From the NCBI RefSeq assembly GCF_025398335.1, contig NZ_JAODOO010000006.1:124001-188000 (forward strand): a stretch of DNA of 64,000 nucleotides, written 5' to 3'. The position numbers and the translations under genes are program-made. The DNA is from Clostridium sp. CX1. Lineage in GTDB: Bacteria; Bacillota; Clostridia; Clostridiales; Clostridiaceae. Of this stretch, positions 1 to 64,000 are shown one piece after another; the stretch's first letter is position 1; the number at the start of each line of letters is the position of its first letter. A model generated the notes under the pieces. That model was not told the DNA's origin. It ran no database searches and saw only the letters and a program-made list of their open reading frames with translations.

Positions 1-443
1 AAACCATTATAGAAATGCATTCTTATAACAATTATCAATGGGATGAAAACTACCCTCAGGAAAAGGATTTTATAAATGATATAAAAAATGATCACTTATT
101 TGCAGCGGAAAGTAATGGCAAGCTTGTAGGTTTTGTATGCATCAATGAAGTGGAACCATCAGAATATACTGGGTTGGACTGGTGTTTAAAGGAACCTGCT
201 ATGGTTATTCATAGAATGGCTGTTAACCCTGTCTACAGAAAAAATGGAGTTGGTACCTCGCTAATGGTTTTTGCTGAAAGTTTAGCTTTACAAAATAAAG
301 TAAGATATTTAAAAACAGATACTAATTCCTTAAATACAAAAATGAATTCCCTTTTCAAGAAATGTGGATATAGCTTTGTTGGAGAAATGAGCTTCCTTGG
401 AAAAGAATCTCCTTTTTATTGCTACGAGAAAATTTTAAAATAA
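1..443 (+). CDS. GNAT-family N-acetyltransferase (5' end outside window)
   Basis: This is the C-terminal part of a GCN5-related N-acetyltransferase, which moves an acetyl group from acetyl-CoA to an amine; the substrate cannot be told. The reading frame is open to base 3 (codons before the ATG at 15 read T-I-I-E), so that ATG is probably internal. The segment IHRMAVNPVYRKNGVGTSLM is the beta4-alpha3 acetyl-CoA pyrophosphate-binding motif A, and the last part (MNSLFKKCGYSFVGEM) is the usual motif B with its conserved Y/F. A hairpin follows the stop. It is the only plus-strand gene before xdhC and has no informative partner. The family call is firm; specificity is unknown. Confidence 0.8.
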   Translation, partial: TIIEMHSYNNYQWDENYPQEKDFINDIKNDHLFAAESNGKLVGFVCINEVEPSEYTGLDWCLKEPAMVIHRMAVNPVYRKNGVGTSLMVFAESLALQNKVRYLKTDTNSLNTKMNSLFKKCGYSFVGEMSFLGKESPFYCYEKILK

Positions 444-447
444 TTAA

Positions 448-489
448 ACTGTACATCTCCAATTTTTAAAAATATGGAAGATGTACAGT
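448..489 (+). terminator. Hairpin after GNAT gene
   Basis: Ten-base perfect inverted repeat (448-457 with 480-489, arms ACTGTACATC and GATGTACAGT) just after the GNAT stop. There is no clear U-tract on the plus strand, so it is a weak terminator or a transcript-end stabiliser. It lies between the GNAT stop and the 3' end of the minus-strand DUF3231 remnant. Confidence 0.45.
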
Positions 490-538
490 AATCCTTCTCA
501 GAAAATAACTAAGCAAAATACTTTCTTGTACTCTTTAT

Positions 539-822
539 TTAGACCTCTATTAATTTTTTTCTATCTATTGCATTAGGGACTTCTTCCAACCATTCATTAT
601 CAATCATTATATCAATACCATCCTTTGCGTACTTAGCAATTTCCGCTGCCAACCGAGTAAATGTGGCAGAAACATCAGCCCTCATAGACTAGGATCTTTA
701 ACTTTATTATTAAAATATGATAACAAACATTTTGATGCACTATTATTCATATATGTACTCCAAAGTTCACCTATTTCAGCAGCTGTTAAACTAATGTTTT
801 CTATATCATGTGATGTATTCAT
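539..822 (-). pseudogene. Decayed DUF3231-family gene (internal deletion)
   Basis: On the minus strand an ATG at 822, preceded by GGGAG, opens a frame that reads MNTSHDIENISLTAAEIGEL and continues with WSTYMNNSASK, then stops after about 46 codons near 683. A second frame then runs to the TAA at 539-541 and reads RLAAEIAKYAKDGIDIMIDN followed by GWLEE-like residues and a short tail. These match the N-terminal and C-terminal ends of DUF3231 proteins, small helical ferritin-like proteins of Bacilli and Clostridia. The roughly 200 or more middle residues are missing and the join is out of frame, so this is a remnant with a large internal deletion. Family recognition is from memory of the motif pattern. 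Confidence 0.65.
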
Positions 823-910
823 ATGTGCACCTCCCTTTTAATTCTTTATTATAATTCCACATTGCTTAACTAAGTATTCCATTGAAATTTTCAGTATTTT
901 TTCAAATATA

Positions 911-919
911 TGGTATAAT
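911..919 (+). promoter_or_regulatory. Extended -10 promoter element for xdhC
   Basis: TGGTATAAT fits the extended -10 form (TGn then TATAAT) 34 bases before the xdhC start. No well-spaced -35 is seen; TTGAAA at 882-887 is too far away. A strong ribosome site (GGGGG, 8 bases from the ATG) lies between. Confidence 0.5.
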
Positions 920-952
920 TTAATTAGTATACTTTTACAGGGGGATGAAAAC

Positions 953-2041
953 ATGGAAACAAATGTATATAAAGATTTATTAGAAAAAATTAATTCCGGG
1001 AAGAGGGCAGTTATGGTTACAATTCTAGATAGCAGTAATTATAATGTAGGCTCTTCCCAAAACAAAATGCTTTTTACACAGGAAAGCTTACTTGAATATA
1101 AAAAAGCATATAATTTTGATGAAACTATTTATGAAAAAGCCAGCTACGCCCTAGAAACTGGCACCCTCCAATTAGAAACTTCTGAAGAAAAAACATATTT
1201 AATTGAACCTTATTTTCCTGAACCTAATTTAATAGTTTTAGGTGGTGGACATATAGCTAAACCTTTAGCTGAATTTGGTGCTAGAGCAGGATTTTCAGTT
1301 ACAGTTATTGATGACAGACCATCCTTTGCTAACAAACACAGATTTCCTCATGCTGAAAAGGTAATCTGTGAAAGCTTTGAAAAGTGCTTCGACTTAATTA
1401 ATTTGAATGAATCTTCCTTTGTGGTTATTGTAACTAGAGGTCATAGGCACGACATGGATTGTCTTAGACAAGTACTAAAATACGATACTTCTTATGTAGG
1501 AATGATTGGTTCAAAGCGTCGTGTTAAAGGTGTTATGGAGCAATTGCAAAGGGAAGATTACTCTAAGGAAAAATTAAGTAAAGTTAATGCCCCTATAGGT
1601 CTTGAAATAGGTGCAGTTACTCCTGAAGAAATAGCCTTTTCCATCATATCCCAGGTTATTCAATACAGAAGGCTTGTTGACAGACGTACAGGTGTTATGA
1701 AAAGTTCAAAAACCAATTGGCCTGAGTTTGACAGAGATGTGCTAACAAGACTTAGCAAAGAAGAAAATGCACCAAAGACAGTGATTACAATTGTTTCTAC
1801 TAAGGGCTCTGTACCAAGGAAAGAAGGCGCAAAAATGCTTATAACCTCTCAAGGGGAAATTTTAGGAAGCATTGGCGGTGGCTGCAGTGAAGGGTCAGTA
1901 ATAAATACTGCTCGTTATATGCTAAGAGATACCATATCCTATCAAACTGAAGAAATAGATATGACAGGCTATATTGCAGAAGAAGAAGGTATGGTATGCG
2001 GTGGAATTATGAATGTAATTATAGAACGTTTTGATTTTTAA
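953..2041 (+). CDS. xdhC: XdhC/CoxI-family molybdoenzyme maturation protein
   Basis: XdhC proteins bind and insert the molybdenum cofactor (and help its sulfuration) into xanthine dehydrogenase-type hydroxylases in the cytoplasm. The 362-residue protein has an N-terminal partial CoxI-like segment (about 1-75), a Rossmann domain (about 90-235) with the nucleotide-binding motif VLGGGHIAKPLAEFGARAGF and VTRGHRHDMDCL, and a complete CoxI domain at the C-terminus (about 270-360) with STKGSVPRKEGAKML and IGGGCSEG. The usual family order is CoxI then Rossmann; here the full CoxI part is at the C-terminus. No molybdenum hydroxylase gene lies in the window, so its client is elsewhere. A stand-alone gene with its own promoter; the family call is firm, the client unknown. 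Confidence 0.85.
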   Translation: METNVYKDLLEKINSGKRAVMVTILDSSNYNVGSSQNKMLFTQESLLEYKKAYNFDETIYEKASYALETGTLQLETSEEKTYLIEPYFPEPNLIVLGGGHIAKPLAEFGARAGFSVTVIDDRPSFANKHRFPHAEKVICESFEKCFDLINLNESSFVVIVTRGHRHDMDCLRQVLKYDTSYVGMIGSKRRVKGVMEQLQREDYSKEKLSKVNAPIGLEIGAVTPEEIAFSIISQVIQYRRLVDRRTGVMKSSKTNWPEFDRDVLTRLSKEENAPKTVITIVSTKGSVPRKEGAKMLITSQGEILGSIGGGCSEGSVINTARYMLRDTISYQTEEIDMTGYIAEEEGMVCGGIMNVIIERFDF

Positions 2042-2063
2042 AGTAGTGCGTTGACTTTTTTAT

Positions 2064-2097
2064 AAAAAAAACGGTTGAGGACAAATCTACCTCAACC
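2064..2097 (-). terminator. Terminator of the sulfate assimilation operon
   Basis: Perfect 8-bp stem (2090-2097 with 2073-2080, GGTTGAGG/CCTCAACC) followed on the minus strand by a run of eight T (2071-2064). It ends transcription after cysN and could also serve xdhC from the other side. Confidence 0.85.
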
Positions 2098-2166
2098 TAT
2101 ATGTTTATACTTTATTCTTTTTTATCTATTCCTTCAAACAGATACCTTATGCCACCTACTAATAAA

Positions 2167-3870
2167 CTATATTGCCCAGAAATTGCTGTGAAATATTACT
2201 CTTCTATAAGTCTCTAGGCTAACCCATTTATTTAAGAATTTTATTTCATCTTCTTCGTTCATTTCCTTATACTCATTTAAAAATTTCAAAACTTCCTCAT
2301 TTGAATTTACCTTAACAGCAAAGCCTCTACCATTAACAATAGTTACTCCTGTATACTGATATTCGTCAATTGATTGAATATCAGCAATCTTCTTGTCTCG
2401 AACCTTAATCGCCACCCAGTCACGGAGAACTAAGATATCAATAGTATCTGGATAGTGATAGCTTTCACCTTTAACTGGAATATTATCTCCAACTGTATAG
2501 GTATGCTCTATTGGTTTGTATTTTGATAAGGATAAACTTTCTGTATTATAGTAAAACTCTTCAAAAACATCTCCTCTTGCCTTTAAGCCATTATATTGGA
2601 AGGCAACATTATCACTGTTATTGTTATTCTGATTTAGAATACTTTCTACAACGCCACAGGCCGATGTCATATTAGTAATACGATCAATTAATATAAGTTC
2701 TCCTAGTGTTTTATGTACATTGAACTTGTCTACTACAATCTTCTCAGAAAGTGAAATATTACATACTGCTATTTCGTTTTTCTTTAAGAATCCCGCTGTC
2801 AAATGTTCTCCTGTATTTACATCGATCTTATATTTTACTTCTGTAACAACAGCTGGCAGCACTTTCGTTCCTAGTTTTACAAAATAATCCTTACCAGCTA
2901 TTAATTCAGAATCATCCATCCAAAGAATAGTTGCGGTAAACAAATTGGTTGTTGAAAGCTCTGCATCCTTTGTAAGTACACAGCCTCTAGATACATCCAC
3001 TTCTTTATTAAGCTGTATTGTAACAGGTTGTCCTTTTTCTGCCCTTTCTACCTCTTTATCTGTTATATGAATGCTTTTCACTAATGCCTTTTCAGTACTA
3101 GGAAGTGTTACCACTTCATCTCCTACCGCAATAGTCCCAGCTTCAATCTGCCCCTGAAAACCTCTAAAGGCGTGATTTGGCCTACATACCCTCTGTACTG
3201 GCATATAAAAGCCTTTCTCCTCAGAATCCCTTTCTATATTTACGTCTTCAAGGTAAGGTAAGATAGCTTTTCCTGTGTACCACTGCATATTCTCTGATTT
3301 CTTGGTAACATTATCCCCTTCTGTAGCTGATATTGGAATGATTTGAACACTTTCCAAAGAAAGCTCCTTCTCCAATGTTCTGATTTCTTCTTCAATTTCT
3401 AAAAATCTTTCATGGTTATATCCCACCAAATCCATTTTATTTACAGCAAATACAAAATGTTTAATTCCCATTAAGGAACAAATTCTTGCGTGCCTTCTTG
3501 TTTGAACAAGTACCCCTTGTTTTGCATCTACAAGTATGATGGCAAGGTCTGCAAAGGATGCGCCAACTGCCATGTTTCTTGTATACTCTTCGTGGCCTGG
3601 TGTGTCAGCTACAATAAAACCTCTATTATCTGTTGTAAAATAACGGTAGGCAACATCAATTGTAATACCCTGTTCACGCTCTGCCATAAGTCCATCTAAT
3701 AATAAAGAATAATCAATTGCCCCTTCACGACTGCCAACCTTACTATCTAATTCCAAGGCTTTTTCCTGATCTGCATATAAAAGCTTTGCATCATATAAAA
3801 TATGTCCAATAAGAGTTGATTTTCCATCATCCACACTACCGCAGGTTATAAATTTTAATAAGCTTTTCAT
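2167..3870 (-). CDS. cysN: Sulfate adenylyltransferase subunit 1, GTPase (CysN)
   Basis: CysN is the regulatory GTPase of ATP sulfurylase; GTP hydrolysis drives formation of adenylyl sulfate (APS) by CysD. The N-terminus is an EF-Tu-type G domain: P-loop GSVDDGKSTL (about residues 11-20), DTPGHEEYTRNM (G3) and NKMDL (G4), followed by beta-barrel domains. At 567 residues it is about 90 longer than E. coli CysN (475); the extra C-terminal part (from about 475, near DTIDILVLRDWVAIKV) has no P-loop, so it is not the fused APS kinase of CysNC enzymes. The gene starts one base after cysD and is the last of the SAM-riboswitch operon, followed by a strong terminator. Confidence 0.95.
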   Translation of the reverse strand: MKSLLKFITCGSVDDGKSTLIGHILYDAKLLYADQEKALELDSKVGSREGAIDYSLLLDGLMAEREQGITIDVAYRYFTTDNRGFIVADTPGHEEYTRNMAVGASFADLAIILVDAKQGVLVQTRRHARICSLMGIKHFVFAVNKMDLVGYNHERFLEIEEEIRTLEKELSLESVQIIPISATEGDNVTKKSENMQWYTGKAILPYLEDVNIERDSEEKGFYMPVQRVCRPNHAFRGFQGQIEAGTIAVGDEVVTLPSTEKALVKSIHITDKEVERAEKGQPVTIQLNKEVDVSRGCVLTKDAELSTTNLFTATILWMDDSELIAGKDYFVKLGTKVLPAVVTEVKYKIDVNTGEHLTAGFLKKNEIAVCNISLSEKIVVDKFNVHKTLGELILIDRITNMTSACGVVESILNQNNNNSDNVAFQYNGLKARGDVFEEFYYNTESLSLSKYKPIEHTYTVGDNIPVKGESYHYPDTIDILVLRDWVAIKVRDKKIADIQSIDEYQYTGVTIVNGRGFAVKVNSNEEVLKFLNEYKEMNEEDEIKFLNKWVSLETYRRVIFHSNFWAI

Positions 3871-3871
3871 A

Positions 3872-4771
3872 TTAGAAATACCCCTCTCTCTTTCTTCTTT
3901 CCATACTACCTACTTCTTCAGTATCAATAACACGAGTGGTTCTCTCAGAGGACACCGCACTTAATGTTTCCTCAATAATTTCATCTAAGGTAGTAGCTTC
4001 TGATTCCATTCCTCCTGTAAGGGGATAGCATCCTAAAGTTCTAAAACGAACTCTTTTATGTTCAATTTTTTCTCCTGGCAACAGCCTCATTCTATCATCA
4101 TCTACCATGATGATATTCCCATCCCTGTATACCACTGGACGTTCTTTAGCAAAATATAAGGACACTATATCGATATTTTCTCTTTTAATATATTGCCAGA
4201 TATCTCTTTCTGTCCAGTTTGAAATAGGAAAAACTCTTATACTTTCACCTTTATTAATCTTTGTATTATAAAGTTTCCACATCTCTGGTCTTTGGTTCTT
4301 TGGGTCCCAGGCCTGTGCCTCGTTACGGAAGGAAAAAATTCTTTCTTTTGCACGAGACTTTTCTTCATCACGACGGCCTCCACCAAAGGCTGCTGTAAAG
4401 CCATATTTTTTCAATCCTTGCTTTAAAGCCTGTGTCTTTAAAATATCTGTATAAGCGGAACCATGATCGAAGGGATTGATTCCTTCCCTTAAAGCCTCTT
4501 CATTCCTATGAACAAGCATTTCTATCCCTAATTCCTTTGCTCTTCTATCACGAAACTCCGTCATTTCTTTAAACTTCCACGTGGTATCAATGTGTAGAAA
4601 AGGAAAAGGTGGTTTCTCAGGGTAAAATGCCTTCATGGCAAGATGTAACATAACAGAACTGTCTTTTCCTATTGAATATAACATTACTGGTTTTTCACAT
4701 TCAGCAGCAACTTCACGGATAATATATATGGCTTCTGCTTCTAATTTATCAAGGTGTGATAATTCACTCAT
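3872..4771 (-). CDS. cysD: Sulfate adenylyltransferase subunit 2 (CysD)
   Basis: CysD is the catalytic subunit of ATP sulfurylase (sulfate + ATP to APS + PPi). The 299-residue length is normal. The PP-loop pyrophosphate motif appears as [13 protein letters not shown] (about residues 32-44), followed by [13 protein letters not shown], the family signature [16 protein letters not shown] (about 131-146) and the C-terminal [13 protein letters not shown]. The start is the ATG at 4771 and translation is probably coupled to cysN, with a one-base gap. Product feeds the AprA/AprB-like reductase encoded just upstream. Confidence 0.95.
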
Positions 4772-4842
4772 TATTAAATCCTCCTATTATTCCTATTTAT
4801 TTTTCACTGCTATTCTCTGATTTAATATAACTGAGGCCTTTT

Positions 4843-5157
4843 TTAGTATTTATTAGAATCCTTACGGTTTACATCAATAGAATGAAGCTTTCCATCAGTC
4901 TTTTCAATATTCCAATGAATAACGTCACCTTCTGACACAGCAGTTAGGCGGCTTCCTCTTCCCCCCATATCTGCTCCTAGATATAAGTAAATTGCAGATT
5001 TGTTACATTCTTTTACACAAGAACAGCATCCCCAACAGTCCTTTGGATATTTTATATAGGCCTTTCCATCGCTATCTAGCTTTATAAGACTTCCAGGGCA
5101 GACAGATAGACATTTTTTACAGCCTACACATTTTTCTTTATTAATTTTTATGCTCAT
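4843..5157 (-). CDS. AprB-like 2x[4Fe-4S] ferredoxin subunit of APS reductase
   Basis: A small ferredoxin-type protein with two [4Fe-4S] motifs: CVGCKKCLSVCP near the N-terminus and CWGCCSCVKEC around residues 40-52, then a C-terminal tail like that of the beta subunit of adenylylsulfate reductase. It should pass electrons to the flavin of AprA for reduction of APS to sulfite and AMP. The frame could open at a GTG (5166), but AGAGGTG is correctly spaced from the ATG at 5157, so that start is chosen (104 residues). It overlaps the 3' end of the aprA-like gene by 17 bases, showing translational coupling. Confidence 0.87.
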   Translation of the reverse strand: MSIKINKEKCVGCKKCLSVCPGSLIKLDSDGKAYIKYPKDCWGCCSCVKECNKSAIYLYLGADMGGRGSRLTAVSEGDVIHWNIEKTDGKLHSIDVNRKDSNKY

Positions 5158-6847
5158 ATGTCTCACCTCTTCCCACTAAATCTCTGCCAAATGTAGTAAG
5201 CTTTCCATTTACAAGCCTTGAGTTGACATATTTAAGCCATTCATCACTTTTCTTTGGATAATCAAGATTTTCCGCAAAACTGTGCCATCTAGTTTCTTTT
5301 CTCGCTCTTAAATGGGCAATCACTGATTTGCAGAGAGTTAGTCTTTCTCTTAGCTCATATATAAACATCAACTGGTGCATATCCTCTGCATGTAGGTTAT
5401 TGCTTAGTTCAGTAATCTGTTCAATTTTTTCTTCCGCTAGTATAAGCTGTTTTTCATTGAATTGGTAATTGCTGCCAATTCCCCCTGCATAGGTATCCAT
5501 TACCTTTTGCATAGCCTCCTCTAGTTCTTCCGTAGAGAATATAGGATTCTTAAAATTTAATGTCTTTTCTACTTCCTCTTTTTTTAACGCTATAAGTAAA
5601 TCTTCCTCTGCTTTTGATAAATCAACAGTATTAATTTCATTCTTTTCTATTTCCTCTACTGCAGCTTTTGCTGCAATTTCACCTTCCACCAATGCACCTG
5701 TAACATACTTTTGTGGACAGCCACCTGCTACATCACCTGCTGCAAAAAGGCCTTTAATTGTGGTTTGTCGTTTTGTATCAACCCAATAACCGCTTGCAGT
5801 GTGACCTCCTACTATATACGGCTCTGTTCCTTCAATTTCCACATTCTGTTCACTTGGATTCTTCCCTGCTTCTACCCACTTAAGAGTTTGACTTGGTGCC
5901 ATATTTAAGTATGCTTTTTTCAATTCTTCATCCTGAGAAGTACTAATACCTTCTGTTCTTAAATAGCAAGGTCCTCTACCCTCCTGGTTTTCCTTTACCG
6001 TTCCATATACTCTTTCAGAAGTAGTAAGACCATATTTTGTCTCATAAACCTCTCCTTTTGAGTTAACCTGCTTAGCTCCTACGCCCTGTGCAATAGTTCC
6101 AGTAGGAGCTATAGTATCTTTACACCTTAATGCAATAAATCTCATCTCAAAGGTAGTCATCTCCGCACCAGCACGAATTCCCATAGCATAGCCTGCTCCA
6201 GTATTGAAAGGCGGATACCACATCTTGTGTCTTGAAAAACCTGGGTTATTAGGTTTATACAATCCTGCTGCACCGCCAGTAGCACATATTACTTTTTTTG
6301 CCCTAATTTCATAAAGAATCTCCTCTTCCACCCCGACTGCAAAGGCTCCTAGTATCTGATTGTTTTTTACAATATAATCAATGACGTTGACCTGATTCAT
6401 AACCGTTACATTAGGTAGCTTTTTCACTGCACTTGCTAAAATAGGCTTTATATTCTCTCCATTAATTTTTATGTTTCGATTTCCTCTGGCTACGTACTCT
6501 CCATTTTCATCTTTTAAAATAACAAGTCCTAAATCCTCAAGTTTTTTAGTCACTCTATTTAAGCCCTGGCACATTGTAAGAAGCAAATCTTCTCTTACAA
6601 TATTATCTGCATCCTTCTTTGCATAATCTACATAGTCTTCCGGTGTTCTACCCTTTACAATATAAGCATTAATTGCATTGACTCCAGCTGCCAGACAGCC
6701 ACTTCTTTTAATATTGGCTTTTTCAAGAATTAGTACTGAAGCATTGGAATGTTCTGCTATAGTCAAGGCAGCGTAGCAGCCTGCAGTACCTCCACCGATA
6801 ATTAAAATATCCGTTTGTAGCTGTTTTACTTTTACTTCTTTTTTCAT
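5141..6847 (-). CDS. AprA-like adenylylsulfate reductase, FAD subunit
   Basis: 568-residue flavoprotein of the fumarate reductase/AprA family. The N-terminus has the FAD dinucleotide motif IIGGGTAGCYAAL (about 16-28), followed by the AprA-like GRTPEDYVDYAKKDADNI; a later ATGGAAGLY and the FAD-binding LFAAGDVAGG (about 368-377) complete the cofactor fold. It reduces APS to sulfite with the AprB-like partner. Dissimilatory sulfate reducers use the same pair, but here it sits with CysDN and a siroheme sulfite reductase under a SAM riboswitch, which points to assimilation, as known in clostridia. A succinate dehydrogenase-like function is the alternative, made unlikely by the operon. Confidence 0.88.
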   Translation of the reverse strand: MKKEVKVKQLQTDILIIGGGTAGCYAALTIAEHSNASVLILEKANIKRSGCLAAGVNAINAYIVKGRTPEDYVDYAKKDADNIVREDLLLTMCQGLNRVTKKLEDLGLVILKDENGEYVARGNRNIKINGENIKPILASAVKKLPNVTVMNQVNVIDYIVKNNQILGAFAVGVEEEILYEIRAKKVICATGGAAGLYKPNNPGFSRHKMWYPPFNTGAGYAMGIRAGAEMTTFEMRFIALRCKDTIAPTGTIAQGVGAKQVNSKGEVYETKYGLTTSERVYGTVKENQEGRGPCYLRTEGISTSQDEELKKAYLNMAPSQTLKWVEAGKNPSEQNVEIEGTEPYIVGGHTASGYWVDTKRQTTIKGLFAAGDVAGGCPQKYVTGALVEGEIAAKAAVEEIEKNEINTVDLSKAEEDLLIALKKEEVEKTLNFKNPIFSTEELEEAMQKVMDTYAGGIGSNYQFNEKQLILAEEKIEQITELSNNLHAEDMHQLMFIYELRERLTLCKSVIAHLRARKETRWHSFAENLDYPKKSDEWLKYVNSRLVNGKLTTFGRDLVGRGETYEHKN

Positions 6848-6963
6848 AGGCCACTCCTTTTTACATAATCATTTATAGAACATTTTCATAGATAAACAAA
6901 CTAAAGTTTCACCTATTCACAATATACCCCAGCAGGTAAGCACAACTCTAAATTTGTTTATGC

Positions 6964-7731
6964 CTAAGCTTTTCCCAATCCAAATTTTCGTCTTATAGAG
7001 GATTCAATATTTTCAAACACAATTCTATCTATTAAAAGCCCAATTACGATAATTACTACCATAACGGCTACAATTTCGTTTATATCGTTATATTTCTTTC
7101 CATGGGTTAATATCTCTCCTAGTCCGCTCATGGAAGAAGCTATCATTTCTCCAGCAATAAGTCCCCTCCAAGCAAAAGCCCATCCTTGTTTTATTCCTGA
7201 TATAATAACCGGAATAGCTGCTGGGAAAATAACTTCCTTATACAAGGTATAGCCTTTAGCTCCCGTCATTTCTGCTACTCTAATATAATTAGGATTTAAA
7301 TTTTTAATACCACTTTCTATAGACATAGATACAGCAAAAACTGAACCTATGATTATTACAAAAAGAATTGCTTTTTCATTTAATCCAAACCATAAAACAG
7401 CAAAGGGTACCCAACATACATTAGGCATGGTTTGAAGAGCCCCTATTAACTTAGCAAAGTTATCTCTTGTAGTTTTAAGTTTCAACATGAATAATCCTAT
7501 AAGCAATCCTATAAAAAGAGAAATTACATATCCTGATAAAAGTCTCCTCAAACTTACCATAACTGCTGTGCCTAAAGTGCCACTTTCTATTAGCTTTGAA
7601 ATATTTTCAAAAACCTTTAGTGGAGAAGGAAAGTTAATAAACCTATAGGCCAATTCCCACACTACTACTATCATCATATAGAATAGAATCTTTTTCCAAA
7701 TTCCACCCTTCATCATATTCTGATTTTGCAA
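6964..7731 (-). CDS. ABC importer permease, SsuC/TauC type (sulfate or sulfonate)
   Basis: 255-residue membrane protein with about six transmembrane helices and the EAA loop (VAEMTGAKGYTLYKEVIFPAAIPVIISGIKQ in part), typical of the nitrate/sulfonate/taurine permease family. AAGGAGG inside the ATPase gene is 9 bases before a TTG at 7731 but 24 from the next ATG (7716), so the TTG start is preferred, giving an 89-base overlap with the ATPase gene. Given its operon the substrate is most likely sulfate or a sulfonate. No substrate-binding protein is encoded in the operon, which is unusual for this family. Confidence 0.85.
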   Translation of the reverse strand: MQNQNMMKGGIWKKILFYMMIVVVWELAYRFINFPSPLKVFENISKLIESGTLGTAVMVSLRRLLSGYVISLFIGLLIGLFMLKLKTTRDNFAKLIGALQTMPNVCWVPFAVLWFGLNEKAILFVIIIGSVFAVSMSIESGIKNLNPNYIRVAEMTGAKGYTLYKEVIFPAAIPVIISGIKQGWAFAWRGLIAGEMIASSMSGLGEILTHGKKYNDINEIVAVMVVIIVIGLLIDRIVFENIESSIRRKFGLGKA

Positions 7732-8482
7732 CCTTCTCCACCTCCTTTTTAAACTCTTTCATGATTTTAGATACCATATAAGTTACATCCATATTGGCTA
7801 TTTGTCGTGGTCTTGACAGTTGTATTCTAAACTCTTTCTTTTCTGAATCGAGGCTTGCTGGCATGAGAATAATTCTATCAGCTAAAAGTACAGCTTCCTC
7901 AATACTATGAGTTATAAATACCACTGTTTTTTTTGTGTTCCACCAAATTCTTTGAACCTCTAACTGAAGTAGTTCCCTAGTTTGACTATCAAGAGATGAA
8001 AAAGGTTCATCCATAAGCAGTATATTTGAATCTAAACAAAGTGCTCTAGCAATGGATACTCTTTGCTTCATCCCTCCAGAAAGTTCATGGACAAAAGAAT
8101 CTTTAAACTTTGTAAGATGCATCATTTCTAAATACTTTAATGCTCTTTCTCTTCTTTCACTTTTAGGAATTCCTGCAACCTTCATTCCAAATTCCACGTT
8201 ATCTATAACCTTTAACCAAGGAAAAAGTGCATGTTCTTGAAATACAACTGCTCTATCTGGCCCTGGAGAGTTTACCTCTTTTCCATCAAGAAGTACTTTT
8301 CCTTCTGTAACTTTTTCAAAACCAGCTATTATATTTAGAAGTGTTGACTTTCCACATCCTGATGGTCCTAAAATACACACAAATTCTCCATCATTTACAG
8401 TTAAATCTATATTTCTTAGTATTTCAAACTCCTTATTAGCTCTTTTATATTTCTTACTTACAGCCTCAATTCTTAGACTCAA
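7643..8482 (-). CDS. ABC importer ATPase, SsuB/TauB type
   Basis: 279-residue ABC ATPase that energises the SsuC-like permease. Walker A GPSGCGKST (about 39-47), Q-loop VFQEHALFPW, signature LSGGMKQR and Walker B ILLMDEPFSSLD are all intact, as is the H-loop FITHSIEEA. The start is a TTG at 8482, eight bases after GGAGG. The C-terminal tail (about 25 residues past the usual end of the family) is encoded in the stretch that overlaps the permease gene. It follows the sulfite reductase gene by 41 bases in the SAM-riboswitch operon. Sulfur-compound uptake is inferred from context. Confidence 0.87.
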   Translation of the reverse strand: MSLRIEAVSKKYKRANKEFEILRNIDLTVNDGEFVCILGPSGCGKSTLLNIIAGFEKVTEGKVLLDGKEVNSPGPDRAVVFQEHALFPWLKVIDNVEFGMKVAGIPKSERRERALKYLEMMHLTKFKDSFVHELSGGMKQRVSIARALCLDSNILLMDEPFSSLDSQTRELLQLEVQRIWWNTKKTVVFITHSIEEAVLLADRIILMPASLDSEKKEFRIQLSRPRQIANMDVTYMVSKIMKEFKKEVEKVAKSEYDEGWNLEKDSILYDDSSSVGIGL

Positions 8483-8523
8483 ACTTTCCCCCTCCTAAAC
8501 ATTTATACAACTATTTGCAACAC

Positions 8524-10194
8524 TTATTTTTTAACACCAAACTTTTCATCTGCACCAAAGTCATAATACAAATCAGGATTTTCATTAAAACTCTCCAAAC
8601 TTGAGTGCTTGTCTATTAATTCTTTTGTTTCCTGTGACTTATTCTCTAAAAACTCTTCAAAATCCTCAAAGCTTGAATCTGCTTTTAGTGCTGCTAATTC
8701 TAAAAGAAATGCTGGTATCTTCTTAGCTGGAATGTCTCCATAAACTTCACCTATCTTTGCAATGCCTGCTCCAAGCTTTCCTCCAAAGGACACTGCATAG
8801 GCTGGAACAAGTCCATCTTCAGTACGCTTTCCTCTCCCACTAAGTCCAATCATTCCCTGCTGATGTTGACCACAGGAATTAGGACATCCTGATATAAATA
8901 ACTTTGGAAGTGCGCTTTTTATTCTTTCATCTACCCCACTAAATATGTCTCTTATAGCGGCAAGGAGATTTTGTGAAAGACAAAGACCTAAGGAACAAGT
9001 AGCATGTCCTATACAGGAAACCGAGTTATCTATGTTGTGTCCTGATGAGATATTTAAAGTCAAGTTTATTAGCTCCATTGCATCCTTCTCTTTTAAGTCT
9101 CTTATAATAAAGCCTTGTGTTGTTGTTAGTCTTATAGATACTCTGTATCCTAAAGTATCTAAGAATTGAAGGATTCTGTCTAAATCTTCTGCTGCTATAT
9201 TGCCACCCTGTGGATGAATATAGACTGAATAGTACCCAAGCTGCTTCTGTGCAAATAATGTGTTTTTATATTGCTGATTGCTTTCCATAGTTCTTTTTAC
9301 TTCTTCAACTGTCTGTATAGGCTCTTGGTCAATTCTTATGTCCTTTTCATCTATTTTAAAATCTAAATCTATCTCCTCTTTAACCTTTTGAAGCTGTGAG
9401 TTAAATAACTGAAGGAAGTTTTCTTCCCCTAGTCTATGCACAATGTATCTTATCCTAGCTTGATGCCTATTTGTCCTATCTCCTTCTTTCTCAAAGACTT
9501 CTTTCATAGCCTGTGCATAGTATAAAACATCCTTATCTTCTATGAAGTCTGCAAGTTTTAATGACATTCTAGGTCTTCCCCCAAAGCCACCTCCTCCATA
9601 TACTTCAAAACCCTTTACACCATTATTTATCTTTGCTATAAAACCTAAATCAGCCATTGTAGCATTTCCAGTGTCTTCTGGAGTATTTGAGAAAGCTATC
9701 TTGTACTTTCTTGGAAGCTGCAGGGCAGTTGGATCTTTCATAAGGTGGTTTATAACTCCCTTTACATAAGGCGTTACATCAAAGACCTCATCTATAGATA
9801 CCCCAGACAGTGGAGAACATCCTACATTTCTCACTGTATCCCCACAGGCCCCCTTTGTAGTTATACCAACCTTTATCACTTCCTTCATAATGCTATATAT
9901 GCTGTCTATCGGCAGTGCTTGAAATTGTATGTCTTGTCTAGTTGTAAAATGCATTCTTCTATATCCATATCTTTTAGATGCCTCACTTATGGACTTCAGC
10001 TGATCTAGTTCTATAACTCCTCCAGTAGCTCTCAACCTTACCATATAGGTACCTTTAACTCTTTGCTTGTAAACCCCCATTGCAACAATTCGTTTTCTGT
10101 ATTCAGAGACATCTAACTCATCTCTATCGCATAGTTCAGCACTTTCTTTAAATTCATCTATACTTTTTAAAATTTCATCTGTTATTTGTATCAT
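8524..10194 (-). CDS. Siroheme/[4Fe-4S] sulfite reductase (nitrite/sulfite reductase family)
   Basis: 556-residue protein of the NirA/SiR hemoprotein family that reduces sulfite to sulfide with six electrons from ferredoxin or a similar donor. The siroheme-[4Fe-4S] ligands are seen as C-x5-C (SCIGHATC, about residues 398-404) and C-x3-C (SGCPNSCGQHQ, about 440-450). The two parachute-like ferredoxin half-domains flank them (LRATGGVIELDQLKSI near the N-terminus, YYSVYIHPQGGNI in the middle). It is the first gene after the SAM-I riboswitch and the next genes make the sulfite, so assimilatory sulfite reduction is favoured over nitrite reduction. Confidence 0.88.
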   Translation of the reverse strand: MIQITDEILKSIDEFKESAELCDRDELDVSEYRKRIVAMGVYKQRVKGTYMVRLRATGGVIELDQLKSISEASKRYGYRRMHFTTRQDIQFQALPIDSIYSIMKEVIKVGITTKGACGDTVRNVGCSPLSGVSIDEVFDVTPYVKGVINHLMKDPTALQLPRKYKIAFSNTPEDTGNATMADLGFIAKINNGVKGFEVYGGGGFGGRPRMSLKLADFIEDKDVLYYAQAMKEVFEKEGDRTNRHQARIRYIVHRLGEENFLQLFNSQLQKVKEEIDLDFKIDEKDIRIDQEPIQTVEEVKRTMESNQQYKNTLFAQKQLGYYSVYIHPQGGNIAAEDLDRILQFLDTLGYRVSIRLTTTQGFIIRDLKEKDAMELINLTLNISSGHNIDNSVSCIGHATCSLGLCLSQNLLAAIRDIFSGVDERIKSALPKLFISGCPNSCGQHQQGMIGLSGRGKRTEDGLVPAYAVSFGGKLGAGIAKIGEVYGDIPAKKIPAFLLELAALKADSSFEDFEEFLENKSQETKELIDKHSSLESFNENPDLYYDFGADEKFGVKK

Positions 10195-10362
10195 GCTCTT
10201 TCTCCTTCTTTAATTTGTTAATTTATAGTTTTGCATTACTAAAGTTTTACTTTAACAAAGTCTAATAACTACACTTATACACGTAAAACAGGTTATAACA
10301 CCATATCCCCCCCCTATACAAACATTTAGTTTAAATATATAAGTTGATACTTACATAAACAT

Positions 10363-10407
10363 AAAAACTAAAGGCTGTTTTTCTTTAAAACAAGAAAAAC
10401 AGCCTTT
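10363..10407 (-). terminator. Intrinsic terminator of SAM riboswitch 1
   Basis: Sixteen-base perfect stem (10392-10407 with 10370-10385), loop of six, and a short U-tract after it on the minus strand. It lies between the SAM-I aptamer and the sulfite reductase start, as expected of a transcription-attenuating expression platform. Confidence 0.8.
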
Positions 10408-10450
10408 GATTTTAAGACAGAATTATATCTAACCTTAAAATAACCATTTT

Positions 10451-10560
10451 TCTTATCTGCCAGGATACTATATCCTGCAGGAATTGACACCGATACATTC
10501 AAATTTAAATGCCGGTTGTCGGGTTTCATAGGGCCAGTCCCTCCACCACTCTTGATAAGA
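10451..10560 (-). promoter_or_regulatory. SAM-I (S-box) riboswitch, sulfate assimilation operon
   Basis: On the minus strand the conserved S-box core is clear: TCTTATCAAGAG, GGTGGAGGGACTGGCCC, ATGAAACCC, CGACAACC and GGTGTCAATTCCTGCAG, closed by P1 (TCTTATC with GATAAGA). It is followed by an intrinsic terminator and then the sulfite reductase gene, so SAM should switch off the eight-kilobase sulfate assimilation operon. Confidence 0.95.
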
Positions 10561-10642
10561 GTATTAGGTATAACATTAAAACTATTAATTTTAAATTATT
10601 GTATACCTAATAATTGGCTTTGTCAATAAATTTGTAAATTAA

Positions 10643-11515
10643 CTATTGCAATTTTCCACCTTCAATTACAATGTCCTCTTTACTAGCTTCTCCATATGTG
10701 TTTTTTAATGTTTCATCATAAGCTTTGTGTACAAAATTCTCTTTACCTAGAGTTTCAAGTTCCTTATTAATCCACTCAAGAAGTTCTTTGTTTCCCTTAG
10801 AAACAGCAGGTGCTATTGTATCTTCTCCTCCGAATTTTGGTACTCCAACACTAAATCCAGGGTTCTTTTGTGCCCATGCAAGTACTTCCGTATTATCATT
10901 AGCTATAGCATCACCACGTTTGTCCTTTAAAGCTTCAAATATTTCTGAGTATTGATCATATTTAACTAATTCTACCTCTGGCATATTTTTTGTAAGATAA
11001 GTTTCAGCAGTTGTTCCTTTTGCAACAATTATCTTTTTCCCTTTTAATTGATCAACAGATGTAATTTTAGCGCTATCTGGTGATACTACTCCAAGAGAAA
11101 CCTTCATATAAGGATTTGCAAAATCAACCTTTTGCTTTCTCTCATCTGTAACAGTAAAGTTTGCCATAATTATATCTACTTTTTTAGATTGTAGGTATGC
11201 AACCCTGCTTGCTGCATCAACTAGTACAAATTCAACCTTTGACTCGTCTCCTAAAAGATCCTTTGCAAATCTTCTAGCAATATGAACGTCAAAGCCCTGA
11301 CTTTTACCATTTGAATCTACATAACCAAAAGGCGGCTTGTCGCTAAATACACCAATTTTAATAGTACCTCTTTTCTTTATTTCCTCAATAGAACTACCTG
11401 TTGTTTCCTTTTTGTTTTCCGTTGAAGCTGTCTTTGAAGCACTACAGCCTACTAAACCTCCTACTATAAATGTAGTCGCTAATAATGTTGTTAAGATTTT
11501 TTTTACATTTTTCAT
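10643..11515 (-). CDS. Cysteine/cystine-binding lipoprotein (CjaA-like)
   Basis: 290-residue periplasmic-binding-protein family lipoprotein with signal peptide and lipobox LVGCSASK (Cys24). The mature part (IGVFSDKPPFGYVDSNGK, GFDVHIARRFAKDLLGDE, KVDIIMANFTVTDERK, VIEGGK at the end) closely follows CjaA, the cysteine receptor of Campylobacter. It would deliver cysteine or cystine to the two permeases upstream. It is the last gene of a four-gene operon preceded by a T-box with a TGC codon in the likely specifier position, which independently supports cysteine. Polar amino acid importer is certain; the ligand is inferred. Confidence 0.85.
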   Translation of the reverse strand: MKNVKKILTTLLATTFIVGGLVGCSASKTASTENKKETTGSSIEEIKKRGTIKIGVFSDKPPFGYVDSNGKSQGFDVHIARRFAKDLLGDESKVEFVLVDAASRVAYLQSKKVDIIMANFTVTDERKQKVDFANPYMKVSLGVVSPDSAKITSVDQLKGKKIIVAKGTTAETYLTKNMPEVELVKYDQYSEIFEALKDKRGDAIANDNTEVLAWAQKNPGFSVGVPKFGGEDTIAPAVSKGNKELLEWINKELETLGKENFVHKAYDETLKNTYGEASKEDIVIEGGKLQ

Positions 11516-11541
11516 TATAATCTTCCTTTCCTTCGTAAAAT

Positions 11542-12285
11542 TTAATATTGAAATACATTTAAAAATTGTTTAGCACGCTCTGTTTTTGGATTAGTAAAAA
11601 ACTCTTGCGGTTCAGATATTTCACATATCTTGCCTCCATCAATAAAGACTATTTTGTCAGCAACAGCCTGTGCAAAACTCATCTCATGAGTTACAATTAT
11701 CATTGTCATTCCTTGTTTTGCAAGGTCTAGCATAACCTCTAAAACTTCTCTTACCATCTCTGGATCAAGAGATGCTGTTACTTCATCAAAGAGCATTATT
11801 TCAGGATTCATACATAGGGCTCTTACTATTGCTATTCTTTGCTTTTGCCCACCAGAAAGTTCCCTTGGATAAGAATTCTTACGGTCAAGTAAACCAACTC
11901 TTTCTAACAGTTTTTCTGCTTGTGTCATTATCTCATCCATAGGCCTTTTCTGAACTTTCATTGGCCCTAAAAGTATGTTTTGAATAACAGTCATATGAGG
12001 AAAAAGGTCATAGCTTTGAAATACCATTCCAATTTTTTGACGAACTTCTTGCCAATTAACATTTTTATCCGTAAGACTTTTCCCGGAAAATTCAATACTG
12101 CCTCCTTGAATACTTTCAAGGCCGTTAAGACATCTAAGCAGAGTGCTTTTGCCACAACCTGATGGTCCTAAAACAACTACAACTTCGCCTTTATGTACAT
12201 TAAGATCAATACCTCTTAATATCTCCTTTTGTGCATATTCTTTATGTAAATTCTTTATTTCAAGTAATACCTCATTATTTTTCAT
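11542..12285 (-). CDS. Amino-acid ABC importer ATPase (probable cystine importer)
   Basis: 247-residue ABC ATPase of the polar amino acid uptake family (GlnQ/TcyC-like). Walker A GPSGCGKST, Q-loop VFQSYDLFPHMTV, signature LSGGQKQR and Walker B IMLFDEVTASLD are intact; the D-loop and H-loop VTHEMSFA follow. Note Val in place of Pro after the catalytic Glu (DEVTASLD rather than DEPTSALD), which is seen in some members. It sits between the permease pair and the binding protein, so it powers the same importer, probably for cysteine/cystine. Confidence 0.88.
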   Translation of the reverse strand: MKNNEVLLEIKNLHKEYAQKEILRGIDLNVHKGEVVVVLGPSGCGKSTLLRCLNGLESIQGGSIEFSGKSLTDKNVNWQEVRQKIGMVFQSYDLFPHMTVIQNILLGPMKVQKRPMDEIMTQAEKLLERVGLLDRKNSYPRELSGGQKQRIAIVRALCMNPEIMLFDEVTASLDPEMVREVLEVMLDLAKQGMTMIIVTHEMSFAQAVADKIVFIDGGKICEISEPQEFFTNPKTERAKQFLNVFQY

Positions 12286-12303
12286 ATAAATTACACTGCC
12301 TCC

Positions 12304-12984
12304 TTAACTGTTCCATTTAGCTTCTAATGTCTTTGATAGCCTTGATAAAGGATAACAAATTATAAAGTATAGTATGAATATAACTCCGTAAACCCAGAAA
12401 GATGCTGCAGGTACTTCTAAGCGGGAAAGCTCTATAATCTGCTGGCCTATCTTTACAACATCTATAACTCCTATCAAAACTACTAGTGATGTAGTCTTAA
12501 CCATTCTTGTAGCTAGATTTATGGCACCTGGAAGCATTCTTCTTATAGCCTGTGGTATAAGAATATACCTGTAAAGTCCCCAAAAGTTAAGTCCAATGGC
12601 CTTTCCTGACTCGATCTGGTGTTTCGGTAAAGATTCTAGGGCACCTCTTACAATATCCCCCATCTCTGCTGCCCCCCAAAGACTAAATACTATAATAGAG
12701 GCTGCTTCTCCACTTAACTGTATGTTCAATGCAGTAGTAGCTCCAAAGTACACAATAAACAGCCAAACAAGAACTGGTATTATTCTAAACAATTCAAGAT
12801 ATATACGACTTATAACACCTACAACTTTTGATTTTGATGTTCTAATAATGCCGAATACTATACCAAGTAAAGATCCTATAAAAATTGATATAAAGGCAAT
12901 TCCAATAGTGACCAATAAACCATCAAATAATAAACGTTGAATATTCATTCCATCAAAAATCACCTTAATGCCCAAATTCTGCAT
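12304..12984 (-). CDS. Amino-acid ABC importer permease 2
   Basis: 226-residue HisM/GlnP-type inner-membrane permease with about five helices; the EAA motif region reads ALESLPKHQIESGKAIGLN followed by YILIPQAIRR. The ATG at 12984 follows GGAAGG and overlaps the end of permease 1 by 20 bases, indicating coupled translation. Together with permease 1 it should form a heterodimeric channel for the CjaA-like binding protein. Confidence 0.87.
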   Translation of the reverse strand: MQNLGIKVIFDGMNIQRLLFDGLLVTIGIAFISIFIGSLLGIVFGIIRTSKSKVVGVISRIYLELFRIIPVLVWLFIVYFGATTALNIQLSGEAASIIVFSLWGAAEMGDIVRGALESLPKHQIESGKAIGLNFWGLYRYILIPQAIRRMLPGAINLATRMVKTTSLVVLIGVIDVVKIGQQIIELSRLEVPAASFWVYGVIFILYFIICYPLSRLSKTLEAKWNS

Positions 12985-13630
12985 AACGCACCTTCCTTTC
13001 TATCCAAGTAAGAAGGAGTGATAAAGGTAAAATTATAATCAAATAGGAAACTACTAGCATTAGTAAAGATTCAAAGGTTTGATAATACATTCCTATTAAG
13101 TCTTTTGTTACATTCATTAAATCTAAAATTGATATTGCACCTAAAATGGAAGTTTCTTTTAGTAAAAAAATGCAATTAGCACTTAAAGATGGTATGCTTA
13201 CTGAAAATGCCTGAGGCAGTATTACATATCTAGCCAGTTGAAACTTAGAAAGTCCAAGACTTAGACCAGACTCGATTTGAATTTTGCCAACAGCTTCAAT
13301 ACCACTTCTAAAGGCTTCGGACATATAACTTCCTCCTAAAAAGGATAGGCCGATTATAGCACAAGTATTTTCACTCATTTTTATACCTAGCTTAGTAAAT
13401 CCATAGTATAAAAAGAATAACTGTATCAAAAGTGGAGTATTACGAGAAAGTTCAATATAGGCTTGTACTAGTGTCTGTAAGCCTTTTATTTTGTAATACT
13501 GTACTACGCTGCATATAAGACCAAGTATTATGGAAGCTAGTATTCCCCAAAATGCAAGCCTTAAAGTAAGTACAGCAGCTTTTTGATATAAAGGTAAATT
13601 ATCAACAATAAATTGCCAATTTATACTCAT
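12965..13630 (-). CDS. Amino-acid ABC importer permease 1
   Basis: 221-residue HisM/GlnP-type permease, first gene after the Cys-type T-box. The EAA region reads SGIEAVGKIQIESGLSLGLS then RYVILPQAFS. The frame could open at a GTG (13642), but GAGGTG is better placed for the ATG at 13630, which starts MSINWQFI. Five predicted helices, normal length for the family. It forms the channel of the probable cystine importer with permease 2. Confidence 0.87.
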   Translation of the reverse strand: MSINWQFIVDNLPLYQKAAVLTLRLAFWGILASIILGLICSVVQYYKIKGLQTLVQAYIELSRNTPLLIQLFFLYYGFTKLGIKMSENTCAIIGLSFLGGSYMSEAFRSGIEAVGKIQIESGLSLGLSKFQLARYVILPQAFSVSIPSLSANCIFLLKETSILGAISILDLMNVTKDLIGMYYQTFESLLMLVVSYLIIILPLSLLLTWIERKVRYAEFGH

Positions 13631-13919
13631 AAATTTAATCACCTCTTTTTTCTTCTGTACAAGGTTCTAGCCCCTTGTCATGTTTATATTTACATATAGT
13701 GCATATATCTAGTGGAATCTATATTTTACTACCCTTTAATCTGGAATATAGACATTTTCAACTATTTCACTTTAACACATTAATTTCTTAAAGTTTCGCA
13801 ATTGTACAGTATTGAAGCAATAACACTATAATTCTATGTAAGATTATACAAATCACAACATATACAGATTTAAATGATATAGTATAGTTTAACCCCATCT
13901 AATTCAAGTTTTTCTTTAT

Positions 13920-14200
13920 AAAACAAAAAACCCCTGCCTCTATTACAGAGGCAGAAGTATACTTCCGCGGTTCCACTCTGTTTATTATGTGCAAATACAT
14001 CTACGAAACACATAACAACTCATTCTTTCGGTACAGTCATACCTCAACGCTTTAACGGGCGTACCCGCTGAAGTCTACTAAACTTCGATTCAGTGCTCAA
14101 GGATGCACTTCCATTACCCTCTGTCCAAAATCCCTCACACCCTAGGGGATTTCTCTCTGAGAACTTCCTGTAATTTACTCTTCCTATCATTGCAATTCTT
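13920..14200 (-). promoter_or_regulatory. T-box leader, probable Cys specifier, for the amino-acid importer
   Basis: The minus strand has a complete T-box leader: Stem I base with AGAGTAAATT and AGAGAG (about 14200-14145), the T-box sequence AGAGTGGAACCGCGG (about 13980-13966) and a terminator CTGCCTC/GAGGCAG (13954-13934) followed by six T (13930-13925). The likely specifier lies in GGAAGTGCATCC; read as TGC (14107-14105) followed by A it codes for cysteine. Uncharged tRNA-Cys would then allow read-through into the importer genes. The codon assignment comes from eye alignment, and GTG or GCA in neighbouring registers are less likely alternatives. Confidence 0.88.
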
Positions 14201-14320
14201 AGTATTTTACTACGATATCTGTATTATAATACGTAAATTTAAAATAGTCAATATATTATTATAACTTTTATATGATTTTTTCTATAAGTTATTTTTTAAC
14301 TTTGTAAGTGAAAGCATCTT

Positions 14321-15763
14321 CTAGCTTCTTAATAACTTAACTACCTCTCCAATAATCTTAAATCCCTTTTCTATTTCCTCCATATCTACTCTAGAGAAGC
14401 CAAGCCTTAAGGTATCATCCCCTCTGCCGTCTATATAAAAAATATCTCCTGGAGTAAAAATCACTCCTCTTTCACAACAATTTTCTAAAACCTTTCTCGC
14501 TTCTACCCCTTCTAACTTTATAAAAATATGGAGGCCACCTTCCCCCATTATCTCTTTACAGGGAATGTATTTTTTAGCACACTCTAAAGCAAACTCATAT
14601 TTTTCCTTATAAACCTTTCTTGCCTTTTTAATATACTTTTCAAAATTACCACCTTGAAGATATTCACAGAAAATTGCCTGATCCAAGAAAGAAGTGTGGA
14701 TGTTTCTGCTTCTCTTTATACTTTCTAGATAGTCTATAAGTTTTTTATCAGCTAAAATCCACCCTACTCTTATACCAGGAAACAATATCTTAGAAAAACT
14801 GCCTATATATACTACACTGTTTCCCTTTCCACTGAGAGCTGCTATAGGAGATACATGAGTCCCTGAGTATCTCAGTTCTTCGTTAAAACCATCTTCAATT
14901 ATAGGTATATTATGTGATTTTAGTATTCTATAAAGTTCTACTCTCTTCTCTGCCGACATTACAAGGGCTGTGGGATTATGATAAGATGGAATAAAATAAG
15001 ACAACTTAAATTCTTCCTTTGTTAACTCTTCCTTTAATTTATCTAAATCTATACCATCCCTACTCAAATCTATTCCCTTAATCTTTAACCCATGAAGTCT
15101 CATAATCTTGATGGCTGTATTATGGGTTGGATTTTCACAAATTATGCTATCTCCTTTTTCTGTAAGACAGGATAGTACCAAATCAAATCCCTCTGTAAAG
15201 CCATTGGTTATAAGTAAATCCTTTCCATCTATCTGTATTCCTTTATTCTTCATATACTTCAATAAATACTGAATTAAAGGTCTATATCCTTTTGCATATC
15301 CATAATTTAATATTTTATCTCCCTCAATGGAAACTCTATTTAAAAATGCCCTTTTAAACTCATCCACATCAAAAAGCCTCTCGTCTGGTGCTATACTTTT
15401 GAAGGATATCATGCCTTTTTTCCATTCAACCTCATGTTTTACAATATCTAAGCTTTCTGCATTTTTGCCGTAATCATTTATCCTGGTGTTCCAATCTATA
15501 TTCCATTCTTCCTCAAAACTTATATTTATGTCTGATACAAAAGCACCAGTTCCCTTTTTCATATATATAAATCCCTCATCTTGAAGAAACTCATAAGCAT
15601 ATACAACTGTATTTCTACTAACATTTAAAATTGAGGATAGTTCTCTCGTAGAAGGGAGCTTTTCATTTTGCCTCAGCATACCACTTAAAATCATATCTTT
15701 TATATAATCTTTAATTTGAATATAAACCGGTGTATCCTTGCCTAGTTTCATATCTAAAAACAT
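14321..15763 (-). CDS. MocR/PdxR-type GntR transcription regulator with aminotransferase-like domain
   Basis: 480-residue regulator: N-terminal GntR winged helix (about 1-75; LPSTRELSSILNVSRNTV is the recognition helix region) joined to a class I aminotransferase-like domain that binds PLP. The PLP lysine is in GSFSKILFPGIRVGW and the cofactor-binding NPTHNTA, SYHNPTA and EDGFNEELR segments are present. MocR proteins control PLP synthesis, GABA use, taurine or other amino-acid genes, usually from a divergent promoter. Here it lies alone between two sulfur amino-acid importer operons, all on the same strand, so its target is not obvious; one of these operons is a possibility. Confidence 0.88.
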   Translation of the reverse strand: MFLDMKLGKDTPVYIQIKDYIKDMILSGMLRQNEKLPSTRELSSILNVSRNTVVYAYEFLQDEGFIYMKKGTGAFVSDINISFEEEWNIDWNTRINDYGKNAESLDIVKHEVEWKKGMISFKSIAPDERLFDVDEFKRAFLNRVSIEGDKILNYGYAKGYRPLIQYLLKYMKNKGIQIDGKDLLITNGFTEGFDLVLSCLTEKGDSIICENPTHNTAIKIMRLHGLKIKGIDLSRDGIDLDKLKEELTKEEFKLSYFIPSYHNPTALVMSAEKRVELYRILKSHNIPIIEDGFNEELRYSGTHVSPIAALSGKGNSVVYIGSFSKILFPGIRVGWILADKKLIDYLESIKRSRNIHTSFLDQAIFCEYLQGGNFEKYIKKARKVYKEKYEFALECAKKYIPCKEIMGEGGLHIFIKLEGVEARKVLENCCERGVIFTPGDIFYIDGRGDDTLRLGFSRVDMEEIEKGFKIIGEVVKLLRS

Positions 15764-15819
15764 ACTATACCTTCACCTCAACTATATTTTACTATAGAGA
15801 GTTCTTCTATGAAATGAAA

Positions 15820-15860
15820 ATAACTATATAAATTCTAACATTAAGAATTTATATAGTTAT
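15820..15860 (-). terminator. Terminator after metQ
   Basis: Seventeen-base near-perfect stem (15844-15860 with 15820-15836), AT-rich, with T-rich sequence on both sides. It separates the metNIQ operon from the MocR-type gene. Confidence 0.7.
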
Positions 15861-15879
15861 TTTATATGTTAAAACTTAT

Positions 15880-16701
15880 TTAAAATGCTGGTATTATGCT
15901 GCCCTTGTATTTTTCTTCAATAAATTTCTTAACCTCTGGAGAATTAAGTGCCTTAGATAAAGCCTGGATATATGGCTTACTTTTGTCATCTTGCTTAACA
16001 GCAAGCACATTTGCATAAGGTGAATCTTTAGATTCTATAGCTATTGCATCTTTTAATGGATTTAATCCAGCTTCTATAGCATAGTTAGTGTTTATAACAG
16101 CTGCTTCTACATCTCCTAGTACTCTTGGAAGTTGAGGTGCTTCCATTTCAGTAACTTTTATATTCTTCTTATTTTCAGTAATATCCTGTTTGGATATAAG
16201 TTCTCCAGCTTTTAACTTTATAAGTCCTTCTTTCTCCAATAACCTTAAAGCTCTTGCTCCATTAGTAGGATCGTTTGGAATAGCAATTTCTGCTCCCTCT
16301 TTAATTTGATCTAGTTTTGTAATCTTCTTTGAATATACACCCATTGGCTCTATGTGCACTTTAGCTGTATAGTCTAGCTTGGTCTTTTTTTCTTCATTAA
16401 ATTTACTTAGATATGGAACGTGCTGAAAGAAGTTTGCATCTAATTCTCCTTCATCCAATGATGTGTTTGGCGTTACGTAATCTGTGAATTCAACTATTTG
16501 AAGGTCGTATCCTTCCTTTTGAAGTATTGGTTTTACTTGCTCTAGTATCTCCTTATGGGGTACAGGTGTTGCCCCTATCTTTATTACCTTCTTATCATCG
16601 CTATTTGAAGCAGTTGTCGCTGTCTGTTTTGCTCCGCATCCTGATAACCCCAAAACAAGTATTCCTGATAAAACTATTGATAAAATCTTTCCTTTTTTCA
16701 T
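15880..16701 (-). CDS. metQ: Methionine-binding lipoprotein MetQ
   Basis: 273-residue NlpA/MetQ lipoprotein; signal peptide with lipobox LSGCGAK (Cys22). The mature part has the family hallmarks KIGATPVPHKEIL, ANFFQHVPYL, AIPNDPTNGARALRLLE and NTNYAIEAGL. It captures D- or L-methionine outside the membrane for MetNI. Last gene of metN-metI-metQ, order as in other Firmicutes, under a SAM-I riboswitch. Confidence 0.95.
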   Translation of the reverse strand: MKKGKILSIVLSGILVLGLSGCGAKQTATTASNSDDKKVIKIGATPVPHKEILEQVKPILQKEGYDLQIVEFTDYVTPNTSLDEGELDANFFQHVPYLSKFNEEKKTKLDYTAKVHIEPMGVYSKKITKLDQIKEGAEIAIPNDPTNGARALRLLEKEGLIKLKAGELISKQDITENKKNIKVTEMEAPQLPRVLGDVEAAVINTNYAIEAGLNPLKDAIAIESKDSPYANVLAVKQDDKSKPYIQALSKALNSPEVKKFIEEKYKGSIIPAF

Positions 16702-16750
16702 ATTAAATTCCTCCTAATTTTTATTAATAATATTAAAATATAATTTATAA

Positions 16751-17398
16751 TTATTTACTAAGCTTCTTATAGATAAAATCTCCCATGCTCTGGAAAAGCT
16801 GCACAATCACAATGAGAATAACAACGGTATAAATCATCACATCTGTTTGGAATCTATAATATCCATATTTAATAGCTACATCTCCTAGTCCACCACCACC
16901 GATGGCACCAGCCATAGCGGAATATCCCACTACACTAATAACTGTTAAAGTAACTCCAAGTATTATTGATGGAATGGCCTCTTTAAGAATAACTTTAAAA
17001 ATTATCTGCCAATTACTTGCTCCAAAAGACCTTGCAGCTTCAATTACTCCCGGATCTACTTCTTTCATAGCTGATTCTATTATTCTTGCTGCAAAAGGTG
17101 CAGCTGCTATAGTTAAGGGTACAATAGCTGCTGTAGTTCCTATGGTTTTTCCAACTACTAACTTGGTAAATGGGAATATAGCTATCATCAGTATTATAAA
17201 GGGGAAGGATCTTAGGATATTTATTATAAAATCTAAGCCTTTATAGACAACCTTATTTGGTTTTAACCCCTTTTCACTTGTAATAACGAGTATAATTGCA
17301 GGTATAAATCCTATAGCAACTGCTAAGATGGTAGAAACCATAACCATGTATAAAGTTTGCCCTAAGGCAGTCATTAGAACCTCTCTAAGCATTTTCAA
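16751..17398 (-). CDS. metI: Methionine ABC importer permease MetI
   Basis: 215-residue permease with five helices and the EAA loop EAARSFGASNWQIIFKVILKEA (in part). The early LREVLMTALGQTLYMV segment and the RSFPFIILM and GAIGGGGLGDVAIKYGY segments are typical of MetI. It overlaps the end of metN by 14 bases, so the two are translationally coupled. Confidence 0.95.
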   Translation of the reverse strand: MKMLREVLMTALGQTLYMVMVSTILAVAIGFIPAIILVITSEKGLKPNKVVYKGLDFIINILRSFPFIILMIAIFPFTKLVVGKTIGTTAAIVPLTIAAAPFAARIIESAMKEVDPGVIEAARSFGASNWQIIFKVILKEAIPSIILGVTLTVISVVGYSAMAGAIGGGGLGDVAIKYGYYRFQTDVMIYTVVILIVIVQLFQSMGDFIYKKLSK

Positions 17399-18350
17399 TC
17401 ACCTCCCAAGCTATAGATTTTGAATTTAAAAACTGGCAAATATTTGTCTTGTTATCTTCTGTAGTATTTATAACAAGACTTCCTAACACGTTATCCCTGA
17501 ATTTCTCCAGCTTTCCCCAAACTATTGAAAAGTCTATATTAAGTTCTCTAGCCATAGATGTTATAATCGCCTGCTGACTTTGTTCTTTCGGAAAGAATAA
17601 TCTTATGTTGACCCCCTCCTCAGGCAACAGTTCCTCCTCTCCAAGCAGCTTTTCAAGATGCTTGTCTGGCTTTAAAAATAACTCCTCTGCATCACCTAAG
17701 CTTTTTATTTCCCCTTTATCCATAATGGCTACTTTTGAGCATATCTGTTTTACTACCTCCATCTGATGGGTAACAATAACAACTGTTATGTTTAGTTTTT
17801 CATTTATCTCTTTAATTAAATTAAGTATAGATTTTGTTGTATTTGGATCTAGTGCTGAAGTTGCCTCATCACATAATAAAACCTCTGGTTGAAGGGCAAG
17901 AGCTCTGGCTATAGCTACTCTTTGCTTTTGTCCTCCACTTAGGTCTCTTGGCATGCTGTTCATTTTATCCTTAAGTCCTACAAGTTCTAGCAAATTTGTA
18001 ACTCTTGCATTTATTTCAGCTTTGCTATAGTTCCATACCTCTAGTGGAAGAGCTACATTTTCATATACATTTTTTCTATTTAAGAGATTAAAGCTTTGAA
18101 ATATCATACCAAGCCCCTTTCTAAAGCTCCTTAATTCCCTTTCACTTAGCTCTTTTATTTCTTTACTCATAACTTTTATGCTGCCACTATCATAGCTTTC
18201 AAGCCCATTTAGACATCTTAAAAGAGTTGACTTTCCAGCACCACTATGTCCAACTATTCCTACAATTTCACCCCTTTTTATATCTAGACTTACCTCTTTT
18301 AAAACTTTTGTATTAGAAAAACTTTTATTTACATCTCTAATTTCAATCAT
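17385..18350 (-). CDS. metN: Methionine ABC importer ATPase MetN
   Basis: 321-residue ABC ATPase: Walker A GHSGAGKST, Q-loop IFQSFNLL, signature LSGGQKQR, Walker B VLLCDEATSALDP. The C-terminal 90 residues (after about 230) are the NIL/ACT-like domain that binds methionine and trans-inhibits transport (IRLFFPKEQSQQAIIT, LGSLVIN). First gene of the operon behind the second SAM-I riboswitch, so import stops both when SAM is high and, by the NIL domain, when methionine is high. Confidence 0.95.
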   Translation of the reverse strand: MIEIRDVNKSFSNTKVLKEVSLDIKRGEIVGIVGHSGAGKSTLLRCLNGLESYDSGSIKVMSKEIKELSERELRSFRKGLGMIFQSFNLLNRKNVYENVALPLEVWNYSKAEINARVTNLLELVGLKDKMNSMPRDLSGGQKQRVAIARALALQPEVLLCDEATSALDPNTTKSILNLIKEINEKLNITVVIVTHQMEVVKQICSKVAIMDKGEIKSLGDAEELFLKPDKHLEKLLGEEELLPEEGVNIRLFFPKEQSQQAIITSMARELNIDFSIVWGKLEKFRDNVLGSLVINTTEDNKTNICQFLNSKSIAWEVIENA

Positions 18351-18584
18351 CTAATTTCTCCTTCCTAATTATCTAAGCATACTTCCGTAATAACTTCTTA
18401 ATTTACAGTGATAAATCATTAAAGTGCCACCTTTGTAAAATTTTACATTATTAAAGTAAAATTTGTATGTAATATCCAAGACCTACTTTAGTTGTGCCTA
18501 AGATAGTTGCCCGATATTGAATTCTAAAATTAAGCCTTTGGTACTACACTTCCTCAGAAGATAACTTCTAAGAGAATAGTAGAT

Positions 18585-18620
18585 ACACAAAAATTAAAGC
18601 CCGAGGAAAACCTCGAGCTT
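18585..18620 (-). terminator. Intrinsic terminator of SAM riboswitch 2
   Basis: Stem AAGCTCGAGG/CCTCGGGCTT-type (18611-18620 with 18597-18606, one wobble) followed by TTAATTTTTG on the minus strand, between the SAM-I aptamer and metN. Confidence 0.8.
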
Positions 18621-18639
18621 AAAATCTCAACGATATCCT

Positions 18640-18748
18640 CTCATCTTCCAGCTTACGCTGTAGGAATTAGCACCATTGTATTATTGTTTAAACAACAATA
18701 CTGGTTGCTGGGCTTCATAGGGCCAGTCCCTCCACCTCTCTTGATAAG
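18640..18748 (-). promoter_or_regulatory. SAM-I (S-box) riboswitch, metNIQ
   Basis: Minus strand: CTTATCAAGAGAGGTGGAGG, GACTGGCCCTATGAAGCCCAG, CAACC, GGTGCTAATTCC and a closing P1 strand GATGAG (18645-18640). This is the S-box consensus with a longer P3 arm (GTATTGTTG/CAATAATAC). It controls the methionine importer. Confidence 0.95.
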
Positions 18749-18994
18749 TACAAGTTCTTTATTTAATTTATGTTTTAAATTCTATCACTAGTTTTTTATA
18801 TTGTCAATACTTTTCTATTCTTTAATAATGCCTATTTTTCTTACATAGCCTTTAGAATTTAAATTCAATTATGCCTAAAAAATTTATGTATTAGGAAGGT
18901 ATATTATAAATAAAAAGCATCCATCTGCAGCTTTAGCTGTAGACAAAATTAAATAAAGTAATGTGGCTGTGGTTTTCACACCTAAGCCCAGTGC
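18749..18994. other. Spacer between metNIQ leader and hydrogenase operon
   Basis: About 245 bases, AT-rich, without an ORF. The only structure is a 7-bp hairpin (CTGCAGC/GCTGTAG, about 18927-18944) lying downstream of the hydrogenase protease gene, with no strong U-tract. It also must hold the promoter of the metNIQ transcript, which I could not place with confidence. Confidence 0.4.
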
Positions 18995-19450
18995 TTATAA
19001 GCAGAGTTCTTCTCTAATAATCTCTATAATCTGGGGAATACGATCACTAATAACAGGCGACAGTTCTAAATCATAAGTTATTTCAGCTGGTTCCACACCT
19101 ACTATAATTACCTGTGGATTATATCCTAGTAATTTAGCATCTCCTATTATGTCTAGTATTTGTACATCATGTAGTGATGTATTTTCTCTTATGTAAGTTC
19201 CAAGCTGCTCTGGAGTGAGCTTATAAATAGTACCTGGAGAATGTCCACCTTTTAAACTATCTAAAACTATAACTTTTTCACTTCTTGCAAATACATCTAA
19301 GAGCTCTAGTATGCAGGTACCACCATCTATTAATTCCACATTATAAATAGTGTCATAATTCAATTTTTCCAGATGTTGAACTAGATGAACGCCAATACCA
19401 TCATCCTTTAAAAGCAAATTACCTATTCCCAAAATAGTTGTATTTTTCAT
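18995..19450 (-). CDS. [NiFe] hydrogenase maturation protease
   Basis: 151-residue HyaD/HybD/HoxM-family endopeptidase. It cleaves the C-terminal extension of the large subunit once nickel is in place. N-terminal GIGNLLLKDDGIGVHLVQHL holds the first metal-binding acidic residue region (D-D-G), IDGGTC and VLDSLKGGHSPGTIY hold the second Asp, and SLHDVQ holds the conserved His. The ATG overlaps the stop of the large-subunit gene (TAATG), so the protease and its substrate are translationally coupled. Confidence 0.92.
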   Translation of the reverse strand: MKNTTILGIGNLLLKDDGIGVHLVQHLEKLNYDTIYNVELIDGGTCILELLDVFARSEKVIVLDSLKGGHSPGTIYKLTPEQLGTYIRENTSLHDVQILDIIGDAKLLGYNPQVIIVGVEPAEITYDLELSPVISDRIPQIIEIIREELCL

Positions 19451-20958
19451 TAAAGCACACCACTAGGATTTGGAGCAGAGACTATAAAGCTTTTATCTAC
19501 AGATTTATCTGGAGTCATTATATGAACTGCACAAGCAGTGCATGGATCAAAAGAGTGAACAATTCTTAACAATTCAACAGGGTTATTTACATCTTGAATT
19601 TTTACTCCAATTAAAGCTTGCTCCAAAGGTCCTCTTTGGCCCTTATGATCCATAGGTGAGGCATTCCAGCAAGTTGGTGTTATAACTTGATAATTTTCAA
19701 TTATACTCTGAGTAGTTTTTGAAGGGTCTATACCATATTTAACATAATGAAGTAATGCACCTCTTGGTGCTTCAGTAGTTCCTATACCTTCTCCAGCAGT
19801 TATATAATCAAACTTATGCATTTTGGGATCATATAAATCAGGTTTATATGTATATCCTGTTGTTTGCTCTGAAGTTATAGTATATGGATTTAAGTTATCA
19901 ATCCATATAGACAATGCATCTGCTATCTTTTTAGCTTCAAGCATTTTAGCTACATGTCTATCCATAACAGAAACACCATTTCTATAATCTCCATTTATCC
20001 ACATTCTAGCAATAGGGCCTGCTTCATGAGGTATATTAGAATATCTTGTTGCTTTTACCCATGAATATGCACCAGCTTTATTAATATCTGGATTTGTACC
20101 CTCTGAATTTATACTTAACGGATTGCTTTCTTCATACCAAGAATATTTAGTAGATTCCTTGATTTTATTAAAATCTACAGTGAGAAGCTGCCCCTTAGTA
20201 TATCTTCCGCTTCTGAATAAATTCTGCGATTTACCTCCTGCCTCCACTTCAAAAACCCCAAAGGAAATTAAGTTTCCATAGCCCTTACCTATATTAAAAT
20301 AATCCTTATAAACCGATGCAACTTTTTGTACATCTTCATAATATTGATTATTTACAAAATCCTTAACCTCTGCCAGATAACTTTTATACTGATTAATTTC
20401 ATCTGCAGTTGGTATTTTTGTTACTCCACCTGGCATTATGGATCTCACATGAGGAATTCTTCCTGCAAATAGTGCAATCATTTGATGGGCCTTACGTCTT
20501 ATATCTAAAGCTTTCACATAATTATTAAAAATTTTACTACTTTCAGCTTTTGTAAATCTCATATCTGTATTATAACTAGTATGCCAAGGTGATTTGTCTG
20601 GTCCCTTAACATAATCTAGAAGTGATAAATGATAAAAATGCAGTATATGATCTGACACAAAGTTACCACCCTGAATTAAGTTTCTCATTATTTTAGCTTG
20701 ACTTGAAGCAGTAAACTCTCTAGATGCTTCTAAGGCTTTAACCGCAGCCATTCCATGGGATACAGGACATAATCCGCATATTCTTTGGGTTATGTGTACA
20801 GCATCTCTTGGATCTCGATTCTTAAGCATTGCCTCAAATCCTCTAAACATATTTCCTGTGCTTTTTGCTCCAATAACTTTATTGTTATCATCTATCTCAA
20901 CTTCAACCTTCATGTGTCCTTCTAATCTAGTAACAGGATCAAGTTTAACGGTTGCCAT
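19450..20958 (-). CDS. [NiFe] hydrogenase large subunit
   Basis: 502-residue catalytic subunit that binds the Ni-Fe(CN)2CO site. The L1 motif RICGLCPVSHG has Cys61 and Cys64; the L2 motif DPCTACAVH has Cys473 and Cys476. After His479 come 23 residues (IMTPDK... to GVL) that the protease should remove. No selenocysteine TGA is used at L2. It has no export signal and should be carried out folded with the Tat-signal small subunit. Length and motifs fit group 1 (respiratory uptake-type) hydrogenases; physiological direction and electron partner are not shown by the sequence. Confidence 0.95.
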   Translation of the reverse strand: MATVKLDPVTRLEGHMKVEVEIDDNNKVIGAKSTGNMFRGFEAMLKNRDPRDAVHITQRICGLCPVSHGMAAVKALEASREFTASSQAKIMRNLIQGGNFVSDHILHFYHLSLLDYVKGPDKSPWHTSYNTDMRFTKAESSKIFNNYVKALDIRRKAHQMIALFAGRIPHVRSIMPGGVTKIPTADEINQYKSYLAEVKDFVNNQYYEDVQKVASVYKDYFNIGKGYGNLISFGVFEVEAGGKSQNLFRSGRYTKGQLLTVDFNKIKESTKYSWYEESNPLSINSEGTNPDINKAGAYSWVKATRYSNIPHEAGPIARMWINGDYRNGVSVMDRHVAKMLEAKKIADALSIWIDNLNPYTITSEQTTGYTYKPDLYDPKMHKFDYITAGEGIGTTEAPRGALLHYVKYGIDPSKTTQSIIENYQVITPTCWNASPMDHKGQRGPLEQALIGVKIQDVNNPVELLRIVHSFDPCTACAVHIMTPDKSVDKSFIVSAPNPSGVL

Positions 20959-21030
20959 ACTATCCCTTCCTTTTCCTTTAATTTATCATAAATATTTTTA
21001 ACTAAGTTTGTCTTATGTAGTTGATGTTTA

Positions 21031-22023
21031 TTATTTAAAACTATATATACTGCTAGCTGCAGCAACTCCATCAGGTGTGTATGTAGTATATGGAAAATTT
21101 GGACTAGAGCAGCCTATACAAATGCTTCCTGAACCCAAGCATCCTTTACTACAACTCCAATCCATTCCCCATAGTTTTGTATAGCAAGTGACTTTTACTT
21201 CACTATCATATCTTCCTCTGCAACCCATATTTTCAAAACACTTTCCGCAAGTTCCGAGTGTAGTAGCTTTACCGCTTTGCTGTGTTCTTAGAGGACAATT
21301 GGCTTTTCCTGTAGCACTGCTAGCTGCCCTTACATGTAGAGAATCTGCTGCATAAAAATCTTTTGGTCTTTTCCTAGAATCTTTAGCTAAAGTTTCACCT
21401 GCTAACAGCTTAGCTATAGTACCTCCAATAATATAAGGCTGTACTGGACAACCTGGTAAATTTATTATTTTATCACCATATTCAGTAAGAATCTCATCTA
21501 CAGCTTTAACTTTTGTAATATTATCTCCTGCTCCTGAAACTCCTCTATAAGCAGAGCAAGTTCCTATTGCAATTATGCTGCTGGCATTTGCAGCAAAGTC
21601 TTTTAATGCTTGTAATGCTGTCCATGGTTTATCATCTTTCTCACCAATTATACAATAGGCTCCATCCTGACTAGTTGGAATTCCTCCTTCAACTACAAGG
21701 ATATAACCACTGTTATTATATTCAGCATTAAGAATTTCCATAGACTCAGCGGCAGATGCAGTCATTAAAGTACTATGGTATTTTAAGTCTATTTTATTTA
21801 TTAAAAGATCTTCTACCGTATACATAGTATCTACTTCGTTTTCTACCATATCTAAAAATGCTATAGTACAACCTGAGCAGCCTGCTGCCTGAAGCCAAAC
21901 TACAGGTACGAATTGGGTATTATTTATAATTTCTTCCGCTTTAGCAAAGTCTATTTTCCCCATTCCTACAGCTACTCCAGAAGCTATCATCCACTTAAGA
22001 AAATTTCTTCTTGTCATGTTCAT
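21031..22023 (-). CDS. [NiFe] hydrogenase small subunit, Tat-exported
   Basis: 330-residue FeS subunit. The N-terminus is a clear twin-arginine signal, TRRNFLKWMIASGVAVGMG, so the folded heterodimer is moved outside the membrane. Proximal cluster ligands: AAGCSGC, IGTCSAYRG, PGCPVQP. Distal/medial region: SLH, NCPLR, GKC, MGCRG, VTCYTK, ICIGCSSPNFPY. The region after the distal His has nine Cys where I expect about six. The Cys pair beside the proximal cluster that marks O2-tolerant enzymes is absent. There is no C-terminal transmembrane anchor and no cytochrome b gene nearby. ATG at 22023 follows GGAGG by nine bases. Confidence 0.94.
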   Translation of the reverse strand: MNMTRRNFLKWMIASGVAVGMGKIDFAKAEEIINNTQFVPVVWLQAAGCSGCTIAFLDMVENEVDTMYTVEDLLINKIDLKYHSTLMTASAAESMEILNAEYNNSGYILVVEGGIPTSQDGAYCIIGEKDDKPWTALQALKDFAANASSIIAIGTCSAYRGVSGAGDNITKVKAVDEILTEYGDKIINLPGCPVQPYIIGGTIAKLLAGETLAKDSRKRPKDFYAADSLHVRAASSATGKANCPLRTQQSGKATTLGTCGKCFENMGCRGRYDSEVKVTCYTKLWGMDWSCSKGCLGSGSICIGCSSPNFPYTTYTPDGVAAASSIYSFK

Positions 22024-22104
22024 ATGCTTTTTCCTCCTTCATTATAAAACAGGACCTTAATTTTAGTTAAAGACTAATATTAAAATCCTGTTTTAACCAA
22101 CTTT

Positions 22105-24542
22105 TTACTTAAGTATTTTATTTATAGTACCTGTAGATATTATTCCTTCTCCGCCAAGTACATTGACTTTATTTGCTTTTAATAATTGAGACTTAACATA
22201 TGAATTGTTACTATCTAAATCACTTGTATTTATTAATACGATTGGTGCTCCATTTGCTCCAGCTAAGGCTGAACCGCAAATTGCATCTGGGAAGTTTTCT
22301 CCTACTGATACATAAACGTTTGTGAAATCAAAGTTGCTGTTAAACTTGCTTACTACAGCTGTATTTGTTTCATATCTGTTATCACCAGAGATTCTTTCTG
22401 CTCCAGAAATACTGTTCAACACATTATCAGATATTGCTCCAGTACCACCTATAACATAAACCTTGCTCTTGTTATCATTTATGAATTTAATAACCTCTGA
22501 ATTTATTTCATTGTTTCCAACTAGTAATATTGGGTTTCCATTTGCAGCTGCATATGAAGATATAGAAAGTGCATCTGCAAATCCTGTTCCTGCACATAAG
22601 AACACCTGACTTGCTTTATTAAGTTTTTGTGCTACTGCTAAGGAAGTTTCATATCTGTCCCTTCCACTAATTCTTTCTATATTTATATTCATAGATTTTA
22701 GTACATCTTCAACATTTACAGATACTGCGCCAGTACCACCTATTATGTATACCTTTTTAACTTGCAGCCTCTTTAATTCTTCTATAACAGTTAAATCAAG
22801 AACCCTACCTGAAGTTAATAGTATAGGTGCATTTAATTGTTTTGCTAAAGGAGTTGCACTTAAAGCATCTGCAAATTCTTCTCCACTAGCTAGAACTACA
22901 TAATCAGAAGTTGTCCACTTATTTTGCGAAACCTTTACTGAGGTCTCGTATCTATTGTTTCCACCTAATCTTACTATACTTTGTTCTACCGGTATTTCTT
23001 TATCTGTAATAATATAATCACTATTATGTGTTATATCAAATTCTATATATCCATTTGTATCAATCTTTAATTGGCTAGCTATATTTTCAATTTTTCCGGT
23101 AGATTCATTATAATAATAAACTTCTATATTATTCTTATCTTTATTAGATATCCAATTAGTATCTAGTTTAAGCTTTATTTTGGATCTTCCTGGAAGTTGC
23201 CCATTATTTGCAAAGGATACTATCATAAGATCTTCATTGTTAACTTTACTAGATATTGCTTCTTTATTGATAGTTGCTGACTTATCTAGCGTATTTATAT
23301 CAACTTTCATATCAATATCCTTGCTAGCTTCTGTAATATCCGCACCTTTAAAGCTCCACTGTATACCTGATTGTACAAAAGTTACTGTTTTATCAGTATT
23401 TTTAATTGCATCAAATATATCTTTTACAATGTTTTTATTTATTGATACATCAACTTGAATCTTAGAACCATTAGAAGCAGATTTAATAGCATTTATAACA
23501 GTTGAACTATTTGTATTTGATATATTAGTTGAGTTCCCTGAGGAACTTGATCCTCCACCGCCTCCTGAATGTTTTGTTTGTACTACAACTGTTCTGATTA
23601 CTTCTGTAGCTGCGTTTCCAGCTGCATCACTAACATTGTAGTGAACTAAGTAAGTTCCCTCTACGGTTGTATTAATGGAATCTACTGGACTTCCATCCTT
23701 TGTATAAGTTACTACTGGAGCTAAGTTAGTATCCTTGTTATCAGTAACTGTCACACCTTCCTCAGTGTAATTTGTTCCAGTAGCTATCTTTACTAATGAG
23801 TTTCCTTTTAATGAAATTATTGGTGATATTCTATCTATTATTAAGTTACTAATTTCTGAATCACTGAGGATATTAAAACTTAAGTCTGTATAATATCCAT
23901 CAACAAAATACTTATCAGATATTGGAGAATCCTCTTCACTTACCACATGCACTGTTCTAGTCACTTCTTCAGCTGCATTTCCATCTGAATCAGTAACTCC
24001 GTAATGAATCACATAGCTTTCTTCAAAGAGAGTAGAAATTGAGTTAACTAAATTACCATTCTTTGTAAAAGTAATCTTTGCAGATAAACTAGTATCTTTG
24101 TCATCTGCAATTGTTACTCCTGGGTCTATGTAACTTGTTCCAATTGATACATTTACAACTTGCTCCCCGTTTAATGTAATTACAGGTATTGTTTTTTCTT
24201 CTACATTTAATGGATTTTCTGCATTTACAGGTAAGTCCTCACTTGACGTACCTTCAGATAATGTTATACCTTCTGAATTAGATATATTTCCTTCCTCTAC
24301 TGACGAAGCTTCATTGGATGTGCTTGCAGGTGATGTTGTACCCTCTGCATCTGCAACTGCTGCTCCTTCCTCTGTGGAACTTGCTCCAGGTTCTAGGTTA
24401 ACAGTTGAGTCTCCATTTAATGTAATAACAGGTACTAATGCATCTACTGCAAATACTAGATTTTTCGGAAACAAAAATGCTACGCAGCTTAGAAATACTA
24501 CAAAGGCTTTAGATATTTTTGTTTTTTGTTTTTACGAATCAC
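22105..24542 (-). CDS. Cell-wall-binding surface protein (Ig-like + CWB2 repeats), apparent frameshift in signal peptide
   Basis: About 810 residues. Repeats PVITLNG...GNAAEEVTRTVHVV and PIISLKG...GNAATEVIRTVVV are Ig-like DUF5011-type domains preceded by a Ser/Thr/Glu-rich stretch with a degenerate first copy; then a Gly/Ser linker, a domain of about 170 residues that I do not recognise, and three cell-wall-binding 2 repeats (RLGGNNRYETS, RISGRDRYETS, RISGDNRYETN, each ending IIGGTGAVS-like) at the C-terminus. The open frame has no good start (TTG 24474), but AAGGAGG and a GTG at 24542 begin MIRKNKKQK, which runs into ISKAFVVFLSCVAFLFPKN after a one-base shift at an A5 run near 24514-24518. 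Together they form a normal signal peptide. It lies between hypE and the hydrogenase small subunit. Confidence 0.85.
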
Positions 24543-24636
24543 ATCGTGCCCTCCTTTTTACAATTGATAATGATACTTATTATCAATAATTTATTAAAAA
24601 ATATATTAATATTCGTAACCAATATTAATATATTAA

Positions 24637-25644
24637 TTAGCATATTCTTGGCAGTTGTTCACCAGAAGGCATATCAATAATTCTCTTTCCACCTATACTA
24701 GTGTTCATATAAACCTTATACCCTGTATCTTCTATTACTTTTCCTATTATTGCTGAATCAGCACCTAAAACATGCTTTCTCATTTCTTCTAATACTTTAT
24801 CTGCATCTTTCTCTGGAACGAAGGCACATATTTTTCCTTCATTTGCAATATATAAAGGATCTAAACCTAAAAGTTCGCAAACTCCTGTAACTTCTTCTTT
24901 AACTGGAATAGCCTTTTCCTCTAGAACAATAGTTACTTCACTCATTTCTGCAATCTCATTTAATACAGCTGCAACCCCGCCTCTCGTAGCATCCCTTAGC
25001 ATATGTGTTTCTGGACATATCTCTAATATAGAATCCACCAGTGAGTTCAAAGATGCGCAATCACTCTTTAAATCTCCCTCAATGCCAAGGCCGCTTCTTC
25101 CACTCATAATAGTTGCTCCATGGTCTCCTAATGTACCATTGACAATAACCAGATCACCTGGTTTAACATTATTGCTTCTGATATTAATTCCTTGATATTT
25201 TACTCCTATACCAGTAGTATTGATAAAAACTCCATCTGCACTACCTCTATCAACTACTTTAGTATCTCCTGTTACAATTTTTATACCTGCTTTATGAGCT
25301 TCCTCAGCCATAGACTTTACTATTATTTCTAGCTTTTCTAAAGAAAAGCCCTCCTCTATAATAAAGGCACTACTTAAATATAAAGGTTTGGCACCGCTAA
25401 CAGCTAAGTCATTTACTGTACCGCAAACAGCCAGCTTTCCAATGTCTCCTCCATTAAAAAAAATAGGGTTTACGACAAAAGAATCTGTAGTGAATGCTAA
25501 ATCCCTACTATCTAAAACAAGATGGGCTGCATCCTCTAATCTATTTAATATATCATTGTTAAAGTATTTTAAAAACAGTTCACTTATTAATTTATTTGTT
25601 TGCTTTCCACCACTGCCATGACTAAGTAATATTTTTTCTTCCAT
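24637..25644 (-). CDS. hypE: Hydrogenase maturation protein HypE
   Basis: 335 residues. HypE dehydrates the thiocarbamoyl group on its C-terminal Cys to thiocyanate, supplying the cyanide ligands of the active-site iron. The N-terminus has LLSHGSGGKQ, the middle has the AIR-synthase-like TTDSFVVNP and TGDTKVVDRG, and the chain ends PRIC with the essential C-terminal Cys. A longer open frame runs upstream, but GGAGG eight bases before the ATG at 25644 and the alignment to the family fix the start; it begins one base after the hypD stop. Confidence 0.96.
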   Translation of the reverse strand: MEEKILLSHGSGGKQTNKLISELFLKYFNNDILNRLEDAAHLVLDSRDLAFTTDSFVVNPIFFNGGDIGKLAVCGTVNDLAVSGAKPLYLSSAFIIEEGFSLEKLEIIVKSMAEEAHKAGIKIVTGDTKVVDRGSADGVFINTTGIGVKYQGINIRSNNVKPGDLVIVNGTLGDHGATIMSGRSGLGIEGDLKSDCASLNSLVDSILEICPETHMLRDATRGGVAAVLNEIAEMSEVTIVLEEKAIPVKEEVTGVCELLGLDPLYIANEGKICAFVPEKDADKVLEEMRKHVLGADSAIIGKVIEDTGYKVYMNTSIGGKRIIDMPSGEQLPRIC

Positions 25645-25645
25645 T

Positions 25646-26734
25646 CTACAATCCTCCATACCTATAGTAAGCTGCACAGCTTCCTTCAGAAGATACCATA
25701 CAGGACCCAATTGGATTTTCTGGCGTACATACCTTTCCAAATAACGGACATTCCTTAGGCGTTATTTTCCCTTTCAGAATCTCACCGCACCTACAGCCTG
25801 GACTACCATCATATTCTTTCATTTCTACTTTGAAATGCTTTAAAGCATCAAAACTTTCATATTCACCATTTAAAGCATATCCGCTGTCCGCTATTATGCC
25901 AATTCCTCTCCATCTGCTTTCTATTTTCTTGAAAGCCTTTTCCAGATATTTTGTTGCGTTAGGATTCCCATCCGGTCTCACTATTCTCTTATATTCGTTT
26001 ACAATTCTAGGCTTATTTTCAGCTATCATAGTTACAAGAGTAACCAGAGCTTTTAAAATATCAATTGGCTCAAAGCCAGCTATTACACCGGGAATTTTAT
26101 ATTCTTTACTTAAAAACTCATAGGGCTTTTCTCCTATAATTGCACTTACGTGCCCAGGTAAAAGAAACCCACTTATTTCTAATTCATCATCTACTACTAA
26201 TGCTCTTATAGCTGGAGGAACTACTTTATGAGAAGTTAAAAACAATAAGTTATTAATTCCCAATTTTTTAGCTTCCACTGCTGTTACTGCAGTCATAGGA
26301 GTAGTAGTTTCGAAACCTACTGATAGAAAAACAACCTTCTTATCTGGATTTTCTTTAGCTAGAAACATAGCATCCATAGGAGAATATACTACTCTTATAT
26401 CATCACCTTCTGCTTTTCTCTTTAACAAGGAAGTGTTTTTACCAGGCACTCTCATCATATCCCCAAAGGTTGCTATAATAACATCTTCTTTTAAAGACAA
26501 TTGAAGTGCAGTATCTATATAGCTCTGAGGAGTGACACAAACTGGACATCCTGGTCCTGAGATAAGCTTTATATTAGATGGTAAAACGTGCCTTATACCA
26601 TACTTAAATATAGACATAGTGTGAGTTCCACAGACCTCCATTATACTTATCTCTTCTTTTGTAATATTTTGCAAATCCCTTATAAGTTTTTTTGCATAAG
26701 CTTCATTTCTAAACTCGTCAACAAATTTCATCAT
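25646..26734 (-). CDS. hypD: Hydrogenase maturation protein HypD
   Basis: 362-residue [4Fe-4S] scaffold on which Fe(CN)2CO is built with HypC. Motifs EVCGTHTMSIFKYG (about 34-46), SGPGCPVCVTP, VGFETTTP and the C-terminal GSPGCRCGEILKG are all present, along with the cluster Cys near the end (VSSEGSCAAYYRYG). The start overlaps the end of hypC by 17 bases; either of the two tandem ATG codons (26734, 26731) could be used. Confidence 0.96.
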   Translation of the reverse strand: MMKFVDEFRNEAYAKKLIRDLQNITKEEISIMEVCGTHTMSIFKYGIRHVLPSNIKLISGPGCPVCVTPQSYIDTALQLSLKEDVIIATFGDMMRVPGKNTSLLKRKAEGDDIRVVYSPMDAMFLAKENPDKKVVFLSVGFETTTPMTAVTAVEAKKLGINNLLFLTSHKVVPPAIRALVVDDELEISGFLLPGHVSAIIGEKPYEFLSKEYKIPGVIAGFEPIDILKALVTLVTMIAENKPRIVNEYKRIVRPDGNPNATKYLEKAFKKIESRWRGIGIIADSGYALNGEYESFDALKHFKVEMKEYDGSPGCRCGEILKGKITPKECPLFGKVCTPENPIGSCMVSSEGSCAAYYRYGGL

Positions 26735-26942
26735 AGTCTAACTCCCTTATGATTTTCAATGTTTTCTCCGCTTCTTCTTCATCTATAGTTTCAATAGCAC
26801 AACCAGCATGTATTAAGACATATTCTCCAGCCTTAACCTCTGGTACTAAATGCAGAAATACTTCTCTTTTTATAGTTCCTATCTCCACAGTACCTATGCT
26901 GTCCTGAATTTTAACTATCTTTCCTGGAACTGAAAGACACAC
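26718..26942 (-). CDS. hypC: Hydrogenase maturation chaperone HypC
   Basis: 74-residue chaperone that carries the iron-ligand unit from HypD to the large subunit. It starts MCLSVPGKIV, with the essential Cys2 after Met removal, and has the conserved VLIHAGCAIE-type segment. Normal length for the family. It sits between tatC2 and hypD, overlapping hypD. Confidence 0.96.
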   Translation of the reverse strand: MCLSVPGKIVKIQDSIGTVEIGTIKREVFLHLVPEVKAGEYVLIHAGCAIETIDEEEAEKTLKIIRELDYDEIC

Positions 26943-26963
26943 TCTAATTCCTCCCTTATATAT

Positions 26964-27695
26964 TTAAACTGACTCTCTCTTTTTTCTTCTTTTTTCCTTA
27001 AAATAAAGTATCCATAAACTTAACTCATATAAAATAATTATAGGAAACACAATGGCAATAAAGGTTATAGCATCTGAAGATGGGACAAAACATAGCTCTA
27101 GTGCTATTGCTATGGCAACCACATATTTTCTCCATTTCATCAGTGTTTTTACAGATACTACTTGCTGCTTTGCTAAAAACAAAAAAACTAGCGGCATAGT
27201 ACAAACTATTCCCATTACAATACAAAATATTCCTATAAAACTTAAATACATACTTCCAGATAAGATAGGGTTCATATAACTAGTACTATAACTTATAAGG
27301 AAATTGAGCACATGAGGAAGTACTAAAAAATATCCTATAAAGGTTCCACCTATAAAAAATGCCGACAAATAGAAAGCCATATAATTTAATATTTTTTTCT
27401 CTTTACTAGTTAACCCTGGAAATATAAATGCTCCTATTTGATAAAATATTATAGGACTAACCAATATAATTCCAGCAAGCAAAGAAACCTTAAATCTAGT
27501 CATAAATCCTTCTATTAAGGAAAAGTACACCAAGTCGAATTTTAATTCTTCTACTGGTCTCATAAAGATTTCTATTAATAGTAAAATCTTTTGATAGAGA
27601 ATTACTGAAGCGATAAATATAGAGGCAAAACTTATAATCAATCTCTTTCTTAATTCTTGCAAATGTTCAATTACCGACATTTCAGTATTATCCAT
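26964..27695 (-). CDS. tatC: Tat translocase subunit TatC, copy 2
   Basis: 243-residue six-helix membrane protein. It keeps the N-terminal signal-recognition motif HLQELRKRL and the Glu of the first cytoplasmic loop (LTSKEKKIL, E103 in E. coli), but the conserved TM4 motif F-E-x-P is CTMP, so the Glu (E170 in E. coli) is gone. The periplasmic-side Asp before the last helices is kept (PSSDAI). The frame could open at a GTG at 27707, but AGGTGG is better spaced to the ATG at 27695, removing the overlap with tatC1. Operon context suggests a system dedicated to hydrogenase export. Confidence 0.88.
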   Translation of the reverse strand: MDNTEMSVIEHLQELRKRLIISFASIFIASVILYQKILLLIEIFMRPVEELKFDLVYFSLIEGFMTRFKVSLLAGIILVSPIIFYQIGAFIFPGLTSKEKKILNYMAFYLSAFFIGGTFIGYFLVLPHVLNFLISYSTSYMNPILSGSMYLSFIGIFCIVMGIVCTMPLVFLFLAKQQVVSVKTLMKWRKYVVAIAIALELCFVPSSDAITFIAIVFPIIILYELSLWILYFKEKRRKKRESV

Positions 27696-27696
27696 T

Positions 27697-28437
27697 TTAT
27701 ATGCCACCTCTTATAACTTTTCTATCACCCTTCTCCAATAAAAATATCCACCAAATACTTGTTTCAAATAATATAATCATAGGAAGAGAAACTATCATTA
27801 ATGTAAAAATATCTGGAGTTGGTGTTATAAGGGCAACAAAGACTATTATTAAGATTATAGCTATCTTTCTTCTTTTCATTAGCATTCTAGAAGTAAGAAA
27901 ACCAGTTCTCGATAATGCAACCAATACTAAGGGAAGTTCAAACACTAATCCTATTGATATTAGTAGGAGCGTGATAAAGGAAAAGTAATCACTTCCTCTA
28001 AGCGTTGCACTCATAAAATCATTGCCGCAGCTTATCAAAAATTCTATTGTGCTTGGTATTACAAACTTATATCCAAACAAAACTCCACCTAGAAAAGAAA
28101 AAGTAGCAAAAGGTATTATAACAAACCTTATTATTCTTTTAGTTTTTTTATGTAACTTTGAAGCTGCTAGTGACACAACTATGTAGGCTATTATTGGTAT
28201 TGTTAGAATTATTCCTGTAAAAATAGCTATTTTTACTTTTGCCATAATACCATCCATTGGAGTTAAAAAGAATAAATTCATTCCCTTTAAAGGTTTTACA
28301 AGCACTTCTATTATATAATCACTAAAAGCGTATGTACCACAGGACACTATCACAGGAAGTAAAAGCATAAATATTATTTTTTTTCTATACTTATCAAGCC
28401 ATCTAGCAGCCTGTATAATTTTATCGCTACTTATCAT
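27697..28437 (-). CDS. tatC: Tat translocase subunit TatC, copy 1
   Basis: 246-residue TatC-family protein. In contrast to copy 2 it lacks the N-terminal HLxELRxR motif (it has WLDKYRKKI) and has Thr instead of Glu in the first cytoplasmic loop (HKKTKRII), but retains FELPLV in TM4 and TPTPDIF. Thus the two copies carry complementary halves of the usual key residues. The ATG at 28437 follows AAGGAG. It may act with copy 2 as a heteromer; a degenerate non-functional copy is the alternative. Confidence 0.85.
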   Translation of the reverse strand: MISSDKIIQAARWLDKYRKKIIFMLLLPVIVSCGTYAFSDYIIEVLVKPLKGMNLFFLTPMDGIMAKVKIAIFTGIILTIPIIAYIVVSLAASKLHKKTKRIIRFVIIPFATFSFLGGVLFGYKFVIPSTIEFLISCGNDFMSATLRGSDYFSFITLLLISIGLVFELPLVLVALSRTGFLTSRMLMKRRKIAIILIIVFVALITPTPDIFTLMIVSLPMIILFETSIWWIFLLEKGDRKVIRGGI

Positions 28438-28471
28438 ATTTCTGCTCCTTAACTGGTTTATTTATTAGATT

Positions 28472-28648
28472 CTATTTTTCTTCTTTATTAGTAACTATTT
28501 CATCACTAGTTAGCTCTCTGGATGCTTTCTTAAATTCATTTAAAGCCTTTCCCACAGCTGCACCTACTGATGGAAGCTTGCCTGGTCCAAATAAAATTAA
28601 TGCAATTATTAGAACTAAAATTAACTCTGGAAATCCTAAACTTGGCAT
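28472..28648 (-). CDS. tatA: Tat translocase subunit TatA
   Basis: 58-residue gene below common length cut-offs. The protein starts MPSLGFPELILVLIIALILF, followed by GPGKLPSVGAAVGKALNEFK and a charged tail. This is the single N-terminal helix, the FGP hinge and the amphipathic helix of TatA/TatE. AGGAGG lies eight bases before the ATG at 28648. It sits between hypB and tatC1, completing a Tat system inside the hydrogenase operon. Confidence 0.95.
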   Translation of the reverse strand: MPSLGFPELILVLIIALILFGPGKLPSVGAAVGKALNEFKKASRELTSDEIVTNKEEK

Positions 28649-28679
28649 TCTTTATACCTCCTAAATTTATATTATATTT

Positions 28680-29348
28680 TTATTTTAATTTTTCTTTTTT
28701 AGCTTCTATTTTTTCTTTTAACCATCCACATAATTCTTCTATACCTTGTTCTTTTACACAAGATGTTTCAAATATCTTAGCATTTACATTTAAGGCTTTA
28801 ATATCCTTATAGAATTCTTCCTTACTAAAGTTAGTAAACTCTATAAGATCTGTTTTATTTAATATTACTGCTTCACTTTTTTCAAACATTAAAGGATATT
28901 TTAAAGGCTTATCATTTCCCTCTGTAGTACTTAAAACTGAAATCTTTATATCTTCACCAATTTCAAATTCTGCAGGACACACCAAGTTACCTACATTTTC
29001 TATAACAAGGAAGTCTACCTGGTCAAGATTCAATGCATCTAAAGCACTCTTAATCATATCTCCATCAAGGTGACAAGCTCCACCTGTATTAATTTGTACT
29101 ACTTCTACACCTTGTGCCTCTATTCTTTCAGCATCTTTTGTAGTATATATATCTCCTTCGATTACCGCTATCTTTAATTCATTTTTCAATGTTCCAATTA
29201 TCTTTTCAAGTATTGAGGTTTTACCTGAACCTGGTGAGCTCATTAAATTAGCTACATATATTCCTTTTTCATCTAATCGCTGTTTATTTTTTGTTGTAAT
29301 CTCCTCGTTTGTACTTAGTATATTAGTTATAACTTTTATTTCACTCAT
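28680..29348 (-). CDS. hypB: Hydrogenase nickel-insertion GTPase HypB
   Basis: 222-residue G3E-family GTPase that with HypA delivers nickel to the large subunit. P-loop SSPGSGKT (about 37-44), EGDIYTTKDAERI, the metal-binding NTGGACHLD (Cys-His pair, about 89-97), ENVGNLVCP and NKTDL are present. There is no His-rich N-terminal nickel-storage region. It begins two bases after the hypA stop. Confidence 0.96.
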   Translation of the reverse strand: MSEIKVITNILSTNEEITTKNKQRLDEKGIYVANLMSSPGSGKTSILEKIIGTLKNELKIAVIEGDIYTTKDAERIEAQGVEVVQINTGGACHLDGDMIKSALDALNLDQVDFLVIENVGNLVCPAEFEIGEDIKISVLSTTEGNDKPLKYPLMFEKSEAVILNKTDLIEFTNFSKEEFYKDIKALNVNAKIFETSCVKEQGIEELCGWLKEKIEAKKEKLK

Positions 29349-29349
29349 C

Positions 29350-29694
29350 TTATTTATCTCCTTCTATTGTGTCTATATATAATTCATGACCGGTTAATAT
29401 GCTACTGCAAAATTTATTGCATTTTGGGCATAGTTTATTAAAATGTTCAATTTCAAATATAAGGTTACACTGATTACACTCTCCTGTAGCTTTTACCCTC
29501 TCAATAACCAATTCTGTATTTTCTAAAACTGTTTCCTTTGAGATTCCCTGAAAAGCGAACATTAGTGAATCTTTCGCTACTCCTGAGAAATCTCCTATCT
29601 TTAAAGAAATCTTGTTAATAGTTTTCAGTTTATTTTCTTCTGATTTTTTTAATACTATATCAATAACACTTTGAATAATAGAAACCTCATGCAT
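29350..29694 (-). CDS. hypA: Hydrogenase nickel metallochaperone HypA
   Basis: 114-residue HypA. The family needs the N-terminal Met-His-Glu nickel site; the ATG at 29694 gives exactly MHEVSIIQSV, so the TTG nine bases upstream is not used. A zinc site is formed by CNQCNLIFEIEHFNKLCPKC (two CxxC pairs, about 70-89). Works with HypB on nickel delivery. Confidence 0.95.
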   Translation of the reverse strand: MHEVSIIQSVIDIVLKKSEENKLKTINKISLKIGDFSGVAKDSLMFAFQGISKETVLENTELVIERVKATGECNQCNLIFEIEHFNKLCPKCNKFCSSILTGHELYIDTIEGDK

Positions 29695-29741
29695 AATCTT
29701 CAACTCACTTGTATCAAAATCTTTAGTTTTTCATTCTATAA

Positions 29742-32069
29742 CTAACTTATCTCTTGTATTAGTTTATTAGCTATAGCTATTTGTCCTATAGAAACTCCAC
29801 CGTCATTACAGGGTATACTCTTATTGGTATAAACTATGAATCCTGACTTATCTAATTTATCTATAAGCTTGCTTAATAAATATGAATTTTGGAAAACTCC
29901 TCCACTAAGGGCAACCTCCCTAATATTGGATTGCTCCCTTATAATCTCACACATTTTACAGGTGAAGCTAATTATTGTATTGTGAAATTTTGCAGCCATC
30001 TTTCCTTTTGATACCCCTGTTAACCTGTCAAGTAAAACAGCTTTTATAGTATCCTTAACTTCCACTATACTGCACCTTGATTTTATAATGGTATATGGAT
30101 ATTCATCTTTGCAATCTATTTCAATTTCTGCTTCCAATTCAATGGAAGCTTGACCTTCATAACTTATGATATCTCTTACTCCAATAATACTTGACACAGC
30201 ATCAAATAATCTTCCCATGCTGGAAGTTTCTGGACAACTTATATTTGCATTCAAAATTGCAAGTATATTGTGGCAATCCTTTCCCCAGAGTTTATATAAC
30301 ACAGCTTCATAATTATCTTTCTGTATACTATTAGAATCTATAACTTCTGATTCTGCTAGAATAGTGTTTGTACTGTTAGCTTCCTTATCTTTAAAGGCAT
30401 TATAAATATGTGCTACAGCCATCCTCCAAGGTTCCTTAATAGCCTTGTCTCCTCCTGGCATCTTGCTATATTCTAGATGTCCAACTCTATCAAACTCTTT
30501 ACTATTACATATTAAAAACTCTCCGCCCCAAACCTTTCCATCAGTTCCATACCCAGTACCATCATAAGCAACACCTATCACTTTATTTTCTACTTTATTT
30601 TCAACTAGACAGCTTACTATATGGGCGTGATGATGCTGTACATGTACTTTGGGCAAATCTATGCTATTAGCATATACACTAGAAGAGTATGACGGATGCA
30701 TATCGCAGGCAATATATCTAGGGCTAAAATCGAAAATATTTTCAAAATGCTCAATGTTTCTCTTATAGTGCTCATAAGTTTCAAGATTTTCTAAATCGCC
30801 ATTATGTTGACTTAAAAATAAGAAGTTTTCCTTTGTAATACAAAAAGTATTTTTCATATTTGAACCACAGGCTAAAATTCCATTTTTGCAGTTCATCTTT
30901 ATAGGTTCTGGAGCATAGCCTCTTGCTCTTCTCATCATTCTGCTTTCACCGCTTACTACTTTTACAACTGAATCGTCTACAGGTACATAAATATCTCTAT
31001 TATGTAGAAGAAAATAATCAACTATACCTTTAAGCTTTTCTCTAGCACTTTCGTTTATATATTCAATTGGTAGTCCATGAATATTGGCACTAGTCATAAT
31101 GAGTACTTCTATATCTCTTGAAAAGAGAAGATAATGAAGCGGCGTATAAGGAAGCATTACTCCTAATGTCTTCTGGTTTGGTGCAATGTTATCTGGAAGG
31201 TTATAATCGGCAATCTGGTCTAATACAACGATTGGCTTCCTGCTCCCAGTAAGAATTTTTTCTTCTTCCCAGTTAACTGTACAATATTTTCTAATACTTT
31301 CAATATCTCTTATCATTACAGCTAAAGGTTTATGGGGTCTATTTTTTCTTAGCCTTAAAAGCTCTATCGCTTTTTCATTTGTCCCATCGCATACAAGATG
31401 AAATCCTCCAAGTCCTTTTACAGCAAAAATCTTTCCTTCTTTAAGTTGTCCCTTAGTAAATTCTATAACATTCTCTGTAATTTGGTTTTTTCCATCAGCA
31501 TCCTCCACCCAAATGTGAGGCCCACAGTTTTCACAGCCATTAGGTTGAGCATGAAATCTTCTATTTGTTGGGTCTGTATATTCTTCTAAACAATTACTGC
31601 ACATTTCAAATTTTTTCATAGTGGTCTTATCCCTATCATAAGGGATTGATTTTATAATAGAAAATCTAGGTCCACAGTTTGTACAATTTGTAAAGGCATA
31701 TTGGTATCTTTTATTTGAAATAGAGCCTATATCAGCAATGCACTGATCACAGGTAGCCATATCAGGAGATATTAAAGTTATTTTTTCACTTCTTTCCTCA
31801 CTGTCTTTAATTATAAAATCGCTATAATTTGCTAGCTCTCTTTCCTCTATGTTGATATCTTCTATTTTTGAAAGAGGTGGTGGATTATTTTTTAATTTAT
31901 ATAAAAATTGTTCTAAAGCTCTTTCCTCGCCTTGAAGTTCTATGTATACCCCTTCAGAATTGTTATTTACCCAGCCCTTTATATCTAGAGAAACTGCCAA
32001 GTTATATACAAATGGCCTAAAACCTACTCCTTGAACAATACCTTCAACTTTTATAAAAATTCTTTTCAT
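29742..32069 (-). CDS. hypF: Carbamoyltransferase HypF
   Basis: 775 residues. HypF uses carbamoyl phosphate and ATP to carbamoylate the C-terminal Cys of HypE, the first step of cyanide ligand synthesis. Order of domains: acylphosphatase (VEGIVQGVGFRPFVYNLA, 7-24), two zinc fingers (CDQC/CTNC and CSNC/CENC, about 108-185), YrdC-like domain (about 200-380, with KGLGGFHLVCD), and Kae1-like carbamoyltransferase domain with VQHHHAHIVSC. First gene of the long hydrogenase operon; AAGGAG lies a somewhat long 14 bases from the ATG. Confidence 0.96.
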   Translation of the reverse strand: MKRIFIKVEGIVQGVGFRPFVYNLAVSLDIKGWVNNNSEGVYIELQGEERALEQFLYKLKNNPPPLSKIEDINIEERELANYSDFIIKDSEERSEKITLISPDMATCDQCIADIGSISNKRYQYAFTNCTNCGPRFSIIKSIPYDRDKTTMKKFEMCSNCLEEYTDPTNRRFHAQPNGCENCGPHIWVEDADGKNQITENVIEFTKGQLKEGKIFAVKGLGGFHLVCDGTNEKAIELLRLRKNRPHKPLAVMIRDIESIRKYCTVNWEEEKILTGSRKPIVVLDQIADYNLPDNIAPNQKTLGVMLPYTPLHYLLFSRDIEVLIMTSANIHGLPIEYINESAREKLKGIVDYFLLHNRDIYVPVDDSVVKVVSGESRMMRRARGYAPEPIKMNCKNGILACGSNMKNTFCITKENFLFLSQHNGDLENLETYEHYKRNIEHFENIFDFSPRYIACDMHPSYSSSVYANSIDLPKVHVQHHHAHIVSCLVENKVENKVIGVAYDGTGYGTDGKVWGGEFLICNSKEFDRVGHLEYSKMPGGDKAIKEPWRMAVAHIYNAFKDKEANSTNTILAESEVIDSNSIQKDNYEAVLYKLWGKDCHNILAILNANISCPETSSMGRLFDAVSSIIGVRDIISYEGQASIELEAEIEIDCKDEYPYTIIKSRCSIVEVKDTIKAVLLDRLTGVSKGKMAAKFHNTIISFTCKMCEIIREQSNIREVALSGGVFQNSYLLSKLIDKLDKSGFIVYTNKSIPCNDGGVSIGQIAIANKLIQEIS

Positions 32070-32135
32070 ATAAAAAACTCATGCTCCTTAAATTTTATTT
32101 TTTAGTAATTCACTTGCAGCAAAATTAAGATTTGT

Positions 32136-32141
32136 ATTATA
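32136..32141 (-). promoter_or_regulatory. Possible -10 box for the hydrogenase operon
   Basis: TATAAT on the minus strand 67 bases before hypF, in the gap between the ddl terminator and hypF. A convincing -35 at 16-18 bases was not found (TTTATT at best), so an activator or another start is possible. The rest of 32070-32245 shows no other structure. Confidence 0.35.
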
Positions 32142-32245
32142 AAAAGGTAACCCTAGCAATAAATTTTTTCCACTGCAATAAGACTTTTCCTTATTATCTA
32201 AATAAATAAGTATATTCTAAATTAATACATAAATATGCGTGCACA

Positions 32246-32300
32246 TAAAAAATAGACAGATTAAATTTTCAAAAACTTCATCATGAAAATTCAATCTGCC
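32246..32300 (-). terminator. Terminator region after ddl
   Basis: Seventeen-base imperfect stem (32284-32300 with 32255-32271; GGCAGATTGAATTTTCA against TGAAAATTTAATCTGTC) followed by six T on the minus strand. It isolates ddl from the hydrogenase operon downstream. Confidence 0.8.
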
Positions 32301-32413
32301 TTTATAATATTTTAACTTCAATTAAGTAAGTTACTTTTATAAATATTTATATTCCTACATTTTATCACAAAGAATTTTTCACAAATAAATCAAGTGATAT
32401 CTGTTATCATTTA

Positions 32414-33316
32414 TTATCTTACTTCCTTCAAAGATAATTCTGTTACTTTATCTAACAAATCACTGTAAGACATATTTACAGCCTTTGCACCTTTAGGAAA
32501 TAGACTATTCTTTGTCATTCCAGGTAAAGTATTTAACTCAAGCAGATAAGGTACGCCTTCCTTTATTATCATATCTACTCTTACGTATACACTACATTTT
32601 AGAACCTTCCAGCATTCTAATGCCATTTCTTCAATTTTCTTTTGTAAGCCTTCTTCAAATTGTACTACTATTTCATCTGAGCCGCCATCAGCATATTTTG
32701 CTGTATAGTCAAAGAATTCAGCTTTAGGTTTAATAGCTATTATAGCTATCATTTTTCCATCTAACATACAGCAAGTTATTTCATCGCCTTTTATATACTT
32801 TTCAATCATAACTTCCTTATCGTAATCTAATGCTAAGCTTACTGCACTTTCTATGTCTTCTTTTTTCTTAATCAAGTTTGTAGCTACACTAGAACCACCG
32901 CTATTTGGCTTTACGAACACTGGGTATCCCATCTTATCTATATAATCATAGTCTATCTCATCTACACTTCTAACGCATAACCAATCAGCAGTATTTATTC
33001 CTGACTGTCTTAGTATTCTTTTAGTTATATCCTTATCCATACATATTCCGCTGGTAAGTGGTCCACAGCCTGAGTATGGAATGTCCATTGTTTCCAGTAC
33101 AGCTTGTATTGTTCCGTCCTCACCAAATTTTCCATGAAGAGCAATAAATGCAAAATCTATATCTTTAGCTTTTTCCATTACATCATCTTTTTTATCTATA
33201 ACTATAGGAACAACCTCATATTTATCCTTATTAAAGTATTTAACTATTTCTTTCCCTGAGTTTAAAGATACTTCTCTTTCTGAGGATACTCCTCCCATAA
33301 TAACTCCAATCTTCAT
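32414..33316 (-). CDS. ddl: D-alanine--D-alanine ligase
   Basis: ATP-grasp enzyme making D-Ala-D-Ala for peptidoglycan. 300 residues from the ATG at 33316, which GGAGG precedes by seven bases; upstream in-frame starts are less well placed. Motifs: [18 protein letters not shown] at the N-terminus, [27 protein letters not shown] for ATP binding, and [19 protein letters not shown] at the C-terminus. Monocistronic. Confidence 0.94.
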
Positions 33317-33558
33317 TTTCATTCCTCCATACACCTTATTTACTTTTCTTAATAATATTGTATTAATATTATTGAAATAAGTTAAGTACCACCTTTCCTC
33401 TATTTTATAATAAAAGTGGCTTCATTAGTATAAGAAACTCAGCTTTTTTAAGAAGTACTGAAAATAAGCTAAACTATTTATGTATAACAGGCTATTTTAA
33501 CTGTTGCAGTTTTGGATAAGTATGTTAAAGTAATAGTAGAACAATTAAATAAATTTTT

Positions 33559-33637
33559 GTGGGGGTGCCATAAGGCTGAGAAGAGTTTTTTCTAACCCTT
33601 TGAACCTGATCCGGTTAACACTGGCGTAGGGAAGCAA
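33559..33637 (+). promoter_or_regulatory. TPP (THI-box) riboswitch for thiDME
   Basis: Conserved parts GGGGTGCC, GGCTGAGAAGAG, ACCCTTTGAACCTGATCCGGTTAACACTGGCGTAGGGAAGC (given here in pieces at 33561-33633) are the THI-box consensus. A terminator follows at 33664 and the thiD gene at 33813, so thiamine pyrophosphate should shut off the salvage operon by early termination. Confidence 0.96.
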
Positions 33638-33663
33638 GTCGTATTATATCACTTTGTTACTAT

Positions 33664-33696
33664 AAGTGTATTGCTTTTCCGCAATACACTTTTTTA
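33664..33696 (+). terminator. Terminator of the TPP riboswitch
   Basis: Perfect 10-bp stem AGTGTATTGC/GCAATACACT (33664-33673 with 33681-33690) with a run of T to 33696, downstream of the TPP aptamer. Confidence 0.9.
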
Positions 33697-33812
33697 TTTT
33701 AAATTTATACAAAAGCCTGTCTTTTACCCTTCCTACTTTTTACCTATATCCGGTTCAAAGCAATTTTAGTCCAATTAGCTAACTCTCCCACGGCAAAGCA
33801 GAGGTGTTTAAA

Positions 33813-34616
33813 ATGAAAAAAGTATTAACAATTGCCGGCTCAGATAGTTGTGGAGGCGCAGGTATTCAGGCTGATTTAAAAACTATGAGCTCCCTAGGTG
33901 TTTACGGAATGAGTGCAATTACTGCAATAACCGCACAAAATACAATAGGGGTTCAAAATGTCATGGAGGTTACAGAGGAGCTTGTGGAAGCTCAAATAAA
34001 ATCTATCTTTGAGGACATAACTGTAGATGCTGTAAAAATTGGTATGGTATCAAATAGCAAAACTATAGAAATAATTAAAGCCTTACTAAAAAAATACAAT
34101 GCTAAAAATATTGTATTAGATCCAGTTATGGTATCTAAAAGTGGTTATTTTTTATTAAAACCTGAGGCAGAATCAGCCATAAAGAATCTTATATCCATTG
34201 CAGAGGTGGTAACACCAAATATTCCTGAGGCGGAAGTGCTAACTGGAATGAAAATACAAAATGCTGAAGAGATGAAGACTGCAGCATTAAAAATAAAGGA
34301 ACTTGGAGCAAAAAATGTATTAATAAAAGGTGGTCATAGATGCAATGATGCCAACGATATACTTCTTTCTGGAGATAAATTTATAACCCTTGAAGGTCAT
34401 AGAATAGAAACTCAAAACACTCATGGTACAGGCTGTACCTTGTCCTCAGCTATAGCATCTTACCTAGCTAAAGGGAACTCTGTAGAAGAAGCAGTTTCCC
34501 TATCCAAACAATATATAACTAGGGCTATAGAAAATTCTTTTTCTATAGGCCATGGTGTTGGCCCTGTAGGTCATTTTATAGAGGTTTATAAAAAAGCAAA
34601 GATTTCTTATGAATAA
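33813..34616 (+). CDS. thiD: HMP/HMP-P kinase ThiD
   Basis: 267-residue ribokinase-fold enzyme that phosphorylates hydroxymethylpyrimidine and its monophosphate in thiamine synthesis and salvage. TIAGSDSCGGAGIQADLK at the N-terminus, LDPVMVSKSG in the middle and the anion hole/catalytic NTHGTGCTLSSAIA (about 207-220) are typical. GAGGTG precedes the ATG at 33813, preferred over the GTG nine bases upstream. First gene behind the TPP riboswitch. Confidence 0.95.
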   Translation: MKKVLTIAGSDSCGGAGIQADLKTMSSLGVYGMSAITAITAQNTIGVQNVMEVTEELVEAQIKSIFEDITVDAVKIGMVSNSKTIEIIKALLKKYNAKNIVLDPVMVSKSGYFLLKPEAESAIKNLISIAEVVTPNIPEAEVLTGMKIQNAEEMKTAALKIKELGAKNVLIKGGHRCNDANDILLSGDKFITLEGHRIETQNTHGTGCTLSSAIASYLAKGNSVEEAVSLSKQYITRAIENSFSIGHGVGPVGHFIEVYKKAKISYE

Positions 34617-34642
34617 AATATAAATATTTTGGGGGAATGAAA

Positions 34643-35464
34643 ATGAGTAATAACTTTGAAAACACTTATATTAAAGAAGTATGTAATACTTTCACTGAAC
34701 TTAGAAGCAAGGTTCCGCTTGTTCAATGTATAACTAACTACGTAACAATAAATGACTGTGCCAACGTACTTTTAGCTTATGGAGCTTCACCTGCTATGTG
34801 TGAAGCCTATGATGAGGTTTTTGATTTTACTAAAATTTCATCTGCTTTATACTTAAATGTTGGAACTTTGACTAAGGAACAGGAAGAAGCAGCGGTGCTC
34901 TCTAGTATATCTGCAAAAATGAATAATGTTCCTGTTGTATTAGATCCTGTGGCTTGTGCAGCTATTCCAAGAAAACTTTCTGTAATAAATAGAATTTTAG
35001 AGCTTGGAAGAGTTGATGTTGTTAAAGGTAATATTGGAGAAATAAAATTTTTAGCTGGAAAATCCTCTGAAGTTCGTGGTGTTGATTCCTTAGATAATGG
35101 TGACGATGCCTTAGATGCCTGCATTGCACTAGCACAAAAATATAATTGTGTAGTTGCAGCTACTGGAAAAAAGGATTACATAACTGACGGTATTCGTAGT
35201 GCAATTATTGAAAATGGCACCGAAATGTTAACCAAAGTAACTGGTGCTGGATGTATGGTTGGAGCTCTTTGCGGGGGCACAGCTGCCGTATCTCAAGATA
35301 AATTTATATCCACTGTAACAGCAATTCTTTCGATGAATTTAGCAGGGGAAGAAGCTCATGAAATAGCTAAGGCTCCTGGAAGCTTTAGAGTAAAACTAAT
35401 TGACTGTATTTATACGCTAACAGAAGAAAAACTTATGGAAGAAGGTAGAATAACATGGAAATAG
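34643..35464 (+). CDS. thiM: Hydroxyethylthiazole kinase ThiM
   Basis: 273-residue enzyme that phosphorylates the thiazole alcohol, a salvage step. Motifs [39 protein letters not shown] and the catalytic [13 protein letters not shown] are present. The ATG at 34643 is seven bases from GGGGG. The gene overlaps thiE by ten bases. Confidence 0.95.
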
Positions 35465-36066
35465 ACTATAGCTTATACCTTATAACTGATAGAAGTTTTC
35501 TAAAGGGCAGAAGTTTAAAAACTGTAGTAGAAGATTCAATACTTGGCGGTGCCACCATGGTTCAAGTTAGAGAAAAGAACATTTCCACAAGAGAATTTTT
35601 TAAGGTTGCTTTAGAAGTAAAAGAAGTAACAGACCATTACAAGATTCCATTTATAATAAACGACAGAATAGATATTGCGCAGGCTATAAATGCAGATGGA
35701 GTTCATCTTGGTCAAGATGATATGCCTCTAAAAATTGCTAGAAAAATATTAGGTAAAAATAAGATTATAGGCATTTCCGCAGGAACTTTAGAGGAAGCTT
35801 TAGAAGCAGAAAGAGATGGAGCAGACTATTTAGGTATTGGTGCCATATTCTACACTGGAACAAAAAAAGACATAGATGTACCGCTAGGAATAGAGACCCT
35901 AAAAGATATTTACCAGAATATCAATATACCTGCTGTAGCTATTGGCGGCATAAATGAAAATAACTTCAGGGAAGTTTTAGCTACTGGAGTAAATGGAATC
36001 TCCATTATATCAGCAATACTAGGAAAAGAAGATATTAAAGCTGCAGCAAGATCATTAAAATTATAA
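35455..36066 (+). CDS. thiE: Thiamine phosphate synthase ThiE
   Basis: 203-residue TIM-barrel enzyme that joins HMP-PP and thiazole phosphate. [39 protein letters not shown] and [10 protein letters not shown] are the family signatures. thiD-thiM-thiE without thiC, thiG or thiS in the operon means salvage of HMP and thiazole rather than full synthesis from this locus. Confidence 0.95.
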
Positions 36067-36093
36067 GTTTGTCTTCATTTTTCTCATAATAAA

Positions 36094-36146
36094 GAAATAG
36101 TTCGTAGTTTTCTTCATAGGAATACTTTAAAACTGCGAACTGTTTC
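36094..36146. terminator. Hairpin between thiE and flaG
   Basis: Eighteen-base stem with two G-U pairs (36094-36111 with 36129-36146) between convergent thiE and flaG. U-tracts are modest on both sides, so it probably works as a weak bidirectional terminator. Confidence 0.6.
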
Positions 36147-36219
36147 CTTAATTCTAACAAATACCATACTTTTCTTTACGATACCTACTGTAAAAGTTTA
36201 TGAAACACCAATAAAAATC

Positions 36220-36561
36220 CTATGCTATATTATCAACAAATATACCATTTCTTTTACACATATCAGCAAACATATCAAGTATTTTCTCCGACGGAATTTC
36301 TCTTATAACTTCTTTTGTGTTATTATTTACAATTTTTATTATAAGATCTTTAGTCTCTTCATGAATGGAATATTGAACACTGGTATTACTTGCAGACAAC
36401 TCTTTATCTGCCTTTCTCCAAGACTCTATTAGAGGCTCATATTCAGATTTAGAGTTACTAGCCTTTGTATTCTCGTAGTTATTTTCATAATTATTTTCAT
36501 TACCGCTGCACTGAATATTGCCCATTTCAAATAATTGAGTATCTGAAACCTGTACCTTCAA
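36220..36561 (-). CDS. flaG: FlaG-family flagellar protein
   Basis: 113 residues. The last 65 residues (SVQYSIHEETKDLIIKIVNN, NTKEVIREIPSEKILDM, GIFVDNIA) match the FlaG fold with the conserved E-V-I-R-x-I-P. FlaG influences filament length and filament cap function. The first 50 residues are low-complexity, rich in Asn and Glu (NENNYENNYEN). It lies alone, away from any flagellar genes in the window, and is convergent with thiE. Confidence 0.85.
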   Translation of the reverse strand: MKVQVSDTQLFEMGNIQCSGNENNYENNYENTKASNSKSEYEPLIESWRKADKELSASNTSVQYSIHEETKDLIIKIVNNNTKEVIREIPSEKILDMFADMCKRNGIFVDNIA

Positions 36562-36778
36562 ATTGCCCCCTCCTAACTCACAAAACTTTAATGTACATAA
36601 CTACATTCGATTTTATTTGCTCATTTTCTACATTATATTATATTTTATTATAATCATATTGAAAATACCCACTTTTCGATATTTTATGTAAAAGTGGATA
36701 TAGTTACATAAAATTAAATAATAATATAGCCTTTTCTAAACTTATAGTAAAAAATTCTATAAAATTTTATTTCACTAC

Positions 36779-36807
36779 TTTACAAATTTAATACGCTAAA
36801 GTATAAT
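36779..36807 (+). promoter_or_regulatory. Sigma-A-type promoter for the amino-acid binding protein operon
   Basis: TTTACA (36779-36784), a 17-base spacer, and TATAAT (36802-36807), 42 bases before the ATG of the binding protein gene. This is close to the consensus. Confidence 0.8.
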
Positions 36808-36848
36808 AGGTATTGTAATTAAATAATTAAAAAGGCGGGGATTCAAAA

Positions 36849-37670
36849 ATGAAAAAAAAATTATCAATTTTAACTATAGCAGTACTTTCCATAGGTCTTA
36901 TACTTTCAGGATGTGGCAATAGTAAACAAGCTAATGGTAGCCAAGCTCAAGATAGTTCCTTAAAAGAGATTAAAGAAAAAGGAGAATTTGTTGTTGGGCT
37001 TGATGACAGCTTTCCACCAATGGGATTTAAAGACGATAAAGGAGAAATTGTTGGCTTTGATATTGATTTAGCAAAGGAAGCTGCAAAGAGAATGGGTGTA
37101 AAGGCTGTATTTAAACCTGTTCAATGGGATGGTGTTCTACTTAGCTTAAATAATAAGGACATAGATGTAATTTGGAATGGTTTAACTATAACAGACAAAA
37201 GAAAAGAACAGATAGCTTTTTCAAATGTATATCTTCAAAACAAACAAATTATTGTTGTAAAAAATGATTCTACTATAAAAGGTAAAAAAGACTTATCTGG
37301 TAAGGTAGTTGGTATTCAACTAGGAAGCAGCAGTGAAACTGCTTTAACAGCTGATAAGGAAACTTCAAGTGCATTAAAGGATACTAGAAAATATTCAAAT
37401 AATACAGAGGCTTTAATGGATTTAAATCAAGGCCGTGTAGATGCAGTAATTGTTGACGAAGTAGTAGGAAGATACTACATATCTAAAAAACCTGGCTTGT
37501 ACAAGGTTCTTGATGAAGATTTCGGAAAAGAAGATTATGGCGTAGGTATAAGAAAGAATGATAATAGCTTTAAAGAAGAACTTAATAAAACTCTAGATGC
37601 TATGAAGGCTGACGGAACAGCAGATAAAATATCTCAAAAATGGTTTGGAAAAGATATAATTACAAAATAA
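36849..37670 (+). CDS. Amino-acid ABC importer binding lipoprotein
   Basis: 273-residue SBP family 3 lipoprotein: signal peptide with lipobox LILSGCGNS (Cys22), then LKEIKEKGEFVVGLDDSFPP, GFDIDLAKEAAKRMG, and the DVIWNGLTITDKRKEQI segment. The ligand-binding pattern resembles glutamine/cystine/polar amino-acid receptors, without clear specificity. Its own promoter and a ribosome site (GGCGGGG) precede it; the permease gene follows after 20 bases. No ATPase gene follows, so energy must come from an ATPase encoded elsewhere. Confidence 0.88.
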   Translation: MKKKLSILTIAVLSIGLILSGCGNSKQANGSQAQDSSLKEIKEKGEFVVGLDDSFPPMGFKDDKGEIVGFDIDLAKEAAKRMGVKAVFKPVQWDGVLLSLNNKDIDVIWNGLTITDKRKEQIAFSNVYLQNKQIIVVKNDSTIKGKKDLSGKVVGIQLGSSSETALTADKETSSALKDTRKYSNNTEALMDLNQGRVDAVIVDEVVGRYYISKKPGLYKVLDEDFGKEDYGVGIRKNDNSFKEELNKTLDAMKADGTADKISQKWFGKDIITK

Positions 37671-37690
37671 CTAGTTAGGAAGTGGTTTTA

Positions 37691-38329
37691 ATGGCTAATC
37701 TTATGGATATTACAGGATTTATACTAAAAGGGAGCATAATAACCTTAGAGTTATTTATAATAGTAGCAGTTTGTTCAGTACCCCTAGGCATTCTTGTAGC
37801 CTTAGGGAAAAATTCAAAAATTAAACCATTGAAGGCAGTTTTAAGCTTATATACATGGGCTTTTAGGGGCACCCCTTTACTTCTTCAACTTTTCTTCACA
37901 TACTTTGGTCTTCCTGTAGTAGGCATAAGATTAACACCATTAACTGCCGCTAGCATAGCTTTTACTGTAAACTATGCAGCATACTTAGCTGAAACCTTTA
38001 GAGCTGGTATTGAATCAGTTGATAGAGGTCAATTTGAGGCAGCCAAAGCTCTTGGAATGAACTATCGTCAAACTATGATAAGAATAATACTTCCCCAGGC
38101 AGCAAGGAATGTTATTCCTCCTGTCTGTAATGAAGCCATAAATCTTATAAAGGATACGGCACTAGTTGCAGCTATAGGTATCGGTGATTTGCTCAGGGCT
38201 GCTAAGGAAGTGGTTACAAGAGATTTTACTATAACACCATTTATAATAGCTGCCGCTGTATATCTTTTGATCACATCATTATTAGTGCTGATGTTTAGAA
38301 AATTAGAAAAGAAGTACTCATTTTATTAA
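37691..38329 (+). CDS. Amino-acid ABC importer permease
   Basis: 212-residue HisM/GlnP-type permease with five helices; signature RGTPLLLQLFFTYFG, EAA loop GQFEAAKALGMNYRQTMIRI and ILPQAARNVIPP. The GTG at 37682 is possible, but AGGAAG is eight bases from the ATG at 37691. It works with the binding protein upstream and, being alone, probably as a homodimer. A terminator follows and the expected third gene (ATPase) is missing. Confidence 0.88.
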   Translation: MANLMDITGFILKGSIITLELFIIVAVCSVPLGILVALGKNSKIKPLKAVLSLYTWAFRGTPLLLQLFFTYFGLPVVGIRLTPLTAASIAFTVNYAAYLAETFRAGIESVDRGQFEAAKALGMNYRQTMIRIILPQAARNVIPPVCNEAINLIKDTALVAAIGIGDLLRAAKEVVTRDFTITPFIIAAAVYLLITSLLVLMFRKLEKKYSFY

Positions 38330-38359
38330 TCTTATATAGAAATGCAAAAAATTGTAATG

Positions 38360-38402
38360 AACAGGTTCTAGTTACCTACTGCTAACAGAACTTGTTTTTT
38401 CT
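38360..38402 (+). terminator. Terminator after the amino-acid permease
   Basis: Ten-base stem (38360-38369 with 38387-38396, one G-U) directly followed by a run of T. It overlaps the 3' end of the small minus-strand ORF. Confidence 0.75.
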
Positions 38403-38494
38403 TTTCCATTTTCATTACCAGTATTGTCCAAACACTCTTTTAAACATTCTTCAATAACATCCATTGGAATTTGAAAACCTTTGTTTTTATTCAT
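38372..38494 (-). CDS. Predicted 40-residue small protein
   Basis: Small ORF from an ATG at 38494 to a TAA at 38372, too short for common cut-offs. It starts MNKNKGFQIPMDVIEECLKE and ends in a Lys/Ser-rich tail; two Cys (residues 17 and 21) are spaced as on one helix face. No family is recognised. Support comes from a near-perfect promoter 36-70 bases upstream (TTGACA, 17 bases, TAATAT) and a GGTAGGG purine-rich site before the ATG. No signal peptide or membrane helix. It is antisense to the terminator of the permease gene. It could also be the 5' end of a regulatory RNA. Confidence 0.5.
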   Translation of the reverse strand: MNKNKGFQIPMDVIEECLKECLDNTGNENGKEKTSSVSSR

Positions 38495-38536
38495 AAATAA
38501 TCCCTACCTTTCTTTATAATTTATTGACACTGTAAA

Positions 38537-38565
38537 ATATTACCACCATATCTTGCAATTGTCAA
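38537..38565 (-). promoter_or_regulatory. Consensus promoter driving the 40-residue ORF
   Basis: Minus strand TTGACA (38565-38560), 17-base spacer, TAATAT (38542-38537). Start of transcription is expected near 38530, giving a leader of about 35 bases. Confidence 0.7.
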
Positions 38566-38778
38566 TTAGTGTTTCATGAAATAAATTCTATACTATTTTA
38601 TACTCACAGTATATTTCTATTCCTATAAAAATGTTACTCTAATATATCATAATGAGTTTTTTTTGTATATGAAAAATGCTTTCCATTTAATAAATATTTT
38701 TTCAGATTTGATATAACCTTTCTTAACAACCAGTAATAATATATATATATACTGTAAAATAAAAGAAGGTGATTAATT

Positions 38779-39726
38779 TTGAAAGCTGATGCAGTTTTTG
38801 AAGGCGGAGGTATGAGAGGGATTGGAATTATTGGTGCTTTAAATTACATGGAAACCCAAGGATATCACTGGCAAAGAGTTGCAGGTACCTCTGTTGGTGC
38901 TGTAGTCGCAGCCCTTCTAGCTGCAGGTTACACCGCTAAGGAAATGAACAAAATATTATCGGAAATGGATTTTAGAGACTTTTTGGATAAAAATGGCCTT
39001 CAACGTCTTCCTTTACTAGGAAAAGCCCTTGGTTTTTTAGTGGAAAAGGGAATTTACTCTGGAGACTATGTTGAAGAATGGATTCATAAACTTTTAAAAA
39101 AGAAAGGCATAAGAAAATTTAAGGATGTTACTACTAATGGAGAATGCAGACTTAAGATAGTAGCTTCAGATATAACTAAACGAAAAACTTTGATACTTCC
39201 AGATAACTTACCAGACTACGGAATAGATCCTATGAAGTTTTCAATAGCAAAAGCTGTAAGAATGAGCATAAGCATTCCCTTTTACTTTAAACCTGTTGAA
39301 TTCTTACACGCAGATGGCTTAAGCTATATAGTTGATGGTGCTGTTTGCTGCAACTTTCCAATAAGCATATTTGATGTTAAAGGAACTCCTCGCTGGCCGA
39401 CAATTGGCTTTAAATTCGATAGCACTGAGATAAGTAACACTAAACAAGGAAAGAAAGATCCTATCTCCTTTTTATTTGATATTGCAGGTACTATGTCTGC
39501 TGAAAAGAATAGAGAGTGGTTGAAAGAGGAAAATCTAATTAGAACTGTACTTATTCCTACTCTTGGCGTTAACCCTACAGACTTTTATTTATCCAAAAGT
39601 CAAAGCCTAAAACTGTTCAAATCCGGATACAGGAGTGCCGCCAAATTTCACAAGAGTTGGAACTACGAAGAATACTTAGGAAAATACAGGCATACTAATA
39701 CTAACTCAAAGCTTTTGCTTCCTTAA
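38779..39726 (+). CDS. Patatin-like phospholipase
   Basis: 315-residue acyl hydrolase. The oxyanion hole motif EGGGMRGIG (about 8-16), the nucleophile elbow AGTSVGA (Ser of GxSxG, about residue 42) and the catalytic DGA (VDGAVCCNFPI, about 190-200) make a complete Ser-Asp dyad. Probably cytoplasmic, since there is no signal peptide. The start is a TTG at 38779 behind GAAGG; no ATG is available near. Lipid substrate unknown. It is followed by the structured repeat at 39808. Confidence 0.88.
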   Translation: MKADAVFEGGGMRGIGIIGALNYMETQGYHWQRVAGTSVGAVVAALLAAGYTAKEMNKILSEMDFRDFLDKNGLQRLPLLGKALGFLVEKGIYSGDYVEEWIHKLLKKKGIRKFKDVTTNGECRLKIVASDITKRKTLILPDNLPDYGIDPMKFSIAKAVRMSISIPFYFKPVEFLHADGLSYIVDGAVCCNFPISIFDVKGTPRWPTIGFKFDSTEISNTKQGKKDPISFLFDIAGTMSAEKNREWLKEENLIRTVLIPTLGVNPTDFYLSKSQSLKLFKSGYRSAAKFHKSWNYEEYLGKYRHTNTNSKLLLP

Positions 39727-39807
39727 AATAAAAGCATTACAACATATAAGTATGCTGCAACACAAAGGGGCCTTAAAAATTAGATTGGGCAGCCTGTGTA
39801 TGTATGC

Positions 39808-39867
39808 AGAGGTGTACTGCGTAGAAAGCTTATTCCCGAAATGAGGGCTTTCAAGCAGTATACCTCT
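39808..39867. repeat. Long structured inverted repeat (possible ncRNA)
   Basis: Thirteen-base stem with one G-U pair (39808-39820 with 39855-39867), inside it a second stem GAAAG/CTTTC (39824-39828 with 39848-39852) and an optional CCC/GGG. A flanking TGTGT/ACACA pair (39795-39799 with 39873-39877) can extend it. There is no U-tract on either side, so it is not a standard terminator. It sits between the convergent patatin and pepT genes. Confidence 0.55.
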
Positions 39868-39918
39868 ATCAAACACACCGGTATTTAGTGCTCTAAACTT
39901 TTGTTACGTATAATACTT

Positions 39919-41151
39919 CTATTTTTCTCTTGTTGAGTATATTTCTGCTATCTTAACAATAACTTCAACTGCTTTTTCCATAGCAAAAGTTGGGATATAC
40001 TCAAATCTACCGTGGAAATTATGTCCACCAGTAAATAAATTTGGTGTTGGAAGTCCCATGAATGAAAGTCTTGCTCCATCAGTACCACCTCTTATAGGTC
40101 TAACTAATGGCTTTATTCCTACTGACTCCATAGCTTCGAAAGCTATATCTACAATATATTTTACAGGCTCAACCTTTTCTTTCATGTTTCTATATTGCTC
40201 TTTTATTTCAACTGATACAAAATCAAATCCATACTTTTCATTTATTTTCTTAACAGCTTCTTCTATGAAAGCTTTTCTATTTTCAAATCCTTCTGCATCA
40301 AAATCTCTGATTATATAATTAAGCTCAGTTTTCTCGATACCGCCATTTATAGCTAATAGGTGATAGAAGCCTTCATAACCTTCAGTTGTAGCTGGAGTTT
40401 CATTTGCAGGAAGCATGTTTATAAATTCATTTGCTACAAGTATTGAGTTTATCATCTTATCTTTAGAATATCCTGGGTGGAAGTTTCTTCCCTTTATTAT
40501 AACTTTAGCACTTCCAGCATTAAAGTTTTCATACTCTAATTCTCCGATTACTCCGCCGTCAACAGTATATGCTAAATCAGCATTAAATTTCTTTACGTCA
40601 AAGTGATCTGCTCCACGGCCAATCTCTTCATCTGGAGTAAATCCAACACGAATATCACCATGCTTAATTTCTGGATGTGCTATTAAGTATTCTATAGCAG
40701 ACATTATTTCAGCAATACCAGCCTTGTCGTCTGCTCCAAGTAATGTTGTTCCATCAGTAGTTATTAGAGTTTTACCTACGTAATCTTTTAACTCTGGAGA
40801 TTCTTCAACACGAAGAACAATATTTTCTTTTTCGTTTAAAACTATATCTCCTCCGTCATAGTTTTCAACGATTTTAGGATTTACATTAGTACCACACATT
40901 TCTGGACTTGTATCCATGTGCGCTATAAAACCGATTACAGGGACATTTTTATCAACATTTCCTGGAAGAGTAGCCATGACATATCCGTTATCATCCACAG
41001 ATACATCCTTCATTCCCATTTCTTTCAGCTCTTTTACTAATTCCTCTGCTAATACCAATTGCTTTGAAGTACTTGGAACAGTATTAGACTCTTCATCTGA
41101 CACAGTATCAATCTTTACATATTTTAAAAACTTTTCAATAACCTTTGACAT
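39919..41151 (-). CDS. pepT: Peptidase T (tripeptidase)
   Basis: 410-residue M20 zinc aminopeptidase releasing the N-terminal residue of tripeptides in the cytoplasm. Metal-binding and catalytic motifs: [10 protein letters not shown] (His, Asp), [11 protein letters not shown] (bridging Asp), [11 protein letters not shown] (general base Glu and metal Glu), YTVDGG and, near the end, [11 protein letters not shown] (metal His). Length is typical. Monocistronic. Confidence 0.95.
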
Positions 41152-41297
41152 TTAATTCCCTCCCTATAATTTGATAATATCTAATTGAGTTTCTTTACAA
41201 ATTATATCACTATTATCCTAAAATGACAATTTACTGTGATAAGGTGCTAAAAAATTGTCAAATAGCCTAATATTTAATATTATTAAATGCATAATAT

Positions 41298-41340
41298 ATG
41301 CCATATTATATTTTAACTTAATATAATATGGCATCTTTTT
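41298..41340. terminator. Hairpin downstream of the MCP gene
   Basis: Perfect 15-base AT-rich stem ATGCCATATTATATT with its complement (41298-41312, 41320-41334). T-rich flanks on both sides; on the minus strand it lies just after the chemoreceptor stop. Confidence 0.7.
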
Positions 41341-42881
41341 TAATTTTCTATACACACATCAGCCATAATTACCCCTTTAATTTTCCCTTTTGCATCTTTA
41401 AAAGGAACAGCTATAGCTATGCAATAATTAAAAGAAACATTTGAAATATACGGTTCACTATTATATTCTTTTCCTTGAATTGCTTCTTTAAAGTAAGGCC
41501 TAAATGAAAAATCATTGTTATCCTCTGATATAGGATGACTGGCAGATTTCATTATTCCCTTACTATCTATTAGACCTATATATTCAAATTCATTATAAAT
41601 ATTCATTTGATTTTTTAATAATTCAGATCCTTTATCTATATCTAAAGACCTTGAGATAATTAAATCGGATATTTTTTTTAGTTTATCAAAGCCTTCTTTT
41701 ATTATTCTATTCTCTTCTTCACCTAAACTTACCTTATTAATAAACTCCTTTAGTTTTATATCTATATCATCCGCTGTTTTATTTGTTTTTACTATCAACT
41801 CACTAATTTGTTGCACTGATACATTCTGTTCATCTACAGCAGCTGAAACTTCTTCCACAAAAGATAGTGACTCCTGTGTTGTTAGCACTACATTCTCTAC
41901 AAGTTCATCAACATTATTTGCCATAGCTGTCGTTTCCTCAGCTAGTATGTGTATTTGATTCACAGATTCATAGGTAGATTTAGTGGACTTACTTATTTTA
42001 TCAAAAGAAAGCTTAGATTCCTCTGCAAATTCCACATCTTCCTTTATGCCTAAAGCCTGTGTACTAGCTTCCTTAGTTATTTCATTTATTTTTCCATTTA
42101 TATCTTCAATCAGCTTTCTAATTTCCTTTGCAGATATAGATGATTGTTCTGCCAATTTCCTTACTTCCTCTGCCACCACGGTAAAGCCTCTACCATGTTC
42201 TCCTGCCCGTGCAGCTTCAATAGCTGCATTTAACGCTAAAAGATTTGTCCTTTCACTTAAATCTGTTACGACATAAGCTATACTATTTATTTTTTCAGCC
42301 CTATCATGAAGTAATTGAACATTAGAAACCAATGTTGTACTATTTTCCCCTATATTTTTCATTTTGTCTACTATACTACTAAATATCTGCTCATTGTCTT
42401 TAATTACCCTAATCATTTCTTCTGCAGCATCTTGTGTACTCTCTGCATACTTAGCTATTTTTTCTGCATTCTCAGCCATTTGTCTTGTGCTTTCTCCTGT
42501 AGATTCTGCATCCTGAGATTGTTTATAGGTAGATTCTGTAATAGCTAGCATTGACTGAGCTATTTCCGACGAAGCCTTTTCTGTTTGCTTTGTATTTTCC
42601 TGAAGAGTTGAAGATAATTCTCTATTCTTCTGGGAAACCTCATATATTTCACACAAAATTCTTTTACTGTTCTTTACTATGGAATTTATACTGTCAGCTA
42701 CCTCTTTCAAAGCTCCCTGACTTTTTACTCTTACAGCTAACTGTCCATTTGAAATTAAGGACAAATCCTTTTTAAATTGCTGAAGCCTTCTAGATGTTCT
42801 TCCATAATATAGTGTACATACTATAAAAGATAACAATGCACCTATAGATGCTGATAAAAGTATAGTTACTGTAATCTTCAT
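41340..42881 (-). CDS. Methyl-accepting chemotaxis protein with C-terminal Cache-like domain
   Basis: 513 residues. One N-terminal membrane helix (about 4-26), a HAMP-like part (about 27-80), then the long MCP signalling hairpin with its conserved tip [20 protein letters not shown] onward (about 210-248). Unusually, the sensor-like part follows the signalling domain: about 415-513 contain [24 protein letters not shown] and [20 protein letters not shown], which match the second half of Cache/PDC sensors. With a single N-terminal helix this domain would be cytoplasmic. A stand-alone gene with CheA/CheW coupling expected. Confidence 0.88.
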
Positions 42882-43001
42882 ACTTCATCCCCCCCTGTAT
42901 AAATAAATAATGTATAATTGAAGGTATACCTAGACTGCGAAATTTTTTATGATAATTTCCCAGGTATACCTAAAATACAAACTTATTTTTAAGTACTGAA
43001 A

Positions 43002-46000
43002 TTACATTTCTACTACTTGATCTTTAAAGAATAGATATAAATATACATTTTTAATAGTTTTGCCTGTCATCTTCTCTAAGGCTCTTCTATAGTAATAAAC
43101 CTGAGTAAAGTATTTCTCCTTAATTAGATTTATGTCTTCCACAAAATCTGTCTTATAGTCTAATAGTACTAATTTATCATCTTCTTCAAAATAGCAATCT
43201 ATTACTCCTTGAATTAATATCTTCTCGTCGTTATAAATTTCCTTAGACAAATCCTCATAAATTTCTGTACTAGGAAGTTCCATAAAGAAAGGAGTCTCTC
43301 TATGTATTTGTTTTGCAGATTTCATTCTTTTTCCTAAATCTGATTGAAAAAATCTAAGTATTTTATTTATGTCAATTACCTTTGATTCCTCTTTTGTCAA
43401 AAACTCCTTATCTACAAATTCCGTTACCTGCATCTCTATCTCTTCATAGGTGGAAACTCTTTTTATATCTAAATGCTGCATTACTAGGTGCATTAACGAC
43501 CCTTTTTCTGCTGAAGATAGCTGTTTGCTTTCTTGAATAAATCTAGGTTTCTTCAGTATTATAGAGGTATCTATATCTCTGCTTTCTTCCTTATCTACTA
43601 AATCAAACTTTCTTTTTAATTCAGAAACAGAAAACTTAGCTGGTATGCTGCTGGAATGACTAAATCTGTAATTCCATTCTAGCCTTCTATCAATCTCCCC
43701 TTTATGACCACTAAAATCATTGATTGAACTAGCAACCTCTAACTCCTTTACTATATCGTCATCTTCATCCTCTTCTTCAACTTTGATTTTAAATTCCTCT
43801 TTATGCCATATTTTAATGCTCCACTTAGAGTTATCATCAGAAAAGGAGCCTGCTTTATTCTCTATGTCTAACATATCTCTTAATAGGCTTCCATCAGAAT
43901 GCTTTATAATAGAAGGTCCTATCCAGTCTAGGTAACTTCTAGCGTTTGATGTCGCATATCTTGAAACTTTGCTCTCTCCAGATCCTGAAGCTTCATACCA
44001 TTTTTCTGCTACATTTAAAATATTGCTTACCATTCCAGTTATAATTAACTTTTCCTTAGCCCTTGTAAAAGCTACATACAGAATTCTCATTTCCTCTGAT
44101 AAGGTTTCTATTTTTATTTTTCTTTTTAATACCTGTTTCACTATTGTTGGGTAAGAAATTCTTCTATCTGCATTAACATAATCTGGACCAAGTCCTAATT
44201 CTCCATGAAACAATATACTCTTATTTATGTCCATTAGGTTAAAATACTTGCCTGCTCCTGCAAGTATAACCACTGGAAACTCCAGACCCTTACTTTTATG
44301 TATACTCATAATTCTAACTACATCTTCATTTTCTCCCAGTATCTTTGCGCTGCCCATATCTCCACTGCTGCTTTTAAGCTTATTGATAAAATTAATAAAG
44401 TTAAAGAGTCCCTTGTAACTAGTTTTTTCGTATTGTTTTGCTCTTTCGAAAAGCACTCTCAAATTCGCTTGTCTTTGAGGACCTCCTGGCATGGCACCTA
44501 CAAATCCATAGTATCCTGTTTCTGTGTAAAGATACCATATAAACTCATCCATAGACATATGTAGAACTTTTTTTCTCCATTTGTCCAGTTTATTTAGAAA
44601 ACTAGTTACCTTATTTTTTAATTCGGAACTTATACAATCTTCTTCTTCACTTACTTCCTCAGCTATACTCTTCATCGCTTCATAAAAAGATACTTCCCTA
44701 TTTACCATTCTAATATCTATTAGTTCTTCTGGTAAGAAGGATTCTATAGGTGAACGAAGAACTGCAATTAGCGGAATATCTTGAATAGGATTATCTATTA
44801 TTTGAAGCAGTGCTACCATGATTCTTATTTCCACAGCATCAAAATAGCCACTTGAGGTGTCTGCAAACACCGGTATTCCTGCCTTTGTAAGCTCCTCCAC
44901 AAAGGTTGGGGCCCAGTTAGATGTGGCACGCATAAGTATAACTATATCTTTATAACTTACCGGTCTATAACCTTGAATATTTTTATCATAAACCTTAAAT
45001 GCTCTATTCCCCTGGCAATTAATAAGTTCATTTATCTTTTTTGCCGCAAATCTTGCTTCTATTTGAATATTATCTACTTCTTCTTCATCTGTATCTTCAC
45101 TATTTTCGCTGTTCTCCTCTTTCTCCTCCTCAGATGCCTCACTATTCTTCTTGTCAATTATATGAAGCTCAATGTCCCCACCACAAAAATCTCTTTGATT
45201 TATACCGTCAACATCTTCTTGACTAAAATCATTGCTGCAGCTACCTGCTAGTTCTGGGAATTGTGCACCAGACTTTAATGCTTCACCTTCATCGTACTCC
45301 AGTTCCCCTACCTCTTCAGACATTATTTGTTTAAATAAAAAATTAACTCCATCTATTATTTCAGGTCTGCTTCTAAAGTTCTTAAATAATTTTATCTTTC
45401 TTTCCCTAGTACCTTCTTCTTCTGAATAACTGCTGTACTTCTCCAAAAATAATTCAGGTTTTGCTTGCCTAAATCTATAAATACTCTGTTTAACATCTCC
45501 CACCATAAACATATTTGGGATATTATTTTTGTTAGCTATCATATTCATAATTACTTCTTGAACTTCATTACTATCCTGATACTCATCTATAAGAATTTCT
45601 TCAAAGTGCTGTTTATACTCTAATGCTGCATCAGAGGGTTCTGTAATTCCTCCTTGGTCTCTTGTAAGTATTTTTAAACAAAAGTGTTCTATGTCACTGA
45701 AGTCTACTACTCCTCTTTCCCGTTTTTTAACACTATACTTTTCATCTAATGCAATTACAAGTTCGCAGAGGCACTTCATCATAGGATATAGTTCTTTTAA
45801 ATTCTTTCCTACATTACAGGCATCAATGAAAATGTTATCCTTTATCTCTATTAACTTATTCTTAACCTTATCTCTGATTTTTTTCGACTTTTCTTTGGCT
45901 GCTTTGTCTGCATCTTTGTTTCTTTTAACAGGAATTGTTTGAAAACTTAACAAAGCAAAGCCCTCTTGTAGTTCCTCCCAAGACCTGCAATTAATTAAGG

Positions 46001-46778
46001 AATAGATATTATTAAGCTCTATTTTAAAAGGCTCTAAATAATAGTCTATTCCCTCCGCATTTTCTACTATATTCACTGCCTTTTCCATACTGTCTTTATG
46101 TGCTTCTAATTCTAGCTTTAAAAAATCCATAATTACCTTAGCCCACTTTGAACTTCCAAAATCAAAGTTTTCTTTTACATTAAAACTTTCTGCCATTTCA
46201 ATAAGCCATTTTTCTGGCCAAGGAGTACTTTTAGCAAATTCATATAACTCTAGTACCATGCCTTGAATCTTTACATCATTTTTTCCACTGTATGAATCTA
46301 CCAACCTTAAGAATTCTTTATTGTCAGTGTTATCATACATTTCTTCAAAAAGTTCCTCTATTGCCTCCTGTTTTAAAAGTATAGCTTCTGTGTTATCAGA
46401 AACTCTGAAACTAGGATCCAAGTCTATGATATGAAAATTATTCTTTATAACTTGAAGACAGAAAGAATGTATAGTCATTATGTTTGCTTGATTTAATAAA
46501 GTAAGCTGTCTCTGGAGTTTTTTTGACTCAGGTCTTATTTCCAACTCCTTAGCTATTGCATCTCCTATTCTTTCTCGCATTTCTGCAGCTGCAGCATTAG
46601 TAAAGGTCACAACTAGCAGATTATCTATATCAATATTTTCTTTTTCATCGGTTATTCTCTGTATTATTCTTTCTACAAGCACTGCTGTCTTGCCAGCACC
46701 GGCACCAGCAGCTACTAATAGATTGCAATTCTTTGTAAAAATAGCTTCTTTTTGTTCAATTGTCCATTTTGTACCCAT
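43002..46778 (-). CDS. addA: ATP-dependent helicase/nuclease subunit A (AddA)
   Basis: 1258-residue UvrD-like helicase with C-terminal RecB-type nuclease; with AddB it resects double-strand breaks for recombination. Walker A AAGAGAGKTAVLVERI (about 25-40), helicase motif II ILIDEYQDSN, motif III VGDVKQSIYRFR, SIHKSKGLEFPVV, RILYVAFTRAKEKL (motif VI) and the nuclease motif LLDYKTDFV near the end. A GTG at 46787 is possible but AGGTG is correctly placed for the ATG at 46778. addB, normally just upstream, is not in the window; upstream is a GGDEF gene. Confidence 0.95.
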   Translation of the reverse strand: MGTKWTIEQKEAIFTKNCNLLVAAGAGAGKTAVLVERIIQRITDEKENIDIDNLLVVTFTNAAAAEMRERIGDAIAKELEIRPESKKLQRQLTLLNQANIMTIHSFCLQVIKNNFHIIDLDPSFRVSDNTEAILLKQEAIEELFEEMYDNTDNKEFLRLVDSYSGKNDVKIQGMVLELYEFAKSTPWPEKWLIEMAESFNVKENFDFGSSKWAKVIMDFLKLELEAHKDSMEKAVNIVENAEGIDYYLEPFKIELNNIYSLINCRSWEELQEGFALLSFQTIPVKRNKDADKAAKEKSKKIRDKVKNKLIEIKDNIFIDACNVGKNLKELYPMMKCLCELVIALDEKYSVKKRERGVVDFSDIEHFCLKILTRDQGGITEPSDAALEYKQHFEEILIDEYQDSNEVQEVIMNMIANKNNIPNMFMVGDVKQSIYRFRQAKPELFLEKYSSYSEEEGTRERKIKLFKNFRSRPEIIDGVNFLFKQIMSEEVGELEYDEGEALKSGAQFPELAGSCSNDFSQEDVDGINQRDFCGGDIELHIIDKKNSEASEEEKEENSENSEDTDEEEVDNIQIEARFAAKKINELINCQGNRAFKVYDKNIQGYRPVSYKDIVILMRATSNWAPTFVEELTKAGIPVFADTSSGYFDAVEIRIMVALLQIIDNPIQDIPLIAVLRSPIESFLPEELIDIRMVNREVSFYEAMKSIAEEVSEEEDCISSELKNKVTSFLNKLDKWRKKVLHMSMDEFIWYLYTETGYYGFVGAMPGGPQRQANLRVLFERAKQYEKTSYKGLFNFINFINKLKSSSGDMGSAKILGENEDVVRIMSIHKSKGLEFPVVILAGAGKYFNLMDINKSILFHGELGLGPDYVNADRRISYPTIVKQVLKRKIKIETLSEEMRILYVAFTRAKEKLIITGMVSNILNVAEKWYEASGSGESKVSRYATSNARSYLDWIGPSIIKHSDGSLLRDMLDIENKAGSFSDDNSKWSIKIWHKEEFKIKVEEEDEDDDIVKELEVASSINDFSGHKGEIDRRLEWNYRFSHSSSIPAKFSVSELKRKFDLVDKEESRDIDTSIILKKPRFIQESKQLSSAEKGSLMHLVMQHLDIKRVSTYEEIEMQVTEFVDKEFLTKEESKVIDINKILRFFQSDLGKRMKSAKQIHRETPFFMELPSTEIYEDLSKEIYNDEKILIQGVIDCYFEEDDKLVLLDYKTDFVEDINLIKEKYFTQVYYYRRALEKMTGKTIKNVYLYLFFKDQVVEM

Positions 46779-46807
46779 ATTTATCACCTGATTTTACTTA
46801 TAATTTT

Positions 46808-47866
46808 TTAATAAACAACCTTATTTTTTCCTAAATGCTTTGCTGTGTATAGATTTTTATCAGCTTTTCTTATTATTTGCTCTAAATCTTCTTCCTTTTC
46901 CTTAAGGGCAATACCTATAGAAACAGTTACTCCGTCTTTTACATCCTTATATTGGATCACCGTTCTCTCTATAGCCCCTCTTACTTGCTCCATTCTATTA
47001 TAAACATCTATGACATTCTTAACGTCATACATATAAATTATTAATTCTTCTCCTCCATACCTAGCAACAATATCTTCTTTTCTAATATTTGACTTTACAA
47101 TTTGACTAATCCTTCTTATAACTACGTCACCATAAGGATGGCCGTATGTATCATTGCACTTCTTAAAGTTATCTATATCCAACATAACAATTGCAAAATC
47201 CTTTTCGTTGTTAGCAATCTTTTTCTGTATTATATTAAAAAAATATTTTCTATTAAATAACCCGGTTAAGCAATCCTTCTGAGAGTTTTGTTTAATCTGA
47301 TTGTATAGTCTGTTATTTTCTAGGCATATGGCAATTTGATTAGTAAGTGCTGTTAAGAGTCTAACATGATCTTGACTTAAATAGTTATAGATATTATGCT
47401 CTACGATTATTAGTCCCAAAATGTCATCTTTCATATATATAGGCATTGTAATAGAAGAGTGAATCTTTTCATTACTATCAGTACTGATACTTGCAATAGA
47501 GTTTAATAAACTAGTATTAAGATTAGCTACATTTTTGCAATTAAATACTTCTACAATCTGATGGTGCTTAGTATTACTCAAGTTTGATGCCTTCAACCTG
47601 AGCTTTCTATTTTCCACTAAATAAACGCTTGAATAAGTAACCCCTAAAATTCCTATCATTATATCATTTATCATAGCTGCTATTTCGCTATTACCTAAGC
47701 TTTTATTTATATATTCACTAATTTCTACTATAAGAGATAACATATCTAACTTTTTATCTAATTCAGTAATTTTCATGCTTTGTTTTTGAATGGTTTCTTC
47801 TGCAAGCTTCTGGTAGTTTTCATATTCATTTTTTAACTGATTATAATCTCTCAGTAATGACACCAT
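46808..47866 (-). CDS. GAF-GGDEF diguanylate cyclase
   Basis: 352 residues from the ATG at 47866 (GGGGAGAGG upstream), which is preferred over the longer frame. Coiled-coil N-terminus (about 1-50), GAF sensor (about 50-185), GGDEF domain (about 195-352): DCLTGLFNRKYF, MLDIDNFKKCNDTYGHPYGD, and active site GGEEL. RKED five residues before it is the RxxD inhibitory I-site. It should make cyclic di-GMP from two GTP, with product inhibition. Cytoplasmic, no membrane helix. Its stop is 29 bases from the addA start; cheY and HD-GYP genes lie upstream. Confidence 0.9.
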   Translation of the reverse strand: MVSLLRDYNQLKNEYENYQKLAEETIQKQSMKITELDKKLDMLSLIVEISEYINKSLGNSEIAAMINDIMIGILGVTYSSVYLVENRKLRLKASNLSNTKHHQIVEVFNCKNVANLNTSLLNSIASISTDSNEKIHSSITMPIYMKDDILGLIIVEHNIYNYLSQDHVRLLTALTNQIAICLENNRLYNQIKQNSQKDCLTGLFNRKYFFNIIQKKIANNEKDFAIVMLDIDNFKKCNDTYGHPYGDVVIRRISQIVKSNIRKEDIVARYGGEELIIYMYDVKNVIDVYNRMEQVRGAIERTVIQYKDVKDGVTVSIGIALKEKEEDLEQIIRKADKNLYTAKHLGKNKVVY

Positions 47867-48054
47867 ATACCTCTCCCCTATATTTAAGTCATATATTAAT
47901 AACACACCTATGAATATAGATATTATTTCAATAAAATCAATTTAATGTAAATGAAATACCTTATATATAGCATAACATAATTTACTATATATTTACTATA
48001 TATTTTCCATAAAGTTATCTACAAAGTACTCCTAGAACTAGAATTTTATAATAA

Positions 48055-48114
48055 ATAAAAATAGCTTCTATTTAACAATTTAATACCAATTCATTAAACT
48101 ATTAAATAAAAGCT
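48055..48114 (-). terminator. Terminator after cheY-like gene
   Basis: Thirteen-base imperfect stem (48102-48114 with 48063-48075) followed by ATTTTTA on the minus strand. Confidence 0.75.
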
Positions 48115-48128
48115 GCTTTATTAAAAAT

Positions 48129-48488
48129 TTATCCTAAAATCTGTTTTAAAGATGCAATAACTCTCTCCTCTTCAAAGGGTTTTATTATAAAATCCTTCGC
48201 CCCTGCCTTAATTGCATTTAACACCATAGCTTGCTGCCCCATAGCACTACACATAACAATTTTGGCACTTGAATCCACTAACTTTATCTGTTCAACAGCT
48301 TCTATACCATCCATATCTGGCATTGTAATATCCATAGTCACTAAATCAGGCTTATATTGCTTGTACATCTCTACTGCTTTTTCTCCATCTTCTGCCTCTG
48401 CAACCACTTCAAAGCCATTTTTAATAAGCATATTTTTAAGCATCATTCTCATAAAAGCTGCATCATCAACAACTAATACTGTAGCCAT
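48129..48488 (-). CDS. cheY: CheY-like single-domain response regulator
   Basis: 119-residue receiver domain and nothing else. VVDDAAFMR gives the acidic pair, VTMDITMPDMDG the phosphorylated Asp (about residue 53), VMCSAM the Thr/Ser position (Ser) and KPF the Lys (about 105). This sequence type (FMRMMLKNML, MDGIEAVEQI) is that of chemotaxis CheY. It lies outside a chemotaxis operon but among MCP and c-di-GMP genes. Confidence 0.9.
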   Translation of the reverse strand: MATVLVVDDAAFMRMMLKNMLIKNGFEVVAEAEDGEKAVEMYKQYKPDLVTMDITMPDMDGIEAVEQIKLVDSSAKIVMCSAMGQQAMVLNAIKAGAKDFIIKPFEEERVIASLKQILG

Positions 48489-48719
48489 TTTTACTCCTCC
48501 TCCATTTTCCCTTTTATACTATTCATATTAATGATTCTTATATAAGTTTAAAATAATATAAATAGTTTTACCAACATCGTACCGTTTACAGAAGAATAAT
48601 ATCACATTTGGAGGATACTTTAAACCTATTTCTATAACATTTCCTTTATAATTCCAGAAAATATTTTTATTTTTAGTAGCTATCCATTCTCTTTGTCATA
48701 ATATTTAACTTATACACAT

Positions 48720-49784
48720 CTAACTCTCTCCAACAATAGAGTCTATAGTTATATTTATTGCACTTAGTAAATTTATATCATGGTATGGTATTTTCTCTCC
48801 TGTTGCTGAATTATAGCTTACCCTTACTACCGGTCTATCTGGTAATGATTTATTTTGTCTCACTACATATCCTTCCACACCATTAGAAAGTCTTACACAT
48901 ACACCTAAAGGATAAATATAAAAATTCTCCTTAAACTTAGTAACTATATCTCTATCAAACATAGTGTTAACATTGCATAATATATATTCATAAGCTTCAT
49001 TAGGCTTAAATCTACTCCTGTAACATCTATCAGCACTTATTGCTGTAAAAACATCGCACAAGCTAATTATTTTAGCATGTTGATTTATATTCCCTCCCTT
49101 TACTCCAAAGGGGTACCCTGTTCCGTCAACTTTTTCATGATGCTCTATTACACCTGCTAGAATATTGCTGTTTTTTATGCCTGCATTTTTTAGAATTCTA
49201 TAACCATAGACAGGATGTTTTTTTACCTCTTCAAACTCTTCTTTCGTAAGCCTTCCCTTTTTATTTATGATTTCTGATGGAACTACTATTTTCCCTATAT
49301 CATGCAATATAGAACTAATTCCAATTTCCTTTATAGAGGAGATTTCTAGATTTAGCATCTTTGCTAAAAATATAGACATTATTCCCGTATCAATAGAATG
49401 CACATAGGTATAGTTATCGTATTTTATTACTTCATATAAATTGGTATTTATATCCCCTTCTTCTACAATATAGCTAGTCAATTCCTCTATAATCTTTAGA
49501 GATTCTTCTATTTTAGTTCTATTTCCATCAATTATATTATGAAACATATTTGGAAGCCTTTTAAGAGTAGTTTGCTTTAGATTTTCTATATTCCTATCAT
49601 ATTTTATATCTTCTAAATCCTTGTCCTCTATATAAATGTAACAAAAACCACTCTGCTTTATTCTATTTATGTAAGATATATTTAGCCTTGTTCCTGAAGG
49701 AAGCAAAACCCTACCATAACCATCAAATAAAGTTTTGGCTAATATTTCATTACCCTTTAAGTTTCTAACTAACTCAAATCTCAT
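48720..49784 (-). CDS. HD-GYP cyclic di-GMP phosphodiesterase
   Basis: 354 residues. N-terminal region of about 110 residues without clear family, then HD-GYP domain (about 125-270): HSIDTGIMSIF, HDIGKIVVP (metal HD), KKHPVYGYRIL, EHHEKVDGTGYP (GYP motif) and LCDVFTAISADRCYR. Expected to degrade cyclic di-GMP. A C-terminal segment of about 70 residues (GVCVRLSNGVEGYVV) resembles the small beta domain seen after many HD-GYP domains. Counterpart of the GGDEF gene 1 kb downstream. Confidence 0.9.
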   Translation of the reverse strand: MRFELVRNLKGNEILAKTLFDGYGRVLLPSGTRLNISYINRIKQSGFCYIYIEDKDLEDIKYDRNIENLKQTTLKRLPNMFHNIIDGNRTKIEESLKIIEELTSYIVEEGDINTNLYEVIKYDNYTYVHSIDTGIMSIFLAKMLNLEISSIKEIGISSILHDIGKIVVPSEIINKKGRLTKEEFEEVKKHPVYGYRILKNAGIKNSNILAGVIEHHEKVDGTGYPFGVKGGNINQHAKIISLCDVFTAISADRCYRSRFKPNEAYEYILCNVNTMFDRDIVTKFKENFYIYPLGVCVRLSNGVEGYVVRQNKSLPDRPVVRVSYNSATGEKIPYHDINLLSAINITIDSIVGES

Positions 49785-49969
49785 ATAATATCCCCATTTC
49801 TAAAATATAATTAAAGAATTTATGTATTTTTCAGAATTGACTGCATATTTATATTTTAATCTATGCTTTCTGCAGATTCAATTACTTTTATAGTATTATC
49901 TTTATACTTAATAAGCTTGTTTTATTATTTTTATTTTTGCTTTATAATCTACTATAGGAGGTGTTTATT

Positions 49970-50284
49970 TTGGATATTATAATTACAGAAAAAGCACAAA
50001 ATTATTTAAGAAAGAAAAAATGCAGCACTATAATATTGGACATGACTTTAATAGGAGGAAATGCCTGTTGAAGTGGTCATGGTACAAAAACTCAGTACCT
50101 CCCTTCAGTTAGAATGGGATTAAATGATGAAGGTCTTCCTTTAGGATTTTCTGAACTACATAAGGATGATATAGATATTCTAGTATCCTTTAGATTTAAA
50201 GCGATGGATAATAGAAAGGTAATTATAGATTCAAAAAAAGTTCTTTTTTCTGAAAACTTAAAAGTTACACTTGAAGATTTATAA
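49970..50284 (+). CDS. HesB-like CC/Sec-motif small selenoprotein (in-frame TGA)
   Basis: A 104-codon gene that ORF calling misses because codon 34 is TGA (50069-50071). AGGAGG is eight bases before the TTG start. The protein begins LDIIITEKAQNYLRKKKCST, an IscA/HesB-like start, reaches GGNAC-Sec-SGHGTKTQ, and continues in frame with conserved-looking sequence to the TAA at 50282. The Cys-Sec pair matches the small proteins known as CC/Se motif family. A hairpin begins at the TGA itself: 50069-50073 pairs with 50103-50107, 50075-50076 with 50101-50102, 50081-50085 with 50095-50099, loop 50086-50094, which is where a bacterial SECIS should be. A redox or metal role is inferred. A nonsense-mutated pseudogene is the alternative. 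Confidence 0.8.
50069..50107 (+). promoter_or_regulatory. Predicted SECIS hairpin
   Basis: Starts at the UGA: 5 bp, one bulged U, 2 bp, a small internal loop, then a perfect GGUAC/GUACC helix with a nine-base apical loop that begins 15 bases after the UGA. Position and size fit bacterial SECIS elements read by SelB; the loop lacks a G in its first two positions, which many have. Confidence 0.65.
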
Positions 50285-50291
50285 CCAAGCC

Positions 50292-50335
50292 AAGGCTGCC
50301 TTATAATGCATAAATGTGTATTATAAGACAGCCTT
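50292..50335 (+). terminator. Terminator after the selenoprotein gene
   Basis: Long imperfect stem AAGGCTG..TTATAAT with ATTATAAG..CAGCCTT (50292-50307 with 50320-50335), followed by TTTCTAGTT. It separates the gene from the next chemoreceptor. Confidence 0.75.
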
Positions 50336-50433
50336 TCTAGTTATTATATGAATAATTATCCACATATGATATAATATAATAAATTTTGTAATATTTTATA
50401 TTTTAAAACATTTTATAAGAGAGGAGTAAAGAT

Positions 50434-52146
50434 ATGAGATTTTTTTTAAACCTAAAGATAAAGACAAAATTAATTGCTGCATTTATGATAGTGTCACTAT
50501 TAATTGCCCTTTCAGGAACTATTGCAATAAATAGTATGAAAAGCTTAGCCCTTAACGGACAAGATATGTATAGAAATAATCTAGTAGTTATTGATTATTT
50601 ATCTACTATTGAGAAAAACCTATTAACCATTCGTAGTAACTTCTTACTAATTGCATATGAGAAAGATAGCTCTAAAGTAAAGGAAAGAATAGATATTATA
50701 AATAAGTTATCAGAAGAAGATGATCATTTGTTAACAAAGTATCAATTCACTGATGTATCTTCTCATGAAAAGACTAAAATGGACGAATTCACCCAAGGCT
50801 TACTTACTTACAGAAACTTACGTAATAAATCTCTTAAGTTAGCAGAAGAAAATAATTATGATCAATTACTTGCATATATGCCAACGATGAATGAGGCACA
50901 AAGCAAAGTAGAGAAAGATATTAAAGAATTAATAGAGATAAATAAAAGTATTGCTAGTAGTACTAATGATAAAAATCTAAGTACATCTAGAGGTTCATCA
51001 AATGTTATGATAGGGATAACTATATTAGCCTTCCTAATATCAATTATTATAGGAATAAGTTTATCTAACTCTATATCTAATGAGTTAAATAGAGGGATGG
51101 AACTGGCCAAACAACTTGAAGCTGGAGATCTTACCGGCCAAGCCTCCGTTAAAGTTCATGATGAAATAGGTGTTCTTATTAAAGCTTTAAATGTTGCTAT
51201 TAGAAATTCTAGAAATGTTATAGAACAGGTGGTTAATGCCTCCAAGGATGTTAACATGTCTAGTACAAGGTTTATAACCTCGGTGGGGGAAATTTCTAAT
51301 AGAATGAGTATTATAGACAATTCTACTAAAGAAATTGCTAAGGCCTCTGAAGAAACCAGTGCTTCTACTGAAGAAATAAGTGCTTTCACTGAAGAAATTG
51401 AAGCTACTACAAGAGAACTTGCTAAAAAAGCTGACATAGGAAGCAATCATTCAAAAGAAATAAAAGAAAGGGCTATTCATATCCGTAGTAAAGCTTCTGA
51501 ACGCTCTAAGCTATCCGGCAACCTTTATAGAGAAAAAGAAAAGAATATATTAAAGTCTATAGAAGAGGGGAAGGTGGTTTCGGAAATAAAAAACATGGCA
51601 GATGCTATTTCAAATATTGCAGGTCAAACTAACCTTTTAGCATTAAATGCAGCAATTGAGGCTGCTCGTGCTGGTGAACAGGGAAGAGGCTTTTCTGTTG
51701 TAGCTGATGAAGTACGTAAGTTAGCTGAGCAATCTAGCGAATCAGCAGCCACCATTCAGCAAGTAGTATTGCAAGTTGAAAACTCCTTTAATAGCCTAGC
51801 TTTACATGCCTCAGATATTTTAAACTATATTGAAAATACTGTAAGTAAAGACTATGATGCCTTTGTAGATATAGGAATTCAATATGAAAAGGACGCTGAA
51901 TTATTGAATGAACTTACTCAAGACTTAGCATCCAATGTAGATGAAATATCTTCAACAATAAATACTGTTAACTATACAATTCAAACTGTATCTGCCACTG
52001 CTGAAGAAAACTCTGCAAGTTCCTCTGAAATAGCTGTAAATATAGGTGAGACCTTAAACCATATTCAACAGGTTGTCTTAATGGCTGAGAATCAGTCCAA
52101 AACCATAGAGACTCTTAACTCACTAGTTAGTAAATTCAAATTGTAA
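50434..52146 (+). CDS. Methyl-accepting chemotaxis protein (4HB sensor)
   Basis: 570 residues: TM1 (about 12-32), extracellular four-helix-bundle sensor (about 33-188, 4HB_MCP type), TM2 (about 191-210), HAMP (about 211-262), signalling domain with conserved tip [20 protein letters not shown] onward (397-435). Ligand not predictable. GAGAGGAG precedes the ATG. Alone on the plus strand between two terminators. Confidence 0.93.
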
Positions 52147-52190
52147 TTTATATACAATAATTCTTAATAAAATTAGGTCCATATAATTAA

Positions 52191-52234
52191 AAAAACTTTT
52201 GATACCCAGCCTAAGCTGAATGTCAAAAGTTTTT
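52191..52234. terminator. Bidirectional terminator between MCP and cbiM-like genes
   Basis: Stem AAAAACTTTTGATA with TGTCAAAAGTTTTT (52191-52204 with 52221-52234), T-runs on both sides, between two convergent genes. Confidence 0.85.
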
Positions 52235-52241
52235 CTTTTAA

Positions 52242-53237
52242 CTATGAAACATCTTTAGCGTCACTATTAGCAGAGACTTTACGCTTTCTAGCGGAACCCA
52301 TTATCTTGAACAATATCAGGATAATAGCAACCCCTGCAATAGCAGAAATAATATATCCAATTACTTCATTACTACCATTTACACTGTAGTCAGGCATTAT
52401 TGAATTAAAGCTAAATCCATTTTCAATTCCTTTAGGAGCATATCCTATAACCTCTTTTATTTCATCAGCCCCCCACTCTCCCCAAGCGGTTCCCGTTGCT
52501 AAAAGTCCTAGAGGACATAATACTATCATTCCTATTAATAATCCATATAAAGACTTATTATTTGTACTTCTGTCTTCATATATAACCCCTGGGGACATCT
52601 TCTTAAGATAACCGTACACTCCAGCGGTAATAGCACCTTCCAACAGACCTATAAGTAAATGTGGCAATATCATAGCTGGTATAGCTACGTTTAAACCATA
52701 AGGACAATATATTGGTGCACCTGTTGAATCCTTAAAGAGAATAGGCTGTATTCCAAACATTAGAGCTGTAAAAAAAGCTGCCACAAGTATTCCTGCATAT
52801 CCACCTAGAAACGCTGCTATATATTCTCCATTATTGCTTTTCATTTTTTTCTTTACCAATTTATAAACAAAATACCCTGTAAACGGCATTGCAAAGGCTA
52901 TATTAAAACAATTTGCAGCAAAAGCTAGTATTCCTCCATCACCAAAGAATAGTGCCTGAATTAGTAGTGCTATGGTTACAGAAATAGTTGCTGCGTAAGG
53001 CCCCAAAAGTATGGCAATTAAAACTGCACCGGTAGCATGAGCTGTTGTACCTCCTGGAACTGGTACATTAAACATCATTATTAAAAACGAGAAAGCTGCA
53101 CAAACCCCTAGTATAGGCATCTTTTTTCTACTTACTTCTTCTTTTACTTTTTTAACAGCCCTGCTCCACACTGGTAACATTACCACTCCTACAGCAGCAC
53201 AGGTAGATGGACTTAAATAGTTATCTGGAATATGCAT
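52242..53237 (-). CDS. cbiM: Cobalt/nickel ECF transporter substrate component (CbiM/NikM type with NikN-like tail)
   Basis: 331 residues. The ATG at 53237 is nine bases from GGGGG and gives MHIPDNYLSPSTC, whose N-terminal Met-His forms part of the metal site, so the longer frame is rejected. Seven or so helices; PGGTTAHATGAVL and the FGDGGILAFAANCFNIA segment are CbiM signatures. The C-terminal part (about 235-325; IMPDYSVNG then a last helix) resembles the PDGLE/NikN domain, so this is a CbiMN/NikMN fusion. No cbiQ or cbiO is adjacent. Ni2+ or Co2+ cannot be told apart; the nickel enzyme in this window makes Ni2+ attractive. Confidence 0.88.
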   Translation of the reverse strand: MHIPDNYLSPSTCAAVGVVMLPVWSRAVKKVKEEVSRKKMPILGVCAAFSFLIMMFNVPVPGGTTAHATGAVLIAILLGPYAATISVTIALLIQALFFGDGGILAFAANCFNIAFAMPFTGYFVYKLVKKKMKSNNGEYIAAFLGGYAGILVAAFFTALMFGIQPILFKDSTGAPIYCPYGLNVAIPAMILPHLLIGLLEGAITAGVYGYLKKMSPGVIYEDRSTNNKSLYGLLIGMIVLCPLGLLATGTAWGEWGADEIKEVIGYAPKGIENGFSFNSIMPDYSVNGSNEVIGYIISAIAGVAIILILFKIMGSARKRKVSANSDAKDVS

Positions 53238-53350
53238 TTGTAAAAACCCCCTAAACTTATATATCATTTATGTAAAATAATAACTTTCTACATATTTATA
53301 TAAGCAACTCTCATGCCATATAATATTATAAGCTATATAAGGCTTTAACA

Positions 53351-53397
53351 TAAAAAAATTCTCAAAAGGATACAAAAATAGTACCATTTTGAGAAAA
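53351..53397 (-). terminator. Terminator after lipA
   Basis: Stem ATTTTCTCAAAATGGTAC with GTATCCTTTTGAGAAT (minus strand, about 53397-53358) followed by seven T. Confidence 0.85.
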
Positions 53398-53436
53398 TTG
53401 CTTTTTTAGTTTCATTATGAAACTTAATTTATAATA

Positions 53437-54315
53437 TTAGATTATATTCAAATCTTTATTATGTTTTTTAGTAAAGACTCTTTCTGCATTATAGGAACTT
53501 CTAACTAAGGGAGCTGAAAAAACAAACTCAAATCCCATGTCTAAAGCTATTTCTTCATATTTTTTAAATATATCTGGATGGATATATTCTATCACAGGAT
53601 GATGCTTTGATGAAGGTGCTAAATATTGTCCTATAGTTACAATATCACAATTCACCTTTCTTAAATCTTTAAGTATATTTATTACGTCTTCCTCTGTTTC
53701 ACCAAGCCCAACCATAAAGCCAGACTTAGTTAAAATAGAATTGTCCATTTTTTTCACATTATTTAAAAGATCAAGTGAGCGTTGATAAACCGCCATGGGC
53801 CTTACATTACTATATAAGGAAGCAGCTGTTTCTATATTATGGTTTATAATGTCTGGTTTTGAGCTAACTACTTTCTTTAATGCTGCTTCATCACCTTTAA
53901 AATCAGGTATCAACACTTCAATGGTTATAGCCTTACCTAGCTTCTTTATTTGTTCCACAACCTCTGCAAAATGTCCTGCTCCACCGTCTTCAATGTCGTC
54001 TCTAGTAACAGAAGTTATTACTGTATGCTTTAGATTTAACTTATCTACCGCTTGAGCAACATTAAAAGGCTCATTTTTATCTATAACTTCTGGTTTTTCC
54101 TTTGTTACGTTACAAAATGTACAATTTCGAGTACAATTTCTTCCCAGTATCATAAAAGTAGCTGTTCTCTTACTAAAACATTCAGCTCTATTTGGACAGT
54201 TTGCCTCCCTGCAAACTGTATTTAAAGAATGCTTTCTTAGTATCTCTTGGACTGTTCCTGTATTTTCTCCCCCTCTAATTTTTACCCTCAACCACTCTGG
54301 TTTCCTTTGTGCCAT
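53437..54315 (-). CDS. lipA: Lipoyl synthase LipA
   Basis: 292-residue radical SAM enzyme inserting two sulfurs into octanoyl groups on E2/H proteins. Auxiliary cluster [12 protein letters not shown] (about 34-45), radical SAM cluster [10 protein letters not shown] (about 60-69), and the C-terminal RSSYNAE with the Ser ligand of the auxiliary cluster are all present. It precedes nothing on its strand; lplA is 39 bases upstream and probably in the same operon. Confidence 0.95.
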
Positions 54316-54354
54316 TAATCTCTCCCCCTCTGTTTGATAAAATCATTATGTAAC

Positions 54355-55353
54355 TTATAAAACTACATCTGATCCCATAATTAAAGATAGTAAATTTTCT
54401 TTACTTATATTACTCATGTATCTTTCAATATCTATATTATCTAAAACTTTGTAGATATCCTCTTTTACATACTTTATACCAGTTAAGCATTCCTCTAACT
54501 CTTTTACTTCCCCTTCACTAAAAAAGTCACCAAAAAGCTTAATATCTTTTATAATTCCCTTATATACATATGTATTAGCTTGTACAATTCCTCCTAAAAA
54601 CTTCTTTTCATTAAAGTAATTAAACTTAGGGGAATGTCCATAGTTCCATTCCCAAGTTTCATACTTTTCACTAGATATTTTTCTAATTTTTTCCCATTCT
54701 TCATCACTAAATTCATATAAATTTGAGTTCTCATATTCACTCATAACAGAATCAAGCAAAAAATTCTTAAATTCTATTACAGTCATAGCCGTCTTAAGAT
54801 GTTCACTTATATTTGTAACTCTACTGGCAACAGACTTAACTGCCTTCCCCTCAAATTTTATTGGTTTTACTTTTAATGCTTGTACTAAGTTATTCATATT
54901 CGGTGAAAATAATATACTTCCATGGTGTAATGTCTTATTTTTATTACTATACTGAGCATTTCCTGAAAACTTTCTTCCCTCTATAGTTAAATCGTTTCTT
55001 CCAGATAACTCTGCTTCAATTTCAAGTTTTTTTAAGGCATTAATTACAGGAGAGGTAAACTTTCCAAAGTCTGCAAACTTATTTGCTCTATTACAAGAAA
55101 TAAAAGTGAATTGTATAATTCCGAAATCACAAAAAATAGTCCCTCCACCAGACATTCTTCTAATTACTGGTATATTTTTTTCTCTAACATAATCAAGGTT
55201 TATTTCTGACAAAGTATTTTGATTTTTACCAACTAAGATACTAGGTTCGTTTCTCCAAAGCATAAAGCAATCATCATCAAATTTATCTAGCACATATTCT
55301 TCAACAGCATGGTTAATTGCTGGATTTGTATTGTCATTCTTAATAAAAATCAT
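54355..55353 (-). CDS. lplA: Lipoate--protein ligase LplA
   Basis: 332 residues. LplA activates free lipoate with ATP and attaches it to carrier proteins. MLWRNEPSILVGKNQNTLSEI (with the conserved R/N of the lipoyl-AMP site), RRMSGGGTIFCDFG, and the catalytic Lys in RKFSGNAQYSNKN are clear, and the C-terminal accessory domain is present. The ATG at 55353 has GGGGG seven bases upstream; the in-frame extension is not needed. With lipA it gives both lipoate synthesis and salvage. Confidence 0.93.
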   Translation of the reverse strand: MIFIKNDNTNPAINHAVEEYVLDKFDDDCFMLWRNEPSILVGKNQNTLSEINLDYVREKNIPVIRRMSGGGTIFCDFGIIQFTFISCNRANKFADFGKFTSPVINALKKLEIEAELSGRNDLTIEGRKFSGNAQYSNKNKTLHHGSILFSPNMNNLVQALKVKPIKFEGKAVKSVASRVTNISEHLKTAMTVIEFKNFLLDSVMSEYENSNLYEFSDEEWEKIRKISSEKYETWEWNYGHSPKFNYFNEKKFLGGIVQANTYVYKGIIKDIKLFGDFFSEGEVKELEECLTGIKYVKEDIYKVLDNIDIERYMSNISKENLLSLIMGSDVVL

Positions 55354-55530
55354 TTTGTTCCCCCTAGTTAATAAATAAAACTTTAACAATTCCTTATATA
55401 TACATAATATACTATTATTCCGAACTTTTCAAATTAAGTGTATTTAAGAACTTTTTAGAACCTTTTTCTGTTTTACAAATATCCCCAATACATATCTGTT
55501 ATAAGAAGCTGTAGTTTTTTCAGCTGTGCT

Positions 55531-55568
55531 AAAATGCCCAGTATAGGAATTTAATCTATACTGAGCAT
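55531..55568 (-). terminator. Terminator after the 89-residue gene
   Basis: Twelve-base stem ATGCTCAGTATA with TATACTGGGCAT (55557-55568 with 55534-55545; one wobble) followed by a short T-run on the minus strand. Confidence 0.7.
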
Positions 55569-55577
55569 CTTACTGTT

Positions 55578-55847
55578 TTAGTGAATATAAGCATTCATCA
55601 CTGTAGCTACATATCCATCAGCACCTTCTCTAATAACAGCTATAATTTCCGGTGCATCTTTTGCATCTATGTGGGCACTATAGGCTTTAAGATCTGATTC
55701 ATCGTACTTTTCCTTTCTTTCGATAACTACCTCTGTTTTTCCATCATATTCGTATCCCTCATAGGCTGATCTTATTTTGTTGTATAACTCGTCATCTTTA
55801 CAATCTATTTCTTTTATAACTTCTAAAACATTCTCTATAGTTCTCAT
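55578..55847 (-). CDS. Conserved-looking hypothetical protein, 89 residues
   Basis: I do not recognise this family. The ATG at 55847 is nine bases after GGAGG and begins MRTIENVLEVIKEIDCKDDE; a longer frame without ribosome site is rejected. The protein is acidic, soluble and mixed alpha/beta in pattern, with a single Cys, ending EGADGYVATVMNAYIH. It has its own terminator; flanking genes are lplA and pepD with no link. Confidence 0.7.
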   Translation of the reverse strand: MRTIENVLEVIKEIDCKDDELYNKIRSAYEGYEYDGKTEVVIERKEKYDESDLKAYSAHIDAKDAPEIIAVIREGADGYVATVMNAYIH

Positions 55848-55989
55848 CTTATAATGCCTCCTTAAAATAGTTAACTTTATATTACTTATTATTCTCAAGG
55901 AAGTAGCTTGCAATTCTTAATTATTGAGTAAAACCTAAACATATATATTTCTAACTGGTTTTCCACTTTGGCATGATTAGAGCATATGC

Positions 55990-56058
55990 AAAAATAGGAC
56001 CAAAGATTATTAGCTAAAATATAATATATACTTAACCAATATCTTTGATCCTATTTTT
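55990..56058. terminator. Terminator after pepD
   Basis: Eighteen-base near-perfect stem AAAAATAGGACCAAAGAT with ATCTTTGATCCTATTTTT (55990-56007 with 56041-56058), 33-base loop, T-rich on both sides. Serves pepD on the minus strand. Confidence 0.75.
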
Positions 56059-56079
56059 ACTTCTTTTAGAATAAATATT

Positions 56080-57540
56080 CTATTTTACATTCTTTAAAAC
56101 TTCTAATAAGTAATCCCACATTCTTTGAACTGATGATATACTCATGTGTTCATCTGGAGTATGAACATCATATAGATTTGGTCCAAAGGAGATCATATCT
56201 AAACCACTAAACTTTTCTCCTAACAATCCACACTCAAGTCCTGCGTGAATAGCTGTTATATGTGGTTTCTTTCCATTCATCTTTTCATAAACTTCTATAA
56301 ATACATTTCTAATCTTTGAATCTGGATTGTATGCCCACTCTGGGTAGTCAGATTCTGCAGCAACTTTTGCACCAACAAGTTTTGCTATAGTTGATACTCT
56401 TGTAAATAGCTCCATTTTTAAGCTTTTTACAGAACTTCTCATAGCACTTATGAATTCTATTCCATCTTGTGAAGTTGTTATTACTCCAAGGTTTATAGAG
56501 CTTTCTACTAGACCTTCTATATCCATGCTCATTGAGTTAATTCCGTCTGGAACTAAGTATAAGTAGTTAACTAGGCTTTCTGCACTAGTTTTTGATAATA
56601 CTTTTGCAGGTGCAGTAGCTAAAGCTTCAAACTCTACTCTTAAATCTGGGTCTGGTGTTCTAAGCTCATCCTTTAATGTGCTTTCCCACTGAGCAACCTT
56701 TGTTTGGACCATTGATTTTTCTTCTGGTTTAACTAATATAACTGCATCAGCTTCACGTGGAATTGCATTGTGTTTTGAACCACCGTTAACTTCACTAATT
56801 CTTAACTCTAAGTTATCAGTTAAGTCTCTAAGGATACGTCCCATTAATTTATTTGAGTTTCCTCTTCCTTTATTAATTTCCATACCAGAGTGACCGCCCT
56901 TTAGGCCTCTAATTCTAATTACACAAGCCTCTAGGTTTTTATCAGCTTCTTCCCAAACTGCTGGAACAGTTACCTTAGTTGTAAGTCCTCCAGCACAACT
57001 TACAAGAAGAGTGCCTTCCTCTTCTGAATCTATGTTGATAAGAATTCTTCCATCTACATTTTTAGGATCTAATGCTGCTGCACCGTCCATTCCAGTTTCT
57101 TCTGCACTTGTAACAAGTAGCTCTAAAGCTGGATGCTCAATATTTTTAGAATCTAAAATTGCAAGTCCCATTGCAACTGCAATTCCATTGTCTGCTCCAA
57201 GAGTAGTTCCTGTTGCATAAACCATATCTTCTACAACTCTTAATTTTATTGGATCCTTTGTAAAATCATGTACTGTATCTACATTTTTTTCACAAACCAT
57301 ATCCATATGTCCTTGTATAATAACAGCTGGTCTGTTTTCATATCCTGCAGTTGCCTTCTTTTTTATTATAACATTTAAAGCAGCATCTTGGATAACATCT
57401 AAATTACGTTCCTTAGCAAAGTTTACTAAATAATCACTTACTTCCTTTTCATTTCCTGATCCTCTTGGAATTTGAGAAAGCTCCTCAAAATATTTAAATA
57501 CCTCTGTAGGATTTAGATTGTTTAATACATTATTTGTCAT
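56080..57540 (-). CDS. pepD: Aminoacyl-histidine dipeptidase PepD
   Basis: 486-residue M20 family metallopeptidase (beta-Ala-His dipeptidase/Xaa-His dipeptidase). Metal motifs IQGHMDMVCEK (His, Asp), GADNGIAVAMG (bridging Asp), TSAEETGMDGA (Glu base and ligand), INIDSEEEG and, near the end, IHAGLECG. Its N-terminal PTEVFKYFEELSQIPRGSGNE is characteristic. The ATG at 57540 has AAAGG nine bases upstream. Cytoplasmic, monocistronic. Confidence 0.95.
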   Translation of the reverse strand: MTNNVLNNLNPTEVFKYFEELSQIPRGSGNEKEVSDYLVNFAKERNLDVIQDAALNVIIKKKATAGYENRPAVIIQGHMDMVCEKNVDTVHDFTKDPIKLRVVEDMVYATGTTLGADNGIAVAMGLAILDSKNIEHPALELLVTSAEETGMDGAAALDPKNVDGRILINIDSEEEGTLLVSCAGGLTTKVTVPAVWEEADKNLEACVIRIRGLKGGHSGMEINKGRGNSNKLMGRILRDLTDNLELRISEVNGGSKHNAIPREADAVILVKPEEKSMVQTKVAQWESTLKDELRTPDPDLRVEFEALATAPAKVLSKTSAESLVNYLYLVPDGINSMSMDIEGLVESSINLGVITTSQDGIEFISAMRSSVKSLKMELFTRVSTIAKLVGAKVAAESDYPEWAYNPDSKIRNVFIEVYEKMNGKKPHITAIHAGLECGLLGEKFSGLDMISFGPNLYDVHTPDEHMSISSVQRMWDYLLEVLKNVK

Positions 57541-57953
57541 GTATATCATCCTTTCTATTTAGTTAATTCGTTTACATGTACAGTAAAACCAAATTGTAGC
57601 ACATTTGCCTGTTTATATTTCACCACAAACTGAAATAAAAATCAAGACTTGTAGTTTTTAAGATTTATTAAAGATTACATAATTATACCGAAAGTGTAAT
57701 AATAATTTATAAACTCAATAATCAATTACTCAATCATTATTCTACTTTAGTTGCTATGTATTTATTTAGTAGTATCTACAAACTCTATTTTATCATACAA
57801 AAATATGATAATTTAGCATTAACTACAAGAATCTTATGGAAATTACTAGAATTATATGATAATATTATGCTAATATAATTATTAAAATTTGTAAAAACTC
57901 CGATGTTTATACATTTTATTTTTTTAATTTTTTATTCTTATTGGAGGATTATT
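57541..57953. other. Divergent intergenic region pepD / histidine kinase
   Basis: 413 bases, AT-rich, no ORF. It holds a partial palindrome TTTACATGTACAGTAAA at 57571-57587 close to the pepD start and a 7-bp hairpin TATCATA/TATGATA at 57791-57810. Either could be an operator. No clear -35/-10 pair was placed. Confidence 0.4.
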
Positions 57954-59558
57954 ATGATCAGCTCAGACTACCTTTCGCTACCCCTAAAAAAACAAAATAA
58001 AGAATTAGAATATATTATAGAAAATATATCTGATGCTATTTTGATTATTGATAAATATGGCAATTACTTAGGTTTAAATAAGGCTGCAAGAGACTATTTT
58101 GGACCTTTAAAGAGCATTGACGACTTACGAAAATCCTGCACTCTATATGATATTGAAGGAAATGAAATTCCCTTTGAAGATATGACTGCTTCTCGTGTAC
58201 TACTAGGTGAAAAAATAACTCAGAGAACCTTGTATATGAAAAAGGATGAAAAAATAACCTATCTTGGTATTAGCGGTACACCTATCTTTGATGATAATGG
58301 TGATTTTTTAATAGGCATAATCTGCAGTCGCGATATTTCCAAGATATCCAATTACGCTCAAGATATAAAAAATCATCGGGATATACTTTATAATATAGTA
58401 AATTCACTAGCAATTCCTGTAGTTAGACTATCCTACCCTGGACTAAACTTTATCGAGTTTAATGAAAAAACTAAAGAGTATATAATGAGTATAAAATCAG
58501 ATGATGCAGAACTTTTTGAAAGAATTAATTCAAGGCAAAGTATATTGGAGGTATTTCCATACTTTAAAGATGATGAAAATCTTGAATGCATAGAGTCAAT
58601 GAAAAAAAACAAAAATGTAGTTTATAGGAAAAACTTCAAGGTTTTCCTTCATGATAAGTTCTTATACTTTAATCTAATCTTTCATCCCATCCTAGATTTT
58701 GAAAGAAATATTTCAGAAGTACTTATAATAGCTATTGATATAACTGCTGAAGTTAACCAAAAACAGGCTGTTGAAAAAGTATTAAGTTTTCAAAAGGATT
58801 TTTTTTCCTTTATCTCCCATGAATTTAAGACACCATTAACAATCTCTTTATCTGCCATACAAGCATTAGAGTTAATATGTGGCAGCGAACTTTCAGAAAC
58901 AGCTGGAAAATATATTGAGAAGATACGTCAAAGTTCTCTTCAACAGTTAAGACTGGTTAACAATCTATTAGATATAACAAAGGCTGAATCCGGATATTTA
59001 AATATTTATAAAAGAAACTTAGACATAATATATTTGAGCAAATCTATTATAGAATCTATATCCTTATATGCATCTGAAAAAAATATAAAAATTAAATTTT
59101 CAGCAGCAAGTTCCTCTATAATAACGGCAATTGATGATGAAAAATACGAACGTATATTATTAAATCTTTTATCTAATGCTATTAAATTTACACCTAATGG
59201 TAAATCAATTAGCGTAAGTATATTTCATAAAGAAGACCATATCTACATAAAAGTTAGCGATACTGGAGTAGGCATTCCAAAGGAAAAGCTATCATTAATC
59301 TTTGATCGTTTTGGACAAGTTAATAATAGTATGACAAGAGGCTCTGAAGGAACAGGTATAGGACTATGCCTTGTTAAACTATTAGTTAACAAGCTAGATG
59401 GTGACATTACTGTTGAAAGTAAAGTTGGGGAAGGATCTACTTTTACAATAACCTTTCCTAGCTCCGCAATTCCATCAGAAAATCAGGATGAATCAAATTA
59501 TGATTTAATGAATAATAGGCTAACACAAGCTGCTAATATTGAATTTTCCTGCTTATAG
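57954..59558 (+). CDS. Soluble PAS-domain sensor histidine kinase
   Basis: 534 residues from the ATG at 57954, five or so bases after GGAGG. Two PAS domains (about 14-135 with LIIDKYGNYLGLNKAA and ISNYAQ end; about 137-265), HisKA with FISHEFKTPLT (His289), HATPase with NLLSNAIKF, DTGVGIP, FDRFGQV and GTGIGLCLVK. No membrane helix, so a cytoplasmic signal is sensed. No response regulator gene is adjacent, as in orphan sporulation kinases of clostridia; that role is only a possibility. An L,D-transpeptidase fragment begins straight after the stop. Confidence 0.92.
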   Translation: MISSDYLSLPLKKQNKELEYIIENISDAILIIDKYGNYLGLNKAARDYFGPLKSIDDLRKSCTLYDIEGNEIPFEDMTASRVLLGEKITQRTLYMKKDEKITYLGISGTPIFDDNGDFLIGIICSRDISKISNYAQDIKNHRDILYNIVNSLAIPVVRLSYPGLNFIEFNEKTKEYIMSIKSDDAELFERINSRQSILEVFPYFKDDENLECIESMKKNKNVVYRKNFKVFLHDKFLYFNLIFHPILDFERNISEVLIIAIDITAEVNQKQAVEKVLSFQKDFFSFISHEFKTPLTISLSAIQALELICGSELSETAGKYIEKIRQSSLQQLRLVNNLLDITKAESGYLNIYKRNLDIIYLSKSIIESISLYASEKNIKIKFSAASSSIITAIDDEKYERILLNLLSNAIKFTPNGKSISVSIFHKEDHIYIKVSDTGVGIPKEKLSLIFDRFGQVNNSMTRGSEGTGIGLCLVKLLVNKLDGDITVESKVGEGSTFTITFPSSAIPSENQDESNYDLMNNRLTQAANIEFSCL

Positions 59559-59560
59559 TC

Positions 59561-59806
59561 AGAGGACATTTTACTATAGGTACTAGAGGAAGCTCTTTTG
59601 TTACGGATAATGGTTTAATATGCAAGTATTACACTCAAATAAGCGGAAACTATTTGTTTCATAGTGTGTTATATAATAAAAGTGATAAACTAGTAGACGG
59701 TAGGCTTGGCTATAATATATCTCACGGTTGTATAAGACTTTCCCTAGAAAATGCAAAATACATCTATGACAACATTCCTTCTGGAACGGCAATCTGGATA
59801 CAATAA
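59561..59806 (+). pseudogene. L,D-transpeptidase (YkuD) C-terminal fragment
   Basis: No start codon, but the frame reads GHFTIGTRGSSFVTDNG, GNYLFHSVLYNK and then the catalytic SHGCIRLSLENAKYIYDNIP, ending WIQ before a TAA (59804-59806). This is the C-terminal half of the ErfK/YbiS/YkuD fold with the active-site Cys intact. The N-terminal half and any start are missing; the frame opens only at 59543, within the 3' end of the kinase gene. It is best seen as the remnant of a gene cut by a deletion whose join is at the end of the kinase gene. Confidence 0.75.
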
Positions 59807-59825
59807 AAAAAATAGTTATAAAAAT

Positions 59826-59885
59826 AAAACTCAAGAACCTCTTATTGTCTTGTCTATGTACAACTTAAGAGCTTCCTGAGTTTTG
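59826..59885. terminator. Hairpin downstream of the kinase/LDT remnant
   Basis: Long imperfect stem around AAAACTCAAGAA and TTCCTGAGTTTT (59826-59837 with 59874-59885), T-rich beyond. Confidence 0.6.
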
Positions 59886-59977
59886 TTAATTATTAAGACC
59901 TTCACTTACTACTATAAAAGATGTTCATAATTCTCAAAGTATTTCACTGAATAATGATATGACCAGTTCACCCATAC

Positions 59978-60640
59978 TTAATTTCTGAGTTTACTTACAT
60001 TATCCTTTAACAATTTATTTGATTCCTTTAATACCTTTAAATAATTATTGTAGGCATCCTTAACCTTATCGCTTTCATCTGCTTTAACTGCATCTTTTAA
60101 AGCCTTCTCTACCTCCTCTACTTTCTTCATATCTGACTTCATAGCATCTTTTCTAGCTGAAATTTCATCTCTATGAGCTGCAGCATAGTCTTCTTTAGCT
60201 TGCTTTAATTTTGCAAGTTCACTGCCGTGATTTGTTTCAAATTTTTTCTTTTCTTCCTCTAAGTGCTTTTTAGCATCTTCTTTTGTCATCTGTCCACTCT
60301 TCACCTTATCATGAGTATCTTGAACAACTTTTCTATACTCATTCATAAAGGAAGTATCTACCCCAAGTTTCTTCAGCTGCAAATCTTTTAATTCTCTATG
60401 AAGCTCTCTTCTTTCAGTCAGTATTTGCCTCACCTGTTCCTTAGCTCCTGGAACATACTTTTCTACATCCTCTAATTCCTTAGTGAAATTTTTGTGATTC
60501 TTATGATGTTCTTTGAATTTTTCAGTTTTAGATATAGCTGCCGGTTCAGTACTCTGGACTGAACTGGCATAAGCTACACTTGGTGCAAGTATTGATGCTG
60601 CTAGTAAAGCTGGCAATATAATTTTCTTAAAATTTAACAC
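59978..60640 (-). CDS. Secreted charged helical protein, unknown function
   Basis: 220 residues. A normal Sec signal peptide (FKKIILPALLAASILAPSVAYASS, cut after AYA near residue 26) is followed by a mature part that is almost entirely Lys/Glu/Asp-rich heptad-like helix (KFEEL-type repeats; KLKQAKEDYAAAHRDEIS). No transmembrane helix, Cys or sorting signal. I do not recognise a defined family; it may be a DUF2680-like or extracellular coiled-coil protein. It begins behind GAGGAGGG and is alone on its strand. Confidence 0.75.
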   Translation of the reverse strand: MLNFKKIILPALLAASILAPSVAYASSVQSTEPAAISKTEKFKEHHKNHKNFTKELEDVEKYVPGAKEQVRQILTERRELHRELKDLQLKKLGVDTSFMNEYRKVVQDTHDKVKSGQMTKEDAKKHLEEEKKKFETNHGSELAKLKQAKEDYAAAHRDEISARKDAMKSDMKKVEEVEKALKDAVKADESDKVKDAYNNYLKVLKESNKLLKDNVSKLRN

Positions 60641-60899
60641 GGGCTAACCCTCCTCTATAAAATTTACTACGATTTTATTCTGTCCAGTGTTAGTTACAGA
60701 ATAATGTCAACTTTATGAACAAATTATTAACAATAGCATTTGTTTTTTGTACTCTTTTATACTCAGCAAATATCTAAGTTTTCAATGATATTTTATATTT
60801 ACAGTAATCGTATATAAACCTTATTTATGTTAGATAATACTAAGTATCAAATATAAATTTTATAAATATATAAACTCCCTAAAGCAAAGGATGTGAATA

Positions 60900-62387
60900 A
60901 TGGCGTTGTATACTTCAGATTTAAAACAAAATATAGATTTTATCACAAGTGAACTTGGGATGAAGAGCTCAATAGTTGTAAAAAGCTTCTTTATAGGCAG
61001 TGATCAACCTCTAGATGCAGCTATTATTTACATAAGTGGGCTTGTGGAGAAAAACACTATAGATAGAGACATTTTGTCCCCACTAATGCTTTATATTCAT
61101 GAAAACTTAAATTGTAAGGAAAACCTAGCAGAATATCTTTGTAAAAGGTATATTTTTATGAGCAGCACTAATATTAAAACTGATACTAATGAAATAATAA
61201 CTTCTGTTAAGAAGGGCAATAGCGTTATTTTGATAAATGGTATTTTTGAAGGGATAGTATTAGATACCAGTGGAGGAGAAAGCAGAGCTATAACTGAACC
61301 TGAAACTGAAACCTCTGTAAGAGGATCTAGAGAAAGCTTTGTTGAAAATCTTGATACAAATATAAGTTTAATAGGACGCAAACTTAAGGATAAAAACTTA
61401 GTTATTGAAAAATTTATTTTAGGACAGCTTACACAAAATGACGCAGCAATAATATATGTTCAGGATCTTGCAGATGACACCGTTGTCAACAAAATAAGGG
61501 AAAGGATTTGTTCTATAAATGTAGATAAGGTAACAGATGTAGGAACACTACAACAATATATAGAAGACTATACTTACTCCCCTTTCCCACAGACTTTAGT
61601 AACAGAACGCCCTGATGTAGCTGTTGCTCAACTATCCGAAGGCAGAGTTATTATGGCAGTAGAAGGAAGTCCTACTGTACTTACAGGTCCCGCAACATTA
61701 ATAGAATTTTTTCAAGCAGTAGAAGACTATTATCAGAGAACCTTAGCCTCTTCTTTTGTAAGAATTATTAGACTTCTAGCAGTTTTTATAGTAATAACTT
61801 TACCTTCTATATATCTAACTTTAATGAAATTTAATACTGAACTTATACCTATAAAATTTATAACACCTATAATACAATCAAGAATAGGCATTGCCCTAAC
61901 TCCTTTTATGGAGATATTATCTATGGAACTAATAGTTGAATTCTTAAGGGAAGGTGGTTTAAGACTTCCAAGTAAAATAGGTCAAACTTTAAGTGTGGTT
62001 GGAGGTATCATAATAGGTGATACTGCTGTTCGTTCTAGAATTGTAAGCCCTACTACTCTATTTATTATAGGTATTTCAGTAATATCTACCTTTTTAATTC
62101 CTAAATATGATATGTCCATCGCCATAAGACTGTTAAGGTTTCCTATGCTTCTTTTAGCGAACTTTCTAGGTATATTTGGTATAGGCTTAGGGTACTTTGT
62201 AATTACAGTACATTTATGCTCTCTAGATAGTTTTGGAGTACCCTACCTTGAATTTAAGAAACAAGATATGAAGGATGTATTTATTAGATCACCTCTTTGG
62301 CAATTTAATAAAAGGCCAAAATCTATACCTAATAAAGATTCAGTAAGACAATCAGATTTTAGAGACAACTGGCAGAAAGATGAATAA
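60900..62387 (+). CDS. Spore germination protein, GerA/GerKA family
   Basis: 495-residue A subunit of a nutrient germinant receptor in the spore inner membrane. N-terminal soluble domain (about 1-270; FFIGSDQPLDAAIIYISGLV, and the signature QTLVTERPDVAVAQLSEGRV) followed by four to five helices (about 285-430; ITLPSIYLTLMKFNTELIP, GGLRLPSKIGQTLSVVGGIIIGDTAV). AAGG precedes the ATG by nine bases. First of the A-B-C operon; overlaps the B gene by eight bases. Confidence 0.95.
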   Translation: MALYTSDLKQNIDFITSELGMKSSIVVKSFFIGSDQPLDAAIIYISGLVEKNTIDRDILSPLMLYIHENLNCKENLAEYLCKRYIFMSSTNIKTDTNEIITSVKKGNSVILINGIFEGIVLDTSGGESRAITEPETETSVRGSRESFVENLDTNISLIGRKLKDKNLVIEKFILGQLTQNDAAIIYVQDLADDTVVNKIRERICSINVDKVTDVGTLQQYIEDYTYSPFPQTLVTERPDVAVAQLSEGRVIMAVEGSPTVLTGPATLIEFFQAVEDYYQRTLASSFVRIIRLLAVFIVITLPSIYLTLMKFNTELIPIKFITPIIQSRIGIALTPFMEILSMELIVEFLREGGLRLPSKIGQTLSVVGGIIIGDTAVRSRIVSPTTLFIIGISVISTFLIPKYDMSIAIRLLRFPMLLLANFLGIFGIGLGYFVITVHLCSLDSFGVPYLEFKKQDMKDVFIRSPLWQFNKRPKSIPNKDSVRQSDFRDNWQKDE

Positions 62388-63486
62388 AATCATGAATACT
62401 AACAGAAGAAACTTATTATCGCCAAACCAGGTAACTTATTTATTGCTTGGAATTATGATTAACGAAGGCATAATCAGCTTGCCTAATGAGGTGGCTAAGA
62501 TTGCAAAACAGGATGGTTGGATCTCTGTCTTGTTTGGTGCTATTTATCCCCTATATATCTTGTTTATTGCTTTCTACCTAAGCAGCAAATTCCCTAATGA
62601 TAATATATTGGTTCTAAGTAAAAGATATCTTGGAAAGATGCTTGGCAGCGTATTAAATATATTGTTTTCTTTGCTTTTTGTTCTCTATCTAACTTCTGCT
62701 TGCTCCGGAATAAGTAACTTCCTTAGAACTTATATATTAAGCTTTTTAACCCCTTTAAAATTTATAAGTCTATTTATACTAGTTTCAGCCTATACAGCCT
62801 ATAAAGGATTAACGGTTATTGGAAGACTATGTGAATGTATTTTTTACTTTTCTGCTTCAGTAATACTTGTACCTCTGGCCAGTATAAGAACTGGCAGCAT
62901 ATTAAACATACTACCGGTGACAGGTTCTGGGTGGATGAACATATTAAAAGGAGGCATAAACTCAGCATACTCTTATGGGTGTATAGAAATTATATTTTTA
63001 ATATATCCCTTTATAAGTGATAGAACTCAGTTAAAAAAGTCTTCACTGAAGGCTGTAATGCTCACTTGCATTTCCTACACCTGGATAACATTTATGACAA
63101 TATATTATCTTAGTCATAATGTTATTCTTAAAACTAGATGGTCCTCAATATACGTAACTGAAAATTTAAATATTACCTTCATAAGTAACTTTAGGTATAT
63201 TCTACTTTTTTTATGGATTCTTGTTACGTTAAAATCAACAGCAGCTAGTTACTATGCCTTTGTTACTATTTTAAGCGACTCCATAAAAAAATTTAAATCA
63301 AAGGATCTTATATATATCTGTTATCCTTTAATTGTCTTTTTATCTATTATGTACGGTAGTGAAGAAAAGAAAAAATACATAACAAGTTACTTCTTACCAA
63401 TAATAACTATATACGTTTTATTGTATTCATCTTTAATTGCATTACTAATATTTATTAAGAAGGATAAAGCCTATGAAAAAACGTAA
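62380..63486 (+). CDS. Spore germination protein, GerB/GerKB family
   Basis: 368-residue, ten-helix APC-superfamily protein, B subunit of the germinant receptor that binds the nutrient signal. LSPNQVTYLLLGIMINEGIISLP at the N-terminus and SACSGISNFLRTYIL are typical. It overlaps the A gene by eight bases and the C gene by 14 bases, showing a coupled operon. Confidence 0.94.
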   Translation: MNKIMNTNRRNLLSPNQVTYLLLGIMINEGIISLPNEVAKIAKQDGWISVLFGAIYPLYILFIAFYLSSKFPNDNILVLSKRYLGKMLGSVLNILFSLLFVLYLTSACSGISNFLRTYILSFLTPLKFISLFILVSAYTAYKGLTVIGRLCECIFYFSASVILVPLASIRTGSILNILPVTGSGWMNILKGGINSAYSYGCIEIIFLIYPFISDRTQLKKSSLKAVMLTCISYTWITFMTIYYLSHNVILKTRWSSIYVTENLNITFISNFRYILLFLWILVTLKSTAASYYAFVTILSDSIKKFKSKDLIYICYPLIVFLSIMYGSEEKKKYITSYFLPIITIYVLLYSSLIALLIFIKKDKAYEKT

Positions 63487-64000
63487 GATAATAACTATAG
63501 TCTTTATTATAATACTATTTATATATTGTACTACTGGAGTCAATACCGCTCCTATAGAAAATATTGCTATCCCCTCTGTTATAGGCTATGACTTAGAAAA
63601 AAACACTAACAAGGATATAATCTACAAGATATATTTACAAACATATATTTTTGGTGAACGTAATAAGGTTTTTAATAAAACCTATAGCGGAACTGCCTCT
63701 AGTTTAATTAAATCAAGGGAAGAGAGGCAGCTGAAACTAGATAAAAAGTTCTTAGTTGGATTGGAAAAAGTAGATTTAATAAGTGAAGCCTACGCTAAAT
63801 ATGGGATATCAACTATTATAGATGCACTTTTTAAAATTCCCTTTGTCAATGATACTGCATTAGTGGCAATTTGCAAGGATAACATTTCAGACCTATTAGA
63901 TTATAAGATAGAAGGTTACCCTACTTCCGGTGACTATATAGAGGGAATGCTAAAAAACGCTAATCAATATAATTTTTTCCCAAAAGACTTAAAAATACTG
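63473..64000 (+). CDS. Spore germination protein, GerC family (3' end outside window)
   Basis: The ATG at 63473 lies inside the end of the B gene; 176 codons are seen. Hydrophobic N-terminus IITIVFIIILFIYCTTG, then a GerC N-terminal domain (IAIPSVIGYDLEKN, a SSLIKSREERQLKLDKKF-type segment, ALVAICKD). GerC is normally a lipoprotein, and Cys19 could be the lipid site, but FIYC is a poor lipobox (Tyr at -1). The order A-B-C is that of complete receptors. Confidence 0.87.
   Translation, partial: MKKRKIITIVFIIILFIYCTTGVNTAPIENIAIPSVIGYDLEKNTNKDIIYKIYLQTYIFGERNKVFNKTYSGTASSLIKSREERQLKLDKKFLVGLEKVDLISEAYAKYGISTIIDALFKIPFVNDTALVAICKDNISDLLDYKIEGYPTSGDYIEGMLKNANQYNFFPKDLKIL

Follow-up and report, generated by a model that had tools for sequence, protein, structure and literature searches.

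A stretch of 64,000 nucleotides from Clostridium sp. CX1 (referred to here as the window) contains a short frame that is interrupted by an in-frame TGA and then continues to a TAA, raising the question of whether this locus encodes a selenoprotein, in which the TGA is read as selenocysteine (Sec), or whether the TGA ends a short product or marks the decay of a gene. The original prediction favoured a small selenoprotein. It is very probable that 49970–50284 is indeed a translated selenoprotein of the CC/Se motif family, as sel genes are present in the genome, homologues carry Cys or TGA at the site and the sequence after the TGA is conserved.

The TTG start with its strong ribosome site, and the 104-codon frame with a TGA right after a Cys codon and a closing TAA, had been described previously and are all read in the sequence (Table 1). 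The TGA at 50069–50071, directly after the Cys codon TGT, is the single interruption; 33 codons lead up to it and 70 more follow before the TAA at 50282–50284. The gene was expected to escape a plain list of open reading frames (ORFs), and the list for the window (60 residues and above) has no entry in this frame. Its shape alone is not rare, with 11 TGA-interrupted frames in the window that have at least 25 codons before the TGA and 60 after it; the 49970 frame is the only one of the 11 with the ribosome-site motif, and it stands above chance because of its conserved second copy and its relatives.

Table 1. Coordinates of the candidate selenoprotein gene, its signals and neighbours in the window, and of the Sec machinery on contig C10 of the same genome
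Feature	Position	Strand	Remarks
Very probable selenoprotein gene, CC/Se motif family	49970–50284	+	TTG start, 104 codons + TAA
Ribosome site AGGAGG	49956–49961	+	eight bases 5′ of TTG
TGT TGA, read as Cys-Sec pair, residues 33–34	50066–50071	+	from sequence, paralog and alignment
Hairpin starting at TGA, candidate bacterial SECIS	50069–50107	+	from fold and family-wide Sec/Cys contrast
Strong hairpin 3′ of gene, possible terminator	50292–50335	+	from fold; T run unclear
Response regulator	48129–48488	−	neighbour
HD-domain protein	48720–49784	−	neighbour
Chemoreceptor	50434–52146	+	neighbour, next same-strand gene
selD	C10 51549–52466		one in-frame TGA inside matched stretch, near start
selA	C10 52789–54141
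selB	C10 54207–56099
tRNA-Sec	C10 56250–56342		also called tRNA-SeC by ARAGORN

Further neighbours encode a lipoyl-synthase-like radical SAM protein and CbiM. As 149 bases and a strong hairpin (−23.9 kcal/mol, z −5.68) separate it from the next same-strand gene, the gene is probably a single unit. The terminator originally proposed here holds in part: the hairpin is strong, but it has no clear T run and a strict terminator scan found nothing for this gene. A promoter scan gave 5 hits against 5.2 expected from shuffles, no better than chance.

The read-through protein was searched against its own genome and six genomes of the same genus. It has a paralog on contig C1 of its own genome that is 58–60% identical and carries Cys-TGA at the same codon, the second TGA of this paralog being its natural stop; no relative was found in the six same-genus genomes. 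The two copies share 68 aligned codons after the TGA, with 55 base differences that produce 28 non-synonymous codons, whereas placing these changes at random yields a mean of 35.4 (P = 0.0036, or P = 0.00035 jointly with the absence of a new stop), and NG86 estimates for this part are dN 0.24 and dS 0.85. Both copies are thus under purifying selection downstream of the TGA, where the sequence is conserved and not decaying. Applied to the codons that precede the TGA, the test is uninformative, with no signal of selection (P = 0.44). The paralog is closely preceded by an ORF (L019:1197–1484) for a 95-residue, Cys-rich, membrane-like protein with a weak DUF3784 match below the cut-off; it ends 16 bases 5′ of the paralog and is possibly co-transcribed with it. 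A third relative in the same genome (contig C4, L062:2001–2300) has Cys-Cys without a TGA and sits on a long tree branch.

The original prediction called for a search of the genome for the sel genes, and selA, selB, selD and tRNA-Sec (selC) are all present, in one row on a single contig (Table 1). Among the 44 genomes with a family match, selA is found in 29 of 29 that have a TGA member and in 6 of the 15 that do not (Fisher P = 7e-6); genomes were sorted for this comparison by the stop column of the searches, G267 was placed without a reading of its frame, and G313, a partial match in which no motif was seen, was counted as lacking a TGA. Within the close group alone the contrast is weak (7/7 against 1/3, Fisher P = 0.067), and all six same-genus genomes have selA.

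Relatives were collected at two levels. A profile built from both copies matched in 9 of 206 same-family genomes, Clostridium sp. CX1 included, and the NF041239 model, searched against 391 class-level genomes, matched in 37. When TGA is read as Sec, the 60 extracted loci (window included) have Cys-Cys, Cys-Sec, Sec-Cys, Sec-Gly-Cys, a lone Sec or tandem Sec-Sec at one and the same place. For alignment, 36 of the 60 loci were hand-picked for spread, with the window counted once and the tandem-Sec group excluded; the NF041239 search supplied 26 of these rows, whilst the window gene, its paralog and L024–L031 came from the two-copy profile search. In the 11 closest rows the window TGA aligns only with TGA (eight rows, window included) or Cys (three rows), which answers the question put by the original prediction about homologues at this position. 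The place of the partner Cys shifts, lying either ahead of the Sec/Cys site or two to three residues beyond it. These 11 rows group together in a quick tree of the 36 rows with the motif columns omitted (SH-aLRT 98), on which at least seven changes between Sec and Cys are needed, the starred branches alone forcing four. The 11-row group constitutes a natural Sec/Cys exchange series. Scans of a genome contig collection found no relative, a viral contig search and a plasmid protein search found no named relative, and PDB sequence searches gave one match at E 2 and otherwise none.

The tandem members form a subgroup with two TGA codons in a row, comprising nine loci in eight genomes that were picked for this trait (L063, L064, L065, L066, L067, L068, L069, L077 and L078). 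A profile of this subgroup, searched against the 391 class genomes, returned the same nine as its nine best matches, all with two TGA and far above the rest. The residues flanking the pair are conserved, with GUUxx[FY]xxPSxxMGxP in eight loci, and the first locus exceeds the NF041239 cut-off. The UU motif is absent from Table 1 of a 2026 review (PMC13188914), and a literature search for it found nothing.

The 12-bp hairpin said to begin at the TGA does fold, with 5+2+5 pairs and −10.1 kcal/mol (z −1.74). By itself the hairpin is modest: equally good folds arise in 11 of 200 shuffles, and a different pairing wins in the 91-base context around it. Across the family, a 42-base segment starting at the site was folded and compared with dinucleotide shuffles for 58 of the 60 loci (five of 65 rows had been removed for wrong coordinates), the two left out being L060 (a partial match) and L073 (a Cys-Sec member with its motif outside the search span). 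At the site the 39 Sec rows have a mean z of −1.03 and the 19 Cys rows one of +0.27 (P = 2e-6), and with one value per genome (28 Sec, 19 Cys) P is 1e-5; within the Sec genes, the site mean of −1.03 compares to −0.08 at other positions (P = 9e-7), all three P values being rough as the rows are related. Within the Cys genes there is no site-specific effect (P = 0.99), and the window gene, at z −1.82 in the 42-base test, is in line with the Sec rows. A SECIS at the TGA, as proposed earlier, is plausible and has family-wide support, but the predicted apical loop of the window gene contains no G and no SECIS family of Rfam (E up to 1) matched this stretch.

If the TGA were a nonsense mutation in a decaying gene, the remainder of the frame would be a relic. 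A TGA-free ancestor is possible, as the family has Cys members without TGA (L024–L026, for example), and the lack of a match in any of the six same-genus genomes also points this way. Decay is nevertheless very unlikely given that the paralog carries its TGA at the same codon, that beyond it both frames stay open and under purifying selection, that only Cys or TGA occupies the position in the closest rows, and that the full Sec apparatus is present in the genome. Production of two short proteins, or ordinary readthrough that inserts another amino acid, is extremely improbable. If Sec were not inserted, translation would yield a product of 33 residues; against this, the TGA exchanges with Cys and not with other residues in the close rows, every genome with a TGA member (29 of 29) also has selA, and the hairpin tracks the TGA. 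Both a pseudogene and plain readthrough were rejected because of the conserved paralog and the Cys/TGA exchange.

For the selenoprotein reading, a mechanism can be proposed in which SelB, with Sec-tRNA, would read the UGA at 50069, helped by the hairpin that starts there; the machinery is identified by sequence, and insertion is inferred. The predicted product would have 104 residues with an adjacent Cys33-Sec34 pair. Two such neighbouring residues are able to join in a selenenylsulfide or to bind a soft metal. Exchange of Sec and Cys at one site, together with a partner Cys whose position shifts, would fit a two-residue redox or metal centre, and the Cys33-Sec34 pair would most likely act as a redox or soft-metal binding centre. 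The domain carrying this centre would be small and may derive from the HesB/IscA fold, and the chances that centre and domain are as described are perhaps even.

The genomic context of the relatives offers a concrete and testable clue to the function of the family. In seven of the eight further same-family genomes in which a member occurs (G078, G079, G089, G097, G099, G102 and G141; loci L085, L087, L088, L089, L090, L091 and L092), the gene directly precedes a carrier-like ORF of 80–97 residues, an AMP-binding ligase, LuxE and LuxC, all on the same strand. The cluster is absent beside the member in G086 and beside the class-level member in G355. Pfam matches to the ligase, LuxE and LuxC lie far over the cut-offs in all seven cluster genomes. 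The small ORF, scanned in six of the seven (all but G097), reaches the cut-off for carrier proteins (PP-binding) in G078 and G099, stays below it in G089, G102 and G141, and has no match in G079. The genome of Clostridium sp. CX1 has no LuxC match, so the window gene, which is not beside this cluster, is linked to it by descent only. Among the papers listed by a literature search, none names this cluster in its title or in the opening part of its abstract. A tentative reading is that the 11-row group could be a distinct selenoprotein subfamily serving an uncharacterised acyl-reduction pathway, and that the two copies in Clostridium sp. CX1 might be orphan versions that perform the same redox or metal chemistry with another partner.

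The likeness to HesB/IscA that formed part of the original prediction bears on a further alternative, that the product is a true Fe-S carrier selenoprotein of the type represented by TIGR01911. Pfam PF01521 (Fe-S_biosyn) gave a weak match to residues 1–38 of the window protein (13.7 bits, E 0.074) that is below the cut-off of 26.3 bits, and an initial Pfam scan, in which residue 1 of this protein was entered as Leu, found no match at E 1. At family level the case is better, since 10 of the 36 members match Fe-S_biosyn at E 0.1 or better and hhalign of the 36-row family against the three TIGR01911 matches of the genome gives a probability of 82.6%, yet for the 11-row subfamily this falls to 1.9%. 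Those three matches (L082, L083 and L084, on contig C12) are small and have one in-frame TGA each, and one of them is over the cut-off. An AlphaFold2 model from one sequence was poor (pLDDT 50), and the best Foldseek hits obtained with it, sliding clamps at E 0.49, were taken as meaningless. IscA has a C-terminal Cys pair. This pair is missing from the window protein, as C18, C33 and U34 are its only thiols or selenols and no Cys occurs beyond residue 34. Overall, a true Fe-S carrier is unlikely, while HesB-like descent of the window protein is possible; the earlier HesB/IscA assignment is weakly supported.

Compared with known systems, the window protein resembles TIGR01911 proteins in being a small selenoprotein type, with weak profile similarity at family level; it differs in that the model does not match it, leaving it outside the TIGR01911 matches of its own genome, and in having no UxGP, the motif given for HesB-like selenoproteins in PMC13188914. 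The designation as a small CC/Se motif protein was well chosen: NF041239, the ‘CC/Se motif family (seleno)protein’, matches residues 1–99 (22.6 bits, E 8e-5), albeit under its cut-off of 40 bits, and the paralog likewise scores 22.3 bits. All 36 aligned sequences match NF041239 at E 0.01 or better, 26 of them by construction, having been found with that model. The window score places the gene as a relative outside the curated model and not as a filed member, and on sequence grounds it is a divergent member of a catalogued selenoprotein family whose function is not known. A set of genuine small selenoproteins thus falls outside the curated model, and genome annotation is consequently likely to lose such genes. 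In PMC13188914, NF041239 appears among the predicted selenoprotein families under the description ‘hypothetical protein predicted in Moorella thermoacetica’, with Zhang and Gladyshev 2008 and Peng 2016 given as sources. The window protein shares with this family a full-length match, a size of about 100 residues, the occurrence of Sec and Cys forms, and the placement of its CC, CU or UC motif; it differs in belonging to the separate 11-row set, in the greater length of the segment that follows the motif (QYxPSVRM in the window protein), and in having CU where the review lists CxxU.
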